Shown here piece by piece: positions 1-64,000 of a stretch of DNA of 64,000 nucleotides. How positions within the stretch are numbered: the first letter of the stretch is position 1; each line of letters begins with the position of its first letter. The DNA comes from Prauserella cavernicola (GTDB lineage: Bacteria > Actinomycetota > Actinomycetes > Mycobacteriales > Pseudonocardiaceae): positions 1 to 64,000 of the forward strand of contig NZ_JAENJH010000004.1 in assembly GCF_016595675.1 (NCBI RefSeq). Direction: 5' to 3'. Below the pieces are notes generated by a model that was not told the DNA's origin, did not search any database, and was given only the letters and a program-made list of their open reading frames with translations. Made by a program: the position numbers and the translations under genes.

Positions 1-245
1 ACCTGGCCGTGGGGGAGGAGGAGCCGCCGTTGTTGCTGCTGGCCTCGGCCGAGCGGCTCGACCAGAGCGTGGTCACCGAGCTCAAACAGACCCTGCAGGC
101 CCACCGCGGCGACACCCCCGTCCGGCTCAAGCTGATGGGCAAGCAGCGCGAGACCGTGTTCGCGCTCTACGACTACCCCGTCAAGGTCAGCTCGATGCTC
201 ATGGGTGAGCTCAAGGGAATCCCGGGCATCACCGCGGGCGCCTGA
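1..245 (+). CDS. dnaE: DNA polymerase III alpha subunit, C-terminal end (partial)
   Basis: Open at the window edge; only about the last 80 residues are present, ending in TGA at 243-245. The tail (LLLLASAERLDQ, then VVTELKQTLQAHRGDTPVRLKL, ending in a short basic/hydrophobic strand) resembles the C-terminal OB/tau-binding end of actinobacterial replicative DnaE. In that family the segment follows the nucleic-acid-binding OB fold and contacts the clamp loader. No catalytic residues are visible in this fragment. The assignment rests on resemblance of the tail only, so another OB-fold protein is not excluded. It is followed after 47 bp by an unrelated transporter gene on the same strand. Confidence 0.65.
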   Translation, partial: LAVGEEEPPLLLLASAERLDQSVVTELKQTLQAHRGDTPVRLKLMGKQRETVFALYDYPVKVSSMLMGELKGIPGITAGA

Positions 246-292
246 GGCACGTCACCCGGGGTCACCTGCCGGAGCGCGGCAGGGGTCATAAC

Positions 293-1777
293 GTGGAGAG
301 TGTGAGTCAGGACGAGAGCTACGAACCCGATCCGCGCCGGTGGCGGGCACTCGCCGTCACACTCACGGCCGGGTTCATGTCGCTGCTCGACGTCAGCATC
401 GTCAACGTCGCGCTGCCGTCGATCCAGTCCGGTCTCGGCACCTCGATCGCCGGAGCCCAGTGGGTGGTGTCGGGCTACGCGCTCGCGTTCGGGCTCGTGC
501 TCGTCACCGGTGGCAGGCTCGGCGACGCGTTCGGCAGGCGCAGGATGTTCCTCATCGCGCTGTCGGCGTTCATCCTCACCAGCGTGCTGGCCGGCGCTTC
601 GGTCAACGAGACGATGCTCGTGTCCGCGCGGCTGCTGCAGGGCATCGCCGCGGGCATGCTCACCCCGCAGAACAGCGGCCTGATCCAGGAGCTGTTCCGC
701 GGAGCGGAGCGCGGCAGGGCCTTCGGCATGTTCGGCGCCACGGTGGGCATCTCCACCGCGATGGGGCCGGTGCTCGGCGGGCTGATCATCGCCGCGTTCG
801 GCGCCGAGAACGGGTGGCGCTGGGTGTTCTACGTCAACGTGCCCATCGGGCTGGTGGCGCTCGTGCTCGCCGCCCGGCTGCTGCCGAAGGCGCCCCGTTC
901 GACGACGCCGTTGCGCTCGCGGCTGGACTTCGTCGGGATGCTGTTGCTGGGGCTCACCGTGCTCGGCGTCCTGTACCCGCTCGCGCAGTCCGAGCAGGGC
1001 GGCCTGGGCCGCCTGTGGTGGCTCTTCCCGCTCGCCGCGGCATTCGGTTACGCGTTCGTACGGTGGGAGAAGCGGATGCTGAGCAGGCAGTGCTCGCCGG
1101 TGCTCGACCCACGGCTCTACACCGAGACGCCCGGGTATGCGACGGGTGCGTCGATCGGCGCGATCTACTTCTGTGGTTTCGCGGGTATCTGGCTGGTGCT
1201 CGCCATGTTCTTCCAGCAGGGCCTCGGCTTCTCGCCGCTGGAGTCCGGCCTGCTGGTGAGCCCGTTCGCGCTCGGCTCCGCGGTGTCGGCCGCCGTCGCG
1301 GGCAGGCTCGTGCCGCGCTTCGGCAGGTGGCTCACGGTCAGCGGGCTCTGCCTCGTCGCGGTGGGCCTCGGCGCCGTCGCGGTGCTCGTGCCGCTGGTGC
1401 CCCAGCAGACCATCGGCTATGCGATCGCGGCGCCGCTGCTCGTCGCGGGCCTCGGCGGCGGCCTGGTGATCGCGCCCAACACCACGCTCACCCTCGACCG
1501 CGTTCCCACGCGCATGGCGGGTGTGGCGGGCGGTGCGCTGCAGACCGGCCAGCGGCTCGGCACGGCGCTCGGCGTCGCCGTGCTCGGCACCGTCTTCCAC
1601 GCGGGGATCACTGGCCCTGGCGAGAACTATCCCGCCGCGCTGGCGTACGCGATGGCCTGTTCGGTGGCGTTCACGGTCGCCGCGCTGCTGCTCGCCGTGA
1701 TCGACGCGCGCCGGCATCCTCACCGCCGTCTATCGGAGAAGACACCCAGCGTGACGGCCACTGGTCCGTTGGAGTGA
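293..1777 (+). CDS. DHA2-family (14-TM) MFS drug:H+ antiporter
   Basis: A 494-residue polytopic membrane protein of the EmrB/QacA (DHA2) type, expected to export drugs or toxic organic cations by proton antiport across the cytoplasmic membrane. TM1 carries the motif LLDVSIVNVALPSI, typical of DHA2 proteins. The MFS motif A region GGRLGDAFGRRRMF lies in the loop between TM2 and TM3, and the TM5 antiporter motif region is GPVLGGLI. About 14 hydrophobic segments follow. The GTG at 293 is preceded by AGGGG at 281-285 with 7-nt spacing; a second in-frame GTG at 302 is a weaker alternative. No local regulator adjoins it, so the substrate cannot be inferred. Confidence 0.88.
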   Translation: MESVSQDESYEPDPRRWRALAVTLTAGFMSLLDVSIVNVALPSIQSGLGTSIAGAQWVVSGYALAFGLVLVTGGRLGDAFGRRRMFLIALSAFILTSVLAGASVNETMLVSARLLQGIAAGMLTPQNSGLIQELFRGAERGRAFGMFGATVGISTAMGPVLGGLIIAAFGAENGWRWVFYVNVPIGLVALVLAARLLPKAPRSTTPLRSRLDFVGMLLLGLTVLGVLYPLAQSEQGGLGRLWWLFPLAAAFGYAFVRWEKRMLSRQCSPVLDPRLYTETPGYATGASIGAIYFCGFAGIWLVLAMFFQQGLGFSPLESGLLVSPFALGSAVSAAVAGRLVPRFGRWLTVSGLCLVAVGLGAVAVLVPLVPQQTIGYAIAAPLLVAGLGGGLVIAPNTTLTLDRVPTRMAGVAGGALQTGQRLGTALGVAVLGTVFHAGITGPGENYPAALAYAMACSVAFTVAALLLAVIDARRHPHRRLSEKTPSVTATGPLE

Positions 1778-2068
1778 TGTTGACTTGTGTCGGCTGGTTT
1801 CACGGAGAGCGACCGGGTAGACGTTTACTCGTGCCTTCCATGAGGGTTTCGGCTACCTAGTGTGGCAAATCGGTGGATGATCCGGGGATGGGAACGTAAA
1901 CCGAGGAAACGCTGCGTGTTGTTCGGATCCTGGTGGCTCGAACACCCAGAGTGACCCTCACTGATCACGCTGACCGACGGCCGCGGGGGGCCGCCGGCGA
2001 GTACGAAGGCACCACCCGGGTGGGCTCTGGACGGTAGGGGGCCAGGGCCCGCCCGGGTCTGTCCCGCT
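1778..2068. other. Intergenic stretch between convergent genes
   Basis: About 290 bp between the 3' ends of the MFS gene and the sirtuin gene. I see no convincing gene, strong terminator hairpin or RNA. TTGACT at about 1780 is an isolated promoter-like hexamer without a matching -10 at a normal distance. Confidence 0.4.
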
Positions 2069-2821
2069 CTACACGAGAGCGGGCAGCACCTCACCGAGCG
2101 GGCCGCGCAGGACGGCGGCCGCCGGGCTGTCGTACGGGGTCCTCGAGGCATTGCACACGATCACCGTCGCGCCCGCGCTCAGTGCGCTACCCACCAGCCC
2201 CGCGGCCGGATGCACCGTGAGCGAACTGCCTGCCACGAGCAGCAGCTCAGACGACACGGCCTCGGCCCGCGCCCGCTCCAGCACCTCGGCGTCGAGCGCC
2301 TGGCCGAACGAGATCGTCGCCGACTTGAGGATCCCTCCGCAGCGCTCGCACGGCGGATCGACCTCGCCGGCCCGTACGCGGGCCAGCGCCTCACGCATGT
2401 CGCGGCGGTCTGCGCACCCGAGGCACTCGCTCTCGAACATCGTGCCGTGCAGCTCGATCACGCGCGCCGGATCGGAGCCCGCCTTCTGGTGCAGACCGTC
2501 GATGTTCTGCGTGATGACCGCCGAGAGCCGCCCTGCCCGCTCCAGGTCGACGAACACCTGGTGCGCGGCGTTGGGCTTCGCCTCCCAGCCCGGGTGCCGG
2601 ACGCGGCTCTGCCAGCTCGCCCGCCGGACCTCCTCACTGCCGACGTAGGCCTGCAGGTTCGACATCTTCTCGGCCGCCGGGTCCTTGGTCCACACACCGT
2701 TGGGCCCCCGGAAGTCCGGGATACCGGAGTCGGTGGAGATGCCGGCGCCCGTCATGGCCACGATCCGGTCCGCACCCGCCACCAGTTCCCGGGCGTGACT
2801 CAATTCCTCGGCGGTGTCCAT
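2069..2821 (-). CDS. Sir2-family NAD-dependent protein deacylase
   Basis: A 250-residue sirtuin (CobB-like) that removes acyl groups from protein lysines using NAD, releasing nicotinamide and O-acyl-ADP-ribose in the cytoplasm. Seen: the NAD-binding GAGISTDSGIPDFRG near residue 25, the TQNIDGLHQKAG segment, the catalytic ELHG histidine, and two zinc Cys pairs (CLGC and CERC). A later region is GSSLTVHPAAGL. Length is normal for bacterial class III/U sirtuins. ATG at 2821 is the only start giving the complete N-terminus. It is followed on the same strand, 31 bp upstream, by an L,D-transpeptidase gene with no evident functional link. Confidence 0.93.
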   Translation of the reverse strand: MDTAEELSHARELVAGADRIVAMTGAGISTDSGIPDFRGPNGVWTKDPAAEKMSNLQAYVGSEEVRRASWQSRVRHPGWEAKPNAAHQVFVDLERAGRLSAVITQNIDGLHQKAGSDPARVIELHGTMFESECLGCADRRDMREALARVRAGEVDPPCERCGGILKSATISFGQALDAEVLERARAEAVSSELLLVAGSSLTVHPAAGLVGSALSAGATVIVCNASRTPYDSPAAAVLRGPLGEVLPALV

Positions 2822-2852
2822 ACGTCCATGATGCCGTCGAGAGAGGTGGGCG

Positions 2853-4040
2853 TCAGTGCAGCGCGGAGCCCGCCTGCCAGTCCTGCCACGACAGCGACCA
2901 GTCGCCGTAGAGATCCCACACGGGCAGCTGCGGGCCTCCCGAGTTGGTCACCTCCACCACGTCACCGAGACCGAAGCGCTCGAAGAACCACTGCGCGTTC
3001 TCGGCGTTGAGGTTGATGCAGCCGTGCGAGACGTTCGTGCTGCCCTGGGCACCCACGCTGTTCGGGTTCTCGTGCACGAACTCGCCGTCGTTGGAGATCC
3101 GCAGCGACCAGCGCTCCTCGGAGCGGTAGTAGTCGGGATCGCCCTGGCAGACGCCGTAGGTGCAGGAGTCCATCGTGTAGCTGGCCTGCTTGTCGGAGAT
3201 GACGTGCGTGCCCACGTGGGTCGGGGTCTCGTCCTTGCCCATCGAGATCGGCATGGTGCGCACCTGCTGGCCGTTGTGGAAAATCGCCATCTGCGCGGTC
3301 GCGCCGTCGGCTTTCGCCGTCCAGGAATCGTGGACGTGGTAGGTCTCGGTGCGATCCGAGGCTCCGTAGACGCCGTTTCCGAAATCGACTCCGTACACCT
3401 TCGCCGATACCGTCAGCGTGGTTCCCGGCTGCCAGTACTCCTTGGGCCGGTAATGCACGTTCTGGTCGTCGATCCAGTACCAGCCGCCCTCCTGCGCGGG
3501 TTCGGAGACGACGGACAGCTGCTTCTCGACAGCTGCCTTGTCGGTGACCGGCTGGGTGAACTGGAACGAGATCGGCTGTCCCACGCCGACACCCGTGTCG
3601 GCCACCGCGGCGGGACCAGGGATGAGGTTCGGCTCGGCCTGCGCCCTCGGGGTCACGGTGGTGATGGTGCCCCGCTGCTCGGTCTGCTTTCCGTTGTCCC
3701 CCAAAGCGTGTGCGACTACCTCGTAGGTGCTGCCGTAGCCGAGCGGCTCCGTCGAGGTCCACGTCGACGCCGACTCGTCGAGCTCGCCGGACACGGCCCT
3801 CGACGTCTCGGTGTTGACCACCGAGACGTCGCCGAGTTCGCCGTGATCGGCGCGCACCACCACGGGTGTGACGGGACTGGCGCCGGTCGCGCCAGCCTCG
3901 TCGATCGTCACGCTCGCGGCCGGTTTCTCCGCGGTCGTCGTCGGTGTGTTCTCGCCGGTTCCCCCAGTGCTGCAGGACGTCAGCGCGAGTGTCGCCGCGC
4001 CCAGCACCGATGCGAAAAGTAATGCCCTTTTGGGAAGCAT
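2853..4040 (-). CDS. L,D-transpeptidase lipoprotein (Ig-like plus YkuD)
   Basis: A 395-residue cell-envelope enzyme predicted to make 3-3 (DAP-DAP) peptidoglycan cross-links. The signal peptide ends in a lipobox LALTSC, so Cys23 should be lipidated and the protein anchored outside the membrane. Residues about 45-240 form two Ig-like domains as in mycobacterial LdtMt2. The C-terminal YkuD domain has SHGCIN with catalytic Cys341 and upstream THVGTHVI and FVHEN segments. A Trp-rich tail (WDLYGDW, WQDWQ) follows, as in actinobacterial Ldts. ATG at 4040 is preceded by AAGGA five bases upstream. Length and domain order match the Ldt2 class; resistance to classical penicillins is a family trait, not seen here. 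Confidence 0.93.
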   Translation of the reverse strand: MLPKRALLFASVLGAATLALTSCSTGGTGENTPTTTAEKPAASVTIDEAGATGASPVTPVVVRADHGELGDVSVVNTETSRAVSGELDESASTWTSTEPLGYGSTYEVVAHALGDNGKQTEQRGTITTVTPRAQAEPNLIPGPAAVADTGVGVGQPISFQFTQPVTDKAAVEKQLSVVSEPAQEGGWYWIDDQNVHYRPKEYWQPGTTLTVSAKVYGVDFGNGVYGASDRTETYHVHDSWTAKADGATAQMAIFHNGQQVRTMPISMGKDETPTHVGTHVISDKQASYTMDSCTYGVCQGDPDYYRSEERWSLRISNDGEFVHENPNSVGAQGSTNVSHGCINLNAENAQWFFERFGLGDVVEVTNSGGPQLPVWDLYGDWSLSWQDWQAGSALH

Positions 4041-4115
4041 TTTGTCCTTGTTTTATTAATTGAGAGGCCTATTTCACGCAGTGTAGCGGGCTTTTGAATC
4101 CGCTACCGATGGGTA

Positions 4116-4130
4116 ACACTGGTGCAGTGT
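4116..4130. promoter_or_regulatory. Palindromic operator candidate before the acyl-CoA dehydrogenase
   Basis: Perfect inverted repeat ACACTG-GTG-CAGTGT, 36 bp before the acyl-CoA dehydrogenase start. Size and symmetry fit a TetR/GntR-type operator. A second hairpin, GTAGCGG/CCGCTAC at 4083-4106, lies just upstream and could be the tail end of the L,D-transpeptidase leader region. No cognate regulator is adjacent. Confidence 0.45.
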
Positions 4131-4166
4131 GATTGACCCGTTCGCGCCGACCCATGAGGAGGGCCG

Positions 4167-6101
4167 ATGGTCGACCAACCGAAGGTGACGGAGAAACAAG
4201 CCAGGGCCGTCGCCGAGGAAGCGAGGGAGAGCGACTGGCACAAGCCCTCCTTCGCCAAGGAGCTCTACCTCGGCCGCTTCCGGCTGGACCTGGTGCACCC
4301 CCACCCGCGGCAGTCCCGCGAGGACTCCGTGAAGGGGGAGAAGTTCCTGTCCCGCCTGCGGGAGTACTGCGCCACGCTCGATCCCGCCGTGATCGAGCGC
4401 GAGGCCCGCATCCCCGACGAGTACGTGAAGGGCCTGGCCGAGCTCGGCTGCTTCGGCATCAAGATCCCCGAGTCCTACGGCGGGCTCGGGCTGACCCAGG
4501 TCGCCTACAACCAGGCGCTGATGCTCGTCGGCTCGGTGCACTCGACCCTGAGCGTGCTGCTCTCGGCGCACCAGTCGATCGGCGTGCCCGAGCCGCTCAA
4601 GCTCGCGGGCACGCCCGAGCAGAAGGAGCGGTTCCTGCCGCGCTGCGCCAAGGGCGCGGTGTCGGCGTTCCTGCTCACCGAACCCGACGTCGGTTCCGAT
4701 CCCGCGCGGCTGGCCACCTCCGCCGTGCCCACCGACGACGGTGAGGCCTACCTGCTCGACGGCGTGAAGCTGTGGACCACCAATGGTGTGGTCGCCGAGT
4801 TGCTCGTGGTGATGGCCAGGGTGCCGAAGAGTGAGGACCGCAAGGGCGGGGTCACGGCGTTCGTCGTCGAGGCCGACTCACCGGGCATCACGGTGGAGCG
4901 GCGCAACGAGTTCATGGGGCTGCGCGGCATCGAGAACGGCGTCACCCGCTTCCACCAGGTCCGGGTTTCCAAAGAGAACGTGGTCGGCGGTGAGGGCAAG
5001 GGCCTCAGGATCGCGCTCGCGACACTCAACACCGGCAGGCTCTCGGTTCCCGCCTCGTGCGCGGGCACGGCGAAGTGGGCGCTCAAGATCGCCCGCGAGT
5101 GGTCGGGCGAGCGCGTCCAGTGGGGTAAGCCCCTCGGGCGGCACGAGGCGGTGGCGAGCAAGATCTCGTTCGTCGCCGCGACGACGTACGCGCTCGAGGC
5201 CGTGGTGGAGCTCTCGGCGCACATGTCCGACGAGGGCCGCAACGACATCCGCATCGAGGCGGCGCTGGCGAAGCTGTGGGCGAGCGAGATGTCCTGCGTC
5301 GTCGCCGACGAGCTCATGCAGATCCGCGGCGGCAGGGGCTACGAGACGGCCGCGTCGCTCGCCGCGCGGGGGGAGCGGGCGGTGCCGGTGGAGCAGCTCG
5401 TCCGCGACCTGCGCATCAACCGGATCTTCGAGGGTTCGTCGGAGATCATGCGCCTGCTGATCGCACGTGAGGCCGTCGACGCGCACCTGGCGGCGGCGGG
5501 CGATCTCGCCGACGCCGAGGCCGACCTCAAGAGCAAGGCGAGCGCCGCGGCCAAGGCGAGCGGCTTCTACGCGAAGTGGCTGCCGCAGCTGGTCTCGGGC
5601 AAGGGGCAGCTGCCGTCGTCGTTCCGCGAGTTCGGTCCGCTGGCGGCGCATCTGCGGTTCGTGGAGCGCACCGCACGCAAGCTGGCCCGCTCGACCTTCT
5701 ACGGCATGGCGCGCTGGCAGGCCGGGCTGGAGCAGCGACAGGGCTTCCTGGGCCGGATCGTCGACATCGGAGCCGAGCTGTTCGCGATGGCGGCCGCGTG
5801 TGTGCGGGCCGAGCGGCAGCGTGCCGACGACGCGGAGCAGGGTGCGGCGGCCTACGAGCTGGCCGACGTGTTCTGCGAGCAGTCGCGGCTGCGCATCGAG
5901 CGGTTGTTCCATGCGCTGTGGTCCAACACGGACGCCGCTGACGCCGGCCTCACCAGGTCGGTGCTGGACGGGCGCCACACGTGGCTCGAGGACGGCGTGC
6001 TGGACCCCAGCGAGGGCACCGGGCCGTGGATCGCCGACTGGCGAGCGGGGGAGTCCGCCACGGACAACGTGGCCCGCCGCTACCTCCCGCCGACCACCTA
6101 G
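4167..6101 (+). CDS. Acyl-CoA dehydrogenase, long form (FadE type)
   Basis: A 644-residue FAD enzyme expected to catalyse the first alpha-beta desaturation of an acyl-CoA in beta-oxidation. Seen: an N-terminal helical domain (LGCFGIKIPESYGGLG), the beta-barrel flavin/substrate segments LLTEPDVGSDPA and LDGVKLWTTNG, then the C-terminal helical domain with MQIRGGRGYETA and RDLRINRIFEGSSEIMR. Ordinary ACADs are about 380-400 residues; this one has a further ~200 residues after IFEGSSEIMR, as in some actinobacterial FadE and VLCAD-like proteins. ATG at 4167 has GAGGAGGG at 4156-4163. The upstream 15-bp palindrome suggests repression by an unlinked regulator. A dispersed hairpin follows the stop codon. 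Confidence 0.93.
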   Translation: MVDQPKVTEKQARAVAEEARESDWHKPSFAKELYLGRFRLDLVHPHPRQSREDSVKGEKFLSRLREYCATLDPAVIEREARIPDEYVKGLAELGCFGIKIPESYGGLGLTQVAYNQALMLVGSVHSTLSVLLSAHQSIGVPEPLKLAGTPEQKERFLPRCAKGAVSAFLLTEPDVGSDPARLATSAVPTDDGEAYLLDGVKLWTTNGVVAELLVVMARVPKSEDRKGGVTAFVVEADSPGITVERRNEFMGLRGIENGVTRFHQVRVSKENVVGGEGKGLRIALATLNTGRLSVPASCAGTAKWALKIAREWSGERVQWGKPLGRHEAVASKISFVAATTYALEAVVELSAHMSDEGRNDIRIEAALAKLWASEMSCVVADELMQIRGGRGYETAASLAARGERAVPVEQLVRDLRINRIFEGSSEIMRLLIAREAVDAHLAAAGDLADAEADLKSKASAAAKASGFYAKWLPQLVSGKGQLPSSFREFGPLAAHLRFVERTARKLARSTFYGMARWQAGLEQRQGFLGRIVDIGAELFAMAAACVRAERQRADDAEQGAAAYELADVFCEQSRLRIERLFHALWSNTDAADAGLTRSVLDGRHTWLEDGVLDPSEGTGPWIADWRAGESATDNVARRYLPPTT

Positions 6102-6115
6102 GTAGCTGGGCCACA

Positions 6116-6170
6116 TGCGGTGAAGGGCACCTTTACTGCATTGAACGCAGTAAAGGTGCCCTTCACCGCA
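6116..6170. repeat. Dispersed 55-bp palindrome, copy 1
   Basis: Two perfect 24-bp arms (6116-6139 and 6147-6170) separated by a 7-nt loop, ATTGAAC. It lies between the convergent acyl-CoA dehydrogenase and DedA genes. The same hairpin recurs at 32818-32872 and 44680-44732. There is no T-tract on either side, so if it ends transcription it is not a classical intrinsic terminator. Confidence 0.9.
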
Positions 6171-6183
6171 GTCGTCGAGAGGG

Positions 6184-6861
6184 TCAGGAGCCGACCGGCT
6201 CGTCGCCGGCGTCCTGGGTGCCCGCGGGTTCCTTGGTCTGGGACGAAGTCGGCGCGAGCGCCTTCTTCTTCTTGAACCGGATCAGCGCGATCACGGCGAC
6301 CGCGGCGAGCACGCCGACCACGATCAGGCCGCCCGTGCTGAGCATGCCCTCCACGCGCTTGGCCGCCTCACCGAGCGCCGCGCCGATGCTGATGTGCAGC
6401 AGCGACCAGGCCGCCGCGCCGCTCACCACAGCCGGCAGGAACTTGCGGTACGGCAGGCCCGAGGTGCCCGCGGCCGCCGGCGTCAGCGTGCGCACCACCG
6501 GCAGGAACCGCGCGAAGAACACCGCCCACGCGCCTCGTCGTTGCAACACGTCGGTGGCCTTGTCCCACGCGTCGGTGCCGTAGCGCCGGATGAGCTTGGT
6601 GTCGCGCAGGCGTGGACCGAACCGCTTGCCGATGGCGTACCCGATCGAGTCACCGATGCCCGCGCAGACGGTGACGACCGCCCACAGGATCACGAACCTC
6701 GGCACCGTGGTCGCCGTGGTGGCCGCGATCAGCAGCCCCGACTCACCGGGCGCGATGAAGCCGAGCCCGATGGTGCATTCGAGCATGACGAGCAGGCCGG
6801 TCGCGCCGACGAGTGCGGGCTGCGGCAGGTTCTGCAGCCATTCGAGCAGGTCGGTTACCAC
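6184..6861 (-). CDS. DedA-family membrane protein
   Basis: A 225-residue polytopic membrane protein of the DedA/VTT (SNARE-associated) family, members of which act in lipid scrambling or undecaprenyl-phosphate recycling and in pH and membrane homeostasis. Seen: the N-terminal re-entrant region with GLGFIAPGESGLL (equivalent of the conserved E in F/Y-x-x-P-G-E), the GDSIGYAIGKRFG segment, and the signature FFARFLPVVRTLTPAAAGTS with its two arginines. Four to five hydrophobic segments and a charged, Lys-rich C-terminus follow. The GTG start at 6861 is preceded by AGGGGA six bases upstream. A 9-bp inverted repeat (6877-6885/6919-6927) sits in its leader. Confidence 0.9.
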   Translation of the reverse strand: MVTDLLEWLQNLPQPALVGATGLLVMLECTIGLGFIAPGESGLLIAATTATTVPRFVILWAVVTVCAGIGDSIGYAIGKRFGPRLRDTKLIRRYGTDAWDKATDVLQRRGAWAVFFARFLPVVRTLTPAAAGTSGLPYRKFLPAVVSGAAAWSLLHISIGAALGEAAKRVEGMLSTGGLIVVGVLAAVAVIALIRFKKKKALAPTSSQTKEPAGTQDAGDEPVGS

Positions 6862-7002
6862 GTACTATCCCCTTGCCTGTCGTCCCCGGCGGCGCGAGCC
6901 ACGTGCTTGCAACCCCTAGGACGACAGTAGCGCCTGACCGGTTCGCCCTGGCTCGGGGTTTTCCCGGATTTCCCCGGAAAGGCGACGCTCGGTCAGTTCC
7001 GC

Positions 7003-8010
7003 TCAGGACTGACGGGCGAGGACGCTGCTGGCCTCCTGCGCGGCGGGCTGGGCGTTGGCGAGGTGCTCCAGGTTGGCGGGCAGCGTCTCGCCACGGTGGG
7101 CCTTGGTCTGGGCGTAGAGCTTGCCCGCGCGGTAGGACGAGCGCACCAGCGGTCCCGCCATCACACCCGCGAAGCCCAGCTCCTCGGCCGCGGCCGTGTG
7201 CTCGACGAACTCCTCGGGCTTGACCCAGCGGTCCACCGGGTGGTGCCGCGGCGAGGGCCGCAGGTACTGGGTGATGGTGATGATCTCGCAGCCGGCCTCG
7301 ACCAGGTCGCGCATCGCGGCGACGACCTCCTCGGGGGTCTCGCCCATGCCGAGGATGAGGTTGGACTTGGTCACCAGACCCGCCTCGCGGGCCCGCGTGA
7401 TGACCTCGAGCGAGCGCTCGTAGCGGAAGCCGGGGCGGATGCGCTTGAAGATCCGGGGGACCGTCTCGAGGTTGTGCGCGAGCACCTCGGGCGCCGAGCC
7501 GAACACCTCGGCCAGCTGGTCCGGGTCGGCGTTGAAGTCGGGGATCAGCAGCTCGACCCCGGTGCCGGGGTTGAGCTTGTGGATCTGGCGGACGGTCTCG
7601 GCGTAGAGCCACGCGCCGCCGTCCTCGAGGTCGTCGCGCGCGACGCCGGTGACCGTCGAGTAGCGCAGGCCCATCGCCTGGACGCTCTCGGCGACCCTGC
7701 GCGGCTCGTCGCGGTCGAGCTCGGCGGGCTTGCCGGTGTCGATCTGGCAGAAGTCACAGCGACGGGTGCACTGCTCGCCGCCGATGAGGAACGTGGCCTC
7801 GCGGTCCTCCCAGCACTCGTAGATGTTGGGACAGCCGGCCTCCTCACACACGGTGTTGAGGCCTTCGCGGCGCACCAGACCCTTGAGTTCGGTGAACTCC
7901 GGGCCCATGCGCGCCCGGGTCTTGATCCACGACGGCTTCTTCTCGATCGGCGTCTGGCTGTTGCGAACCTCGAGACGCAGCAGCTTCCTACCCTCCGGCA
8001 CAGCAGTCAC
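7003..8010 (-). CDS. lipA: Lipoyl synthase
   Basis: A 335-residue radical-SAM enzyme that inserts two sulfur atoms into octanoyl groups on E2 and GcvH lipoyl domains. The radical-SAM cluster motif is CTRRCDFC; the auxiliary sacrificial [4Fe-4S] cluster motif is [12 protein letters not shown]; the C-terminal R-S-S-Y segment (VRSSYRAG) is present. I choose GTG at 8010. A TAGTGT box at 8018-8023 lies 7 nt before it, fitting a leaderless mRNA, and the resulting N-terminus ([17 protein letters not shown]) aligns with recalled mycobacterial LipA. A longer GTG start at 8019 is in frame. It belongs with lipB, E2 and E3 further right. Confidence 0.97.
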
Positions 8011-8047
8011 GGGCTCCACACTACGCGCCGGAGATCAGCGGATGACG

Positions 8048-9004
8048 CTATGCGGGATCAGGCGTGACGCCCGTCAACTTCGCGGTCAGCTCCCACAGCC
8101 CGGAGCCGGTCGCGGCGTCGCGTGCGGACCGCAACGGAGTGACCACCCTGGGATATCCGCGCAGGCCACCGGGCCCGCGCGGACCGACGTACGTGCCGCC
8201 CGTGATCTCGTGATCGGTGGCGGCCCGCAGCTGCGGCAGCGCACCCATCCGCGCGTTCTGCGCGAGCAGCAGCTCGCCGAGCCGGGTGCCCGTGCCGACG
8301 ACGGTCCTGACGATCGAGGTGGACTGCGAGCGGGCCATCGCCGAGCCGAGTCCGCTGCGGCTGTAACCGGGGTGGGCGGCCACGCTCACCACCGTCTCGT
8401 CCGCCGCGCGCAGGCGGCGGTCGAGTTCGAGCGCGAACGCCTGGTTGGCGAGCTTGGCCTGGGCGTAGGCCGTGGCGGGGTGGTAGCGGCGGCGCTCGAA
8501 GTTCGGGTCAGCGAGGTCGATCGAGCCGCCCGCCGCGACGAGGCTCGAGACGGTGACCACGCGGGGTCGCGTGCCGCCGCGCAGCGCGGGCAGGAGCTGC
8601 CAGGTGAGCGCGGCGTGGCCGAGGTGGTTGGTGCCGAACTGGGTCTCGAACCCGTCACTGGTCAGGCCTCGCGGCGTGCCCATCAGCCCGGCGTTGTTCA
8701 CGAGGACGTCGAGCGAGTCGCCGGTGAGGTCCCTCACCGCGGCTGCCGCGTCGCGCACGGAACCGAGGTCGGCGAGGTCGAGCGAGACGAGCGCGGGTTC
8801 GGTCCCCGCCCTCGCGGCCACCTCGCGCAGCGCCGCGGCGCCCCGGTCGGGGTTGCGGCAGGCGAGCAGCACCCTGGCGCCGTGCTCTGCGAGCACGGTC
8901 GCGGTGCGCAGGCCCAGTCCGGAGTTGGCGCCGGTGACCAGCACGGTGCGACCCGACTGGTCGCCGATGTCGGACTCGCTCCAGTGCGCTCCCGAGGTAA
9001 CCAT
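8048..9004 (-). CDS. Short-chain dehydrogenase/reductase (retinol-dehydrogenase-like)
   Basis: A 318-residue NAD(P)-dependent oxidoreductase of the classical/extended SDR group that includes many actinobacterial 'oxidoreductases' resembling retinol or protochlorophyllide reductases. Seen: the Rossmann glycine motif TGANSGLG, the NNAG motif (VLVNNAGLMG), a catalytic Ser in VVTVSS, and YAQAKLAN (YxxxK). Substrate is unknown. ATG at 9004 has AGGTGG five bases upstream; a GTG at 9013 is an alternative. It lies 37 bp upstream of lipA on the same strand, but lipA appears to have its own promoter. Confidence 0.9.
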   Translation of the reverse strand: MVTSGAHWSESDIGDQSGRTVLVTGANSGLGLRTATVLAEHGARVLLACRNPDRGAAALREVAARAGTEPALVSLDLADLGSVRDAAAAVRDLTGDSLDVLVNNAGLMGTPRGLTSDGFETQFGTNHLGHAALTWQLLPALRGGTRPRVVTVSSLVAAGGSIDLADPNFERRRYHPATAYAQAKLANQAFALELDRRLRAADETVVSVAAHPGYSRSGLGSAMARSQSTSIVRTVVGTGTRLGELLLAQNARMGALPQLRAATDHEITGGTYVGPRGPGGLRGYPRVVTPLRSARDAATGSGLWELTAKLTGVTPDPA

Positions 9005-9046
9005 GCCGACCACCTAACTACACGTGTTGGCCTGGCGCCAAGACCG

Positions 9047-9589
9047 TCACGCCGTGGGGGCGAGCCTGCGGAGTAGCTGTCCGACCGGGTTCGCGCGCCT
9101 GCTCCGAGTGCGGCTCCCGGCGCGGGCCTCGAGCAGCGCGACGAACGCCTGGCCGATGCGGGTGACCTCCGCGCGGGGCTCGTTCGGCTCCGCCAGGCCC
9201 GCGGTGACGGCCAGCATCCGCAGCTCGGCCTCGTGGGCGTTGTCGGTGGAGGCGTAGCGCCCTGCGTGGGCCTCGAGCACCGCGCGCAGGGTGGGCTGCT
9301 CGCGCACGGCGGCCCGCCACGCCCTCGACACCGCGTCGACGTGGTCCCGCTCGCCGCCGCCCGGAACGCCGTCGGCGTCCTCCGGGCCCGCGACCTCGGA
9401 CCGCAGGCGCCCGCTGAGCACCTGGGTCCACTTGTACTGCAGTGCGAGCAACAGGTTCTCCTCGGACCCGAACGCCTCGCGCGCTCCGGCGACCTCGGCG
9501 AACGGCAGCGCACCGTGCGGATCACGCTCCGCGCGCCTGAGCACGGCGTCGATCACGTCGCGCCTGCGATAGAAGTCGTTCCAGCTCAT
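9047..9589 (-). CDS. Unrecognised helical protein, divergent from a TetR regulator
   Basis: A 180-residue soluble protein I do not recognise. It is mostly amphipathic helix (YRRRDVIDAVLRRA, ENLLLALQYKWTQVL, WRAAVREQPTLRAVLEAHA), without signal peptide, membrane segment or catalytic motif. The C-terminus is Arg-rich. The frame is open upstream to 9667, but ATG at 9589 follows a strong GGGAGGGG and the upstream part would overlap operator sequences. Its promoter region contains three CATACC-N3-GGTATG-like repeats shared with the TetR gene on the other strand, so it is the most likely regulated target. It could be a small-molecule-responsive effector, but function is unknown. Confidence 0.75.
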   Translation of the reverse strand: MSWNDFYRRRDVIDAVLRRAERDPHGALPFAEVAGAREAFGSEENLLLALQYKWTQVLSGRLRSEVAGPEDADGVPGGGERDHVDAVSRAWRAAVREQPTLRAVLEAHAGRYASTDNAHEAELRMLAVTAGLAEPNEPRAEVTRIGQAFVALLEARAGSRTRSRRANPVGQLLRRLAPTA

Positions 9590-9616
9590 GGCCTGTTCCC
9601 CTCCCGTGACGCGGGT

Positions 9617-9679
9617 CATACCAGCGGTTTGCGGCATACTCCCGGTACGGACTGACACGCCCAACATACCATCGGTATG
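9617..9679. promoter_or_regulatory. Three tandem TetR-type operator candidates in a divergent promoter
   Basis: Copies: 9617-9631 (CATACC-AGC-GGTTTG, imperfect), 9635-9649 (CATACT-CCC-GGTACG, imperfect) and 9665-9679 (CATACC-ATC-GGTATG, perfect). The first overlaps a minus-strand TATGAC that could be the -10 of the 9589 gene. The third covers the -35 position of the TetR gene, whose -10 is TAGAGT at 9697-9702. This fits joint repression of both genes by the TetR protein. Confidence 0.7.
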
Positions 9680-9709
9680 GGATAGGGAAACGCGCGTAGA
9701 GTTGTGAGC

Positions 9710-10306
9710 GTGGTGACAACGAGGTCCAGGCGGGAAGACTATTCGGAGTCCACGCGAAGTGCCCTCGTCGCCAGCGCGGTCGAACTGTTCACGGATCGTG
9801 GTTATGCCGGCACCTCACTCGACGAGATCGCCAGACGGGCCAGGGTGACCAAAGGTGCGCTCTACCACCACTTCAGTGGTAAGCAGGCGGTGTTCGAGGC
9901 CGCGTTCGACGCCGTGGAAACCGGGGTCAAGGGCCGCCTGGAGAAGATCATGAGCGGCCCCGAGAAACCGTGGGAACGCGCCCAGAAAGGGCTGCGCGAG
10001 TTCATTTCCAGCTGCCTCGACCCCGCTTATCAGCGAATCGCCATTCACGAGGCGCCCGTCGTGATGGGCTGGCAGCGCTGGCGCGATGCCGAGGACCGCT
10101 ACAGCTTCGGGCTGATCCGCTCGGCCCTGCAGGACCTGATCGACGCGGGCGAGGTGGTGCGGGTGCCCGTGGAGATCACCTCGCGGCTGCTGTTCGGCGC
10201 GCTCTCCAGCGCGGCCACCGAGATCGCGAGCTCGCCCGAGCCGGAGAAGGTCGGCGCGGAAGTGGAACAGGTCATCATCAGCCTCCTGGAGCAGGTGCGC
10301 CGTTAG
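9710..10306 (+). CDS. TetR-family transcriptional regulator
   Basis: A 198-residue repressor. The N-terminal HTH is ALVASAVELFTDRGYAGTSL then DEIARRARVTKGALYHHF, the standard TetR recognition region, followed by an all-helical ligand domain. I choose GTG at 9710 because TAGAGT (9697-9702) sits 7 nt upstream, as expected for a leaderless mRNA, and no Shine-Dalgarno is present. GTG codons at 9704 and 9713 are alternatives. Three palindromes upstream suggest it represses itself and the divergent 9589 gene. Its TAG stop is part of the -10 box of the next gene, so the downstream oxidoreductase may be transcribed independently. Confidence 0.93.
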   Translation: MVTTRSRREDYSESTRSALVASAVELFTDRGYAGTSLDEIARRARVTKGALYHHFSGKQAVFEAAFDAVETGVKGRLEKIMSGPEKPWERAQKGLREFISSCLDPAYQRIAIHEAPVVMGWQRWRDAEDRYSFGLIRSALQDLIDAGEVVRVPVEITSRLLFGALSSAATEIASSPEPEKVGAEVEQVIISLLEQVRR

Positions 10307-10316
10307 GCTCGGACGC

Positions 10317-11252
10317 GTGGAACTGAGGATCTTCACCGAGCCCCAGCAGGGCGCTACCTACGACGACTTGCTCCGCGTCGCCAAGGCGACCGAGGACAAC
10401 GGATTCGATGCCTTCTTCCGGTCCGACCACTACCTCAAGATGGGGTCGGTCTCCGGTCTGCCAGGCCCCACCGACGCGTGGGTCACGCTGGGCGGACTGG
10501 CCAGGGAGACCAGCCGGATCCGGCTCGGCACGCTGGTCACCGCGGCCACCTTCCGGCATCCTTCGGCGCTGGCGATCTCCGTGGCCCAGGTGGACCAGAT
10601 GTCCGGCGGCCGGGTCGAGTTCGGCCTCGGCTCGGGCTGGTACGCCGACGAGCACACGGCCTACGGCTTCGAGCTGCCGGAGCTGAAGGAACGGTTCGAC
10701 CGTTACGCCGAGCAGCTCGCGATCGTCACCGGACTGTGGGAGACCCCTGAGGGTGAGACGTTCTCCTTCCAGGGCGAGCACTACACCCTCGACGGCGCAC
10801 CGGCGCTGCCCAAGCCGGCGCAGCGGCCGCGCCCGCCGGTGATCCTCGGCGGCGCGGGCAAGAAGCGCACGCCGGAGCTGGCGGCGCGCTACGCCGACGA
10901 GTTCAACATCCCCTTCGGCTCCGTCGAGTCCGCGACCACGCAGTTCGAGCGCGTCGACAACGCCGCGTCGGCCGCGGGCCGCGACCCGAAGGAGATCGTG
11001 CGCTCGGCCGCGCTCGTGGTGGCGATCGGCCGCGACGACGCCGAGATCGCGCGCAGGGCCGCCGCCATCGGCCGCGAGGTCGACGAGCTGCGGCAGAACG
11101 GGGTGGCCGGAACTCCGGCACAGGCCGTCGACACGATCGGCACCTGGCGGGAGCGGACCGGGGTCACCCGGCTGTACCTGCAGGTGCTCGACCTGGCCGA
11201 TCTGGACCACCTCGAGCTGATCGCGGCGGAGGTCGCGCGCCAGCTCGACTGA
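10317..11252 (+). CDS. LLM-class F420-dependent oxidoreductase
   Basis: A 311-residue bacterial luciferase-like (TIM barrel) protein of the actinobacterial F420 group. Such enzymes transfer hydride between coenzyme F420 and a substrate that is unknown here. Seen: AKATEDNGFDAFFRSDHYL near the N-terminus, LARETSRIRLGTLVTAATFRHP with the usual cofactor-binding strand, VDQMSGGRVEFGLGSGW, and RPRPPVILGGAG. GTG at 10317 lies 7 nt after TAGGCT (10304-10309), a leaderless arrangement in which the -10 contains the stop codon of the tetR gene. It may also be co-transcribed with tetR. It converges on lipB across a palindromic element. Confidence 0.9.
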   Translation: MELRIFTEPQQGATYDDLLRVAKATEDNGFDAFFRSDHYLKMGSVSGLPGPTDAWVTLGGLARETSRIRLGTLVTAATFRHPSALAISVAQVDQMSGGRVEFGLGSGWYADEHTAYGFELPELKERFDRYAEQLAIVTGLWETPEGETFSFQGEHYTLDGAPALPKPAQRPRPPVILGGAGKKRTPELAARYADEFNIPFGSVESATTQFERVDNAASAAGRDPKEIVRSAALVVAIGRDDAEIARRAAAIGREVDELRQNGVAGTPAQAVDTIGTWRERTGVTRLYLQVLDLADLDHLELIAAEVARQLD

Positions 11253-11264
11253 GGGCGTGCGGCC

Positions 11265-11352
11265 AGGGCGCGTCTGACGATTCCGCTACCGGCCGCGCGG
11301 GGCTAGCCGCGCTGATCCCCGCTCGATCGGCAGGAATTGTCAGGCACGCCCT
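11265..11352. repeat. 88-bp imperfect palindromic element abutting the lipB stop
   Basis: Terminal inverted repeats of 20 bp (11265-11284 and 11333-11352) match at 17 of 20 positions; read towards the centre each begins AGGGCG and ends ATTCC. The interior contains a further palindrome around GGCTAGCC. The right end supplies the first two bases of the lipB stop triplet (CTA at 11351-11353, TAG on the minus strand). It looks like a small mobile or structural repeat, but no target duplication is evident. Confidence 0.6.
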
Positions 11353-12097
11353 AGTTCCGCAGCGCGAACGTGACACCGGGGGCGCTGGGGGCCTGCGGGC
11401 GTGGCAGCCAGCGATCGTCGCTGACGGCCAGCTCGCCCTCCAGCGCCGCCAGCACGGCGTCGCGGGCCAGCGGCAGCGCCTCGGTCACCGGCACGTCGCG
11501 GCCCAGTTCGGCCGAGAGCGACGTCGTGCCCGCGTCACTGATGCCGCACGGCACGATCTTGTCGAACGCGCTCATGTCGGCGTTGCAGTTGAGCTCGAAG
11601 CCGTGCATGGTCACGCCGCGCTGCACGCGGATGCCGATCGCGGCGATCTTGCGCTCGGGGCCGCGGTCGTCGGCGGGCAGCCACACGCCGCTGCGGCTCT
11701 CGACCCGGCCGGTGTGCACGCCGAACAGGCCGCACACGTGGATCAGCGCCTCCTCGAGCCGCCGCACGTACTGCACGACGTCGATCGGGTCGGCGAGCTT
11801 GACGATGGGGTAGCCGACGAGCTGACCGGGGCCGTGCCAGGTGATCCGGCCGCCCCGGTCCACGTCGATCACGGGGGTGCCGTCGACGGGCCGGTCCTCG
11901 GGCTGGGTGCGCTTGCCCGCGGTGTAGACCGACGGGTGCTCCAGCAGCAGCATGGTGTCGGGGCCGAGCTCGTCCGCGCGCGCGTTGACGTACTCGCGCT
12001 GCAGGTCCCACGCCCGCTGGTAGTCGATCGTGCCGATCTCGCGGACGTCGACGGCGGCGGCACCGGCGCGGCAGGACCTACTCGCATTCTCAGTCAC
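11351..12097 (-). CDS. lipB: Octanoyl-[acyl-carrier-protein]:protein octanoyltransferase
   Basis: A 248-residue transferase that moves octanoate from ACP to lipoyl-domain lysines, the first step of lipoate assembly. Seen: [38 protein letters not shown] (the RGG..T.HGPGQ signature), [21 protein letters not shown] with the catalytic Lys, and the catalytic Cys in IVPCGI. GTG at 12097 overlaps the stop of the upstream PAP2 gene in the sequence GTGA, implying translational coupling in a three-gene run with the epimerase-like and PAP2 genes. Its product acts directly before LipA and on the E2 encoded 1.6 kb upstream. Confidence 0.97.
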
Positions 12098-12726
12098 GCC
12101 GACGAGGCTACGCCGCGCCTCACCGGCGGCAACAGCCGAAGTGCCACGCCTGACAGCAGCGCGACCCCGCCCACCGCCAGCACCGCGCCGACGGTGTCGG
12201 TGACCCAGTGGACGTCCAGCACCACCCTGCTCGCCGCGCACAGCACGGTCGCCACCACCGCCACGCGGGTCACCAGCGCGACGAGGTGCGGAGCCAGCAG
12301 TACGCACAGCACCACCACGGCCACGGCGGTGCTCGCCACCGACACGACGTGCCCGCTCGGGTAACTGAAGTCCGGGTAGTCGCGCGGACGCTCGCGGCCG
12401 AAGACCGGCTTGGCGAGCCAGCTCGTCGCCCGGCACAGCACGAGCAGCGTCAGCACCCGCACCACGATCCACGCTCGCTGGTCGTCCCGGCGCCAGAGCA
12501 CCAGTGCGGCGATGCCGAGGGCCAGGGCGAGCACCACCGGCAGCACGGGCCCCAGCACGGCGCTCACGACCTCGGCCACGACACCGGCGGGACCGGTCCA
12601 GGTGTCGTGCAGCGCGTCGCCGAGCAGTGCGTCCAGTCCGCGAGGCCGGTCGCTCACGAACACGCCGAGCACCAGGAACGCCGCGAGCAGCAGCGTGCCG
12701 AGGACGAGGGAACGCCGGGCGCTCAC
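12094..12726 (-). CDS. PAP2-family membrane phosphatase
   Basis: A 210-residue integral membrane phosphatase. The three-part active-site signature is intact: [14 protein letters not shown] and [12 protein letters not shown] (catalytic His plus Asp). About five to six hydrophobic segments start right after the N-terminus. Family members hydrolyse lipid phosphates such as undecaprenyl pyrophosphate or phosphatidic acid on the outer membrane face; the substrate here is unknown. GTG at 12726 overlaps the upstream gene's TGA, and its own TGA overlaps the lipB start, so the three genes probably form one transcript. Confidence 0.93.
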
Positions 12727-13607
12727 AGCACCGCCGTGAGCGCCTCGTCGAGTCCCGGGTGGCCGAAGTCGAAGCCCGCGTCGAGGAGCCTGCGAGGCAC
12801 GGCTCGCGGCCCGCTCAGGATCATCTCGTCGGCCGACTCGCCCAGCGCGACCCGCAACGCGATGCCGGGCACCCACCACGGCGCGGGCCGGTGCAGGGCG
12901 CGGCCGAGCGCGCGCGTGAACTCGGCGTTGGTCACCGGCTCGGGAGCGGAGAGGTTCACCGGGCCGCGCACGTCGTCGTGCTCGAGCACGAACCGGATCG
13001 CGGCGAGCTGGTCGGGCAGGCTGATCCACGGGAAGTACTGCGTGCCGTCGCCCAGCCGCCCGCCGAGGCCGAACCGGAACAGTGGCTTGAGCGGGCCGAG
13101 CAGCCCGCCCTTGCCGCTGAGCACGGGAGCGTTGCGCAGCAGCACCACGCGCGCGCCCGCCTTGGCGGCCGGCGCCGTGGCCGCCTCCCACGACACGCAC
13201 AGCTCCGGCAGGAACCCGGTGCCCGACGGCAGCGACTCGTCGGCCTCGCGCTCGCCGGTGTCGCCGTAGTAGTGCGCGCCGGAGGAGTTCACCAGCACCC
13301 CGATGCCGTGCTCCGCGACGGCCTCGGCGAGTACCTCCGTCGGCTCGATCCTGCTGTCGGTGAGCACCTGCTTGCGGGCTCCGCTCCACCGGCCCGAGGC
13401 CAGCGGGGCGCCGCACAGGTTCACCACGGCGTCCACGCCGTCGAAGGTGCCGGGGTCGATGCGCCCGGCGGGCGGGTCCCAGCTCCGTTCGTCACCGGCG
13501 CGGGTGTCGCGGCGCACCAGCCGCAGCACCTCGTGCCCCGCCTCGCGCAGCCGAGGGACGAGTGCGCTTCCGATCAGACCACTGGATCCGGCGACGATGA
13601 CTCGCAT
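12723..13607 (-). CDS. TIGR01777-family epimerase-like protein (SDR39U1)
   Basis: A 294-residue atypical SDR/NAD-epimerase. Seen: [23 protein letters not shown] (dinucleotide-binding fold), [31 protein letters not shown], and the C-terminal domain with [17 protein letters not shown] and DLIDAGF-like [13 protein letters not shown]. The family is widespread; biochemical function is unsettled. From memory, the M. tuberculosis equivalent (Rv2216) lies in the same dlaT-lipB-lipA order, so the context is conserved. ATG at 13607 lies 6 nt after TAAGGT (13614-13619), which could be a -10 for a leaderless mRNA. Confidence 0.92.
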
Positions 13608-13628
13608 GGGTCCACCTTAGAGAGACAC

Positions 13629-13668
13629 AGTGAAGGGGCGCCCACCAAAGGTGGACGCCCCTTCACTC
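13629..13668. terminator. Hairpin after the E2 gene
   Basis: 18-bp arms (13629-13646 and 13651-13668 region) with one mismatch and a tight AAA-type loop, starting GTGAAGGGG and ending CCCCTTCAC. It sits between the E2 stop and the next start, with no T-tract. The outer GTGAAGG/CCTTCAC resembles the dispersed 55-bp palindrome, so it may be a diverged relative. Confidence 0.55.
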
Positions 13669-13677
13669 AGATGTGAC

Positions 13678-15456
<1,779 letters not shown>

Positions 15457-15512
15457 CGTTCGCTGACTCCCTTGACTGTTTCTGATGTGGGCTGGTTCTG
15501 AGGCGTCCGACG

Positions 15513-16886
15513 TCAGCCGTGCGTGTGCAGCGGCTTGCCGGCGAGGGCAAGGTGAGCTTCGCCGAGGGCCTCGGTCTGGGTCGGGTGGGCGTGGATGAGC
15601 GGGGCGACGTCCTCGGGGAACGCCTCCCAGTTGTAGATCAGCTGCGCTTCGCCGATCAGCTCGCCGACGCGGTCGCCCACGAGGTGCAGGCCGACGACGG
15701 GACCGTCGGGGGCCTTGACCAGCTTCACAGCGCCGGAGGTCTTCAGGATCTGGCTCTTGCCGTTACCGGCCAGGTCGTAGGTCAGCGTCACGACGTCGTT
15801 GCCGTACTGCTCCTTGGCCGCGGCCTCGGTGAGGCCGACCGAGGCGACCTCGGGGTGCGAGTAGGTGACGCGCGGGATGCCCGCCTCGTCGATGGGCTTG
15901 GGGTCGAGCCCCGCGATGTGCTCGGCGACCAGGATGCCCTGCTGGAAGCCGCGGTGCGCGAGCTGCAGGCCCGGCACGATGTCGCCGACCGCGTAGACGT
16001 TCGGCAGGTTGGTGCGCAGCATCTCGTCGGTCGGCACGAAGCCGCGGTCCATCGTGATGCCGGCTTCCTCGTAGCCGTGGCCCGCGGTGTTGGGGCCGCG
16101 GCCGACGGCGACGAGCAGCAGGTCGGCCTCCAGCGTCTCGCCGGACTCCAGCGACACGCTCACGCCGTTGTCGTCCTGCTTCGCGCCGGTGAACTTGACG
16201 CCGGTCTTGAAGGCGATCTTGCGGCGGCGGAACGCACGCTCGATCTGCTTGGAGGCGAACTCGTCCTCGTTGGGCACCAGGCGGGGGAGTGCCTCGACGA
16301 TGGTCACCTCGGTGCCGAACGAGGCCCAGACGCTGGCGAACTCGACGCCGATGACGCCGCCGCCCAGCACCACGGCCTTCTTCGGGACGTAGTCGAGCTT
16401 CAGGGCGTCCTCGCTGGCGATGACCCGCCCACCGAGCTCGAGGCCGGGCAGCGACTTGGAGTACGAACCGGTGGCGAGCACCACGTTCTTGCCCGTGTAG
16501 TTCTTGCCGTCGACGGTCACGGTGGTGCCGCCGGCGAAGGTGCCGGTGCCCTCGACATAATTGATCTTGTGGGCCTTGGCGAGGCCCTGCAGACCCTTGT
16601 AGAGGCGGGTGATGACCCCGTCCTTGTACTTGTGCACTCCGGCCATGTCCACGCCCTCGAGGACGGACTTGACGCCGAACTGCTCGCCGTCGCGGGCCGA
16701 GTCGGCGACCTCGGCGGCGTGCAGCAGCGCCTTGGTCGGGATGCATCCGCGGTGCAAGCAGGTGCCGCCCAGCTTGTCCTTCTCGATCAACGTGACGGAA
16801 AGGCCCAGCTCGGCGGCGCGGAACGCCGCGGCGTAGCCGCCCGATCCGCCACCCAGGATCACCAGGTCGGCTTCAGCGTCGGTCAC
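15513..16886 (-). CDS. lpdA: Dihydrolipoyl dehydrogenase (E3)
   Basis: A 457-residue flavoprotein that reoxidises dihydrolipoamide on E2 with NAD. Seen: N-terminal FAD motif [14 protein letters not shown], the redox-active disulfide [13 protein letters not shown] (Cys43, Cys48), the NAD-binding [28 protein letters not shown]-like [12 protein letters not shown], and the dimer-interface HAHPTQTE with the catalytic His-Glu pair. GTG at 16886 is preceded by GAGGAG. It is upstream of E2 on the same strand with a 56-bp gap, so the two are likely co-transcribed. The dedicated E1 genes are not in this window. Confidence 0.97.
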
Positions 16887-17065
16887 TTCTCAAACTCCTC
16901 GGCAGGCAGCGTCGATGCGGTTCACGGGCGCCGTGGTGCGCTCATCACACCTCATCTTGTCACCTCGCCTGACACGCTTGCGACCTAGTGCTGCCGATGT
17001 GGCGGACACGTCGTTCCCATCCCGGGATAATGATCGTGGGGACGACGGAAAGAGAGGTGGTCGGC

Positions 17066-17422
17066 GTGGGGCTGTTCGATTCGCTGCGCAGAAAAAACAA
17101 GGGATCTTCGAAGCCGGGAACACTGCGAAAGTCCAGCTCGGCGGACACACGGCACCTGGACGAGTGGGCCGCCTCCAGGCGTGGGGTGGAGGCGTTCGTC
17201 GAGCCGAAGACCACTGTCACCGACACCACTGTGGTGCTGGTCGCACACGACGGCGAGTGGACGCGGAGGCGCATCGGCAGTCTCGGTGCGGCCCAGGACT
17301 TCGGCCGGAAGCGCTCGATTCCGGTCTACGAGGTCGCCAAGACCGGTTACCCGCAGCGCATGCGCGAGTACACCGAGCGGCAGAAGATCATCGAGCGCAG
17401 GCGGCGGGATTCCGGCAGCTAG
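17066..17422 (+). CDS. Conserved small protein of unknown function
   Basis: A 118-residue basic soluble protein. It begins GLFDSLRRKNKG, has a Ser/Lys-rich stretch, then a compact region VVLVAHDGEWTRRRIGSLGAAQDF followed by IPVYEVAKTGYPQRMREYTER and an Arg-rich tail. No enzymatic motif, signal or TM is visible; I do not recognise the family beyond a general actinobacterial look. GTG at 17066 has AGAGAGG at 17051-17057; the open frame extends to 16988 without a better start. Its TAG stop overlaps the TAG stop of the convergent SMI1-like gene in the sequence CTAG. Confidence 0.75.
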   Translation: MGLFDSLRRKNKGSSKPGTLRKSSSADTRHLDEWAASRRGVEAFVEPKTTVTDTTVVLVAHDGEWTRRRIGSLGAAQDFGRKRSIPVYEVAKTGYPQRMREYTERQKIIERRRRDSGS

Positions 17423-18381
17423 ACGCTGGCCTCCAGCAGCCGGAGGTGCTCTTCGAGCAGTGCGCGGACGCCCGGATGGGTGGTGGTCCCGAACAGGTCG
17501 TCCGACTCGAGGACCTCACCGGTGTCCGGGCGCAGCACGATGCCCTCCGGCTCGCTGATCACGATCCCGCCCTCGGTGACCGCCAGCTCGGAGACCCCGA
17601 GCAGCCGGGGGAACACCACGTCGGCGCGCAGGCCGTCGCACGTCAGCAGGAGCTCCCGGTAGTCGGCGGGCAGCGCCCGGCCGAGCCTGCGTTCCACGGC
17701 GGCGATCGCGGCCGGGGTCGCGGGCGGCGGCACCGCGCCGGGTTCGCCGCGCAGTCGCATGATCTCGGCGACCAGGTCGCGCCAGCCCCTGCGTTCGCCG
17801 CTCTCGGCGCGGTAGCGGGCTGCGAGCGCCGCGACGAGCGTTCCCGTGTAGTCGCTCGCCCACTCCGCCGGCACGCCCAGCGCGCCGCGGAGCAGCAGCG
17901 GCGCCAGGTCGCGGCACGCGGCCAGCGTCGCCACGTCGGGCCTGCTCGTCTCACCCGCCCGCTGCGCCCACCGGCCCAGTGCCTCCGTGGCGGCTTCGAC
18001 GTCGCCCTGGTCGGCGGCCGTCTGTGCCTCCGCCGTGATCGCCCGCAGCGGGTCCCTGCTCTCCTTGGCGAGGTGCGCGCGCTGTGCCTCCGCCTCGGCG
18101 TCGAGGTCGAGCGGCGACAGCTCGCCCGCCCAGTCCGGGGTCTCGCCCCTGGCCGCGAACAGCATCGCCCAGGCCCTGGCGGTGAGCGCGTCGGCCGCGA
18201 GCCTGCTCGCCTCGCGGCCGCTCACCGCCTGCCAGTGCGTGACCAGCCGGTCGGACTCGGCCGGGGCGCCCGCGCACGCGAGCAGGAGCGCCTCGGCCGA
18301 GACCACCGCGTCGACAGCGTCGTCGGTGGCCGTGAGCACCTTGTGCACGGCCGTCTCGACGTAGCCCTCGGGTTCGGTCAC
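17419..18381 (-). CDS. SMI1/KNR4-family protein
   Basis: A 320-residue soluble protein. The N-terminal ~180 residues are Ala-rich helices ([35 protein letters not shown]). The C-terminal region [20 protein letters not shown] followed by LLLTCDGL and a late [18 protein letters not shown] matches the SMI1/KNR4 superfamily fold, whose members include many bacterial toxin-immunity proteins and cell-wall regulators in fungi. No toxin gene is adjacent. GTG at 18381 overlaps the pepA TGA (GTGA), so it is translationally coupled to pepA. Function unknown. Confidence 0.8.
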
Positions 18382-19871
18382 CCGTTGTCGGCGATGTCCG
18401 CGAGCACCGCGGCGATCGTGCGCACCGGGACGCCCGTGCCGCCCTTGCCGGTGTAGCCCCACGGGCTGCCCGAGTTGTACGCGGGACCCGCGATGTCGAT
18501 GTGGGCCCACGGCAGGTCCTCGGCGACGAACTCGCGCAGGAAGATCCCCGCGGCGAGCATGCCGCCCCAGCGGGAGCCGGTGACGTTGGCGAGGTCCGCG
18601 AGCTTGGAGTCCAGTTCGCCGCGCAGCTCCTCCGGCAGCGGCATCGCCCAGCCGTTCTCACCCGTGGCCTGCGCGATCGTGGCCACGCGGTCGCGGAACT
18701 CGTCGGAGCCCATGACACCGGGGGTGCGGTTGCCGAGCGCGACCATCTGCGCGCCGGTGAGCGTGGACGTCTCGATCAGGTAGTCCGGGTCGTCCTCCGC
18801 CGCGCGCACGATCGCGTCGGCCAGCACGAGCCTGCCCTCGGCGTCGGTGTTGAGCACCTCGACGGTCTTGCCGCCGTACATGGTGAGCACGTCGCCGGGC
18901 CGGTACGAGGTGCCCGAGGGCATGTTCTCGGCGAGCGGCAGGTACGCCGTGATCTCGAGCGGGTACTTGAGCTTCGCGGCGAGCACGATCGAGGCGAGCA
19001 CCGCGGCGGCCCCGGACATGTCCGAGGTCATGTGGTCCATGTTCGCGGCGGGCTTGAGCGAGATGCCGCCGGTGTCGAACGTGATGCCCTTGCCGACCAG
19101 CGCGACCTTCTTCTTGGCCTTCGGGCCGCGGTAGGACAGGCGCACGAGCCGCGGCTGGCGCGACGAGCCGCCGCCGACGCCGAGGATGCCGCCGTAGCCC
19201 TTGCGCTTGAGCTGCTTCTCGTCCAGCACCTCGATGTCGAGGCCCGCGCCCTCGGCCAGCTTCCTCGCGCGGTCGGCGAACGAGCCGGGGAAGAGGTCGT
19301 TGGGCGGGGTGTTCACCAGGTCGCGCGCGGCCAGCACCGACTCCGCGATGGCGGTGGCCGCCTTGAGCGTGGCGCGGTGCTCGCGCGCGGAGCCCTCGGC
19401 CGGGCTCACGACGTCCACCGTGGACACCGGGGCGTCGCCGGGCTCCGACTTGTACGCGGTGAAGGAGTAGGCGCCGAGCACGGTGCCCTCGACGGCGGCC
19501 TGGAGGTCCACGGCGGACAGCGTGGTGAGCGCCCTGGCGGTGCCTGTCAGCGCGCGGCCCGACGCGCCCGCGGCGCGGCGCACCTGCTCCCGCGTCGGCT
19601 CCGGCTTGCCGAGGCCGACGGCCAGCACGACGCCCGCGGGCAGCTTGCCCAGCGTCGGGACCTTGACGACCTCCTCGGCCTTGCCGGTGGCGCCGAGCGT
19701 GCGCAGCACGTCGGCCAGTGTGCCGCCCAGCGCCGCGTCGACCGCCTCGGCGCCAGGGGCCAGCTCGAGCCCGTTCGCGCCCTGGACGGTGCCGACGACG
19801 ACCGCCTCCGCGCGGGTCTTGCCGAGCACGGCCTCGGTGTTCTCGGACAGGGCAAGCTTCGGCACGCTCAC
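18378..19871 (-). CDS. pepA: Leucyl aminopeptidase (M17, cytosol aminopeptidase)
   Basis: A 497-residue metallo-aminopeptidase that removes N-terminal residues from peptides, normally a hexamer with two Zn/Mn ions. Seen: the metal and substrate region [30 protein letters not shown], and the family signature [13 protein letters not shown]. The N-terminal ~170-residue domain is variable, as usual. GTG at 19871 has GAGGAG seven bases upstream; GTG at 19892 with GGAGAAG is a near-equal alternative adding seven residues. From memory the equivalent M. tuberculosis gene (Rv2213) lies in the same neighbourhood. It is co-transcribed with the SMI1-like gene. Confidence 0.95.
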
Positions 19872-19949
19872 GTCAGGCTCCTCGTCGTTCACGAATCTTC
19901 TCCGCCATGCTATTGACGGCGTCACGACCCGGGAGAGGTAGGTGCGAGC

Positions 19950-20861
19950 GTGCAGGTCGGTGCGGGCATTCTCGGCGCGCTCGCCGTCGCGTCCTCGGCG
20001 GCGGGGTGGTGGCTGCTCGGCGGGGTCGCGCTCGCCGCCGCGCTGGCGTTCTGTGCTCAGTGGACGGTGCCGGAAGCGGAGGGCAGGTCGGCCACGCTGT
20101 ACCTCGGTCTGCGCGTGACGGCGGGGCTCGCCCGCGGCGCCTTCTTCGCCGCGGTGCTGACGGCCTACGCGGTGCCCGGCTCGCCGTGGCTGGGCGTGGG
20201 CGCCCTGGTGCTCTTGATCGCCGTCGCCGACCTGGCCGGCATGGGCATCGGCGACTACTGGCGCCGCTGGATCACTGGGCTGCTCATCGCCGCCGGCGCC
20301 GCGTTCGTGGCCGTCAGCGTCGCCATCGCGCCCGCCACCGAAGTCAGCGGCCCCGGACTGCCGAGTCCCACCGGGATGCTGCTCGCCGCCGCCGTGCTCT
20401 TCCCGCTCGTCACGGGACTCACGCGCGGGCGGCTCGCCACCGCGACGGTGGTCGTGCTCGCGGTCGGCGCGGCGGCGCTGTACCAGCTCGGGCCCGACCG
20501 GCTGGGGCTCTCGGTGACGTCGTTGCGCGACGCGCTCGCCGCCGCCGACGCGGAGGCACTGCAACCCGTGCTCGGCGCCGTCGTGGTGCTGGCGACCGTG
20601 ACCGCCGCGCTGGCCGCGCTCACCGCCGCGCGGGAGGAACTGGTGCCGCGCAACCGGGTGGCGGGCACTCTCGGCTGTGCGCTGATCATCGGCCTGCTCG
20701 CGGTGCTGCTCGGCCCGGGCGGCGCGCTGTTCGTCGCCGCGGCGCTCGCGCTGGCCGAGGCACTCGCCGCCGCGATCCTGACCAGGGAACGCACGGTGCC
20801 CGCGGTGGCGACGGCCGCGCTGTCGGTGGCGTTGTTCGCCGGGCTGGTGTTCGGCGCGTGA
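19950..20861 (+). CDS. Multi-pass membrane protein of unknown function
   Basis: A 303-residue, very hydrophobic, Ala/Val/Leu-rich protein with about eight or nine predicted membrane spans (for example [46 protein letters not shown]). There are no recognisable transporter or enzyme motifs and very few charged residues within the spans. GTG at 19950 is 12 nt from GGGAGAGG. Its TGA overlaps the start of the downstream DUF402 gene (GTGA), so the two are coupled. Divergent from pepA with a short shared upstream region. Confidence 0.75.
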
Positions 20862-21484
20862 GGTGGCTGCCGGGACAGACCGCGGTGCTGAGTTTCGTGC
20901 GTCCCGACTCCAGCGTCGGTCAACAGCACCCGCTGCGGGTGCTCGCCGACGACGGCGCCCGGCTGCTCGGCTGGTTGCCCGAGGGCACCCGGATCGTCGG
21001 CAGCAGGCTCGCCGACGGCAGGGACCAGCGGGAGGCGCCGCTGGAGGAGCGCTTCACGACGCCGCGGGTGCGGGTGCGCGACCACTGGCGGGGCACGTCG
21101 ACGCTGCGGCTCGTGTGCGAGGGCGTGTGGTCGTCGGTGTGGTGGTTCTTCGACGAGCGGGGCGACTTCACCGGCTGGTACGTGAACCTGGAGATCCCGC
21201 TCGGCAGGGACGCGCTCGGTCCGAAGCGGATCGACGGGGTGCTGGACGTGGCCGTGGACCCGGACCGGAGCTGGGCGTGGAAGGACGAGGACGAGGCGCA
21301 GGCGGCGCTGCGGGCCGGCAGGCTCACCGAAGCCGAGCTGGCGCTGCTGCGTGAGGAGGGCCTGCGCTATGTGGCGCTGGCCGAGGCGGGGGAGTTCCCC
21401 TTCGACGGCACCTACACCGACTTCCGGCCCGACCCGGCGTGGCCGAGGCCCGAGCTGCCCGGTGAGCTGCTGCGCGACCTCTGA
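20858..21484 (+). CDS. DUF402-domain protein
   Basis: A 208-residue cytosolic protein of the DUF402 group, which includes nucleoside tri/diphosphatases and the FomD cytidylyl-phosphonate hydrolase. Seen: [32 protein letters not shown], with the Trp/Asp-rich core, then [21 protein letters not shown] with clustered acidic residues typical of the metal-binding face. GTG at 20858 overlaps the preceding TGA. Hydrolysis of a nucleotide-like phosphate ester is plausible but not demonstrated by sequence. It is coupled to the unknown membrane protein upstream, which may give it a membrane-linked role. Confidence 0.82.
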
Positions 21485-21500
21485 GGCCGGGTGAGGCCGG

Positions 21501-21803
21501 TCAGGCCATCAGGTAGGTGAGACCGAACAGCGCGGCGGTGGCCACGAGCAGCGCCACGAGCGACTTGGCGGGCAGGTCGCGCGGGAAGACCTTGCCGTGC
21601 AGGTTCTTCCACCACACGAAGCCGAACACGGCCCCGATGATGCCGAGGAAGCCACCGAAGCCACCGGCCATGATGTAGCCGATCACCACGATGAGCCCTG
21701 CGGCGAAGGTCAGCAGCGCTGCGGCCGCGAAGGTCTTGGCGTCGGAGGCTGCGCCCGCGGACACGGTGTTGCCGCCCGCGGGAGTCAGAGGCTGGTGGCT
21801 CAC
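21501..21803 (-). CDS. Small three-TM membrane protein
   Basis: A 100-residue protein with three hydrophobic segments (AAAALLTFAAGLIVVIGYIM, FLGIIGAVFGFVWW, LVALLVATAALFGLTYLM) and a polar, Gly/Ala-rich N-terminus. No family recognised. GTG at 21803 lies 6 nt after TACGAT (21810-21815), suggesting a leaderless mRNA. GGAGGT directly abuts the start codon, too close to serve as a normal Shine-Dalgarno. It is divergent from ilvE. Confidence 0.75.
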   Translation of the reverse strand: MSHQPLTPAGGNTVSAGAASDAKTFAAAALLTFAAGLIVVIGYIMAGGFGGFLGIIGAVFGFVWWKNLHGKVFPRDLPAKSLVALLVATAALFGLTYLMA

Positions 21804-21865
21804 ACCTCCATCGTAGAGCCCTGGCAGATGCTCTGACTTCCTACTAAAGCGATATGCTCATCGGC

Positions 21866-22969
21866 ATGACTACCACGAGCCCGTTCAGTCGTACCCTCAG
21901 CGCGTCGCCCGCCTCGGCGGAGCGGGTAGCAGAGGTACTGGCCGCTCCGGGTTTCGGTACTCACTTCACCGACCACATGGTGACCGTCGAGTGGGACACC
22001 GAGCGTGGCTGGCACGACGCCCGCGTCCGCCCCTACGAGGGATTCTCGCTCGACCCCGCCACGTCCGTGCTGCACTACGGGCAGGCGATCTTCGAGGGGC
22101 TCAAGGCCTACCGGCAGCCCGACGGCTCGATCAGGGCGTTCCGGCCCGAGCAGAACGCGGCGCGGTTCCGTCGCTCCGCGGCCAGGCTCGCGATGCCGGA
22201 GCTGCCCGACGAGCTGTTCCTCGGCTCGATCCACGAGCTCGTCGGCGTCGACGAGCGCTGGGTGCCGACGCGGCAGGGCGACGCGCTCTACCTGCGCCCG
22301 TTCATGATCTCGACCGAGGCCGGGCTCGGCGTGAACCGGCCGTCGGGCTCCTACCTGTACTCGCTCATCGCCTCGCCCGCCGGCACCTACTTCACCGGTG
22401 GCGTGAAGCCGGTCAGCGTGTGGCTGTCCACCGAGTACGTGCGCGCCGCTCCCGGCGGCACGGGCTTCGCGAAGTGCGCCGGCAACTACGCGGCGTCCTT
22501 CGTGGCGCAGGCACAGGCGACGGAGCAGGGCTGCGACCAGGTGGTGTGGCTCGACGCGGTCGAGCGCCGCTGGGTCGAGGAGATGGGCGGGATGAACCTG
22601 TTCTTCGTCTTCGGCTCCGGTGCCGACGCGAAGGTGGTGACGCCCGAGCTGAGCGGTTCGCTGCTGCCCGGCGTCACCCGCGACACGCTGCTGCGGCTGG
22701 CCTCGGACTTCGGCCACGAGGTGGAGGAGCGCAAGATCTCCACCGAGGAGTGGGAGAAGGCCGCCGCCTCGGGTGAGCTGACGGAGGTGTTCGCGTGCGG
22801 CACCGCCGCCGTGATCACGCCGGTGGGCCGGGTCAAGCACGCCGAGGGCGAGTTCACGATCTCCGGTGGCAAGCCGGGTGAGCTCACCATGCGCCTGCGC
22901 GAGGAGCTCACCGGTATCCAGGAGGGCGTCCGCCCTGACCCCCACGGCTGGATGCACACGCTGGCCTGA
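21866..22969 (+). CDS. ilvE: Branched-chain amino acid aminotransferase
   Basis: A 367-residue PLP fold-type IV enzyme that makes Leu, Ile and Val from their 2-oxo acids using glutamate. Seen: [28 protein letters not shown], the PLP-lysine region [31 protein letters not shown], and the cofactor-phosphate motif [11 protein letters not shown] choose ATG at 21866. TATGCT (21853-21858) is 7 nt upstream, a leaderless arrangement; ATG at 21854 lies inside that -10 box and is therefore unlikely. A hairpin follows the gene. From memory, Rv2210c (ilvE) holds the same position in mycobacteria. Confidence 0.97.
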
Positions 22970-22980
22970 CCGCGAGTTCG

Positions 22981-23015
22981 ACGCTCCGGACCGCCAACCG
23001 TGCGGTCCGGAGCGT
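22981..23015. terminator. Bidirectional hairpin between ilvE and cobT
   Basis: Perfect 14-bp arms (22981-22994 and 23002-23015), core CTCCGGACCGC/GCGGTCCGGAG, with a 7-nt loop, between convergent stops. There is only a weak T run, so it would act by stem strength. Confidence 0.7.
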
Positions 23016-23022
23016 TGCGCGT

Positions 23023-24057
23023 TCAGGCCGGGCCGGGCAGCGACACCTGGCTGAAGGACGCCATCTCCGACAGCAGCCGCACCGACGCCGACAGCAGCGG
23101 CAGCGCCGCGCTCGCCCCGGCGCCGGTGCCGAGGCGGATGCCGAGGTCGAGCACCGGCTCCAGATCGAGGTGGTCGAGCGCCAGCACCTGCGCCGGTTCC
23201 GTCGAGCGGTGCGCGGCGAGCCACCACGAGCGCGCGCCCGGCGCGAACTCCTCGGCCACCAGCGCGGCAGCGGCGGCGGGCAGTCCGTCGATCAGCACCG
23301 GCGTGCGGCGTACCGCGGCCTGGGCGAGGAAACCCGCCATCGCGGCGAGATCAGCGCCGCCCACGGCGCGCAGCAACTCCACCGGGTCGGACAGCACGGG
23401 CCTGGCGCGGCGCAGGGCGTCGCGCACCACGACGCACTTGCGCATCCAGCCGTTGTCGTCGACGCCGGAGCCCCTGCCGATCACGGCCACCGGCTCCGTG
23501 CCGGTCAGTGCGGCGACGAGCGTCGAGGACGGCGTGGTGACGCCGACCCCGAGGTCGGCGGGCACCAGCAGATCGGCGCCTGCGTCCACCTCGGCGTCGG
23601 CCACGCGCATGCCGACGCGCACGGCGGCCTCGGCCTGCTCGGCGGTGAGGGCGTCCTCGGAGTCGATCGAGCCGGAGCCCCTGCGGATCTTGAACTCGTC
23701 CTCGTCGTCGGAGTCCACCGCCACGTCCACGACCCGCAGGCCCGCGCCGGCCACGTCGGCGACCACGTTGAGCGCGGTGCCTCCGTCGTGCAGCGCGGCG
23801 AGCATCTGCCCGGTCATCGCGGGCTGGAAGGCGGAGACGCCCTTGGCGGCGATCCCGTGGTCGCCGGCGAACACGACCACGCGCATGCGCTTGAGCGGGC
23901 GGGGCGGCGACTGGCCCTGGCACGCGGCGATCCACGCGCCCAGGTCCTCCAGTTTGCCGAGCGAACCTTCGGGTTTCAGCAGCAGGCCGTGGCGTCGGAG
24001 GGCGTCGCCACGCGCGATCTCGTCGGGGTGGGGGACGTCAGCGAACTCGATGGGCAC
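23023..24057 (-). CDS. cobT: Nicotinate-nucleotide--dimethylbenzimidazole phosphoribosyltransferase
   Basis: A 344-residue enzyme that makes alpha-ribazole phosphate for the lower ligand of cobalamin. Seen: LKPEGSLGKLEDLGAW, VVFAGDHGIAAKGVSAFQP, GADLLVPADLGVGVTTPSS, and the C-terminal LDLGIRLGTGAGASAAL with a late LLSEMASF. Length matches the family. GTG at 24057 lies 7 nt after TAACTT (24065-24070), a leaderless arrangement. No cobalamin riboswitch is visible in the short upstream region. No cobU or cobS lies beside it here, although these genes cluster in mycobacteria. It diverges from ispD. Confidence 0.94.
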   Translation of the reverse strand: MPIEFADVPHPDEIARGDALRRHGLLLKPEGSLGKLEDLGAWIAACQGQSPPRPLKRMRVVVFAGDHGIAAKGVSAFQPAMTGQMLAALHDGGTALNVVADVAGAGLRVVDVAVDSDDEDEFKIRRGSGSIDSEDALTAEQAEAAVRVGMRVADAEVDAGADLLVPADLGVGVTTPSSTLVAALTGTEPVAVIGRGSGVDDNGWMRKCVVVRDALRRARPVLSDPVELLRAVGGADLAAMAGFLAQAAVRRTPVLIDGLPAAAAALVAEEFAPGARSWWLAAHRSTEPAQVLALDHLDLEPVLDLGIRLGTGAGASAALPLLSASVRLLSEMASFSQVSLPGPA

Positions 24058-24155
24058 AGCGGTCAAGTTACCGCGCGCCACCCGGGTGCAGGGCCCTGGC
24101 CAGCGAGCTGAGCGCGGACGTGGCCGCACGCCCGGGTCATGGGGGAGCGAACTCG

Positions 24156-24161
24156 TATGAT
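24156..24161 (+). promoter_or_regulatory. -10 box of ispD (leaderless)
   Basis: TATGAT, one base from the consensus TATAAT, ends 6 nt before the GTG start of ispD at 24168, so transcription should begin at or next to the start codon. The -35 region is GC-rich and weak. Confidence 0.75.
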
Positions 24162-24167
24162 TCCGCT

Positions 24168-24905
24168 GTGGTGGAACCGAAAGCGGCGGGCGTGGTGCTC
24201 GCCAGCGGGGCGGGTACCCGCGTGGGCGCCGCACTGAACAAGGTCTATCTGCCGCTCGCGGGGCGCCGGCTGGTGTCGTGGTCGCTCACCGCGTTCGCCC
24301 GCGTTCCCGACGTCGGGGTGCTGGTGCTGGTGGCCAGGCCGCAGGACGACGAGCTCGTCGCGTCGGTGCTGGAGCGCGAGGTCGACGGCGTCGAGGTGGA
24401 GGTCGTCCACGGCGGAGAGACGCGGCAGGACTCCGAGCTGCGGGCACTGCGTCACCTCGCGGGCCGCATCGACGACGGGGCGATCGACACCGTCCTGCTG
24501 CACGACGGGGCGCGCCCGCTGGTGAGCCCGGCGCTGATCACCGACGTGCTGCGCGCGGCGAGGGAGCACGGCGGTGCGATCCCGGGGCTGCCGGCCGAGG
24601 ACATCGTGGCCGTCGGGGACGACGGCGTCGTGCTGGCCGAGCAGGACTCCGCGACGTTGGTCAGGGCGCAGACCCCGCAGGGCTTCCGCGCCGCGCCACT
24701 GCTGGCCGCCTACGAACAGGCCGCGCGCGAACGGTTCCTCGGCACCGACACCGCCTCCTGCATGGAGCGGTACTCCGGACTGCCCGTGCACTGGGTCCGC
24801 GGCGAGCAACGGAACTTCAAGATCACCTACCCGCACGATCTCGTGGTCGCCGAGCAGGTGCTCGCGACCGAGCCGTCGCGCGCGGGGGCCGCGCGCGACG
24901 GCTGA
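24168..24905 (+). CDS. ispD: 2-C-methyl-D-erythritol 4-phosphate cytidylyltransferase
   Basis: A 245-residue enzyme of the MEP isoprenoid pathway joining MEP and CTP. Seen: the nucleotide-binding LASGAGTRVGAALNKVYLPLAG (GxGxR..K), HGGETRQDSELRAL, VLLHDGARPLVSPALI, and AQTPQGFRAAPL. GTG at 24168 is chosen because TATGAT ends 6 nt upstream; a second GTG follows at 24171. In many bacteria ispD is followed by ispF; here it is instead followed by a convergent aldo/keto reductase, and no ispF is visible. Confidence 0.95.
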   Translation: MVEPKAAGVVLASGAGTRVGAALNKVYLPLAGRRLVSWSLTAFARVPDVGVLVLVARPQDDELVASVLEREVDGVEVEVVHGGETRQDSELRALRHLAGRIDDGAIDTVLLHDGARPLVSPALITDVLRAAREHGGAIPGLPAEDIVAVGDDGVVLAEQDSATLVRAQTPQGFRAAPLLAAYEQAARERFLGTDTASCMERYSGLPVHWVRGEQRNFKITYPHDLVVAEQVLATEPSRAGAARDG

Positions 24906-24910
24906 GGTCC

Positions 24911-25900
24911 CTACGGGCTCGTCGTGAGCCGCGAGTCGCTCTCGACGACGCCGTCGAGCGCCTCGTCGATCGCGGTCAGCAGGTCGGCCTCCAGCCGCAC
25001 GCCGGCGGCCTTGACGTTCTCGTGCACCTGCTCGGGGCGCGAGGCACCGATGATCGCCGCGGCCACGTTGGTGTTCTGCAGCACCCACGCCACCGCGAGC
25101 TGCGCGAGCGACAGACCCGCCTGGTCGGCCAGCGGGCGCAGCCGCTCGACGCGGTCGAGCATCTCGTCGCGCAGGAACCGGGTGACCAGGTTCGCGCCGC
25201 CGTTCTCGTCGGTGGCCCGTGAACCCTCGGGCGGCGCTTGACCACGGCGGTATTTGCCGGTGAGCACGCCCTGCGCGATGGGCGACCACACGATCTGGCT
25301 CAGGCCCTCGCGCTCGCAGGTGGGCACCACGTGTTCCTCGATGACGCGGTGCAGCATGTTGTACTGCGGCTGGTTGGACACGAACGGCACCTTCAGCTCA
25401 CGCGCGAGCGCGGCGCCCCGCGTGATCTGCTCCGCGGTCCACTCGGACACACCGACGTAGAGCACCTTGCCCTGCCGCACGAGGTCGGCGAAGGCGAGCA
25501 TCGTCTCCTCGAGCGGCACCGTGCGGTCGAAGCGGTGTGCCTGGTAGAGGTCGACGTAGTCGGTGCCGAGACGCTTCAGCGACCCGTGGGCCGCCTCCAT
25601 GATGTGCTTGCGGCCGAGGCCTTTGTCGTTGGGCCCTCGGGGGCCGGTCGGCCCGAAGACCTTGGTGCAGATCTCCAGGCTCTCGCGACGCTGCCCGGCG
25701 AGCCCTCGGCCGAGGACCGACTCGGCGGCCGTGTTGGCGTAGACGTCGGCGGTGTCGAAGGTGGTGATGCCGGCCTCGAGCGCGGCCTTGATGCAGGACT
25801 GGGCCTGCTCTTCCTCGACCTGCGAACCGTGGGTGAGCCAGTTGCCGTACGCGATCTCGCTGATCGAGAGACCGCTGCGGCCAAGACGACGAAACTCCAT
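24911..25900 (-). CDS. Aldo/keto reductase
   Basis: A 329-residue NADPH-dependent TIM-barrel oxidoreductase, closest in look to the voltage-gated K+ channel beta-subunit/YghZ-like group (RLGRSGLSISEIAYGNW; FDTADVYANTAAESVLGR). Catalytic Asp and Tyr are in FDTADVYA, the Lys in EICTKVFGP and the His in YQAHRFD. The C-terminal NADPH-binding IIGASRPEQVHENV is intact. ATG at 25900 follows TAGGCT (25908-25913) by 7 nt, suggesting a leaderless mRNA. Physiological substrate is unknown. Confidence 0.93.
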   Translation of the reverse strand: MEFRRLGRSGLSISEIAYGNWLTHGSQVEEEQAQSCIKAALEAGITTFDTADVYANTAAESVLGRGLAGQRRESLEICTKVFGPTGPRGPNDKGLGRKHIMEAAHGSLKRLGTDYVDLYQAHRFDRTVPLEETMLAFADLVRQGKVLYVGVSEWTAEQITRGAALARELKVPFVSNQPQYNMLHRVIEEHVVPTCEREGLSQIVWSPIAQGVLTGKYRRGQAPPEGSRATDENGGANLVTRFLRDEMLDRVERLRPLADQAGLSLAQLAVAWVLQNTNVAAAIIGASRPEQVHENVKAAGVRLEADLLTAIDEALDGVVESDSRLTTSP

Positions 25901-25966
25901 GACCGGGAGCCTAGCCGCGAATAGTTCGCATTGCTAACGACCTGGAGTCGCTCCAGGTGCGCCGGT

Positions 25967-26623
25967 CTACGGAATCGGGTCGCCCGGCTTGATCCGCGGC
26001 TTCGGCATGCGCAGCCTGCGCACCTGGCTGGCCCTGACGAACGCGTACCAGCCGATCGAGCCGCCCTTGACGACCTCGTTCGGGAAGCGCTCGCGCGCCA
26101 GCCTCGCGATCTTGCGGCCGTTGAGGAAGCCCTCGACGATCATGCCGAGCAGCATCACGGTGGTCACCAGCGTCGCGTACTGCTGGACGGCGGGCACCGG
26201 CACGAGCAGGGACACGAACACCAGGATCGCGAGCGGCATGAACAGCCCGAGAATGTTGCGCCGCGAGTCGACCAGGTCGCGCACGTAGGCCTTGACCGGG
26301 CCGCGGTCGCGCGGCAGCAGGTAGCGCTCGTCGCCCGCCATCATGCGGTCGCGGCGCTCCTTGGCGGCGGCGCGGCGATCCTCCTTGCTCACCGGGTTCT
26401 GCTTGCGCAGCTCCCGGTTGCGGCGGATCGCCTCGCGCGTGGTGCGCGGCGGCGGGGCGACGGGACCACGGCGTTTGCCCTCGGCCTCACGCCGTTTCGG
26501 CGTCGCCTTGCCCTTGCTCGGCGTGTACCCCCGGCTGCCGTGAGATTCGCCGACGCCCTCGACCTCGACGGCGTCGGCCTCGGCAGGGGCCTCTTCAGTG
26601 GTGTTGCGGCGCAGGAACCTCAC
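25967..26623 (-). CDS. DUF3043 membrane protein
   Basis: A 218-residue protein with an acidic then strongly basic N-terminal half (SKGKATPKRREAEGKRR, ERRDRMMAGDERYLLPRDRG), followed by two membrane spans (ILGLFMPLAILVFVSLLVPV and a second around VTTVMLLGMIVEGFL) and a basic tail. This layout is that of the actinobacterial DUF3043 family (recalled Rv2206 in the same position); function unknown. GTG at 26623 lies 6 nt after TACCCT (26630-26635), again leaderless-like. It diverges from the ErpA-type gene. Confidence 0.87.
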   Translation of the reverse strand: MRFLRRNTTEEAPAEADAVEVEGVGESHGSRGYTPSKGKATPKRREAEGKRRGPVAPPPRTTREAIRRNRELRKQNPVSKEDRRAAAKERRDRMMAGDERYLLPRDRGPVKAYVRDLVDSRRNILGLFMPLAILVFVSLLVPVPAVQQYATLVTTVMLLGMIVEGFLNGRKIARLARERFPNEVVKGGSIGWYAFVRASQVRRLRMPKPRIKPGDPIP

Positions 26624-26761
26624 CTCACCAGGGTATTGCAGCGCTCACTGCGCATGTTCAGCCGGTCGAAAGATGTGTCACCATGGAGCGTGGGGAACAG
26701 AACGGGAGCCGGAGTTGTTGCCGCCGGTAACCGCCCCGTGAACAGACCTTGAGGGAGAGTC

Positions 26762-27133
26762 ATGACGACCGCTGAGCAGAACACCGCCGCCGAGGCCGGC
26801 GAGACCACGCACGGCGTCATTCTGACCGACGCCGCGGCCACGAAGGCGAAGGCGCTGCTCGATCAAGAGGGCCGCGACGACATGCACCTGCGGATCGCCG
26901 TGCAGCCCGGTGGCTGTGCAGGCCTGCGGTACCAGCTGTTCTTCGACGAGCGCACGCTGGACGGGGACCTCTTCCGCGACTTCAGCGGCCTGCGCGTCGC
27001 CGTCGACCGGATGAGCGCGCCGTACGTGCAGGGCGCCGAGATCGACTTCGTCGACAGCATCGAGAAGCAGGGCTTCACCATCGACAACCCGAACGCGGGC
27101 GGCTCCTGCGCCTGTGGCGACTCCTTCCACTGA
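26762..27133 (+). CDS. erpA: HesB/IscA-type iron-sulfur cluster carrier (ErpA-like)
   Basis: A 123-residue A-type carrier that receives and delivers Fe-S clusters to apo-enzymes such as LipA and NadA. The three cluster-ligand cysteines are present: one in VQPGGCAGLRYQLFF and two in the C-terminal GGSCACGDSF. ATG at 26762 follows GAGGGAGAG. A strong intrinsic terminator follows. Actinobacterial SUF systems depend on such carriers; the LipA, NadA, QcrA and other Fe-S enzymes in this window are plausible clients. Confidence 0.95.
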   Translation: MTTAEQNTAAEAGETTHGVILTDAAATKAKALLDQEGRDDMHLRIAVQPGGCAGLRYQLFFDERTLDGDLFRDFSGLRVAVDRMSAPYVQGAEIDFVDSIEKQGFTIDNPNAGGSCACGDSFH

Positions 27134-27149
27134 GTCCTCCGCACGCGAG

Positions 27150-27188
27150 AAGGCGCCGGTCACGAACACTCGTGGTCGGCGCCTTTTT
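27150..27188 (+). terminator. Intrinsic terminator of erpA
   Basis: Stem from AAGGCGCCG...CACGA to TCGTG...CGGCGCCTT (27150-27165 with 27170-27185), a 4-nt ACAC loop, then a run of T to 27188. It is the best classical terminator in the window. Confidence 0.9.
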
Positions 27189-27246
27189 CGTGTCCGGACC
27201 AGGCGAAGGACCCCGGACACAACACAGGGGCCACGATCGCCGTTGA

Positions 27247-28524
<1,278 letters not shown>

Positions 28525-28525
28525 G

Positions 28526-28551
28526 CCGGACCGGCGGTCGGTTCTTTTCTC
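28526..28551 (+). terminator. Weak terminator candidate after adoK
   Basis: A short stem built from CCGGACC and GGTCGG with one bulge, followed by a T-rich tail GTTCTTTTCT, directly after the adenosine kinase stop. Confidence 0.4.
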
Positions 28552-28594
28552 ACCTCCTGGGATGACGCTTGTTGTCCCGGTTCACATCCACTTA

Positions 28595-28641
28595 ATGTGC
28601 GCATCACATCGCGATTTCCGTGCCACATTGTGGGCGATGTG
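28595..28641. promoter_or_regulatory. Paired inverted repeats before the ABC importer
   Basis: ATGTG-N5-CACAT (28595-28609) and CACAT-N8-ATGTG (28624-28641) reuse the same five bases in opposite order, 20 bp upstream of the importer start. This looks like a double operator. No adjacent regulator gene exists. Confidence 0.4.
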
Positions 28642-28659
28642 CCGTGAGGAGGAACGAGA

Positions 28660-29466
28660 ATGGGTGACGACCCGGTCGCCAGAGCCGTCGAGCTACGCGG
28701 GGTCACCATGGCCTACCGGGCCAGGGACGGCGACTACACCGCGGTGTCCGACGTGGACCTGGCCGTGGACAGGGGCCGGTTCGTCTCGGTCGTCGGGCCC
28801 ACCGGGTGCGGCAAGTCGACCGTGCTGAACGCCGTCGCCGGGCTGTTGCCTCCCGCGGCGGGCGAGGTGCTGATCGAGGGACAGCCGCTGCGCGGGCTCA
28901 ACCGCAAGGCCGGCTACATGTTCCAGCAGGACGGCCTGCTGCCGTGGAAGACCGTGCTCGACAACGTGGCCTTCGGGCTCCAGCTGCGCGGCACGAGCAA
29001 GAGCGAGCGCGACGAGCTCGCCAGGGACTGGATCACCAGGGTCGGCCTCGCCGGCTTCGAGGACTCCTACCCGCACCAGCTCTCCGGCGGCATGCGCAAG
29101 CGCACCGCGGTGGCGCAGACCTGGATCGGCGACCCCGAGATGCTGCTGATGGACGAGCCGTTCGGCGCGCTCGACGTCCAGACGCGCCAGGTGATGGAGA
29201 ACGAGCTGCTGACGCTGTGGACGGGCACGGAGAAGACCGTGCTGTTCGTGACCCACGACCTCGACGAGGCGATTTCGCTGTCCGACGAGGTCGTGCTGCT
29301 CTCCGCGGGCCCGGCGAGCCGCATCGTCGGCACGTACCCGGTGGACCTGCCCCGGCCGCGCAACCTGCTCGACATCAGGACCAGCCCCGAGTTCACCGAG
29401 ATCTACCGGGCCATCTGGTCGGACCTGCGGGACGAGGTGATGAAGACCTATGAGCGCATCGGTTGA
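28660..29466 (+). CDS. ABC importer ATPase, NitT/TauT (SsuB-like) type
   Basis: A 268-residue nucleotide-binding subunit. Walker A GPTGCGKST, Q-loop in YMFQQDGLLPWKTVLDN, signature LSGGMRKR, Walker B MLLMDEPFGALD, and the switch His in FVTHDLDEA are all intact. The 'DGLLPW' Q-loop neighbourhood is characteristic of the nitrate/sulfonate/taurine/aliphatic-substrate importer family. ATG at 28660 follows GAGGAGG. It overlaps the permease start by 17 bp, forming an ATPase-permease-binding-protein operon. This operon is absent from the equivalent mycobacterial position as I recall it. Confidence 0.94.
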   Translation: MGDDPVARAVELRGVTMAYRARDGDYTAVSDVDLAVDRGRFVSVVGPTGCGKSTVLNAVAGLLPPAAGEVLIEGQPLRGLNRKAGYMFQQDGLLPWKTVLDNVAFGLQLRGTSKSERDELARDWITRVGLAGFEDSYPHQLSGGMRKRTAVAQTWIGDPEMLLMDEPFGALDVQTRQVMENELLTLWTGTEKTVLFVTHDLDEAISLSDEVVLLSAGPASRIVGTYPVDLPRPRNLLDIRTSPEFTEIYRAIWSDLRDEVMKTYERIG

Positions 29467-30304
29467 GACGACTCCGGAGACCCGCACGACGGGCCCGGTC
29501 CGGCGCAAGCCCCGTCGCAAGCGCAGGCCCGCGGTGCTCATCACCCAGATCGCGGTGGCGGTCTTCGTGGTGCTCGGCTGGGAACTGTGCGCCCGCGCCG
29601 GGATCGTCGACGAGTTCTTCTTCTCCAAGCCCAGCGACATCGTGTCCCGCACCATCGACTGGTTCGCGACGGGCTCGATCTGGGAGCACCTGCAGATCAC
29701 GCTCGTCGAGGCCGCGCTGGCACTGGTGATCGGTGGCCTGCTCGGCCTCGTCATCGGCTTCCTGCTGGCGCGCGTCGAGTTCATCGCCGCGGTGTTCGAC
29801 CCCTACATCAAGGTGCTCAACGCACTGCCGAGGGTCGTGCTCGCGCCGATCTTCCTGCTGTGGTTCGGACTCGGCATCTGGTCCAAAGTGGCCTTCGGCG
29901 TCACGCTGGTGTTCTTCATCGTCTTCTTCAACACCTACCAGGGTGTGCGTGAGGTCGACCGGGTCGTGGTCGACAACGCGCGGATGCTCGGCGCGAAGGA
30001 AGGACAGCTGGTTCGCCACGTCCTGCTGCCGAGCGCGCTCACCTGGATCTTCTCCAGCCTGCACATCAGCGTCGGCTTCGCCATCGTCGGCGCCGTGGTC
30101 GGCGAGTACCTCGGAGCCTCGAAGGGTGTCGGTTACCTGATCTCGCAGGCGGAGGGAACGTTCGACACCACGGGTGTCTTCGCGGGCATGTTCGTGCTCT
30201 CCGCGGTGGTGCTCGTCGTCGACGTCGCCGTCAACCGCGTCGAGCGCTACCTGCTGCGCTGGAAGCCGTCCCAGGACAACAACTTCGGCGGAGGTCAACG
30301 ATGA
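29450..30304 (+). CDS. ABC importer permease, NitT/TauT (SsuC-like) type
   Basis: A 284-residue inner-membrane subunit with a basic N-terminal tail (RRKPRRKRR) and about six membrane spans. The EAA coupling motif lies in NARMLGAKEGQLVRHVLLPSA, as in BPD_transp_1 proteins. ATG at 29450 lies inside the ATPase gene. Its TGA overlaps the start of the binding-protein gene (ATGA at 30301-30304), so all three are coupled. The family carries sulfonates, nitrate, taurine or thiamine precursors; the substrate cannot be told from this sequence. Confidence 0.94.
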   Translation: MSASVETTPETRTTGPVRRKPRRKRRPAVLITQIAVAVFVVLGWELCARAGIVDEFFFSKPSDIVSRTIDWFATGSIWEHLQITLVEAALALVIGGLLGLVIGFLLARVEFIAAVFDPYIKVLNALPRVVLAPIFLLWFGLGIWSKVAFGVTLVFFIVFFNTYQGVREVDRVVVDNARMLGAKEGQLVRHVLLPSALTWIFSSLHISVGFAIVGAVVGEYLGASKGVGYLISQAEGTFDTTGVFAGMFVLSAVVLVVDVAVNRVERYLLRWKPSQDNNFGGGQR

Positions 30305-31329
30305 TCAAGCGGATTCTCGCCCCGGTGCTCGCCGTGGTGCTGCTGTTGAGCGCGTGCCAGGCCAAGCCTGGCGAGCGCTCGGAGGGCGGTCAGCTCACTA
30401 TCGGCGTCGGCGGCCAGCCGTTGCTGGTGTACCTGCCCACCACGTTGGCGCAGCGACTCGGTTACTACGAGGACGAGGGCCTCAACGTGACCCTGGAGGA
30501 CCTGCAGGGTGGTTCCAAGGCGCTGCAGGCGTTGCAGGGCGGCAGCGTCGACGTGGTCAGCGGCTACTACGACCACGCCATCCAGATGGCGGCCAAGGAC
30601 CGCGACGTCCAGTCGTTCGTCTCCATGCTGCGCTACCCGTCGCTCGTGATCGCGGTGTCGCCCAAGGCGAGCAAGCCGATCGAGTCGATCGCCGACCTCG
30701 CGGGCGCCAACGTGGGCGTGACCGCTCCCGGCTCGTCGACGGACTTCTTCCTGAAGTACCTGCTCGGCAAGGAAGGTCTGCCGGCCGACTCGGCGACCGT
30801 GCAGGCCGTCGGCGGAGACTCCAGCGCGGTCGCCGCGATGGAGCAGGGCCGCGTCGACGCCGCGGTGATGCTCGACCCGGCGTTCTCGTTGCTGCAGCAG
30901 CGAGTGGGCGCCGACGAGGTACAGGTCCTCACCGACACGAGGACGGCCGAGGGCGTCCAGGAGGACTTCGGCGTCTCGACCTACCCGGCGGCGGTGCTGT
31001 ACTCCACGGGGCAGTGGCTGGAGAACAACGACGACAACGCGCGCAAGCTCGCCAAGGCGATCGTGCGCACACTCGAGTGGATCGACCAGCACTCCGCCGA
31101 GGAGATCGCCGCCGAGATGCCCGAGGAGTACGCGCAGGGCAACCGCGACGTCTACGTCGAGTCGATCGCGAAGGTCAAGGAGGCGTACTCCAAGGACGGC
31201 ACCCTGGAGGCCGACGGAGCCGAGGCCGTGCGCGAGGTGCTGGCGCAGTTCATCCCCGAGGTCGAGCGGGCCGACATCGACGTCTCCACCACGTTCTCCA
31301 ACGACTACCTGCCCTCGGAGACCAGCTGA
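30301..31329 (+). CDS. ABC importer substrate-binding lipoprotein (NMT1/SsuA-like)
   Basis: A 342-residue periplasmic-type binding protein, anchored by a lipobox LLLSAC (Cys19). The mature part begins with LTIGVGGQPLLVYLPTTLAQRLGYYEDEGLNV, then the family's GGSKALQALQGGSVDV and GANVGVTAPGSSTDFFLKYLL, typical of the NMT1/ABC-type aliphatic sulfonate or nitrate binding fold. The sequence VVSGYYDHAIQMAAKDRDVQSFV shows the usual domain crossover. Ligand unknown. It is translationally coupled to the permease. The flavoprotein that follows 70 bp later might act on the imported compound, which is inference only. Confidence 0.93.
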   Translation: MIKRILAPVLAVVLLLSACQAKPGERSEGGQLTIGVGGQPLLVYLPTTLAQRLGYYEDEGLNVTLEDLQGGSKALQALQGGSVDVVSGYYDHAIQMAAKDRDVQSFVSMLRYPSLVIAVSPKASKPIESIADLAGANVGVTAPGSSTDFFLKYLLGKEGLPADSATVQAVGGDSSAVAAMEQGRVDAAVMLDPAFSLLQQRVGADEVQVLTDTRTAEGVQEDFGVSTYPAAVLYSTGQWLENNDDNARKLAKAIVRTLEWIDQHSAEEIAAEMPEEYAQGNRDVYVESIAKVKEAYSKDGTLEADGAEAVREVLAQFIPEVERADIDVSTTFSNDYLPSETS

Positions 31330-31399
31330 TTCTTTTGCAGCGCCCGTAACGGCCGCCGGAGTCGTGCGACTGGCCCCTCGAGGGGCTAGGAGGCACATC

Positions 31400-32782
31400 A
31401 TGACCGGTAACCTGCTCGAACCCGCGTCCGTGGACCAACTGCGGAGCCGGTTCAACGGCCGCATCGTCACGCTCGACGACGGTGACTACGAGGACGTGCG
31501 CGCGATCTTCAACGCGATGATCGCCGCGCGACCGCAGGTGATCGCGCGCTGCGCCGACGCCGCCGACGTCGCGGCGGCGCTGGCGTTCGCGCGGGCCAAC
31601 CGGCTGGAGGTCGCCGTGCGCTCGGGCGGGCACAGCGTGGCGGGGGCGAGCCTCGTCGACGGTGGCCTGGTGATCGACACCCGCCTGATGAACGACGCCA
31701 CGGTCGACCCCGGCCGGGCAACGGTGCGCGTCGGCGGCGGCGCGAGCTGGGCCGACTTCGACCAGGCCGCCCAGCGGCACGGCCTGGCGGCCACGGGCGG
31801 GCGCGTGTCGACGACGGGTGTCGCCGGGCTCACGCTCGGCGGCGGATCCGGCTGGCTCGAGCGCAGGTTCGGGCTCGCCTGCGACAACCTGATCTCCGCC
31901 GAGCTCGTCACCGCCGACGGCCGCGTGGTCACGGCGAGCGAGGACCACAACCCCGAGCTGTTCTGGGGGCTGCACGGCGGTGGCGGCAACTTCGGCGTCG
32001 CGACGGCGCTGACGTTCCAGCTGCACCCGCTGCCGGAGTTCTCGATCGCGCTGCTGTTCTGGCCCGCCGAGCAGGGCCGATCCGTAGCGGCCGGCTACCG
32101 CGACCTGATGCGCGACGCGCCCGAGGAAGCGGGCGGGGGCATGCTCTTCCTCACCGGCCCGCCCGAGGACTTCGTGCCGCCACACCTGGTGGGCACGCTG
32201 TGCTGTGGCGTGCTCGTCACCTACTGCGGGCCGCAGGCCGCGCTGCGCGAGTTCGCCGCCCCGCTGCTCGCCGCCGAGCCGCACGGCCAGGTGGTCACCG
32301 ACATCGGCTACGCCGACCTGCAGTGCATGCTCGACGACCCGCCCGGCTACCGGAACTACTGGTCGGACGAGCACGTGCGTGAGCTGCCCGACGAGGCGCT
32401 GGACCGGTTCTGCAGGCGGGCGTACGACATGGTCGTGCCCTCGCCGTCGCAGCACGCCCTGCTGCCGTGGGGCGGCGCGGTGACCAGGGGCCGTGACTGG
32501 CCCGGCTTCGACCGCACCGTGCCGTGGGCAGTGCACCCGCTCGGGCTGTGGGAGGACCCGGCCGACGACGACCGCGCGATCGCGTGGGCCCGCAACCTGC
32601 GCGCGGACATGCAGCCGTGGTCGAGCGGTGACGTCTACCTGAACTTCATCGGCGACGAGGGCGCCGACCGCGTGGTCGCGGGCTACGGCGAGGACAACTA
32701 CCGCAGGCTCGCCAGGATCAAGGCGGAGTTCGACCCGGACAACGTCTTCAACCGCTGGCACGCGGTCCAACCGGCCGCCTGA
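31400..32782 (+). CDS. FAD-linked oxidoreductase with BBE domain
   Basis: A 460-residue flavoprotein of the berberine-bridge/6-hydroxynicotine oxidase-like family. Seen: FAD-binding PCMH domain with VAVRSGGHSVAGASLVDGG (the GGHS histidine is the usual covalent 8-alpha-histidyl FAD site), VGGGASWADFDQAAQ, TGVAGLTLGGGSGWL, and LFWGLHGGGGNFG. The C-terminal BBE segment is YLNFIGDEGADRVVAGYGED then NYRRLARIKAEFDPDNVF. Enzymes of this type oxidise alcohols, sugars or amine substrates with oxygen. ATG at 31400 follows AGGAGG. Location just after an ABC importer suggests catabolism of the imported compound. Confidence 0.92.
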   Translation: MTGNLLEPASVDQLRSRFNGRIVTLDDGDYEDVRAIFNAMIAARPQVIARCADAADVAAALAFARANRLEVAVRSGGHSVAGASLVDGGLVIDTRLMNDATVDPGRATVRVGGGASWADFDQAAQRHGLAATGGRVSTTGVAGLTLGGGSGWLERRFGLACDNLISAELVTADGRVVTASEDHNPELFWGLHGGGGNFGVATALTFQLHPLPEFSIALLFWPAEQGRSVAAGYRDLMRDAPEEAGGGMLFLTGPPEDFVPPHLVGTLCCGVLVTYCGPQAALREFAAPLLAAEPHGQVVTDIGYADLQCMLDDPPGYRNYWSDEHVRELPDEALDRFCRRAYDMVVPSPSQHALLPWGGAVTRGRDWPGFDRTVPWAVHPLGLWEDPADDDRAIAWARNLRADMQPWSSGDVYLNFIGDEGADRVVAGYGEDNYRRLARIKAEFDPDNVFNRWHAVQPAA

Positions 32783-32817
32783 ACCCCCACAGGCCCCCAC
32801 AGGTGCGGCCCCGCAAA

Positions 32818-32872
32818 TGCGGTGAAGGGCACCTTTACTGCGTTGAATGCAGTAAAGGTGCCCTTCACCGCA
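32818..32872. repeat. Dispersed 55-bp palindrome, copy 2
   Basis: Perfect 24-bp arms (32818-32841 and 32849-32872) identical to copy 1, with loop GTTGAAT instead of ATTGAAC. It lies between the convergent flavoprotein and asnB genes, 8 bp from the asnB stop. Confidence 0.9.
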
Positions 32873-32879
32873 TCAGGGC

Positions 32880-34808
32880 TCAGAGCTTGACGGGGTACTG
32901 CGGTTCCGGGATCTCGGGCTTGATGCGGTTCTCGATGAAAATGCCGTGCCACAGCATGAACACCAGCAGCGCCCACAGCCGCCTGCTGTGATCCAGTGCG
33001 CCCGACTTGTGCTCGTCGAGCATCGCCTGCACGGCGGGCTTGTCGAGCAGGTCGCCGGTCTGCGAGTCGGCGATCACGCCGCGTGCCCAGTCGTACATCT
33101 CGTCGCGCAACCACACGCGGATCGGCACGGGGAAGCCGAGCTTGCGCCGGTTGAGCACGTGTGCGGGCACGATGCCGTCGAGTGCCCTGCGCAGCGCGAA
33201 CTTCGTGGTCTCCTTGGTGATCTTCTGGTCGAGCGGGATCGACGACGCCACCCGGAAGACCTCGGAGTCGAGGAACGGCACCCGCAGCTCCAGCGAGTTG
33301 GCCATGGTGACCTTGTCGGCCTTCACCAGGATGTCGCCGCGCAGCCACGTGAACAGGTCCACGTGCTGCATGCGCGCCACCGGGTCCCAGCCGCGCGAGA
33401 GGTCGTACCAGGGTGCGGTGACGTCGCCGTGGCCGACGCCCTCGCGGAACGTCTTGAGCACGCCCCGGAGCTGGTCGTCGCGGAAGATCCGCGCGTTGCC
33501 GTAGTAGCGCTCCTCCAGCGACAGCGCGCCGCGGCGCAGCAGGTCCTTGCCTCGGGTGCCCTCCGGGATGCGCGACGACACCTTGCCGAGCAGCTTGCGG
33601 ACGCCGCCCGGCACCTTCTCGAACGGCGCCAGCGACAGCGGCTCGCGGTAGATCGTGTAGCCGCCGAAGAGCTCGTCGGAACCCTCGCCGGAGAGCACGA
33701 CCTTGACGCGCTTGCGGGCCTCGCGGGCGATGAACCACAGCGGCACGAGCGCCGGGTCGGCCACCGGGTCGTCGAGGTACCAGACGATCAGCGGGAGTGT
33801 GTCCATCATCTCGTCGGCGGACACGGTGCGCACCACGTGCTCGACGCCGATCGCCGCCGCGGACTCGGCCGCCACGTCGACCTCGGAGTAGCCCTCGCGC
33901 TCGAACCCGGTGGTGAAGGTGATCAGGTTCGGGTTGTGTTCCTTGGCCAGCGCGGCGATCGCGGTGGAGTCGATGCCTCCGGAGAGGAACGCGCCCACGG
34001 TGACGTCGGCGCGCATGTGCTTGGCCACCGAGTCGCGCATGACCTCGGCGATCTGCTCGTGCAGCGCCGCGACTTCGGCGGGGCCGGACACGGGCTTGGC
34101 CGTGAACTCGGGGGAGAAGTACCGCTCGGTCTTGACCTCGCCGCCCGGCTCCACCGTGAACGACGTGCCCGACTCGATCCTGCGGATGCCGCTGTGCAGC
34201 GACTCCGGCTCCGGCACGTACTGGAGCACCAGGTAGTGCTGCAGCGCCGTGCGGTCGAGCTCCTCGGCGACGGCGAGCGTGCTCGCCAGCTCCAGCAGGC
34301 TCTTCTTCTCGCTGGCGAACGCGACGCCGCCGGGGCCGGCGGAGTAGTAGAGGGGCTTGATGCCGAACGGGTCCCTCGCGCCGAAGACGACCTTGCGCTC
34401 GGAGTCCCAGATCAAGAACGCGAACATGCCGCGCAGCCGGCCGACCGCGGCTGGGCCGAGGTGGTGGTAGGCCGCGACGATGGACTCGGTGTCACCCTCT
34501 GTGGCGAACTTCGCACCGTGCTCGGCCGCGAGTTCCTCGCGCAGCTCGAGGTAGTTGTAGATCTCGCCGTTGAAGTTGATGGTGTAGCGGTCCGGGTTCT
34601 CCGGCGGACCCCAGGTCAGCGGCTGGTGGGAGTGCTCGACGTCGATGATGGCGAGCCGGTTGAAGCCGTAGACGACCTCACCGTCGGTCCAGGTGTCGGT
34701 CTCGTCGGGGCCGCGATGCCGCTGGCAGCGCAGTGCCTGGCCGACAGCGGGCCTGGCGTTCACCGCGTCGTTCTCGCTGGCACAAACCAGTCCAAGCAGG
34801 CCGCACAC
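32880..34808 (-). CDS. asnB: Asparagine synthase (glutamine-hydrolysing)
   Basis: A 642-residue class II glutamine amidotransferase that makes asparagine from aspartate, glutamine and ATP. The nucleophilic Cys is residue 2 (MCGLLGL), exposed after Met removal. The N-terminal amidase continues with CQRHRGPDETDTW and FNGEIYNYLELREELA. The C-terminal synthetase domain has the PP-loop SGGIDSTAIAALA and later GEGSDELFGGY. GTG at 34808 is required to give the Cys2 N-terminus. In M. tuberculosis asnB (recalled Rv2201) also lies divergent from ctaC, as here. In some actinobacteria this protein amidates DAP in peptidoglycan; sequence alone cannot exclude that role. Confidence 0.96.
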   Translation of the reverse strand: MCGLLGLVCASENDAVNARPAVGQALRCQRHRGPDETDTWTDGEVVYGFNRLAIIDVEHSHQPLTWGPPENPDRYTINFNGEIYNYLELREELAAEHGAKFATEGDTESIVAAYHHLGPAAVGRLRGMFAFLIWDSERKVVFGARDPFGIKPLYYSAGPGGVAFASEKKSLLELASTLAVAEELDRTALQHYLVLQYVPEPESLHSGIRRIESGTSFTVEPGGEVKTERYFSPEFTAKPVSGPAEVAALHEQIAEVMRDSVAKHMRADVTVGAFLSGGIDSTAIAALAKEHNPNLITFTTGFEREGYSEVDVAAESAAAIGVEHVVRTVSADEMMDTLPLIVWYLDDPVADPALVPLWFIAREARKRVKVVLSGEGSDELFGGYTIYREPLSLAPFEKVPGGVRKLLGKVSSRIPEGTRGKDLLRRGALSLEERYYGNARIFRDDQLRGVLKTFREGVGHGDVTAPWYDLSRGWDPVARMQHVDLFTWLRGDILVKADKVTMANSLELRVPFLDSEVFRVASSIPLDQKITKETTKFALRRALDGIVPAHVLNRRKLGFPVPIRVWLRDEMYDWARGVIADSQTGDLLDKPAVQAMLDEHKSGALDHSRRLWALLVFMLWHGIFIENRIKPEIPEPQYPVKL

Positions 34809-34976
34809 GCGTCTTCACACACCTTTTGCTCGTCGCCGCAACTCGAAGTCGTCAGTATGCCGGGGGACACACGGCCCCCGGCCGGGCGGGTCGCGGGACA
34901 CCCCTTGGGCGGCGAGCCCGGCTATCTCGGCTAAAGTCCGGGGCGTCAGAGAGATCGGGCGAGGAGGCATCGCGGA

Positions 34977-35924
34977 GTGGGCGTTCCAGAGCGCACCCGG
35001 GGCAAACGACGGGGCAAGTCCGCCAAGGTTGCCGCGCTCGCCGGGCTAGTCGCCGTCACGGCGACCGGATGTTCCGGCGAAGAGATTTTGCGGTTCGGCT
35101 GGCCCGAGGGTGTCACGCCTGAAGCCGACCACATGCGAACCCTCTGGACGTGGTCCGTCGTCGCCGCACTCATCGTCGGCGTCATCGTGTGGGGCCTGAT
35201 CTTCTGGAGCATCGCGTTCCACCGGAAGAAGAAGGACACCGTCGAGGCGCTGCCGCGCCAGTTCCAGTACAACGTGCCGCTGGAGCTGTTCTGCGTCGTC
35301 GTGCCCGTGGTCATGGTCTGCGTGCTGTTCTTCTTCACGGCCACCACCGAGAGCAAGGTGCTGGCGAAGGAGCCCGACCCCGAGGTGACCGTCGACGTCA
35401 TTGCCTTCCAGTGGAACTGGGAGTTCGCCTACCCGGAGGAGCCCGAGACCGAGAACGGTCAGCGCGTCTCCACTGTCGGCAGCTCCACCGAGATCCCGCT
35501 GCTGGTGCTCCCGACGGACCGGAAGATCCAGTACAACCTGCGGTCGACCGACGTCATCCACTCGTTCTGGGTTCCGGAGTTCAACTTCAAGCGGGACGTC
35601 ATGCCGTTCCCGGAGAAGAACAACCAGGACAACGTCTTCCAGAACACCATCGACCGTGAGGGTGCCTTCGTCGGCCGCTGCGCCGAGCTGTGCGGCACCT
35701 ACCACGCGATGATGAACTTCGAGGTGCGTGCGCTGTCCCCGGACAAGTACGACCGCTACATCGAGCTGCGTACGCAGGTCAACGAGCAGTCGGGCCAGCC
35801 GAACACCGCCGCCGAGGCACTCAGCGTCCTGCAGGACGAGGGCTGTGGCGAGCTGTGCAGCCCGACCGCCACGACGACCGAGCCGTTCAACACGGACCGG
35901 ACCCTGCGGACCGCGACCGGCTGA
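34977..35924 (+). CDS. ctaC: Cytochrome c oxidase subunit II
   Basis: A 315-residue CuA-bearing subunit of the aa3 oxidase. A lipobox VTATGC gives lipidated Cys32, after a basic N-terminus. Two membrane spans follow (VVAALIVGVIVWGLIFWSI and VVVPVVMVCVLFFFTATT). The extracellular CuA domain has the aromatic FQWNWEFAY, STDVIHSFWVPEFNFKRDV, and the metal motif GRCAELCGTYHAMM. A C-terminal extension of about 50 residues carries two more cysteines (GCGELC), as in other actinobacteria. GTG at 34977 follows GAGGAGG. It heads a run with ctaF. Confidence 0.97.
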   Translation: MGVPERTRGKRRGKSAKVAALAGLVAVTATGCSGEEILRFGWPEGVTPEADHMRTLWTWSVVAALIVGVIVWGLIFWSIAFHRKKKDTVEALPRQFQYNVPLELFCVVVPVVMVCVLFFFTATTESKVLAKEPDPEVTVDVIAFQWNWEFAYPEEPETENGQRVSTVGSSTEIPLLVLPTDRKIQYNLRSTDVIHSFWVPEFNFKRDVMPFPEKNNQDNVFQNTIDREGAFVGRCAELCGTYHAMMNFEVRALSPDKYDRYIELRTQVNEQSGQPNTAAEALSVLQDEGCGELCSPTATTTEPFNTDRTLRTATG

Positions 35925-35974
35925 GTCCGGCCACATCCGCGAAGTAGCCCGAGCGAACCAGTAAGGACACGGCA

Positions 35975-36391
35975 ATGAAGGTCGAAGCCCGGATTTTCGA
36001 CATCGTCACGGTCTTCGCTTTCCTCGTAGCGATCGTCTACGCGGTGATGACCGGCTCCATGACGCGGGACGGCGTGGAGCCCATCGGGACGGTCGCGCTG
36101 CTCCTCACCGGCGCGCTCGCGCTGCTCGTGGGCAGCTACTTCCGGTTCGTGGCCCGGCGTATCGAGGCCAGGCCCGAGGACCGCGAGGAGGCCGAGGTCA
36201 GCGACGGTGCGGGTGAGCTGGGCTTCTTCAGCCCCGGCAGCTACTGGCCCGTGGCTCTGGCCGCCGCGGCCGCGATGGGCGGTCTCGCGCTGGCGTTCTT
36301 CCAGATCTGGCTGCTGATCTTCGCGATCATCGCGCTGCTGATCGCCATCGGCGGACTGGTCTTCGAGTACCACACCGGTCCCAGCCACTGA
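35975..36391 (+). CDS. ctaF: Cytochrome c oxidase subunit IV (actinobacterial)
   Basis: A 138-residue membrane protein with four hydrophobic segments (VFAFLVAIVYAVMTG, GTVALLLTGALALLVGSYF, AAAAAMGGLALAFFQIWLLIF, IIALLIAIGGLVF). It shows the actinobacterial CtaF pattern FFSPGSYWPVALAAAAA before the third span. This small subunit belongs to the bcc-aa3 supercomplex. ATG at 35975 follows AAGGA. An intrinsic terminator ends the ctaC-ctaF unit. Confidence 0.94.
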   Translation: MKVEARIFDIVTVFAFLVAIVYAVMTGSMTRDGVEPIGTVALLLTGALALLVGSYFRFVARRIEARPEDREEAEVSDGAGELGFFSPGSYWPVALAAAAAMGGLALAFFQIWLLIFAIIALLIAIGGLVFEYHTGPSH

Positions 36392-36402
36392 GGCTTGCCA
36401 GC

Positions 36403-36436
36403 AAGGCCCCTGTCGCTTCGGCGGCAGGGGCCTTTC
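36403..36436 (+). terminator. Terminator of ctaC-ctaF
   Basis: 14-bp arms (36403-36416, 36421-36434), AAGGCCCCTG to CAGGGGCCTT, with a stable TTCG loop and a short T-rich tail. Confidence 0.85.
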
Positions 36437-36441
36437 TGCTG

Positions 36442-37302
36442 TCAGCAGGAGTTCCGTCTCCGGGCCGGCGCCATCGCGGCGACGAGCACGGCGAGCATCC
36501 CGGCGCCCTCGACGAGGCTCACGCGGTGGCCGTAGGCGAGCACGTCGACCAGCACCGCGACCACCGGGTAGACGTAGGACAGCAGCGCCACGGTCGTGGT
36601 CGGCAGCATGCCGACGCTGCCGTACATCAGCACGTACATCACCGCCGTGTGCACCGAGCCGAGCAACGCCAGCCACAGCAGCCCGCCCGGGTCGGACGGC
36701 AGCGGCGTGAACACCAGTGCCGGGGCCAGCAGGACCGTGCCGAGGCCCAGTTGGATCGCCGCGAGCAGGTGCGGCCGGAGGTGGCTCAGCTGCTTCGCGA
36801 TCAGAGTGGCCCCGGCGTAGAGCACCGCGGCCGCCAGCGCGAGTGCCACACCGCCGAACGCGACGGCCGCCCTGGCGAGGTGCCCGCGCGTCACCTTCTC
36901 GCCCAGTAGCAGGGCAGCCAGACCGACCAGCAGCAGCGGCTGCGTGTGGTAGACGACCGTGCTGACCGAGATCGACGACAGCGCGTACGAGGCGAACAAC
37001 AGCACCCAGTTGCCCACCAACAGCACGCCGCCGAGCGCGGCGAGGGCGAACTCGCGCCTGCTGAGCGTCAGTGCGGAGGGCCGCAACCAGCCGCGAGCCG
37101 CGCACCACACGGCGAGCAGCACGCCACCCACGAGGCAGCGCGCGAACGCCACCGCGGGCGCCTCGGCGCCGCTCTCCAGCACGACCGCCCCGATGGTTCC
37201 CGAGAGGGCCATCGCCGCCGTCAACTGCAGCAGCGCGTTCCGTGAGCCGTGCTCCGGGGCGGAGGGCCGGGTCGCCGCCGTTGTCGGTGTCGTTGTCGTC
37301 AT
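36442..37302 (-). CDS. EamA/DMT-family transporter
   Basis: A 286-residue polytopic membrane protein of the drug/metabolite transporter superfamily. Two EamA repeats are seen: one around ALSGTIGAVVLESGAEAPAV and LVGNWVLLFASYALSSISVS, the second around VLYAGATLIAKQLS to LLSYVYPVVAVLVDVLAYG. The end of the first repeat (FGGVALALAAAVLYA) looks shortened by about 10-15 residues compared with typical 10-TM members, so one span may be missing or short. Likely substrates are amino acids, nucleosides or threonine-like metabolites. It is divergent from a GlxA-type AraC regulator, probably its controller. Confidence 0.87.
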   Translation of the reverse strand: MTTTTPTTAATRPSAPEHGSRNALLQLTAAMALSGTIGAVVLESGAEAPAVAFARCLVGGVLLAVWCAARGWLRPSALTLSRREFALAALGGVLLVGNWVLLFASYALSSISVSTVVYHTQPLLLVGLAALLLGEKVTRGHLARAAVAFGGVALALAAAVLYAGATLIAKQLSHLRPHLLAAIQLGLGTVLLAPALVFTPLPSDPGGLLWLALLGSVHTAVMYVLMYGSVGMLPTTTVALLSYVYPVVAVLVDVLAYGHRVSLVEGAGMLAVLVAAMAPARRRNSC

Positions 37303-37385
37303 GCGCTTCAGCCTCGACGGCCGGGCGCGAGCCGACGAGTGGCAGAGATGACATGGACCGCAAAGCTTGTGACAGCCTCGCGGTC

Positions 37386-38369
37386 ATGCGCGTCGACAGG
37401 GTCGCCGTGGTGGTGGCGAACGAGGTCTCGCCGTTCGAGCTGGGAGTGGCGTGCGAGGTGTTCGGCACCGACCGCTCGGCCGCCGGGATGCCTGGCTGGG
37501 ACTTCGCCGTGTGCTCACCGGAGGGTGAACCGGTACGCAGCTGGTCGGGCTTCGACGTGGGCGGCCTGAGGACTCTCGAGTTCGCGGCCTCGGCGGAGCT
37601 GCTCGTGGTGCCGACCTGCGCGCCCCGCACGAGCCCGCCCCCGGAACCGCTGCTGGCGGCGCTGCGCGACGCCCACGCCCGCGGCGCCTGGGTGGCGGGG
37701 TTCTGCTCCGGCGTCTTCTCGCTGGGCCACGCGGGCCTGCTCGACGACCGCGACTGCGCCGTGCACTGGGTGTACGAGCGGGAGTTCGCCCCTCGGTTCC
37801 CGTCGGCGAGGATCGACGCCGGCGCGCTCTACGCCGAGGACGACGGGGTGTTCACCAGCGCGGGCACGGTGGCGGCCGTGGACCTGTGCCTGCACCTCGT
37901 GCGCGAGCTGCGCGGCGTCGAGGCCGCCACGGCGCTGGCCCGCAGGATGGTCGCCTCGCCACACCGTCCCGGCGGGCAGGCCCAGTTCGTGCAGGCGCCC
38001 GTTCCGGAGGCGAAGGCGCCCGACGACGCAGTGCTCGCCGAGGTGCTGGAGTGGATCGAGCGCCGCCTCGACCAGCCGCTGACGGTCGCCGAGCTGGCCA
38101 GGCGCAGTGGACTGCGCCAGCGCTCGTTCCTGCGCCGCTTCGCGTCGGCGACCGGCACGACGCCGCACCGCTGGCTCACCGAGCGCAGGCTCGACCGCGC
38201 GCAGGGACTGCTCGAGAACGGCGGGCTCTCGGTGGAGGAGATCGCCGTGGCGTGCGGGTACTCCTCGGCGGCGGCGCTGCGCCACCAGTTCACGCGGCTG
38301 CGCGGAACCTCACCGAGTGCCTACCGGAAAACGTTCAGAGCGCCGACGAGAACTCGGCCCAGCGGCTGA
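37386..38369 (+). CDS. GlxA-type AraC-family transcriptional regulator
   Basis: A 327-residue regulator: an N-terminal DJ-1/PfpI (class I amidotransferase-like) domain ([39 protein letters not shown]) and a C-terminal AraC double HTH ([44 protein letters not shown], ending [12 protein letters not shown]). The Cys in the FCSG elbow is kept, but such domains usually serve as ligand sensors. The ATG at 37386 matches conserved starts; an earlier ATG at 37353 is possible. Its end overlaps the convergent trpD gene by 35 bp. Adjacent, divergent EamA exporter suggests a sensor-exporter pair. Confidence 0.92.
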
Positions 38370-39372
38370 GCAGGCTCGCCGCGGCGCCGGAGTCGATGGC
38401 GTCGGCGGCCTTGCCGAGACCGGCCGAGAGGTCGCCCGTCAGGTCGCCGGAGAAGCCCGCGAACGCCGCGAGCGCGCCCGCCGCGTTCACCAGCACGGCG
38501 TCGCGCACCGGGCCGGTCTTGCCACCGACCAGCTCGCGCACCACCTCGGCGTTGACCTCCGCATCGCCGCCGCGCAGGTCCTCCGTCGTCGCCCTCGGCA
38601 GGCCGAGCGCGGCCGGGTCGATCGACTCCTCGCGGATCTCGCCGCCGGAGATGACCCACGCCGAGCTGGTGGTCGTGGTGGTGATCTCGTCGAGACCATC
38701 GTCGCCGCGCACCAGCAGCACGCTGCGACCGCGCTGGGCGAACACCTCGGCGAGCACCCGCGTCTTGTCGGCGTAGGCGCAGCCGATCATGCCCGCGGCG
38801 GGACGCGCCGGGTTGGTGAGCGGGCCGAGCAGGTTGAACGTCGTGGGCACGCCCAGCTCCCTGCGCGGGCCGCCGGTGTAGCGGAACGCGGGGTGGAAGG
38901 ACGGAGCGAAGCAGAACCCAATGCCGAGCTCGGCGACACAACGCTCCACGTTCTCCGGCGACTGCTCGATGGCCACCCCGAGCGCCTCCAGGACGTCGGC
39001 TGCGCCGGACTTCGACGAGGCGGCGCGGTTGCCGTGCTTGACCACCGGCGCACCGGCCGCGGCCACGACCAGCGACGACATCGTGGAGATGTTGACGGAA
39101 CCGGAGCGGTCGCCGCCGGTACCGACGACGTCCACCGCGCGGCCCGCCACGTCGACGGTGCGCGCGTGCGCGAGCATCGCGGTGGCCATGCCGGAGATCT
39201 CGGCGGGCGTCTCACCCTTCGCGCGCAGGGCGACGGCGAAGCCGCCGATCTGCGCGGGGGTGGCCGCGCCGGACATGATCTGGTCCATGGCCCACTCGGT
39301 CTCGGCCTCGGCGAGGTCGACGCCTTCGATGAGCCTGCCCAGCACCGAGGGCCAGGTGTGCGTGTCCGCCAT
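38335..39372 (-). CDS. trpD: Anthranilate phosphoribosyltransferase
   Basis: A 345-residue enzyme of tryptophan synthesis joining anthranilate and PRPP. Seen: the N-terminal helical part ([22 protein letters not shown]), the phosphate-binding [35 protein letters not shown], and [20 protein letters not shown] then [16 protein letters not shown] at 39372 gives the standard length. It stands alone from other trp genes, as recalled for Rv2192c beside ctaE. Its 3' end lies inside the AraC-type gene on the other strand. Confidence 0.97.
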
Positions 39373-39377
39373 GCGGA

Positions 39378-39797
39378 TCAGCCGCGTACGACGGGAACCC
39401 GTCGCGCACGCAGCACGTCCGCGACGGTCTCGGCTGCGGCCAGCGGGTCGAGCGGATGCACGAGCACGCCATCCGCCTGCGACCACGTGGCGAGCCACCG
39501 GTCGTCCTTGCGCCGCACCGCGACCACGATGGGCGGGCAGTCGTCGATCTCGTGCTTGAGCTGACGGGTGAGGCCGATGCCACCGGTCGGCTGGGCCTCG
39601 CCGTCGAGGATCGCCAGGTCGATCTCGCCCGAGTCCATCTCGGTGAGCACGTCGGAGACCCCATCGGCCTCGACGTAGTCGACCTTGCCGAGATCGGTGG
39701 CGGGCCTGCGGCCCACGGCGTTGATGATCGAGTCCCTGACCTCGGGCCGGTGGCTGAAAACCAGGATCCTCATCGCCTGCCCTGCCTGCTCCGACAT
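39378..39797 (-). CDS. Atypical receiver-like protein
   Basis: A 139-residue single-domain protein shaped like a CheY receiver ([20 protein letters not shown], then [19 protein letters not shown], then [16 protein letters not shown]). The beta-3 Asp in LAILD could accept phosphate, but the usual acidic pair after beta-1 is replaced by Ser-His, and the T/S and K positions are unclear. It is probably a non-canonical or ligand-gated receiver. ATG at 39797 follows GGAGGG; a GTG at 39803 is adjacent. It ends 5 bp before the trpD start and diverges from ctaE, so it may be transcribed with trpD. Confidence 0.75.
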
Positions 39798-39934
39798 GGT
39801 CACGCCCTCCGCGCCTCGCTGGTGGATTGGCCCTGATGCTATCGGTCTGACCCCGTGTCAACCCAGTGGGCCGGATAGTGTTCCACGACTCTCCGTAGGA
39901 CCCGCTCTGCGCCCTCCGGCCAGGGGGAGACATA

Positions 39935-40564
39935 ATGCGAAACGTGACAACGGCAGCTCCCACCATCAGCCAGCGGGTGCACTCGCTGAACAGGCCGAAC
40001 ATGGTCAGCGTCGGCACGATCGTCTGGCTGTCCAGCGAACTCATGTTCTTCGCTGGGCTGTTCGCGATGTTCTTCACGGTCAAGGCCCAGAACGACACCG
40101 GGCACTGGCCACCACTGAACCCGGCCAACGGTGAGCCGATCCATCTGGACATCCCGTATGCGCTGCCGTTCACGATCATCCTCGTGGCGTCGTCGTTCAC
40201 CTGCCAGTTCGGCGTGTTCGCGGCGGAGCGGGGCGACGTCTTCGGCCTCCGGCGCTGGTACCTGATCACGCTGATCATGGGCACGGTGTTCGTGGCAGGC
40301 CAGGCGGGCGAGTACGTCACGCTGATCGGCGAGGGCGTCACCATCCCGTCCGGCGCCTACGGCACGGTCTTCTACCTGACCACCGGTTTCCACGGACTCC
40401 ACGTCATCGGCGGTCTGATCGCGTTCGTCTACCTGCTGATCCGTACCCGGCTGAGCAAGTTCACGCCGGCGCAGGCGACCTCGGCGATCGTCGTCTCGTA
40501 CTACTGGCACTTCGTCGACATCGTGTGGATCGGGCTCTTCGCGGTGATCTACATCGTTCCCTGA
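39935..40564 (+). CDS. ctaE: Cytochrome c oxidase subunit III
   Basis: A 209-residue membrane subunit with five spans, as in actinobacterial short COX III. Seen: [31 protein letters not shown] (first span with the conserved Glu), [36 protein letters not shown], and the terminal [14 protein letters not shown] signature. ATG at 39935 follows AGGGGGAG. It is the first gene of the ctaE-qcrC-qcrA-qcrB operon. Confidence 0.97.
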
Positions 40565-40610
40565 CCACCAGCACTATCTGCCGAACTGACAGCAAGGGTT
40601 GCCGCAGAAG

Positions 40611-41435
40611 ATGACCAGAAGCACAGAGTCCGGCACCGCCGGCAAGCGGCGCGCGGGTCGCCGCACGAAGTTCCGTCGGCGGATGGCCGGCCTGCTCGCG
40701 CTCAGCATGGCGCTGATCGCTGCGGGCGCCCTCTACGCGGTGTTCGCGCCGCAGCCGCAGACAGCCGAGGCGCAGGTCGACCCGGCGCTGCTGCGCAAGG
40801 GCGAGCAGATCTACAACAACACGTGCATCTCGTGCCACGGTGCGAACCTCGAGGGCGTCGAGGACAAGGGCCCGAACCTGATCGGTGTCGGCGACGCGGC
40901 CGTGTACTTCCAGACCTCCACCGGCCGCATGCCGATGGTGCGTCAGGAGGCCCAGGCCAACCGCAAGCCCGCGAAGCTGACGCCCGAGGAGATCGACGCG
41001 CTCGGCGCCTACATCCAGGCGCACGGCGGCGGCCCGGAGCGTCCCTCGGAGACCGGCCAGGCCCTGCGTGGCGAGGACCCGGCGCGCGGCGCCGAGCTGT
41101 TCCGCCTCAACTGCGCGTCCTGCCACAACTTCACCGGACAGGGCGGTGCTCTCTCGGCCGGCAAGTTCGCGCCTCACCTGGCGCCTGCCAACGAGGACGA
41201 GATCTACACCGCCATGCTCACCGGCCCCCAGAACATGCCGAAGTTCTCCGACCGGCAGCTGACGCCGGAGGAGAAGGAAGACATCATCGCCTACGTCAAG
41301 TCGGTGAACGAGGGCAACAACCCCGGCGGTAGCAGCCTCGGTGGCTTCGGACCGGCGTCCGAAGGTGTCGTCGCGTGGGTCGTGGGTATCGGCGCGCTGA
41401 TCGGCGCCACCCTGTGGATCGGATCGAGGGCATAG
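40611..41435 (+). CDS. qcrC: Diheme cytochrome c1 of the bcc complex
   Basis: A 274-residue diheme cytochrome c that carries electrons from QcrA/QcrB directly to the aa3 oxidase. A basic N-terminus ([13 protein letters not shown]) precedes one N-terminal anchor, two heme motifs CISCH (Cys72, Cys75, His76) and CASCH, and a C-terminal membrane span. Met axial ligands are present nearby ([17 protein letters not shown]). ATG at 40611 is preferred over the TTG at 40599. Gap to qcrA is 4 bp. This fused diheme form replaces a soluble cytochrome c in actinobacteria. Confidence 0.97.
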
Positions 41436-41439
41436 AACC

Positions 41440-42588
41440 ATGAGTAGCGGTAACGAGCCGGACCAGCGTCCGACGGACGAGGAGCTCGCGGCCATGAGCC
41501 GTGAGGAGCTTCTGCGTCTCGGCGGCAAGCTGGACGGCGTCGAGATCGTCGAGTACGAGGACCCGTGGCCGGTCAAGGGCACCAAGGCGGAGAAGCGCGC
41601 CGAGCGCGTCGTCGCGCTCTGGTTCCTGCTCGCGGCCGTGGCGGGCGTGGCCTTTTTCGTGGCCCTCATCTGGTGGCCGTGGCAGTACGAGCCGCCGTCG
41701 AACAGCGACGGGTACTTCTGGTACAGCCTCTACACGCCGGTGCTCGGCATCACGCTGGGCGTCGCGGTGCTCGCCATTTCGGTGGGCGTACTGGTGTACA
41801 GCAAGAAGTTCATCCCGGCCGAGGTCTCGGTCCAGCAGCGCAGCGACAACATGGGCAAGGGCTCTCCCGAGCTCGACCGCAAGACCTTCGTCGCGCACCT
41901 CGCCGACGCGGGCGAGCGCAGCACCATCGGCCGCCGGTCGATGATCAAGCGCAGCGCCGGTCTCGGCGCGGGCGTGCTGGGCCTCGGCGCGGTGGCGCTG
42001 CCGGTCGCGTCCTTCATCAAGAACCCGTGGGCGGACGCCAACGGCCCGGACTCGCTCGCCCACACGGGCTGGCAGCCGGAGTTCCCCGGCCAGATCGTCT
42101 ACATGCGCCGGCACACCGGTGACTTCGGCGAGGTCTCGCTGGTGCGTCCCGAGGACCTCGACGCGGGCGGCATGGAGACGGTCTTCCCGTTCCGGGAGTC
42201 CGAGCGGGACGACCACGACGCGCTCGTGCACGCGCTCAAGCGCTCCGACAACCCCGTGATGCTGATCCGCCTGCGCCCCGACGACGCCGAGCAGGTCATC
42301 AAGCGCAAGGGTCAGGAAGACTTCAACTACGGCGACTACTACGCGTACACGAAGATCTGCAGCCACGTCGGCTGCCCGACCTCGCTGTACGAGCAGCAGA
42401 CCAACCGGATCCTGTGCCCGTGCCACCAGTCGCAGTTCAACGCTCTCGAGTACGCCAAGCCCATCTTCGGCCCGGCCACGCGAGCGTTGGCGCAACTGCC
42501 CATCACGGTGCACAGTGATGGATACCTGATCGCGCGGCACGACTTCATCGAGCCGATCGGACCCGGTTACTGGGAGCGGAAGTCATGA
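41440..42588 (+). CDS. qcrA: Rieske iron-sulfur subunit of the bcc complex
   Basis: A 382-residue actinobacterial Rieske protein with three N-terminal membrane spans (instead of one) and a C-terminal Rieske fold. Cluster ligands are CSHVGCPT and CPCHQSQF. The N-terminus is acidic ([13 protein letters not shown]). The third span is preceded by the twin-arginine-like [18 protein letters not shown], consistent with folded-domain export by Tat as known for this family. ATG at 41440. Its TGA overlaps the qcrB ATG (ATGA). Confidence 0.97.
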
Positions 42589-44258
42589 GCTCACTCACCA
42601 CGCCGACCAAGGGCTCCAGCGCTGTCCAGCGACATGCCGCCGACGCCGCCGACAACGCGGACAAGCGATACATCGCGGCCAAGGGCCTGCGCCACCAGAT
42701 GAACAAGGTCTTCCCGACCCACTGGTCGTTCCTGCTCGGGGAGATCGCGCTCTACAGCTTCATCATCCTGATCATCTCCGGGGTGTACCTGACCCTGTTC
42801 TTCGATCCCTCCATGGAGGAGGTCGTCTACCAGGGCCCGTTCCAGAACCTGCAGGGCATCGAGATGTCCCGCGCGTTCGAGAGCACGCTCGAGATCTCCT
42901 TCGAGGTCCGAGGTGGACTGTTCGTCCGGCAGGTGCACCACTGGGCGGCGCTGATCTTCGTCGCCGCGATGATGGTCCACATGTTCCGCGTGTTCTTCAC
43001 CGGAGCGTTCCGCAGGCCGCGCGAGGCCAACTGGATCATCGGCGCGCTGCTGCTCATCCTGGGCATGTTCGAGGGCTTCTTCGGCTACTCGCTGCCGGAC
43101 GACCTGCTCTCCGGTACCGGTATCCGCGCGACTCTGTCGGGCATCGTGCTCTCGGTTCCCGTGGCGGGGACGTGGTTGCACTGGGCCTTGTTCGGGGGCG
43201 AGTTCCCCGGAATGGTGATCGTGCCGCGAATGTATACGCTGCACATCCTCATCATCCCGGGCATCATGCTCGCCCTGATCGCGGCGCACCTCGCACTGGT
43301 CTGGTACCAGAAGCACACGCAGTTCCCGGGTGTCCGTCGCAAGGAGACCAACGTCGTCGGCGTGCGCATCATGCCGATGTTCGCCGTCAAGGCCGGTGCG
43401 TTCTTCGCGGTGGTCACGGGCTTCGTCGCCCTGATGTCCGGGCTGTTCCAGATCAACGCCATCTGGCATCTGGGTCCGTACAACCCGTCACAAGTCTCGG
43501 CGGGTTCACAACCCGACTGGTACATGGCGTGGGCGGACGGCATCCTACGTATCTGGCCGGCGTGGGAGCTCTACATCGGCAACTACACGATCCCGCCGGT
43601 GTTCTTCGCCGGCGCGATCGGAATGGGCATTCTGTTCACGGTGCTCATCGCGTACCCGTTCATCGAGAAGAAACTCTCGAAGGACACCGCGCACCACAAC
43701 CTGCTGCAGCGCCCCCGGGACGCACCGGTGAGGACGAGCCTCGGCGTCATGGCGATCTCGTTCTTCATGGTGCTCGAGCTGTCCGGCTTCAACGACATCA
43801 TCGCGTACACGTTCGATCTCTCACTGAACGCGACGACGTGGGCAGGCCGGATCGGAGTGCTGGTGGTGCCACCGCTGGCGTACTTCATCACCTACCGGAT
43901 CTGTCTCGGCCTGCAACGGGCCGACCGCGAGGTGCTCGAGCACGGTGTGGAGACCGGCATCATCAAGCGGCTCCCGCACGGTGAGTTCATCGAGATCCAC
44001 CAGCCGCTGGGCCCGGTGGACGACCACGGTCACCCGCTGCCGCTGGAGTACCAGGGCGCGCCGGTGCCGAAGAAGATGAACAAGCTCGGCTCCGCCGGAC
44101 ACCCCGTGGCGGGTGGCTGGATCTCGCCCGACCCGGCCGAGGAGACCGCCGCTCTGGAGAGCGCGCGGGCCAACGGCCACAACGGTCACAACGGTGACGC
44201 TGAGTCCCAGCGGACCGAAGAGACCGAAGAGGCAGGCGCGGGCTCCCGCGAGCACTGA
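42585..44258 (+). CDS. qcrB: Cytochrome b subunit of the bcc complex
   Basis: A 557-residue diheme cytochrome b with eight spans and a cytoplasmic C-terminal extension. Seen: heme-ligand histidines in [25 protein letters not shown] and in [22 protein letters not shown], the PEWY-equivalent as [11 protein letters not shown] (Qo site, typical of actinobacteria), and a long hydrophilic tail ending in a His/Asn-rich NGHNGHNG segment. It starts inside the qcrA stop. QcrB is the target of imidazopyridine-type inhibitors in mycobacteria. A stable hairpin follows. Confidence 0.97.
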
Positions 44259-44270
44259 CCGCCAGACACC

Positions 44271-44307
44271 ATCGAGGCCCCCTGCGTACGACGCGGGGGG
44301 CCTCGAT
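44271..44307 (+). terminator. Hairpin terminator of the qcr operon
   Basis: 17-bp arms (44271-44287, 44291-44307), ATCGAGGCCCCC to GGGGGGCCTCGAT, loop ACG. It lies between the convergent qcrB and Lrp-like genes. It has no T-tract. Confidence 0.75.
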
Positions 44308-44325
44308 GCGTGTCGGGGGTTGTCT

Positions 44326-44607
44326 CTAGTCCTCGACACCGATCTCGAACGCCGACTCGGTGTCGGCCTTCGAGTAGGAGCGGAACGCGATGTGGGTGTC
44401 GGTGCCGAGCACGCCGTCGACCTTGCTGATCCTGGCCGGGATGAGGTCGGCGAGGCCCTCGTGGGTGGGTACGCGCACGAGGGCGATCAGGTCGACGTCA
44501 CCGGCGCAGGAGTACACCTCGGACACCCCTTCGATGTCCGCGATCGCCTGGGCGGCTTCGGGGATGCTGTCCGCGGCGGCGTGAATCAGGACGATCGCGG
44601 TGATCAA
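44326..44607 (-). CDS. Stand-alone Lrp/AsnC ligand-binding domain protein
   Basis: A 93-residue protein consisting only of a RAM/AsnC effector domain (IVLIHAAADSIPEAAQAIAD, IEGVSEVYSCAGDVDLIALV, IPARISKVDGVLGTDTHIAF). No DNA-binding HTH is present, so it cannot act as a classical Lrp regulator; such SraM-type proteins oligomerise and bind amino acids. The start is TTG at 44607, set by GAGGAGG six bases upstream; no ATG or GTG fits. It converges on qcrB. Confidence 0.88.
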   Translation of the reverse strand: MITAIVLIHAAADSIPEAAQAIADIEGVSEVYSCAGDVDLIALVRVPTHEGLADLIPARISKVDGVLGTDTHIAFRSYSKADTESAFEIGVED

Positions 44608-44679
44608 CGTGGGCCTCCTCGCAAGGGCATGGGCTTTCCGCGGTGATCGTAGCCCGGTGAGCCGGTGCGGCGCCCGTAC

Positions 44680-44732
44680 GCGGTGAAGGGCACCTTTACC
44701 GCGTTCAGTGCAGTAAAGGTGCCCTTCACCGC
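44680..44732. repeat. Dispersed palindrome, copy 3
   Basis: 20 perfect base pairs (44680-44699 with 44713-44732), extended inward by two pairs after one C/A mismatch, loop GTTCAGT. It differs from copies 1 and 2 by a few bases. It follows the 3' end of the DEDDh nuclease gene on the minus strand. Confidence 0.85.
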
Positions 44733-44757
44733 ATCTAGGCGCCAGTGCGGGGAGTGC

Positions 44758-46449
44758 TCAGGCGAGGTGTTCCAGCGTGGTGGCCGTGGCGGCGCGGTCC
44801 AGCCACGGGCGCCAGCCGCCCGCGCCGTGCGCAGGCTCGGCCCACGGCGTCGCCGTGCGCACCAGCCGCACCCCGGGTCCGGTCAGCCAGCGCAGGAGCA
44901 CACCGGCCTCCTCGGCGGCGGCGCCGCGCAGCGGACCGGGGCCAGGCAGGACCGTCTCCGCCGAGGCCACGAGAGCGTCGACCACCGGCATCGGTGCCAC
45001 CCCTCGGCGCGCGACGCCCGCCGAGGCGAGCCTGCCGTGTCGCACCACGGCGAACTCCCAGCCGCCCGCTCCGTCCGGAGCCGCGCCGACCAGCTCCGGA
45101 ATGCCTGCCAGCGCCGCGAGCCGGTGCCCGCGCTCGACGCCGCGCAGCAGTGTCACCAGTTCGTCGCGCCTGCGGGCCGCCTGCTCGAAGTGCTCGGCCT
45201 CGGCGAGCGCGTCGACGTGTTCGCGAGCGGCGTGCAGCGCCGAATTGTCCGTGCCGCGCACGAGGTCGATGACGAGCCGCACGGAGGGCGTGTACTGCTC
45301 GACGCTCTGCCTGCCCGCACAAGGTGCCCCGCACCGGCCCAGCTCGGCCAGCACGCACGGCCGGGCGTCGGCGCCCGTGGCCGGGATGCGCTGGGTGCAG
45401 GTGCGCAGGCCGGTGGCGCCGGCCAGCGCGTCGGCGGCGACCTTGGCTCGGGCCTGCGAGCCGAACGGGCCGAGCGCGCCGTCGCGTTCGGTCCGCACCA
45501 CCGACAGGCGCGGGAACGCCTCGTCGGTGAGCGTCACCCACCAGGCCTTCCTCGGGTTCTTCGAGCGGCGGTTGTAGGAGGGCCGGTGCGCGGCGAGCAG
45601 CCGCAGTTCCCGCACCTGCGCCTCCAGCGCGTGTGCGCACTCGATGCCGTCCACGCGGTCGGCGAGGCCCACCATCTCCCTGATCCGGCCTCTGCTGTCG
45701 GAGCCGGTGAAGTACTGGCGGACACGGCGGCGCAGGTTGTTCGAGGTGCCCACGTAGAGCACCTCGTCCCCTGGACCGCGGAAGAGGTACACACCGGGAC
45801 GCTCGGGCAAGTGTGCGGCCATCCCACGTTTGCGGCGCTGCGCGGGCGTGACGTCAGGCAGGTAGTCGAGCAGTTCCTCCAGCGACTGCACGCCCAGCGG
45901 GCCGACGCGTTCCAGCAGCCCGTGCAGGACGTCCACCGTGGCCTTCGCGTCGTCGAGCGCCCGGTGGGTGGGCTTGGTGCGCGCGCCGAACACGGTCGCC
46001 AGCGCGGAGAGCCGGTGGCTGCGCGTGTCCTGCGGCGTCAGGACACGGCGCGCGAGCTTGAGGGTGCACACGACGGGCGGACGGGGCCAGGCGTAGCCGT
46101 GCCCCTGGCAGGCCGCGCGCAGAAAACCGACGTCGAAGCCCGCGTTGTGCGCCACCAGCACCGAGCCCGCGGCGAACTCGAGGAACGCGGGCAGTACCCG
46201 TTCGATGCGGGGGGCGGCCTGCACCATCGCCGTGGTGATGCCGGTGAGCGCGACGATCTGCGGCGGGATCGGCGCCGCGGGGTCGACGAGCGTGCCGAAC
46301 TCGCCGAGCACTTCGCCGCCGCGCACCTTGACCGCCCCGATCTCGGTGATGCCCTGCGGGCCGGGCGCGCCGCCGGTGGTCTCCAGGTCGACGATGACGA
46401 ACGTGGTGTCGCGCAGGGGAGTACCGAGTTCGTCGAACGTCAGCTGCAT
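44758..46449 (-). CDS. DEDDh exonuclease fused to a UvrC-like GIY-YIG region
   Basis: A 563-residue nuclease. Residues about 10-175 are a DnaQ-type DEDDh 3'-5' exonuclease: FVIVDLETTGG (D-E), VAHNAGFDVGFL, HRALDDAKAT. Residues about 200-290 are a UvrC N-terminal GIY-YIG domain (RPGVYLFRGPGDEVLYVGTSNNLRRRV), followed by a Cys-rich stretch (CVLAELGRCGAPCAG) and a UVR-like motif (EHFEQAARRRDELVTLL). The rest is unassigned. The family (recalled Rv2191, Cho/UvrC-like) is thought to take part in repair. ATG at 46449 follows TAGGGT (46457-46462) by 7 nt, leaderless-like. An upstream GTG at 46473 is less likely. Confidence 0.93.
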   Translation of the reverse strand: MQLTFDELGTPLRDTTFVIVDLETTGGAPGPQGITEIGAVKVRGGEVLGEFGTLVDPAAPIPPQIVALTGITTAMVQAAPRIERVLPAFLEFAAGSVLVAHNAGFDVGFLRAACQGHGYAWPRPPVVCTLKLARRVLTPQDTRSHRLSALATVFGARTKPTHRALDDAKATVDVLHGLLERVGPLGVQSLEELLDYLPDVTPAQRRKRGMAAHLPERPGVYLFRGPGDEVLYVGTSNNLRRRVRQYFTGSDSRGRIREMVGLADRVDGIECAHALEAQVRELRLLAAHRPSYNRRSKNPRKAWWVTLTDEAFPRLSVVRTERDGALGPFGSQARAKVAADALAGATGLRTCTQRIPATGADARPCVLAELGRCGAPCAGRQSVEQYTPSVRLVIDLVRGTDNSALHAAREHVDALAEAEHFEQAARRRDELVTLLRGVERGHRLAALAGIPELVGAAPDGAGGWEFAVVRHGRLASAGVARRGVAPMPVVDALVASAETVLPGPGPLRGAAAEEAGVLLRWLTGPGVRLVRTATPWAEPAHGAGGWRPWLDRAATATTLEHLA

Positions 46450-46568
46450 GATCGGCACCCTAGGCACGACCACCGACAGTTCTTCGCCACCGATTCACCG
46501 CCGCGTCGCCCTGGAAACGGACATCCGAGGGAATGATCAGCCTCACGACGACTCGTCTGGAGGTGACG

Positions 46569-47396
46569 ATGCGGACGCTGAGGACGGGCAGGGGACCGCG
46601 ACGGGCACTGACGCTCGCGCTGGCGGCAGGCACGCTGGCCGCGCTCACGACGGCCCCGGCGCATGCTGTGGGTGAGCTCACCGTGCTGTCGTTCAACATC
46701 CACCACGCGCAGGGCACCGACGACGTGCTGGACCTCGAGCGCACGGCGAGGGTGATCAGGTCCAGCGAGGCCGACGTGGTGGGCCTGCAGGAGGTCGACA
46801 AGCACTTCTCGGAGCGCAGCGACTGGGCCGACCAGGCGGGCGAGCTGGCCGAACTGCTCGGCTACCACGTCGCGTTCGGCGCCAACATCGACCGCGACCC
46901 TCCCGCGCAGGGCCGCCCGCGCGTCCAGTACGGCACCGCGGTCCTGTCGCGGTATCCGATCACCTCGGCGGAGAACACCCACCTGACCTCCTCGCCCGGC
47001 GAGGAGCAGCGCGGGTTGCTGCACGCTGAGCTGGACGTCGACGGGGTGCCCGTGCACCTGTACAACACCCACCTCGCCGCCGGCTCGGAGCAGGACCGCC
47101 TCAGCCAGGCCCGCGAGATCGTGGACCTCGCGGGTTCGGCCGAGCGGTCCGTGCTGGTGGGCGATCTCAACGCGCTGCCGGGCGCACCCGAGATCCGCAC
47201 GCTCGACGAGGTGTTCACCGACGCGTGGACCGCGGGCGACGGCGATGGCGCGACGTATCCGTCCGCGTCGCCCGACCGGCGGATCGACTACGTCCTCACC
47301 GGGGGCTCGGCGCGGCCCGTGGAGACGAAGGTGCTGGACACGGAGCCCGAGGCCTCGGACCACCTGCCGGTCGTCTCGCGGGTGGAGATCCCATAG
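46569..47396 (+). CDS. Secreted endonuclease/exonuclease/phosphatase-family protein
   Basis: A 275-residue exported hydrolase. The signal peptide has basic RTLRTGRGPRR and a hydrophobic core ending APAHA-V. The mature EEP fold has LTVLSFNIHHAQGTDD (Asn metal ligand), DVVGLQEVD (Glu), PVHLYNTHLA, VLVGDLNALPG (Asp/Asn), and a final ASDHLPVVSRV with the catalytic Asp-His. Substrates in the family range from nucleic acids to sphingomyelin and inositol phosphates; none can be chosen here. ATG at 46569 follows GGAGGT. It is divergent from the DEDDh nuclease. Confidence 0.92.
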   Translation: MRTLRTGRGPRRALTLALAAGTLAALTTAPAHAVGELTVLSFNIHHAQGTDDVLDLERTARVIRSSEADVVGLQEVDKHFSERSDWADQAGELAELLGYHVAFGANIDRDPPAQGRPRVQYGTAVLSRYPITSAENTHLTSSPGEEQRGLLHAELDVDGVPVHLYNTHLAAGSEQDRLSQAREIVDLAGSAERSVLVGDLNALPGAPEIRTLDEVFTDAWTAGDGDGATYPSASPDRRIDYVLTGGSARPVETKVLDTEPEASDHLPVVSRVEIP

Positions 47397-47420
47397 GGCG
47401 CGCTCTCGGCTCCAGGAAAT

Positions 47421-47426
47421 TAAGCT
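47421..47426 (+). promoter_or_regulatory. -10 box of the NYN-domain gene (leaderless)
   Basis: TAAGCT within an AT-rich patch, 6 nt before the ATG at 47433. No Shine-Dalgarno precedes this start, consistent with a leaderless mRNA. Confidence 0.65.
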
Positions 47427-47432
47427 TGATGG

Positions 47433-48812
47433 ATGCTGCCGTCGTCCGCGCACTCCGACCGGCCCGGGGAAGAGCCTCCCGGGCCGGCTGCCGGCGTGCC
47501 CGGCGACCCCGAAGCACCCGACTCCGACGAACTCGACTGGCTCGCTCTGCCCGAGCCGGTGCGCGAGCGCATCGCGGAGCTGTCGGCCGCGGCACTCGGC
47601 AAGCTCCCCGCCGACGACATCCCGCGACAGCTGAGGCCCATCGCTCGCTTCGCCCCGGCCAAGCGGGCCAAGGTCGGGGGAACCGCGCTGCTCACCGGCC
47701 TGCGTGACTCGAGCCGGTTCCGCACCGCGGTACTGGAGTGGTTGCGTGAGCACCGCACCGACGCGCTCGACCCGAACTCGCCGGACTCCGTCTTCGCCGC
47801 GGCCGCGGCTGTGCTGCTCGGCGAGTCCAGTGCCACCTCCCGCGTGCGGCTGGTCGCCAAGAACACAGGGGAGACCGCGCTGCGGGTGGAGCGGGACGCG
47901 GCGGTCGCGAAGTCGCGGCGGCTGGAGGGTGAGCTGGAACGCCTGCGCTCCGAGCTGGACGAGGCCCGCGCCGCCGCCGAAGAGGCACGCGGAGAGCGTG
48001 AGGCCGAGCTGGACAAGCTGCGCGGCAGGCTGCGCGAGCAGGGTGTGGTGCTGCGGCAGGCCAAGGACGCCGCCGAGCAGGCGCGGGCCGAGGCCGAGCG
48101 AGCCGGTTCCGGTCGCGGCTCCGAGATCGACAACCTCGCCGCCCAGCTCGAGCGTGAGCGGCAGCGCGTCGCCACCGAACGGACGCGGGCCGACAAGGCG
48201 GTCGCGGAGGCCGAGAACGCGCGGCAGTCGGCCAGGGAGGCCCGCGATGCCGACGAGGTGCGCCTGTCGTTGCTGCTCGACACGCTCGGCGGCGCGGTCG
48301 ACGGGCTGCGCCACGAGCTCTCCGTCGGCCACACCCGGCGCAGGCCCGCCGACACCGTGCGCGGCGCGGGCACCGGTAAGCACCACGGCGATCGCGTGCA
48401 GGACCCCGCGACGCTGGACCGGTTGCTGACGCTGCCGAACGCGCACGCGATCGTCGACGGCTACAACGTCACCAAGACCGGCTATCCTGAGCTGACGTTG
48501 GCCGAGCAGCGCAACCGGCTGATCGGCCAGCTCACGGCGCTGGCCGCGCGGACGGGCGCCGAGCTCACGGTGGTGTTCGACGGCGCGGGCGTGACTTCGA
48601 TCCCGGCCGCGGCGCCGAGGGGCGTGCGGGTGCTGTTCTCCGATCCCGGCGTGCTCGCCGACGACGTGATCCGCTCGCTCGTCGCCTCGGAGCCGAGGGG
48701 CAGGCCGATTGTCGTCGCGACCTCCGATCAGGCCGTCGTCACCTCGGTCAGGGGCAGTGGGGCCCACGCGGTGCCCTCCGCTGTCTTCCTGGCGCGTCTC
48801 GGTCGCGTGTAG
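47433..48812 (+). CDS. NYN-domain (YacP-like) putative RNA-binding/nuclease protein
   Basis: A 459-residue protein. N-terminal 80 residues are acidic/Pro-rich. Residues about 30-120 form a conserved helical domain (LPEPVRERIAELSAAALGKL). A long coiled coil (about 155-290; ELERLRSELDEARAAAEEAR) follows. The C-terminal NYN domain has AHAIVDGYNVTKTGYPELTL, LTVVFDGAG, GVLADDVIRSLV and IVVATSDQAV, with the conserved Asp residues of PIN-like RNases. Distant relatives of YacP/Rae1 cleave RNA on ribosomes; activity here is inferred from fold only. ATG at 47433 sits 6 nt after TAAGCT. Confidence 0.87.
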   Translation: MLPSSAHSDRPGEEPPGPAAGVPGDPEAPDSDELDWLALPEPVRERIAELSAAALGKLPADDIPRQLRPIARFAPAKRAKVGGTALLTGLRDSSRFRTAVLEWLREHRTDALDPNSPDSVFAAAAAVLLGESSATSRVRLVAKNTGETALRVERDAAVAKSRRLEGELERLRSELDEARAAAEEARGEREAELDKLRGRLREQGVVLRQAKDAAEQARAEAERAGSGRGSEIDNLAAQLERERQRVATERTRADKAVAEAENARQSAREARDADEVRLSLLLDTLGGAVDGLRHELSVGHTRRRPADTVRGAGTGKHHGDRVQDPATLDRLLTLPNAHAIVDGYNVTKTGYPELTLAEQRNRLIGQLTALAARTGAELTVVFDGAGVTSIPAAAPRGVRVLFSDPGVLADDVIRSLVASEPRGRPIVVATSDQAVVTSVRGSGAHAVPSAVFLARLGRV

Positions 48813-48886
48813 GTCCGCGCCCGGGGCGTGACATTCGCTGGTACGGCTCGTTGTCACTCGCGAGTCGCCGAGGCTGGAGGTCGCGG

Positions 48887-50674
48887 ATGCGGGTGGGCAG
48901 GCTGTTGGTTCCGGTGGTGCTGACCGGGTCGATGCTGCTGCCGGTGCCTGCCGCCGCGCGGCAGCCCCCGCCTGCCGAGCGCGGCGGCGCGTGCGTAGCG
49001 GCCGGCATCGCGCCCGGTGCGGAGGTGCCCGACCCGAGGCCTGGGGAGGCCTTCGCCAACCCGGTGGTCGCGGACCTGCAGCGCGCCGCGAGCGAGGTGC
49101 AACGTGAGCTCGGCGAGCTCGCCGGCCGGATCGACACGGCTCAGCGGCGGGCCGACGACGCCGCCGCGAGGCTCGAGCGGGCCAGGGCCGACCGTGCGGC
49201 CGCGGAGTCGGCGCTGTCGGCTCAGCAGGTGGAGGTCGACGCTTTCTCCCGGTCGGTGTTTCGCGCGATGGGCAGGGCCGACGAGTTCCGCCTGCTGGTC
49301 ACCTCGGTCAACGCGGGTGAGCTGCTGGACGGCACGTCGATGCTCGGCAGGCTCAGGGAAACGCAGGACCGGCGGCTGCTCGGCGCACTGGAACGGCAGC
49401 GCTCGGCCGCGGAGTCCGAACGCTCGGCGGCGGCCGCCGAGCGGGCCGCCACCGACTGCGTCACCGAACTGGAGCGCCGCAGCGGCGACGCGACCAACCG
49501 TGCCGACGCCGTCTCCGCCGAGCTGCGCGATCCGATCGCCGCGGCCAACGACGCCGTGGTGGCGCAGCAGCGGGCCCAGCGCGACCGCAACGAGGGCACG
49601 GCCGAGGGCTGGCGCGCCTACCTCGGCAGGCTCGCCGCGGCCGGTGTCGAGCCGCCGTCCGCGGCCGCGCTGCGCGACCCCGCGTCGCTGCCGGCCGGAC
49701 TGCGCGCGCTGCCCGGCGAGGACGGCCGCCCGCAGGCGGGCGTGGCCCAGGTCGGTGTGGACGGTCAACGGCTGCTGGTCCTGCCCAGGGAGACGATCGA
49801 CGCGGTGTCGGCCGCCGTGGACGCACTGGGCAGGCCGTACGTGCCGCGCGAGGGTGGCGAGGGGCCGGCGGCCTACTCGTGCGACGGGCTGGTGCGGTCG
49901 GTGTTCACGGGCGCCGGTCTGGACCTGCCCGCCGGCGTGGCAAAGCAGTTCGCCACCGGACGTCCGGTGGCGTCGGCCGACGCGCAGCCAGGCGACCTCG
50001 TGTTCGCGGGCCCCGAGCGCTACGGCGTGCAGTCGGTGGGCATCGTGCTCGACGACGCGACGATGCTCGTGGCCGATGCGCGCCTGGCCGGCGTGGTTGT
50101 GGCCGACCGGCCGGCTGGTGACAGCCTGCTCCGCGTCGTGCGCCCCTCGCTGGGCACGCGGGAGGCGGGTCCCGTCCCGCGGCGGGCAGAGGGCCGGCTC
50201 GCGTGGCGGTGCGGCGGCATCGAGCTGCCGTTGGGGCAGGAGGGCGCAGAAGACGAGGCCGCGGGCGCCTGGGGTGGTTATCCCAACGGGCTCATCCCCG
50301 GTGCGGCGCTGTGCCAGCTGGGCGTGGACTCGCACGTGCTGCGCTGCGACGCGGCCCAGGCGTTCCAGGCCATGTCCCGGGCGTACGCGGGGACGTTCGG
50401 CAGCGAGCTGTGCCTGACGGACTCCTACCGCACGTTCCCGGCCCAGGTGGACCTCTACCGGCGCAAGCCGGCTCTGGCGGCGGTTCCGGGCACCAGCAGC
50501 CACGGCTGGGGCCTCGCGGTGGACCTCTGCGGCGGCGCCGACTCGTTCGGCACGCCGCAGTACGACTGGCTTGTGGCCAACGCCAGGGAGTTCGGCTGGG
50601 TGAACCCCGAGTGGGCGCGCCAGGGCGGGGGCCGGGAGGAGCCGTGGCACTGGGAGTTCGTGGGTACCCGGTAG
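48887..50674 (+). CDS. Secreted cell-wall protein: degenerate NlpC/P60 plus VanY carboxypeptidase
   Basis: A 595-residue exported protein. A signal peptide (LLVPVVLTGSMLLPVPAAA) is followed by a long coiled coil (about 60-230) with heptads rich in Ala/Arg/Glu. The NlpC/P60 domain (about 305-420) keeps the cysteine in YSCDGLV (Cys332), but the catalytic His position is Ser383 (YGVQSVGIVLDD). The C-terminal VanY (M15) D-Ala-D-Ala carboxypeptidase domain has SSHGWGLAVDLC (His539, Asp546) and PWHWEF (His588). The most likely job is peptide trimming by VanY, with the coiled coil and NlpC/P60 fold for localisation. ATG at 48887 follows GGAGGT. Confidence 0.9.
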   Translation: MRVGRLLVPVVLTGSMLLPVPAAARQPPPAERGGACVAAGIAPGAEVPDPRPGEAFANPVVADLQRAASEVQRELGELAGRIDTAQRRADDAAARLERARADRAAAESALSAQQVEVDAFSRSVFRAMGRADEFRLLVTSVNAGELLDGTSMLGRLRETQDRRLLGALERQRSAAESERSAAAAERAATDCVTELERRSGDATNRADAVSAELRDPIAAANDAVVAQQRAQRDRNEGTAEGWRAYLGRLAAAGVEPPSAAALRDPASLPAGLRALPGEDGRPQAGVAQVGVDGQRLLVLPRETIDAVSAAVDALGRPYVPREGGEGPAAYSCDGLVRSVFTGAGLDLPAGVAKQFATGRPVASADAQPGDLVFAGPERYGVQSVGIVLDDATMLVADARLAGVVVADRPAGDSLLRVVRPSLGTREAGPVPRRAEGRLAWRCGGIELPLGQEGAEDEAAGAWGGYPNGLIPGAALCQLGVDSHVLRCDAAQAFQAMSRAYAGTFGSELCLTDSYRTFPAQVDLYRRKPALAAVPGTSSHGWGLAVDLCGGADSFGTPQYDWLVANAREFGWVNPEWARQGGGREEPWHWEFVGTR

Positions 50675-50732
50675 CGGGATGCGCTCCGGTGGTGGCCGGA
50701 AATTGTCGGTGGGGGTCCCTACCTTCTGCGGC

Positions 50733-50957
50733 ATGGACTTCTTCGACGAAGACACGCTGGTCATCGACTGTGACCGTTGCCAGGTCCGCGGCGACGCCTG
50801 CTCCGAGTGCGTGGTGAGCGTGCTGCTCGGCGCGCCCCCGTCCGTGGAGTGGGACCCGGCCGAGCAACGCGCGGTGGACGCGCTCGCCGAGGCGGGGATG
50901 GTGCCGCGGTTACGCCTCGTGCCCGAACGGCCGAGGAAGCAGCGCCGGGCCGGTTGA
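50733..50957 (+). CDS. Small four-cysteine protein of unknown function
   Basis: A 74-residue protein with two CxxC pairs (IDCDRCQVRG and ACSECVVSVLLG), suggesting a small zinc or Fe-S site. Then follows a conserved-looking WDPAEQRAVDALAEAGMVPRLRL and a basic tail. It resembles a small actinobacterial hypothetical found near NlpC/P60 genes. ATG at 50733 stands 7 nt after TACCTT (50720-50725), leaderless-like; the frame is open to 50679 but lacks a supported start there. No enzymatic motif. Confidence 0.75.
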   Translation: MDFFDEDTLVIDCDRCQVRGDACSECVVSVLLGAPPSVEWDPAEQRAVDALAEAGMVPRLRLVPERPRKQRRAG

Positions 50958-51383
50958 TTACAGCCGCAAACTCGGTGCGCCGAGCGGTCCATCCGATCAG
51001 GTGAACGGTCGGAAAGTATTCAGCTCCGCGTTGTTATATCTGTCACAGCGCGCGACTAAGCGCTGGTCTAAACGAGAAACCACGTCCGGTCGGCGAATTC
51101 GGCTGCGCCGTTGGTGGACGTGGGCACCGTCCTTTCGTAATCTGGCCGAGATCTCGCGCCAGGCAGCCGGTCGACCATGACCGGCGACGTGGGATCGCCG
51201 CCGAAACAGCTTGTAGTCGGGGAGCTGTGCCGGACCTGCTGTGCGACCTCAGGTAGGTGCTCGTGCCATTGGTACGGCCATGCCCGACGGCGCCGCGAAC
51301 GTCGGAACGCGACGAGGGCCCCCGACCTCACCCGCGTCCCACGTCACCGGTAGGCGGCCGATAGCAAAGGAGACCTGCGCGAC
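50958..51383 (+). other. Long intergenic leader with nested stems
   Basis: About 425 bp before the NlpC/P60 gene. TTATAT (51034-51039) could be a -10, giving a leader of roughly 335 nt. Nested stems are visible: CCACGTCC/GGACGTGG (51080-51087 with 51116-51123) enclosing CGGCG/CGCCG, then CCGGTC/GACCGG near 51165-51185. No known riboswitch consensus is recognised. Confidence 0.5.
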
Positions 51384-52451
51384 GTGCAGTCGCATCCCGT
51401 GAAGCGCGTGGTCTCGGGCGCGTTGGCGGCCTCCGCCGTGATCGCGGTCGTCACCTTCACCCAGGCCCCGGCCACCGCATCCCCCACCCCCGTCCCCCAG
51501 CGACCGACCCCGGCCCTCCAGCAGCCGAGTGGTTCCGACGCCCTCGAGGAATACCGCGACATGGCCGCCCAGGCCGAGCGGCTCAACGAGGAGTTCCTGC
51601 AGGCCGAAGAGGACCTCGAAGCCAGGGAAGGCGAGCTCGAGCAGGCCAACAAGGAGCTCGAGAACGCGGGCCAGGCCCAGCGTCAGGCCGCAGGCGACAT
51701 CGACCGGTACCGCGTCGACGTCGACCGGTTCGCCGGTGCGTCGTTCACCAGCGGTGCCCAGCTGAACAAGCTGTCGGCGCTGCTGACCGGTAACTCGGCC
51801 CAGGACTTCCTCGACCGTTCGTCCGCGCTGGACATCCTGGCGACCGACAAGAACGAGGCGCTGACCAAGCTCAAGGGGGCCGTCGACTCGGCCACCGCTG
51901 CCGAGAACCAGGCAGCCGACGCGCAGCGCAGGGCGCAGGAGGCCAAGGACTCCGCCGCCCGCATCACCGCTGACCTCGAAGCGCGCAAGGAGCGCCTCGA
52001 CCAGCAGGTCGAGGAACTGGCCGTGCAGGCGGGCCAGCTCAGCTCCGAGGACCAGGCCTCGCAGCAGGACACTGGCCCCGACGTCGGTCCTGTCACGGCG
52101 CCCGGCCAGGCGGCGCAGGTCGCCGTCGACGCCGCCATGAGCGTGCGGGGCAGCCCCTACGGCTGGGGCGCGACCGGTCCCAGCTCGTTCGACTGCTCCG
52201 GTCTCACGCAGTGGGCCTACTCGCAGGCGGGTATCAGCATCCCCCGCACGAGCAGCTCGCAGTCGACGTACGGCCAGTCCGTGTCGAGGGACCAGCTGCA
52301 GCCGGGCGACCTGGTGTTCTTCTACTCGCCCGTCACGCACGTCGGCATGTACATCGGCAACGGCATGATGGTGCACGCGCCCACCGAGGGTGACGTCGTG
52401 AAGGTCGCGCCGCTGCAGGACGAGTTCTCCGGCGCCCGCAGGGTCGCGTGA
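51384..52451 (+). CDS. Secreted NlpC/P60 peptidoglycan hydrolase (RipA-like)
   Basis: A 355-residue exported endopeptidase. A signal peptide (VVSGALAASAVIAVVTF...ATAS) is followed by a coiled coil (about 50-225), which in RipA-type proteins gates the active site and binds FtsEX, and then the NlpC/P60 domain. The catalytic residues are intact: Cys271 in FDCSGLTQWAYSQAG, His319 in THVGMYIGNGMMVHAP. Expected to cut between D-Glu and DAP in septal peptidoglycan. GTG at 51384 follows AAAGGAG 11 nt upstream. The long structured leader may control expression. The preceding paralogue has lost the catalytic His. Confidence 0.95.
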   Translation: MQSHPVKRVVSGALAASAVIAVVTFTQAPATASPTPVPQRPTPALQQPSGSDALEEYRDMAAQAERLNEEFLQAEEDLEAREGELEQANKELENAGQAQRQAAGDIDRYRVDVDRFAGASFTSGAQLNKLSALLTGNSAQDFLDRSSALDILATDKNEALTKLKGAVDSATAAENQAADAQRRAQEAKDSAARITADLEARKERLDQQVEELAVQAGQLSSEDQASQQDTGPDVGPVTAPGQAAQVAVDAAMSVRGSPYGWGATGPSSFDCSGLTQWAYSQAGISIPRTSSSQSTYGQSVSRDQLQPGDLVFFYSPVTHVGMYIGNGMMVHAPTEGDVVKVAPLQDEFSGARRVA

Positions 52452-52484
52452 CGAACGAACGCTAATTCCACATCCGGGGCGGGA

Positions 52485-52490
52485 TAGTCT
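52485..52490 (+). promoter_or_regulatory. -10 box of the PimB-like gene (leaderless)
   Basis: TAGTCT, 6 nt before the ATG at 52497, with no Shine-Dalgarno in between. Confidence 0.6.
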
Positions 52491-52496
52491 CCAGCC

Positions 52497-53654
52497 ATGC
52501 GCCGCACGCTCTTGGTGACGAACGACTTCCCGCCCCGGCCTGGTGGAATCCAGTCCTATCTGCACGCTCTGACCACCCGGCTTCCCGCCGAGGACCTGGT
52601 GGTCTACGCGCCGTCGTGGGAGCGCGATTCCGGCTCGCACCGGAAGTTCGACGCCGAGGCCCCGTTCGAGGTCGTCCGGCATCCCACCTCTCTGATGCTG
52701 CCGACGCCCGACGTACTGGGGCGCGCCAAGGACATTCTGCGCGCACGCGGTTGTGAGGCCGTCTGGTTCGGCGCCGCCGCCCCGCTCGCGTTGCTCGGCA
52801 GTCCATTGCGGACAGCCGGAGCGCAGCGCGTGGTCGCGTGCACCCACGGCCACGAGGTCGGCTGGTCCATGGTTCCCGCCGCACGCCAGGCCTTGCGGCG
52901 CATCGGCGACACCGCGGACGTCGTCACCTACGTCAGCGACTACACGCGCCGCCGGTTCGCGGCCGCGTTCGGCCCGCTCGCCGGTCTCGAGCATCTGCCC
53001 TCCGGCGTCGATCCGGACGTGTTCAAGCCCGACGACGTGGCGCGCGCGGAGATCCGCGAGCGGCACGGCCTCGGGGACCGGCCGGTGGTGGTGTGCGTGT
53101 CGCGCCTGGTGCCGCGCAAGGGGCAGGACATGCTCGTGCGTGCGCTGCCGGAGCTGCGCAAGCGCGTGCCGGACGCGGCACTGCTGCTGGTCGGCGGCGG
53201 CCCGCACCGCAAGCGGCTCGGGCAACTGGCCGTCGAGAACGACGTCGAGGAGCACGTGGTGCTCACCGGTTCGGTGCCGTGGGAGGAACTGCCGGCCCAC
53301 TACGCCGCGGGCGACGTGTTCGCGATGCCCGCGCGCACGCGAGGCAAGGGCCTGGACGTGGAAGGGCTCGGCATCGTCTACCTGGAGGCCTCGGCCACCG
53401 GCCTGCCCGTGGTGGCCGGCAACTCGGGTGGAGCGCCGGAGACCGTGCTCGACGAGGTGACCGGCCACGTGGTGGACGGCAGGCGGCTCGACCAGCTCGT
53501 CGACGCCGTGGCCCCGCTGCTCGCCGACCCGGTGCGCGCACGGCGCATGGGGCAGGAGGGCCGCCGGTGGGTCAGCGAGCACTGGCGGTGGGACATCCTC
53601 GCCAGGCGGCTCGCCGCGATGCTCGACGGCACGCCGGTCACGCTCGCGGGCTGA
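52497..53654 (+). CDS. pimB: GT4 mannosyltransferase, PimB'-like
   Basis: A 385-residue GT-B glycosyltransferase. Seen: LLVTNDFPPRPGGIQSYLHAL (acceptor-side Gly-rich loop), ACTHGHEVGWSMVP, LPSGVDPDVFKPDD, VCVSRLVPRKGQDMLVRALPEL (GDP-sugar-site Arg and Lys), and the nucleotide-sugar motif GIVYLEASATGLPVVAGNSGGAPETV with the E-x7-E pattern. From memory, the equivalent M. tuberculosis Rv2188c/PimB' adds the second mannose to phosphatidylinositol mannosides at the inner membrane face. ATG at 52497 lies 6 nt after TAGTCT. Its end overlaps the convergent kinase-like gene by 17 bp. Confidence 0.92.
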   Translation: MRRTLLVTNDFPPRPGGIQSYLHALTTRLPAEDLVVYAPSWERDSGSHRKFDAEAPFEVVRHPTSLMLPTPDVLGRAKDILRARGCEAVWFGAAAPLALLGSPLRTAGAQRVVACTHGHEVGWSMVPAARQALRRIGDTADVVTYVSDYTRRRFAAAFGPLAGLEHLPSGVDPDVFKPDDVARAEIRERHGLGDRPVVVCVSRLVPRKGQDMLVRALPELRKRVPDAALLLVGGGPHRKRLGQLAVENDVEEHVVLTGSVPWEELPAHYAAGDVFAMPARTRGKGLDVEGLGIVYLEASATGLPVVAGNSGGAPETVLDEVTGHVVDGRRLDQLVDAVAPLLADPVRARRMGQEGRRWVSEHWRWDILARRLAAMLDGTPVTLAG

Positions 53655-54276
53655 CCCGCACCGCCGGGTTGCGCGGGTGGTCCATCCGCACCACGACGTC
53701 GGCCGTCTCGACGGGGCGCACCTCGCGCTCGTACCGCTCGTAGGCGGGCAGTGCCCAGCGCTGCCCGGCCGGCAGCCGTCGTTCCCGCGCGGCGGGGGAG
53801 AGCCACAGGTGCACGGTGAGGTCGAACGCGAGCCCGCTGCCGAGCAGCAGCTCGCCGTCCACCAGCAGCACCGCGCCCGGTGGCAGGTCGGTGCGGGGCA
53901 GGCGGTAGGCGCGGTCGCGTTCGGGGTCCCACAGCGCGGGCAGCACGGCCCCGCTGCCGCCGGGACCCGCCGGGTCGAGCACCTCGCGGCGCAGCGCGCC
54001 GAGGTCGAGCCAGTCCTCGTAGCGCACGTCGGGGTCATGGCGACCCCGCTCCAGCCGCACCGAGGCCGGGCGCAGGAAGTCGTGCGCCGACACGCGCAGC
54101 ACCTCGCGGCCCAGCACCCGCAGTGGGTCGACGAGCGCGTCGGCCAGCTCGGCGGGCCCGCCGCCCGCGCCGTCCACCGCGACGCGAACCCGGTCGCCGG
54201 AGGCGTGCTCCGCGATGCGCTCGGTGAGCTCCTCCACCAGCAGCTCCGGTGACACCGGCCGGTACCGCGCGCTCAT
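53638..54276 (-). CDS. Uridine-kinase-like protein lacking a P-loop
   Basis: A 212-residue protein with the layout of actinobacterial uridine kinase/phosphoribulokinase-like proteins: RVAVDGAGGGPAELADALVDPL, RVSAHDFLRPASVRLERGRHDPDVRYEDWLD, PALWDPERDRAY, AVLLVDGELLLGSGLAFDLTVHLWL. The Walker A motif should read GxxxxGK(S/T) but here is GAGGGPAE, with no Lys or Ser/Thr. The protein is therefore probably not an ATP-dependent kinase, or it uses another mode. ATG at 54276 overlaps the TGA of a possible small upstream frame. Confidence 0.82.
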   Translation of the reverse strand: MSARYRPVSPELLVEELTERIAEHASGDRVRVAVDGAGGGPAELADALVDPLRVLGREVLRVSAHDFLRPASVRLERGRHDPDVRYEDWLDLGALRREVLDPAGPGGSGAVLPALWDPERDRAYRLPRTDLPPGAVLLVDGELLLGSGLAFDLTVHLWLSPAARERRLPAGQRWALPAYERYEREVRPVETADVVVRMDHPRNPAVRVSPRA

Positions 54277-54416
54277 CGGGACACCTCGGTGAGCACGAGC
54301 TCGCGGAGGTCCTGGGTCACCGTCGGATCGGCGCAGGCGGGCACCGGCACATCGTAAAAGGCGATGGTGCGTCGCGATTCACGCGCCGGTCGCTGCGATG
54401 CATCCGATCGGGTCAC
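54273..54416 (-). CDS. Possible small protein coupled to the kinase-like gene
   Basis: A 47-residue open frame on the minus strand, GTG at 54416, ending DLRELVLTEVSR, with its TGA overlapping the next ATG (ATGA). The last ~27 codons are strongly G/C in third positions, the first ~15 less so. A shorter start is possible: TACGAT followed 6 nt later by GTG, giving 23 residues. No family recognised. Could also be chance. Confidence 0.35.
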   Translation of the reverse strand: MTRSDASQRPARESRRTIAFYDVPVPACADPTVTQDLRELVLTEVSR

Positions 54417-54606
54417 CGTGCGGCGATCGTGCCCACGCGCGGAGGCTGGTCAGGGGTAGTCCACAGTGGAACTTCGTCCCGCGTCCGTCGAGGTTTGGCG
54501 TGCCAGCGCGTATCGCAGGCCACGAGACGACTGATCGACGGGCACCCGCGGCGCCGCTGATCCGTTGGACGGGGTGATGGTGATCGACCACGGCAGGGAG
54601 GCCGAA
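54277..54606. other. Intergenic stretch before the P450 gene
   Basis: Apart from the possible small minus-strand frame to 54416, I see no gene, clear promoter or hairpin in 54417-54606, which must hold the P450 promoter. Confidence 0.4.
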
Positions 54607-55812
54607 GTGAGCGCACCGAGCAGACTCGGCGAGGAGTTCGTCCAGGATCCGCACACGATCGCGCGGATGCTGCGCGAGGAGGGGCCGGTACGGCCGGTGC
54701 ACAGCCGCAGCGGCCTGCCCGCGTGGATCGTCACCGGTTACGCCGAGGCCAAGGCCCTGCTGTCGGACCCGCGACTGCACAAGGACGCGAGCACGCGGCC
54801 CGAGCTGTTCGCCAACCTGCGCGCCGCGAGCGGTGCTCAGGCCAGCCCGAGCACCTTGCTGCTGTCCGAGCACCTGCTCAACAGCGACCCGCCGGATCAC
54901 ACGCGGCTGCGCAGGCTCGTCACCAAGGCGTTCACCGCCGGTACCGTCGCGCGGCTGCGCCCTCGGATCGAGCAGATCGCCGACGAGCTGCTGGACGACC
55001 TTGCGGGCCGCGACGAGGCCGACCTACTGGAGGCCTACGCGTTTCCGTTGCCCGTCACGGTGATCTGCGAGCTGCTCGGGGTGCCCGCCGAGGACCGCGA
55101 GAAGTTCCGGGCCTGGTCGGCGTCGCTGATCACGGCGAGCGGCCCGCAGGAGGCGGGGACGGCGTCGAAGGAGCTGGCCGAGTACTTGACCGCGCTGCTG
55201 GACCGGAAACGGGCCACGCCGGGCGAGGACCTGCTGTCCGACCTGGTGCACGTGTCCGACGAGGGCGACCAGCTCTCGGAGGCCGAGCTGGTGTCGATGG
55301 CCTTCCTGCTCCTGGTCGCGGGCCACGAGACCACCGTGAGCCTGATCGCCAACGGCGTGCTCGCGTTGCTGCGCGCGCCGGACCAGCTCGACGCGCTGCG
55401 GGCGGACCCCTCGTTGCTGCCGGGCGCGGTCGAGGAGTTCCTGCGCTTCGACGGTCCGATCAACATCGCGACCCTGCGCTTCACCAGCGAACCGGTCGGC
55501 GTCGGCGACGTGGAGATCCCCGAGAACGCGCTCGTGTTCGTGTCGCTGCTGGCAGCCAACCGCGACGAGAAGCGCTTCCCCGAACCCGAGCGGCTCGATC
55601 TCACCCGGCAGACGGGCGGGCATCTGGCGTTCGGCCACGGCATCCACTACTGCGTCGGTGCGCCGCTGGCCCGGCTCGAGGGGGAGATCGCGATCGGCAG
55701 GCTGCTCGACCGGTTCCCCGGGCTGGCTCTGGCCGAGGCGACGGATCGGCTGCGCTGGCGCGACAGCACTCTCGTGCACGCGCTCGAGTCCCTGCGCGTG
55801 CGGCTGGTGTGA
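54607..55812 (+). CDS. Cytochrome P450
   Basis: A 401-residue soluble bacterial class I P450. Seen: LNSDPPDHTRLRRLVTKAFT, the I-helix oxygen-activation motif LVAGHETTVSLIANG, the ExxR of the K helix (EEFLRFDGP), and the heme-thiolate loop FGHGIHYCVGAPLARLEG with ligand Cys349. The overall look is CYP105/107-like. GTG at 54607 follows GGGAGG by 5 nt; an ATG-like start at 54565 is upstream but has no ribosome-binding site. No ferredoxin gene is adjacent, so electrons must come from elsewhere. Substrate unknown. Confidence 0.94.
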   Translation: MSAPSRLGEEFVQDPHTIARMLREEGPVRPVHSRSGLPAWIVTGYAEAKALLSDPRLHKDASTRPELFANLRAASGAQASPSTLLLSEHLLNSDPPDHTRLRRLVTKAFTAGTVARLRPRIEQIADELLDDLAGRDEADLLEAYAFPLPVTVICELLGVPAEDREKFRAWSASLITASGPQEAGTASKELAEYLTALLDRKRATPGEDLLSDLVHVSDEGDQLSEAELVSMAFLLLVAGHETTVSLIANGVLALLRAPDQLDALRADPSLLPGAVEEFLRFDGPINIATLRFTSEPVGVGDVEIPENALVFVSLLAANRDEKRFPEPERLDLTRQTGGHLAFGHGIHYCVGAPLARLEGEIAIGRLLDRFPGLALAEATDRLRWRDSTLVHALESLRVRLV

Positions 55813-55814
55813 TC

Positions 55815-55878
55815 GTCGGCCCGCGCCGGATCCTTTGTGGACGTATGGTCCGTGTGAGTTGGGCTGGCGCGGGCCGAC
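55815..55878 (+). terminator. Hairpin after the P450 gene
   Basis: Perfect 13-bp arms GTCGGCCCGCGCC (55815-55827) and its complement (55866-55878) with a 38-nt loop, starting 3 bp after the stop. No T-tract. May be a terminator or an mRNA 3'-end structure. Confidence 0.55.
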
Positions 55879-56301
55879 GCGGATATGGCCGCCACTGCCT
55901 CGAGAACTATGTGACACTGAGGTTGCGCGTGTTACTGAAGTCCTGGTTCAGACCGCGCGAGTGGCGCGATCTCGACAAGATCACCTTATCGGGTTTTGCG
56001 ATTAATCATCATGATCGTTGATCACCCTGTGCTGTCAGTTTTTCCTGCTATATCAATAATCGAGTGAGATCTAGACCACTTCTCGCGGGATCCGTTCACG
56101 GCCTGGTGTCCTCTTTGTAGTGACAGGCGGATGAAGAGATCATGAGAAGATTTTTCGATAGCGGACAAATCACGCACTGTCGGGTTATCTGGTTGCAGTC
56201 CACCGGGAGCGCTCTGGCTCTCCGCGGTCGACGACGACCCCGGACGGCATCCACTCAATGTGAAGAGCCTTCGCAACTGTCGCCTACCAGGAGGGTGATC
56301 C
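55879..56301 (+). promoter_or_regulatory. AT-rich upstream region of the SulP-carbonic anhydrase gene
   Basis: About 420 bp, markedly richer in A/T between 55985 and 56165 than any other long stretch here (TTAATCATCATGATCGTTGAT, TATATCAATAATCG). It holds several small repeats of TGATC/GATCA and the ribosome-binding site AGGAGG before ATG 56302. Likely a regulated promoter. Exact promoter boxes cannot be fixed. Confidence 0.5.
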
Positions 56302-58578
56302 ATGACGCGGAACGTCGATCGAACCAACGAGGGGAGTGAAGGCGTGCGCGCTCGTCCCCGAGAGTTGCTGGGCACGATCCTGCGCTATGACGTCCCCGCT
56401 TCCCTTGTGGTCTTTTTGGTCGCGGTGCCGCTGTCGCTGGGGATCGCGCTCGCTTCCGGCGCCCCGATCGTGGCCGGCCTGATCGCCGCTGTCGTCGGTG
56501 GCGTCGTCGCGGGTGCGCTCGGCGGCGCACCGATGCAGGTGAGTGGTCCCGCGGCGGGACTCACGATCGTGATGGCCGAGACCATCAACCAGTTCGGCTG
56601 GGTCGTCACCTGTGCGATCACCGTGTGCGCCGGCGCGCTCCAGGTCCTTTTCGGACTGAGTCGCGTCGCTCGTGCCGCGCTCGCCATCTCCCCGGCGATC
56701 GTGCACGGCATGCTGGCCGGGATCGGTGTGACGCTCGTGCTGGGCCAGCTGCACATCGTGCTCGGCGGCGAGCCGCAGAGCTCCGCCGTCGACAACGTGC
56801 TCGAACTGCCGAGCCAGATCATCAACCTGCACGACACCGCCGCGTTACTGGGACTGCTGACCATCGCCATGTTGCTGGTGTGGGGCAAGCTGCCCGCCGC
56901 CGTGCGCAAGGTGCCGGGGCCGCTGGCCGCGATCGCGGTCGTCACGGTGCTCGCCGTGACCACGGGTGCTTCGGCCGAGCGGGTCGACCTGCCCGGCAAC
57001 GTGCTGGAGCTCGGTTTCGTGCCGCAGTTCCCCGACAGCGGCTTCTTCGAGTTCGGCATCGCGGTGCTCACCATCGCGCTGATCGCGAGTGTGGAGTCGC
57101 TGCTGTCCGCGGTGGCCGTGGACAAGATGCACACCGGGCCGAGGGCCAACCTCAACCGCGAGCTCGTCGGCCAGGGCGTCGGCAACATGACCTCGGGCGC
57201 GTTCGGCGGCCTGCCGATCACCGGCGTGATCGTCCGCAGCTCCACCAACGTGGCCTCCGGAGCGCGCACGCGGGCCTCCGCGATCATGCACGGCCTGTGG
57301 ATCGTGCTGTTCGTGGTGGCGCTGGCCGGGCTCATCGAGTCCATCCCGCTCGCCGCGCTCGCCGGACTGCTGGTGCACGTCGGCGCCAAGCTCGTGAACA
57401 TTGCTCACATCCGGCAGGTGCTCAAGCACGGCGATCTGCCGCTCTACGTCGTGACGTTGCTCGGCGTGGTCGTGATCGACCTGCTCTCCGGTGTCCTCAT
57501 CGGTATCGCGATGTCGCTGCTGATGATGCTGCACCGGACCATGTGGTCCGGAATCCACCTCGAGGGCGAGGGCAGGCAGCGGCGGCTCGTCGTCGAGGGC
57601 GCGCTGACGTTCCTCTCCGTGCCGCGACTGTCCACTGTGCTCAACTCGATTCCCGAGGGCACGTCGGTGACGCTGGAGCTGGTGGTCGACTACCTCGACC
57701 ACGCCTCGTTCGAATGCCTGCACAGCTGGCAGCAGGCGCACGAGCGCACCGGCGGCACCGTGGTGGTGGACGAGATCGGGCACCCGTGGTTCGCCAAGGG
57801 CAAGTCCGCCTCGCCGACCGTGCGCAGGGGCGCAGGCACACGCTCGGCGCCACGATGGCTGGCGCCGTGGTCGGAGTGGATGGCCAAGGATCACGGGGTG
57901 GAGATCCCCGGCCAGCGCACCGAGCCGCTGCGCAGGGGCACGTCGGAGTTCCAGGCTCGCACCGCGCCGCTGGTGCAGGAGACGCTCAGCAGGCTCGCCA
58001 CCGGCCAGGATCCGCACACGCTGTTCATCACCTGCGCCGACGCGCGCATCGTGCCGAACATGATCACCAGCAGTGGCCCCGGCGACCTGTTCACCGTGCG
58101 CAACGTCGGCAACTTCGTGCCCGAGCCGCTGCACGAGACCGCCGAGGACGACACGTCGGTGGGCGCGTCCATCGAGTACGCCGTCAGCGTGCTCGGCGTC
58201 CGCGAGATCGTGGTCTGCGGGCACTCCTCGTGCGGGGCGATGAAGGCGCTCGTCGGGGACGTCCCCGGCGGAATGCCGTCGCTCGCGCGCTGGCTGCGCC
58301 ACGGCGAACCCAGTGTGCGGCGCTACCGCGCGGAGGGCTCGGTGACGTGCGACGGCACGGTGCAGGATCTGCCGGGTGACCGGCTCGCTCTGCACAACGT
58401 GCTCCAGCAGCTGGACCACCTGCGCGGGTACGCGGCGGTCGCCGAGGCGGAGCGCAAGGGCGAGCTCCAGCTCACCGGGATGTACTTCGACGTCGGCAAC
58501 GCGCAGGTCTACCTGCTCGACGGCGACCGCGCGACCTTCGCGTCGGCCGGCTCGGAGACGCCGGTGCAGACCGGCTGA
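56302..58578 (+). CDS. SulP anion transporter fused to beta-carbonic anhydrase
   Basis: A 758-residue fusion. Residues about 25-420 are a SulP/SLC26 transporter (RYDVPASLVVFLVAVPLSLGIALASGAP; GGAPMQVSGPAAGLTI; ESLLSAVAVDKM), with a short STAS-like region (about 435-495). Residues about 540-745 are a beta-class carbonic anhydrase with zinc ligands Cys578, His641 and Cys644 (CADARIVP and GHSSCGAM) and the Asp580-Arg582 dyad. The likely role is bicarbonate uptake linked to CO2 hydration. A similar fusion exists in mycobacteria (recalled Rv3273). ATG at 56302 follows AGGAGG. The AT-rich leader suggests special regulation. Confidence 0.94.
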   Translation: MTRNVDRTNEGSEGVRARPRELLGTILRYDVPASLVVFLVAVPLSLGIALASGAPIVAGLIAAVVGGVVAGALGGAPMQVSGPAAGLTIVMAETINQFGWVVTCAITVCAGALQVLFGLSRVARAALAISPAIVHGMLAGIGVTLVLGQLHIVLGGEPQSSAVDNVLELPSQIINLHDTAALLGLLTIAMLLVWGKLPAAVRKVPGPLAAIAVVTVLAVTTGASAERVDLPGNVLELGFVPQFPDSGFFEFGIAVLTIALIASVESLLSAVAVDKMHTGPRANLNRELVGQGVGNMTSGAFGGLPITGVIVRSSTNVASGARTRASAIMHGLWIVLFVVALAGLIESIPLAALAGLLVHVGAKLVNIAHIRQVLKHGDLPLYVVTLLGVVVIDLLSGVLIGIAMSLLMMLHRTMWSGIHLEGEGRQRRLVVEGALTFLSVPRLSTVLNSIPEGTSVTLELVVDYLDHASFECLHSWQQAHERTGGTVVVDEIGHPWFAKGKSASPTVRRGAGTRSAPRWLAPWSEWMAKDHGVEIPGQRTEPLRRGTSEFQARTAPLVQETLSRLATGQDPHTLFITCADARIVPNMITSSGPGDLFTVRNVGNFVPEPLHETAEDDTSVGASIEYAVSVLGVREIVVCGHSSCGAMKALVGDVPGGMPSLARWLRHGEPSVRRYRAEGSVTCDGTVQDLPGDRLALHNVLQQLDHLRGYAAVAEAERKGELQLTGMYFDVGNAQVYLLDGDRATFASAGSETPVQTG

Positions 58579-58613
58579 CAGGCGGCGAGCGGCCGGTATT
58601 AGTGTCGTGAGCC

Positions 58614-59336
58614 GTGACCGTGCTGGTGATCTCTGGAACGGGGTCCGGCGTCGGGAAGACCGTGGTGAGTGCGGCGATCGCCGCACTCGCCAGGGACCGC
58701 GGCGACGGCGTTGCCGTGCTCAAGCCCGCGCAGACCGGTGTGGCCCCGGATCAACCGGGTGACCTCGCCGACGTGCGCAGGCTGGCCGGTGACGTCGACA
58801 CCCGGGAGCTGCGCCGATATCCGGACGCGCTCTCCCCGGAAGCCGCGGCGAGGCGTAGCGGCCTGTTGCCGGTCACCCCGGCGCAGGCCGCTCGTGCCGC
58901 CGGCGAGCTGCACGAGAAGAACGACCTGGTCCTCGTCGAGGGCGACGGTGGACTGCTCGTGCGGTTCGATCCCGGTGGCGGCACCGTCGCCGACGTCGCC
59001 TGGTCGCTCGGCGCGCCTGTGCTGATCGTGGCCGAGGCGGGTGCTGGCACGCTCAACGTCACCGCGCTCACCGCCGAGGCCGCCGCGCGGCGCGGGCTCG
59101 ACGTGGCGGGCGTGATCGTGGGCTCGTGGCCTTCGGCACCCGACCTCGCGGCCCGCAGCAACCTCGCCGACCTGCCCGCGGCGGCGGGTGCTCCGCTACT
59201 CGGTGTGCTGCCCGAGGGGCTCGGCGCGGCGACGCGCGAGGAATTCCTCGAAGAGGCCAGGCGCGGGTTGTCGCCGTGGTTCGGCGGCGAGTTCGATCCC
59301 GACTGTTTCGCGGACAGCGCCTCGGCACAGACGTGA
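58614..59336 (+). CDS. bioD: Dethiobiotin synthetase
   Basis: A 240-residue ATP-dependent enzyme that closes the ureido ring of dethiobiotin with CO2. Seen: the P-loop ISGTGSGVGKTVVSAA, KPAQTGV with the substrate Lys, LVEGDGGLLVRFDP, and GVIVGSWP. GTG at 58614 follows TAGTGT (58600-58605) by 8 nt. No bioA, bioF or bioB gene lies in this window. Next to a carbonic anhydrase gene, which supplies CO2/bicarbonate, but that may be chance. Confidence 0.94.
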   Translation: MTVLVISGTGSGVGKTVVSAAIAALARDRGDGVAVLKPAQTGVAPDQPGDLADVRRLAGDVDTRELRRYPDALSPEAAARRSGLLPVTPAQAARAAGELHEKNDLVLVEGDGGLLVRFDPGGGTVADVAWSLGAPVLIVAEAGAGTLNVTALTAEAAARRGLDVAGVIVGSWPSAPDLAARSNLADLPAAAGAPLLGVLPEGLGAATREEFLEEARRGLSPWFGGEFDPDCFADSASAQT

Positions 59337-59432
59337 TCCGGCACGCGCACGGCGCGGCGAACTCCGGCACGGCGACCGGTTAGGCTGAGTCACGCCGAGT
59401 GAGGAACCGGCGGGGGTAGAGGAGGGCCGGGA

Positions 59433-60011
59433 GTGCCAGACCAGCAGGCCGAGGCCACGTGGTTCGCCCAGGCGTTCGCCGGGGTGCGGCGCGAGCCGCC
59501 GAAGGTGGTCGTCAAGGCGGATCTGCTGCCCGCGGTCAGTGTGCTGTCCATGGTGGGCCTGCTCGGCATCCCGCTCGGCTGGGTCTGGTCGCTGCTCGCG
59601 CCGCCGCAGCGCATGCGGGTGGTCAGTGCCGACTCCGACCCGGTGCCGCTGCAGCTGGAGAGCTGGCACCGGTTCGACGGCATCGCGATCTTTCTGCTCA
59701 TGGGCCTGTTCGCCGGGCTGATCGTGGGCATCGCCGTGTGGTTCCTGCGCGAGCGACGGGGACCGGTGGTGCTCATCGCCGCGGTCGCCGGATCGCTGCT
59801 CGCCGCGTGGCTCGGCGCCCGCATGGGCGTCTCCTTCGCCGAGGGGCGGTACGCGCTGGCCGGCCCGCCTGCCGTCGGCGACATCATCGAGAAGGCCCCG
59901 GTGCTGGAGAGCGGGTGGACGCTGCTCGCCCAGCCGTTCACGACAGCGGCCGCCTACGGACTGCTCGCCACGTGGAACAGCAGCGACGACCTCGGCCGCA
60001 GGCTCGCGTAG
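59433..60011 (+). CDS. DUF2567-like membrane protein
   Basis: A 192-residue protein with about four membrane segments (LLPAVSVLSMVGLLGIPLGWVW; GIAIFLLMGLFAGLIVGIAVWFL; GPVVLIAAVAGSLLAAWLGA; PFTTAAAYGLLATW). It has one external loop after the first span (PPQRMRVVSADSDPVPLQLE). This matches the actinobacterial DUF2567 pattern seen in the recalled Rv1591 next to the nadA-nrtR region. Start GTG at 59433 is preceded by GAGGAGG further upstream. Function unknown. Confidence 0.82.
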   Translation: MPDQQAEATWFAQAFAGVRREPPKVVVKADLLPAVSVLSMVGLLGIPLGWVWSLLAPPQRMRVVSADSDPVPLQLESWHRFDGIAIFLLMGLFAGLIVGIAVWFLRERRGPVVLIAAVAGSLLAAWLGARMGVSFAEGRYALAGPPAVGDIIEKAPVLESGWTLLAQPFTTAAAYGLLATWNSSDDLGRRLA

Positions 60012-60018
60012 CGACCCC

Positions 60019-60726
60019 TCAGTTCAGGCTCGGCTTCGACTCGGTGTCCACCTCGGTGAAGGGCGCCGGTACCGCCCGGAGTTCCGACAGGAAACCCGCT
60101 TCTCGCGCCAGCAGCTGGCATACGGTGCGGAGTCTGCGCAAAGGGTTGCGTTCTTCGAGCAGTGCCTGCCGATCGGCGACGGGCAGCAGGCAGTCGGCCG
60201 CGAGCAGATAGGCGAGCTCCTCCGCGCGGGTCTCCGGATCCGGGATGTTCCAGCCGTCGCGTTCCCACGCCGACGCGCAGTAGCGGTGGTGGGAGGCCCT
60301 CGCCAGATCGCCCAGCCTGGCCGCCGCGTCGGCACTGCCGTCGGGAAGCGGATGGTCGTCGACCCACTCGACGGTCCCGACGAGGTACGGCGCCGCGCGC
60401 GCGTCGATGTCGAGCAGCCGGAACCGGCGGTCGCCGGTGGTGACGAGGTCGAAGCGCCCGTCGGGCAGTTGCTTGGCCTGGCGCAGCACCGCCGCGCAGC
60501 CGACCGGCTGGACGTGGTCCAGCTCCTCCACCTCGCGCACCAGCGCGGTCTTGATCGCGACGACACCGAAGAGCCGGTCGGGCAGCGTCTCGTTGACGAG
60601 GTCGACCGTGAGCTGCCGGTAGCGCGGCTCGAAGATGTGCAGCGGCAGGTGGGCTCCCGGCAGCAATACGGTCTGCAACGGGAAAAGGGGGAGGGTTGTC
60701 ACACCTTCCGGTCTCGAATCGGGCAC
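60019..60726 (-). CDS. Lon-N (substrate-binding) domain protein
   Basis: A 235-residue protein with only the N-terminal domain of Lon proteases and none of the ATPase or protease parts. Seen: TLPLFPLQTVLLPGAHLPLHIFEPRYRQL, VQPVGCAAVLRQAKQLPDGRFDLVTTGDRRFRLL (the Lon-N core), and a helical C-terminal bundle. Such proteins may act as adaptors or cereblon-like substrate binders. GTG at 60726 lies 7 nt after TAACGT (60734-60739), suggesting a leaderless mRNA; a GTG at 60702 is an alternative. It follows nrtR by 5 bp. Confidence 0.88.
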   Translation of the reverse strand: MPDSRPEGVTTLPLFPLQTVLLPGAHLPLHIFEPRYRQLTVDLVNETLPDRLFGVVAIKTALVREVEELDHVQPVGCAAVLRQAKQLPDGRFDLVTTGDRRFRLLDIDARAAPYLVGTVEWVDDHPLPDGSADAAARLGDLARASHHRYCASAWERDGWNIPDPETRAEELAYLLAADCLLPVADRQALLEERNPLRRLRTVCQLLAREAGFLSELRAVPAPFTEVDTESKPSLN

Positions 60727-60731
60727 GGGCC

Positions 60732-61478
60732 TCACGTTACGGCGTCGGAGCGGGCCGCGCGCGTTCGCGAACGAGCACCCTGTTTCGGTGCCGGTGGTTT
60801 GAAGACCGCGAACGGGTCGGTGACCTGCATGTCGTCGTGTGCGAACGAGTACAGCGCCGCGGGCCGTCCGCCCGCTTTCCCCGGCGGTGCAGTGCAGCCG
60901 GTGGGGACCAGCAGACCGCGCCGCGCGAGTACGCGCTGGAGGTTGGTCGCCGAGACGCGGTAACCGAGCGCGGCCGAGTAGAGCGCGCTCAGCTCGGAGA
61001 GCGTGAACTCCTGTGGTGCCAGCGCGAAGCCGAGGTTGGTGTAGCTCAGCTTCGCGCACAGGCGGTCGCGCGCCCCGAGCACGATCGCCTCGTGGTCGAA
61101 GGCCGTGCGCGGCAGTGAGTCGACCGGATGCCACGCGGTGTCCTCTGGCACTTCGGGATCGACGCCGGAGGGGACCAATCCGAGAAAGGCCGTGGCGACC
61201 ACGCGCGGCCCTGGCACGCGATGCGGGTCGCTGAACACCGACAGCTGCTCGACATGGGTCAGCTGCTGGATGTCGACCTTCTCGGCGAGCTGGCGGCGGA
61301 TCGAGGTCTCGACGTCCTCGTCGGGGCGGAGTCTGCCGCCCGGCAACGACCAGCGACCGAGGTGGGGATCGAGCGCCCGCCGCCAGAGCAAGACCTGCAG
61401 TGTGTCGTAACGCACCTGCAATACGGCCGCAAGGACCTCGTGTGCCAGGGGGTTGGTGCTGTTAATATGAGACCGCAC
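60732..61478 (-). CDS. nrtR: NrtR-type NAD biosynthesis regulator (NUDIX plus winged helix)
   Basis: A 248-residue repressor. The N-terminal NUDIX-like domain ([43 protein letters not shown]) has lost part of the catalytic GX5EX7REUXEE box, as usual for NrtR, and binds ADP-ribose rather than hydrolysing it. The C-terminal winged HTH is [20 protein letters not shown] then [13 protein letters not shown] at 61478 lies 8 nt after a perfect TATAAT (61487-61492) within the palindrome AGTTTTCG-N9-CGAAAACT. That places its promoter, and probably the divergent nadA promoter, under its own control. Confidence 0.93.
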
Positions 61479-61503
61479 AGTTTTCGATTATAAGGCGAAA
61501 ACT
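61479..61503. promoter_or_regulatory. NrtR operator in the nrtR-nadA intergenic region
   Basis: Perfect palindrome AGTTTTCG (61479-61486), 9-nt spacer, CGAAAACT (61496-61503). The spacer holds TATAAT on the minus strand (61487-61492, -10 of nrtR) and TATAAG on the plus strand (61489-61494, possible -10 of nadA). Binding would block both. Confidence 0.85.
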
Positions 61504-61527
61504 ACCGGAGGCAACCGGAGGATCGAC

Positions 61528-62535
61528 ATGACGGTGCAGGCGGAGGCATTCGTTCCCTATGGGGGTGTCGAGGCCGATGCGAACTGGGTCGAGGAGGTGC
61601 GCAGGCTCGCGAAGGAACGCGACGCCGTGCTGCTCGCGCACAACTACCAGCTCCCCGAGATTCAGGAGATCGCCGATCACACCGGCGACTCGCTGGCGTT
61701 GAGCCGGATCGCGGCGGCCAGTGACGCGTCCACGATCGTCTTCTGCGGCGTCCACTTCATGGCGGAGACCGCCAAGATCCTGGCGCCGGCCAAGACCGTG
61801 CTCATCCCGGACGCGAGGGCGGGCTGCTCGCTCGCCGACTCGATCAACGGGGAGCAGCTGCGCGAGTGGAAGGCGCAGCATCCCGGCGCGGTCGTGGTCT
61901 CCTACGTCAACACGACCGCCGAGGTGAAGGCCGAGACCGACATCTGCTGCACGTCGTCGAACGCCGTCGACGTGGTGGCGTCGATCCCTGAGGACCGCGA
62001 CGTGCTGTTCTGCCCGGACCAGTTCCTCGGCGCGCACGTCAAGCGGGTGACCGGGCGCGAGAACCTGCACATCTGGGCAGGTGAGTGCCACGTGCACGCC
62101 GGGATCAACGGGCCCGAGCTGGCCGAGCGCGCCGCGGCGTCGCCGGAGGCCGACTTGTTCATCCACCCCGAGTGCGGCTGCGCCACCTCGGCGCTCTACC
62201 TCGCGGGCGAGGGCGCGGTGGAGCCGGAGCGCGTGAAGATCCTGTCGACGGGCGACATGCTGCACGCGGCGCGGGAGACGCAGGCGTCGTCGGTGCTCGT
62301 CGCCACCGAGGTCGGCATGCTGCACCAGCTGCGCAAGGCCGCGCCCGAGATCGACTTCCGCGCGGTGAACGACCGGGCGTCGTGCCGCTACATGAAGATG
62401 ATCACCCCGGCCGCGCTGTTGCGTTCGCTGCGCGAGGGTGCCGACGAGGTGCACGTCGACCTCGACGTCGCGGCACGGGCGAGCGCGTCCGTGCAGCGGA
62501 TGATCGAGATCGGCAAGCCTGGCGGCGGGGAATGA
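61528..62535 (+). CDS. nadA: Quinolinate synthase
   Basis: A 335-residue [4Fe-4S] enzyme condensing iminoaspartate and dihydroxyacetone phosphate to quinolinate. Seen: the N-terminal [34 protein letters not shown], the cluster cysteines in [12 protein letters not shown] and [13 protein letters not shown], and the [10 protein letters not shown] segment. ATG at 61528 follows CCGGAGGAT. Its TGA overlaps the nadB start (ATGA). With nadB it makes quinolinate from aspartate. The upstream palindrome indicates control by NrtR. Confidence 0.97.
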
Positions 62536-64000
62536 CCGGTCCGGTTAGCGATCATGAGGCGAAAACCGGGCGTCCACAGCGTCGACAGCATCCTCGGTGG
62601 GAGGCCCGGGCCGATCTGGTCGTGCTCGGCAGCGGGGTCGCGGGGCTGACCGCGGCACTGCGTGCGCGGGAGCTCGGGCTCCGCGTGCTCGTGGTGACCA
62701 AGGCCAGCGTCGCCGACGGCAACACGCGCTGGGCGCAGGGCGGCGTCGCCGTGGTGCTCGACGGGGAACGCGACGAGGGCGACACGGTGGCCGCGCACGT
62801 GGCCGACACGATCACGGCGGGTGCGGGTCTCTGCGACGACGGCGCCGTGCGCGAGATCGTCGGTGCCGGTCCCGCCGCGGTCGCCCGGCTGCGCGCGAGG
62901 GGTGCCGAGTTCGACGCGGGCGCCTCCGGTCTCGCGCGCACCCGCGAGGGCGGGCACAGCGCGTTCCGCGTGATCCACGCGGGCGGCGACGCGACGGGCG
63001 CCGAGGTGGAGCGCACGCTCGTCGCGGCGGCCGGGGAGCACGGGATTCCCGTGCTGGAACGCCACCTCGCGGTGGACGCCCTGCGCACGCCGGCCGGTGA
63101 CGTCGCCGGTGTCACCGTGCTCGACCCCGCCGGGGTCCCCGGGGTGCTGCGCGCACCCGCGGTGCTGCTCGCCACCGGCGGTTACGGCCAGCTCTACCAG
63201 GCGACGTCGAACCCGGAGATCGCCACCGGCGACGGCCTCGCACTCGCGTTGCGCGCGGGAGCGGTGGTGGCCGACATCGAGTTCGTCCAGTTCCACCCCA
63301 CGGTGCTCTACACGCCGGGCGCCCGCGGCCGGTGCCCGCTGGTCACCGAGGCGGTGCGCGGCGAGGGCGCGGTGCTGCTCGACGGCGCGGGCGAGCCCGT
63401 GATGCGCGGGGTGCACCCGCTGGGCGACCTCGCGCCGCGCGACGTCGTGTCGGCGGCCATCACGCGCAGGATGGCGCAGGCGCCAGGCGGCATCGACGAT
63501 CACGTCTTCCTCGACGCCACGGCGATCTCCGGCTTCGCGCGCCGCTTTCCCACGGTGCACGCGGCGTGCGTCGCGGCTGGCACCGACCCCGCGCGGGAGG
63601 CGATCCCGGTGACCCCGGCCGCGCACTTCGCGTGCGGCGGCGTGGTGACCGGGACCGACGGGCGCACCGGCGTCACCGGTCTGTACGCGGCGGGCGAGGT
63701 GGCGCGCACCGGGCTGCACGGCGCCAACCGGCTCGCGTCCAACAGCCTGCTCGAGGGCCTCGTCGTGGGGGAGCGCGCCGCCGAGGCCGTGGCCGCCGAC
63801 CTGGCCGCGGGCGTCCTCGCCAACCCCAAGCACGGCAGTGCGCCCGAGACCGGTCCGGTGGCGGTCACCGAACGCGACGCGTTGCAGCGCGTGATGAGCC
63901 GCTACGCCGCCATCGGCCGCGACGCCGACGGCCTCGCGGCGGCGGGCTCGGTGCTCGACCTCTCGGCCACCGACCGTCCGTTGTGGACGCAGGATGCGGT
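62532..64000 (+). CDS. nadB: L-aspartate oxidase (partial, runs off the end)
   Basis: At least 489 residues, cut by the window edge. A flavoprotein oxidising aspartate to iminoaspartate. Seen: FAD-binding [40 protein letters not shown], and [26 protein letters not shown] at 62532 overlaps the nadA stop. It gives a ~28-residue N-terminal extension before the core, longer than I expect; an operator-like sequence (62543-62567) lies inside it. No alternative start before the FAD motif is better supported. Confidence 0.95.
62543..62567. promoter_or_regulatory. Second NrtR-like box within the start of nadB
   Basis: Aligns with the upstream operator over 25 bases with 19 matches, including CGAAAAC and spacer ATCATGAGG against ATTATAAGG. 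Left arm GGTTAGCG differs by two bases from perfect symmetry. It lies in codons 4-12 of nadB. Confidence 0.55.

Follow-up and report, generated by a model that had tools for sequence, protein, structure and literature searches.

The question raised by this locus is whether a 55-bp palindrome, found three times at the ends of genes in 64,000 nucleotides of Prauserella cavernicola DNA (the window, i.e., the whole stretch that was analysed), is a repeat that moves, a transcription terminator, or something that combines the two. An earlier reading of the letters, referred to here as the sequence-only reading, had proposed a REP-like element moved in trans, or alternatively a terminator family.

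The Hairpins of the Window

The positions of the three hairpins and of the genes around them are given in Table 1. The claim that one palindrome occurs twice with identical arms and a third time in a diverged form was borne out. The 24-bp arms of copies 1 and 2 are identical, consisting of TGCGGTGAAGGGCACCTTTACTGC and its reverse complement, and the loops are ATTGAAC in copy 1 and GTTGAAT in copy 2; copy 3 has CCGC in place of CTGC in the arm, and its loop is GTTCAGT. Six matches to the arm were found in the window when ≤3 mismatches were allowed, against none in 100 shuffles, and the three copies are three of the first four inverted repeats listed for the window; the three hairpins are not expected by chance. 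The gene calls also agree with the placement at gene 3′ ends that had been described, with two copies between convergent genes. Copy 3 lies 25 bp beyond the stop of the DEDD exonuclease-domain gene and 72 bp upstream of the start of the small Lrp/AsnC gene. The absence of a T-tract held as well, with only 1–2 T per 10 nt outside each end of the window copies.

Table 1. Hairpin copies and neighbouring genes in the window.
Feature	Position	Strand	Remarks
Hairpin copy 1	6116..6170	.	Arms 6116-6139 and 6147-6170, loop 6140-6146; between convergent genes
Hairpin copy 2	32818..32872	.	Arms 32818-32841 and 32849-32872, loop 32842-32848; pairing reaches 32817-32873; between convergent genes
Hairpin copy 3	44680..44732	.	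Arms 44680-44702 and 44710-44732, loop 44703-44709; one arm change
Acyl-CoA dehydrogenase-like gene	4167..6101	+	3′ end before copy 1
DedA/VTT-domain membrane protein gene	6184..6861	-	3′ end before copy 1, opposite side
FAD-linked oxidase (FAD_binding_4/BBE) gene	31400..32782	+	3′ end before copy 2
Asparagine synthase-like gene	32880..34808	-	3′ end before copy 2, opposite side
Small Lrp/AsnC ligand-binding-domain gene	44326..44607	-	Downstream of copy 3
DEDD exonuclease-domain gene	44758..46473	-	3′ end precedes copy 3

No match to Rfam above the gathering score was obtained in the window; the 32 sub-threshold matches of copy 2 to microRNA families were taken as matches to the hairpin shape and set aside. 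A further gene-end hairpin (AGTGAAGGGGCGCCCACC/GGTGGACGCCCCTTCACT) is located at 13629-13667 and has the same GTGAAGGG foot; it may be a decayed or an unrelated relative of the 55-bp hairpin.

Structure and Copy Number of the Family

The P. cavernicola genome that was searched comprises 7.21 Mb in 90 contigs, the window being a stretch of one of them. With the core pattern AAGGNCACCTT-N4-GC-N7-GC-N4-AAGGTGNCCTT and at most one mismatch, 123 hairpins were found in it and none in the reversed control, which is the opposite of a family limited to the few copies first seen. The arms, searched at ≤3 mismatches, gave 123 forward and 121 reverse matches, which is consistent with nearly all arms being paired. 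The element is about 53–55 bp long and can form one long hairpin on either strand, and its layout is an inverted pair of imperfect palindromes of about 19 bp around a 7-nt spacer. A typical copy can be written as GC-N19-GC-N7-GC-N19′-GC, the outer GC being variable in some copies, and the N19 of either arm is in turn an imperfect palindrome (GTGAAGG-GCA-CCTTTAC in P. cavernicola), so that a single arm also folds: the predicted folding energy is -48 to -53 kcal/mol for three 53-mers representing three versions, and -12.3 kcal/mol for a single arm. Triple units (arm-N7-arm-N7-arm, with two 7-base spacers) are found in two genomes of genus g24, G195 and G215. By base counts, the flanks have only a weak CCRACN/NGTYGG tendency and no tetranucleotide tag of the GTAG type. 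In the 10 nt beyond the stem, counted on both sides of 38 P. cavernicola copies, there are 1.9 T on average and 4 at most.

Covariation outside the GC clamp was found at offset 7 in the copies of relatives, where none of 300 shuffles reached the observed value; it is absent in the P. cavernicola copies, where 254 of 300 did. Nothing clear was seen beyond offset 7, and the counts for the outer stem are biased, because 80 of the 107 relatives' copies came from a scan with the exact pattern. Inner 4-bp arm segments of differing type, e.g., CACT opposite GCCT, were seen in 8 of 21 P. flavalba copies and 9 of 16 P. endophytica copies (17 of 37), and there was no mixing of AGTG-type and CCCC-type outer stems in those 37 copies.

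Position Relative to Genes

Gene calls came from a small caller of our own based on hexamers, so that single gene boundaries are approximate. The survey of positions covered 864 kb, i.e., C22:1-800000 and the 64-kb window. In it, the core search gave 21 copies (14 convergent, 4 tandem, 1 divergent and 2 inside genes) and the arm-based search 19 (13, 3, 1 and 2, respectively). Mapped against gene orientation, 14 of the 19 intergenic copies of the core search lie in convergent gaps, which make up 15% of the intergenic DNA (p = 1e-8), and 2 of the 21 copies lie inside genes, against 88% coding sequence (p = 1e-15).

Strong hairpins of any sequence were also counted in the gaps of 20–500 bp in the part of the P. 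cavernicola genome examined, where they occupy 29 of the 56 gaps between convergent genes, 19 of the 282 between tandem genes and none of the 108 between divergent ones. Thirteen of the 29 convergent ones pass the string test for the family and 16 fail it; that is to say, the function does not need this particular sequence. In G014, another genome of the genus, strong hairpins occur in 9 of 29 convergent gaps and 1 of 49 divergent gaps without the family, which is therefore not needed for this role. Strong hairpins at convergent ends are common with or without the family, and the family accounts for nearly half of them in the part of P. cavernicola examined. Since convergent gaps often bear a hairpin and divergent gaps do not, a 3′-end or terminator role of the hairpin is likely, despite the lack of a U-tract.

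Regarded as an intrinsic terminator, the family has the stable GC-rich hairpin just past stops and lacks the U-tract. The U-poor intrinsic terminators of Streptomyces, as far as the accessible text of PMC12207403 goes, are alike in being long stable GC-rich hairpins near 3′ ends, but they have more U (3–4 in 10 nt) than the P. cavernicola hairpin has, and they are not presented in that text as one dispersed sequence family.

Occurrence in Relatives

The core pattern was found in 25 of 297 Pseudonocardiaceae genomes, distributed over 12 of 46 genera, and 13 genomes have at least 10 copies; this is the reverse of a hairpin without conservation in relatives. In an order-wide sample, it was present in 9 of 42 genomes of the family and in none of 207 genomes of other families. 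Among the matches listed, the copies differ between genomes at the variable positions. The genome of G014 has no match to the core pattern. G015, which belongs to another genus and has no core match either, contains two hairpins of the same layout and other sequence (GCAATGAAGGGGCCTTTCATCGC... and GCAATGAAAGCGTCC...) in convergent gaps. Another long hairpin family of G015 (CGCATTTCGTCCTCTG...) occurs in several copies within 100 kb, in tandem gaps. In the search for a horizontal vehicle, plasmids and phages gave no match to copy 1, and viral contigs gave no exact match of the core pattern.

Replacement at Shared Sites

Shared convergent gaps were defined as those between adjacent orthologue pairs in the compared stretches. 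In the 37 such gaps of P. cavernicola and P. flavalba, the element is present in both species in 6, only in P. flavalba in 7, only in P. cavernicola in 1 and in neither in 23 (Fisher p = 0.004). The corresponding numbers for P. endophytica are 4 in both, 6 only in P. endophytica, 3 only in P. cavernicola and 18 in neither, and the excess of shared gaps among these 31 is not significant (p = 0.17). In G014, the element is absent from every gap compared. Element-free gaps measure 3–13 bp against 57–96 bp for gaps with the element in several comparisons, and in other comparisons the element-free gap is longer than the occupied one. No convincing terminal or target-site duplication was seen by eye in 8 gap alignments.

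The site may be shared, but the sequence in it follows the genome. The P. cavernicola copies at shared sites have an average identity of 0.73 (P. flavalba) and 0.71 (P. endophytica) to the copy at the orthologous site, against 0.88 and 0.91 to their own paralogues; a paralogue is closer than the orthologous-site copy in 7 of 8 cases versus P. flavalba and in 6 of 6 versus P. endophytica. P. flavalba and P. endophytica, with a median protein identity of 96%, each have two hairpin versions in the genome. At 10 of their 12 shared sites the version is unchanged (identity ≥0.91), and at 2 it has switched (identity 0.68 and 0.72); at the switched sites the flanking DNA can be aligned up to a few bases from the hairpin, except for an indel of about 23 bp to the right of one of them. 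As a pattern, then, the sequence at a shared site is replaced by the version common in that genome. The sequence-only reading had taken the conserved arms and variable loops as a mark of selection or recent spread. Selection alone is too simple a reading: the arms are indeed alike within a genome, but at one and the same site they vary from genome to genome, a sign of homogenisation or replacement and not of purifying selection on one sequence.

Copies inside Coding Sequences

Two copies in P. cavernicola lie in frame within genes, one in nuoG and one in the adenylation domain of an NRPS gene. The former gives VKGTFTASDAVKVPFTA, in keeping with the earlier remark that the hairpin can be read as a peptide. 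In nuoG, the hairpin occupies the same codon position in P. cavernicola, P. flavalba and P. endophytica, and in the alignment, read by eye, its distances from the two flanks are the same in all three species; the versions are GTGAAGGGCACC... in P. cavernicola and CCCCCAAGGCCACC... in the other two; G014 has a short linker and no hairpin. The NRPS site carries P. cavernicola's own version, a full CCCCCAAGG hairpin in P. endophytica, a single arm of the GCAGTGAAGG version in P. flavalba, and nothing in G014. This full hairpin versus single arm is the third switch between P. flavalba and P. endophytica. In-gene copies may be tolerated since translation would prevent folding in the message.

The agreement in register in nuoG speaks for a single old insertion, replaced later. 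The nuoG linker of G003 contains an unrelated palindrome family (GTCGTGAGTG... / TTGGTCGTGAGTGGCGATT...), which is also found twice in 100 kb of G015, and the nuoG linker of G015 contains a related palindrome of another version. These different palindromes across genera show that such elements are repeatedly drawn to the linker or tolerated in it, and nuoG was not retained as proof of a single ancestral insertion, as the G003 and G015 palindromes leave a hot spot possible.

Search for the Mover and Comparison with Known Repeats

A REP-associated Y1 transposase had been expected by the sequence-only reading, and this expectation failed: at E ≤ 0.01, PF01797 has no match in P. cavernicola, P. 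endophytica (G053), P. flavalba (G084) or G014, and the control search matched in E. coli. A RAYT as mover was rejected on these grounds (0 of 4 genomes of the genus, positive control). PF01797 is present in 2 of the 15 genomes tested, both of genus g24 (G024 and G172), and no paired family arms were found within 1.5 kb on each side of their Y1 genes. The IS4-type DDE transposase domain PF01609 has no match in the P. cavernicola genome; it occurs in 8 of the 13 genomes in which it was sought, and its presence shows no clear link with the number of hairpins. P. flavalba has 33 PF01609 matches against none in P. cavernicola. None of the matches listed for P. cavernicola showed family arms at the two ends of a longer element, and no excision product was found.

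As described in the accessible part of Bertels and Rainey 2011 (PMC3116915), REPINs are inverted short imperfect palindromes with a spacer, present in many dispersed copies and mostly as doublets, with genome-specific versions, clusters and single-arm forms. The P. cavernicola hairpin resembles them in these respects: it is a hairpin-forming inverted doublet in high copy (123) and mainly extragenic (19 of 21 copies in 864 kb). It differs from the REPINs of that text in having no RAYT match, no GTAG tag and one long, nearly uninterrupted stem, as well as in its high-GC actinomycete host and its in-place version switching between close species. In arrangement and in workings it is like a REPIN, but it is not filed as one, because neither a RAYT (Y1) gene flanked by repeats nor a GTAG-type tag was found.

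According to the accessible part of PMC3733652, CGTC-tagged REPs have no dedicated transposase known; they and the Rickettsia palindromic elements are located mostly at 3′ ends and between convergent or unidirectional ORFs, some being in frame in genes, and entry into genes is described for the Rickettsia elements. The same part of the text reports different REPs at about the same site of recB in two Xanthomonas species, a precedent for shared coding sites. In contrast to those elements as they are presented there, no CGTC tag was noticed in the P. cavernicola hairpin, and its sequence is unrelated. The main text of PMC3733652 does not mention Actinobacteria, Amycolatopsis, Saccharomonospora or Mycobacterium. 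Among the titles listed in a literature search conducted mostly outside subscription journals, none named this hairpin family.

The TRIT motif of Mycobacterium tuberculosis, attributed to Gardner et al. in 2011, is said to be a conserved structured motif at gene ends. By description only, it is alike in being a structured gene-end motif in an actinomycete, and to our knowledge neither mobility nor in-gene copies have been described for it. A TRIT motif model is mentioned in the accessible part of PMC3526491.

Weighing the Explanations

Both proposals of the sequence-only reading account for some of the evidence, and they do not contradict one another: the 123 copies and the 3′-end position stand, and the Y1 transposase does not. 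The explanation we consider rather probable is a REPIN-like miniature repeat, copied in trans, kept at gene ends and replaced in place. Two inverted imperfect palindromes of about 19 bp, joined by GC-N7-GC, would form one long hairpin on either strand, and a trans-acting machinery without a recognisable Y1 (RAYT) transposase would have spread copies to many places. Copies would survive chiefly at places where forming a hairpin on both strands does no harm or is of use, i.e., in convergent gaps and just past stops, and there, to judge from their position, the hairpins probably terminate the transcripts of both sides or stabilise their 3′ ends, with no U-tract involved. Occupied sites would be partly common to species, the sequence of a site being swapped for the genome's common version, either through gene conversion or through loss followed by a new insertion in the same place. 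In-situ replacement is unusually clear. Against this explanation, the searches gave no transposase, target-site duplication or excision product, the shared-gap excess is significant for P. flavalba but not for P. endophytica, coding sites and gaps could be target hot spots (nuoG in G003 and G015), the few T downstream are weak for intrinsic termination, the nuoG and NRPS copies must let transcription pass, and most sites shared by P. flavalba and P. endophytica keep the same version. A more far-reaching proposal is made tentatively and is possible at best: a palindrome-replacement system of the Pseudonocardiaceae, in which a non-Y1 enzyme would excise and re-insert, or ectopically convert, 53-bp hairpins at fixed slots, with slot positions inherited and sequences drifting together to the genome's current versions, even in nuoG.

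The same position at gene ends would be expected of a plain bidirectional terminator family, selected there, kept alike by duplication or by recognition by a termination factor, and not mobile. The strong bias to convergent gaps and stop-proximal positions speaks for it, together with the other convergent gaps whose hairpins have other sequences, G014 without the family included, and with the few U (3–4 in 10 nt) of the long stable Streptomyces terminators in the accessible text of PMC12207403. It is nevertheless unlikely, given that fewer than half of the strong convergent hairpins passed the family string test, that copies are found in nuoG and the NRPS gene, that a single-arm form, near-empty gaps and version switching in close species exist, and that T downstream are fewer even than in the Streptomyces terminators of that text. 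Near-empty gaps, dispersal and the inverted-repeat structure would also suit a MITE derived from an insertion sequence of the DDE type, with two terminal inverted repeats fused into the hairpin; against it stand the lack of arms around a longer element among the matches listed, the absence of PF01609 from P. cavernicola and the absence of target duplications by eye in 8 gap alignments, and we hold it to be improbable. If the copies were binding sites of a chromosome-organising or regulatory protein that co-evolves with them, one version genome-wide, changed at shared sites between species, would be explained, but P. flavalba and P. endophytica each harbour two versions that replace one another at a site, and copies follow gene ends, so that we give this account very little credence. 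Least of all is to be expected from a REP/REPIN family of the classical kind, with a RAYT (Y1 tyrosine transposase) as its mover: the doublet layout, 3′-end bias, intragenic copies and genome-specific versions agree with the accessible parts of PMC3116915 and PMC3733652, yet PF01797 is missing from all four genomes of the genus and found in only 2 of the 15 tested despite a positive E. coli control, the two g24 Y1 genes have no paired arms nearby, and the GTAG tag is lacking. For the P. cavernicola genome, the RAYT account is largely refuted.

Significance

Homogenisation of REP-like repeats might proceed through conversion or through repeated transposition. In this family, close species show replacement of the whole element at the same position or a few bases from it; with their flanks alignable and the register fixed by coding sites, the choice between the two routes can be put to a direct test. 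Moreover, a REPIN-like family is present here in high copy without the transposase to which the movement of such repeats is usually credited. For the organism itself, the family illustrates how a sizeable part of the strong hairpins in convergent gaps can come from mobile DNA (13 of 29 in the part examined).
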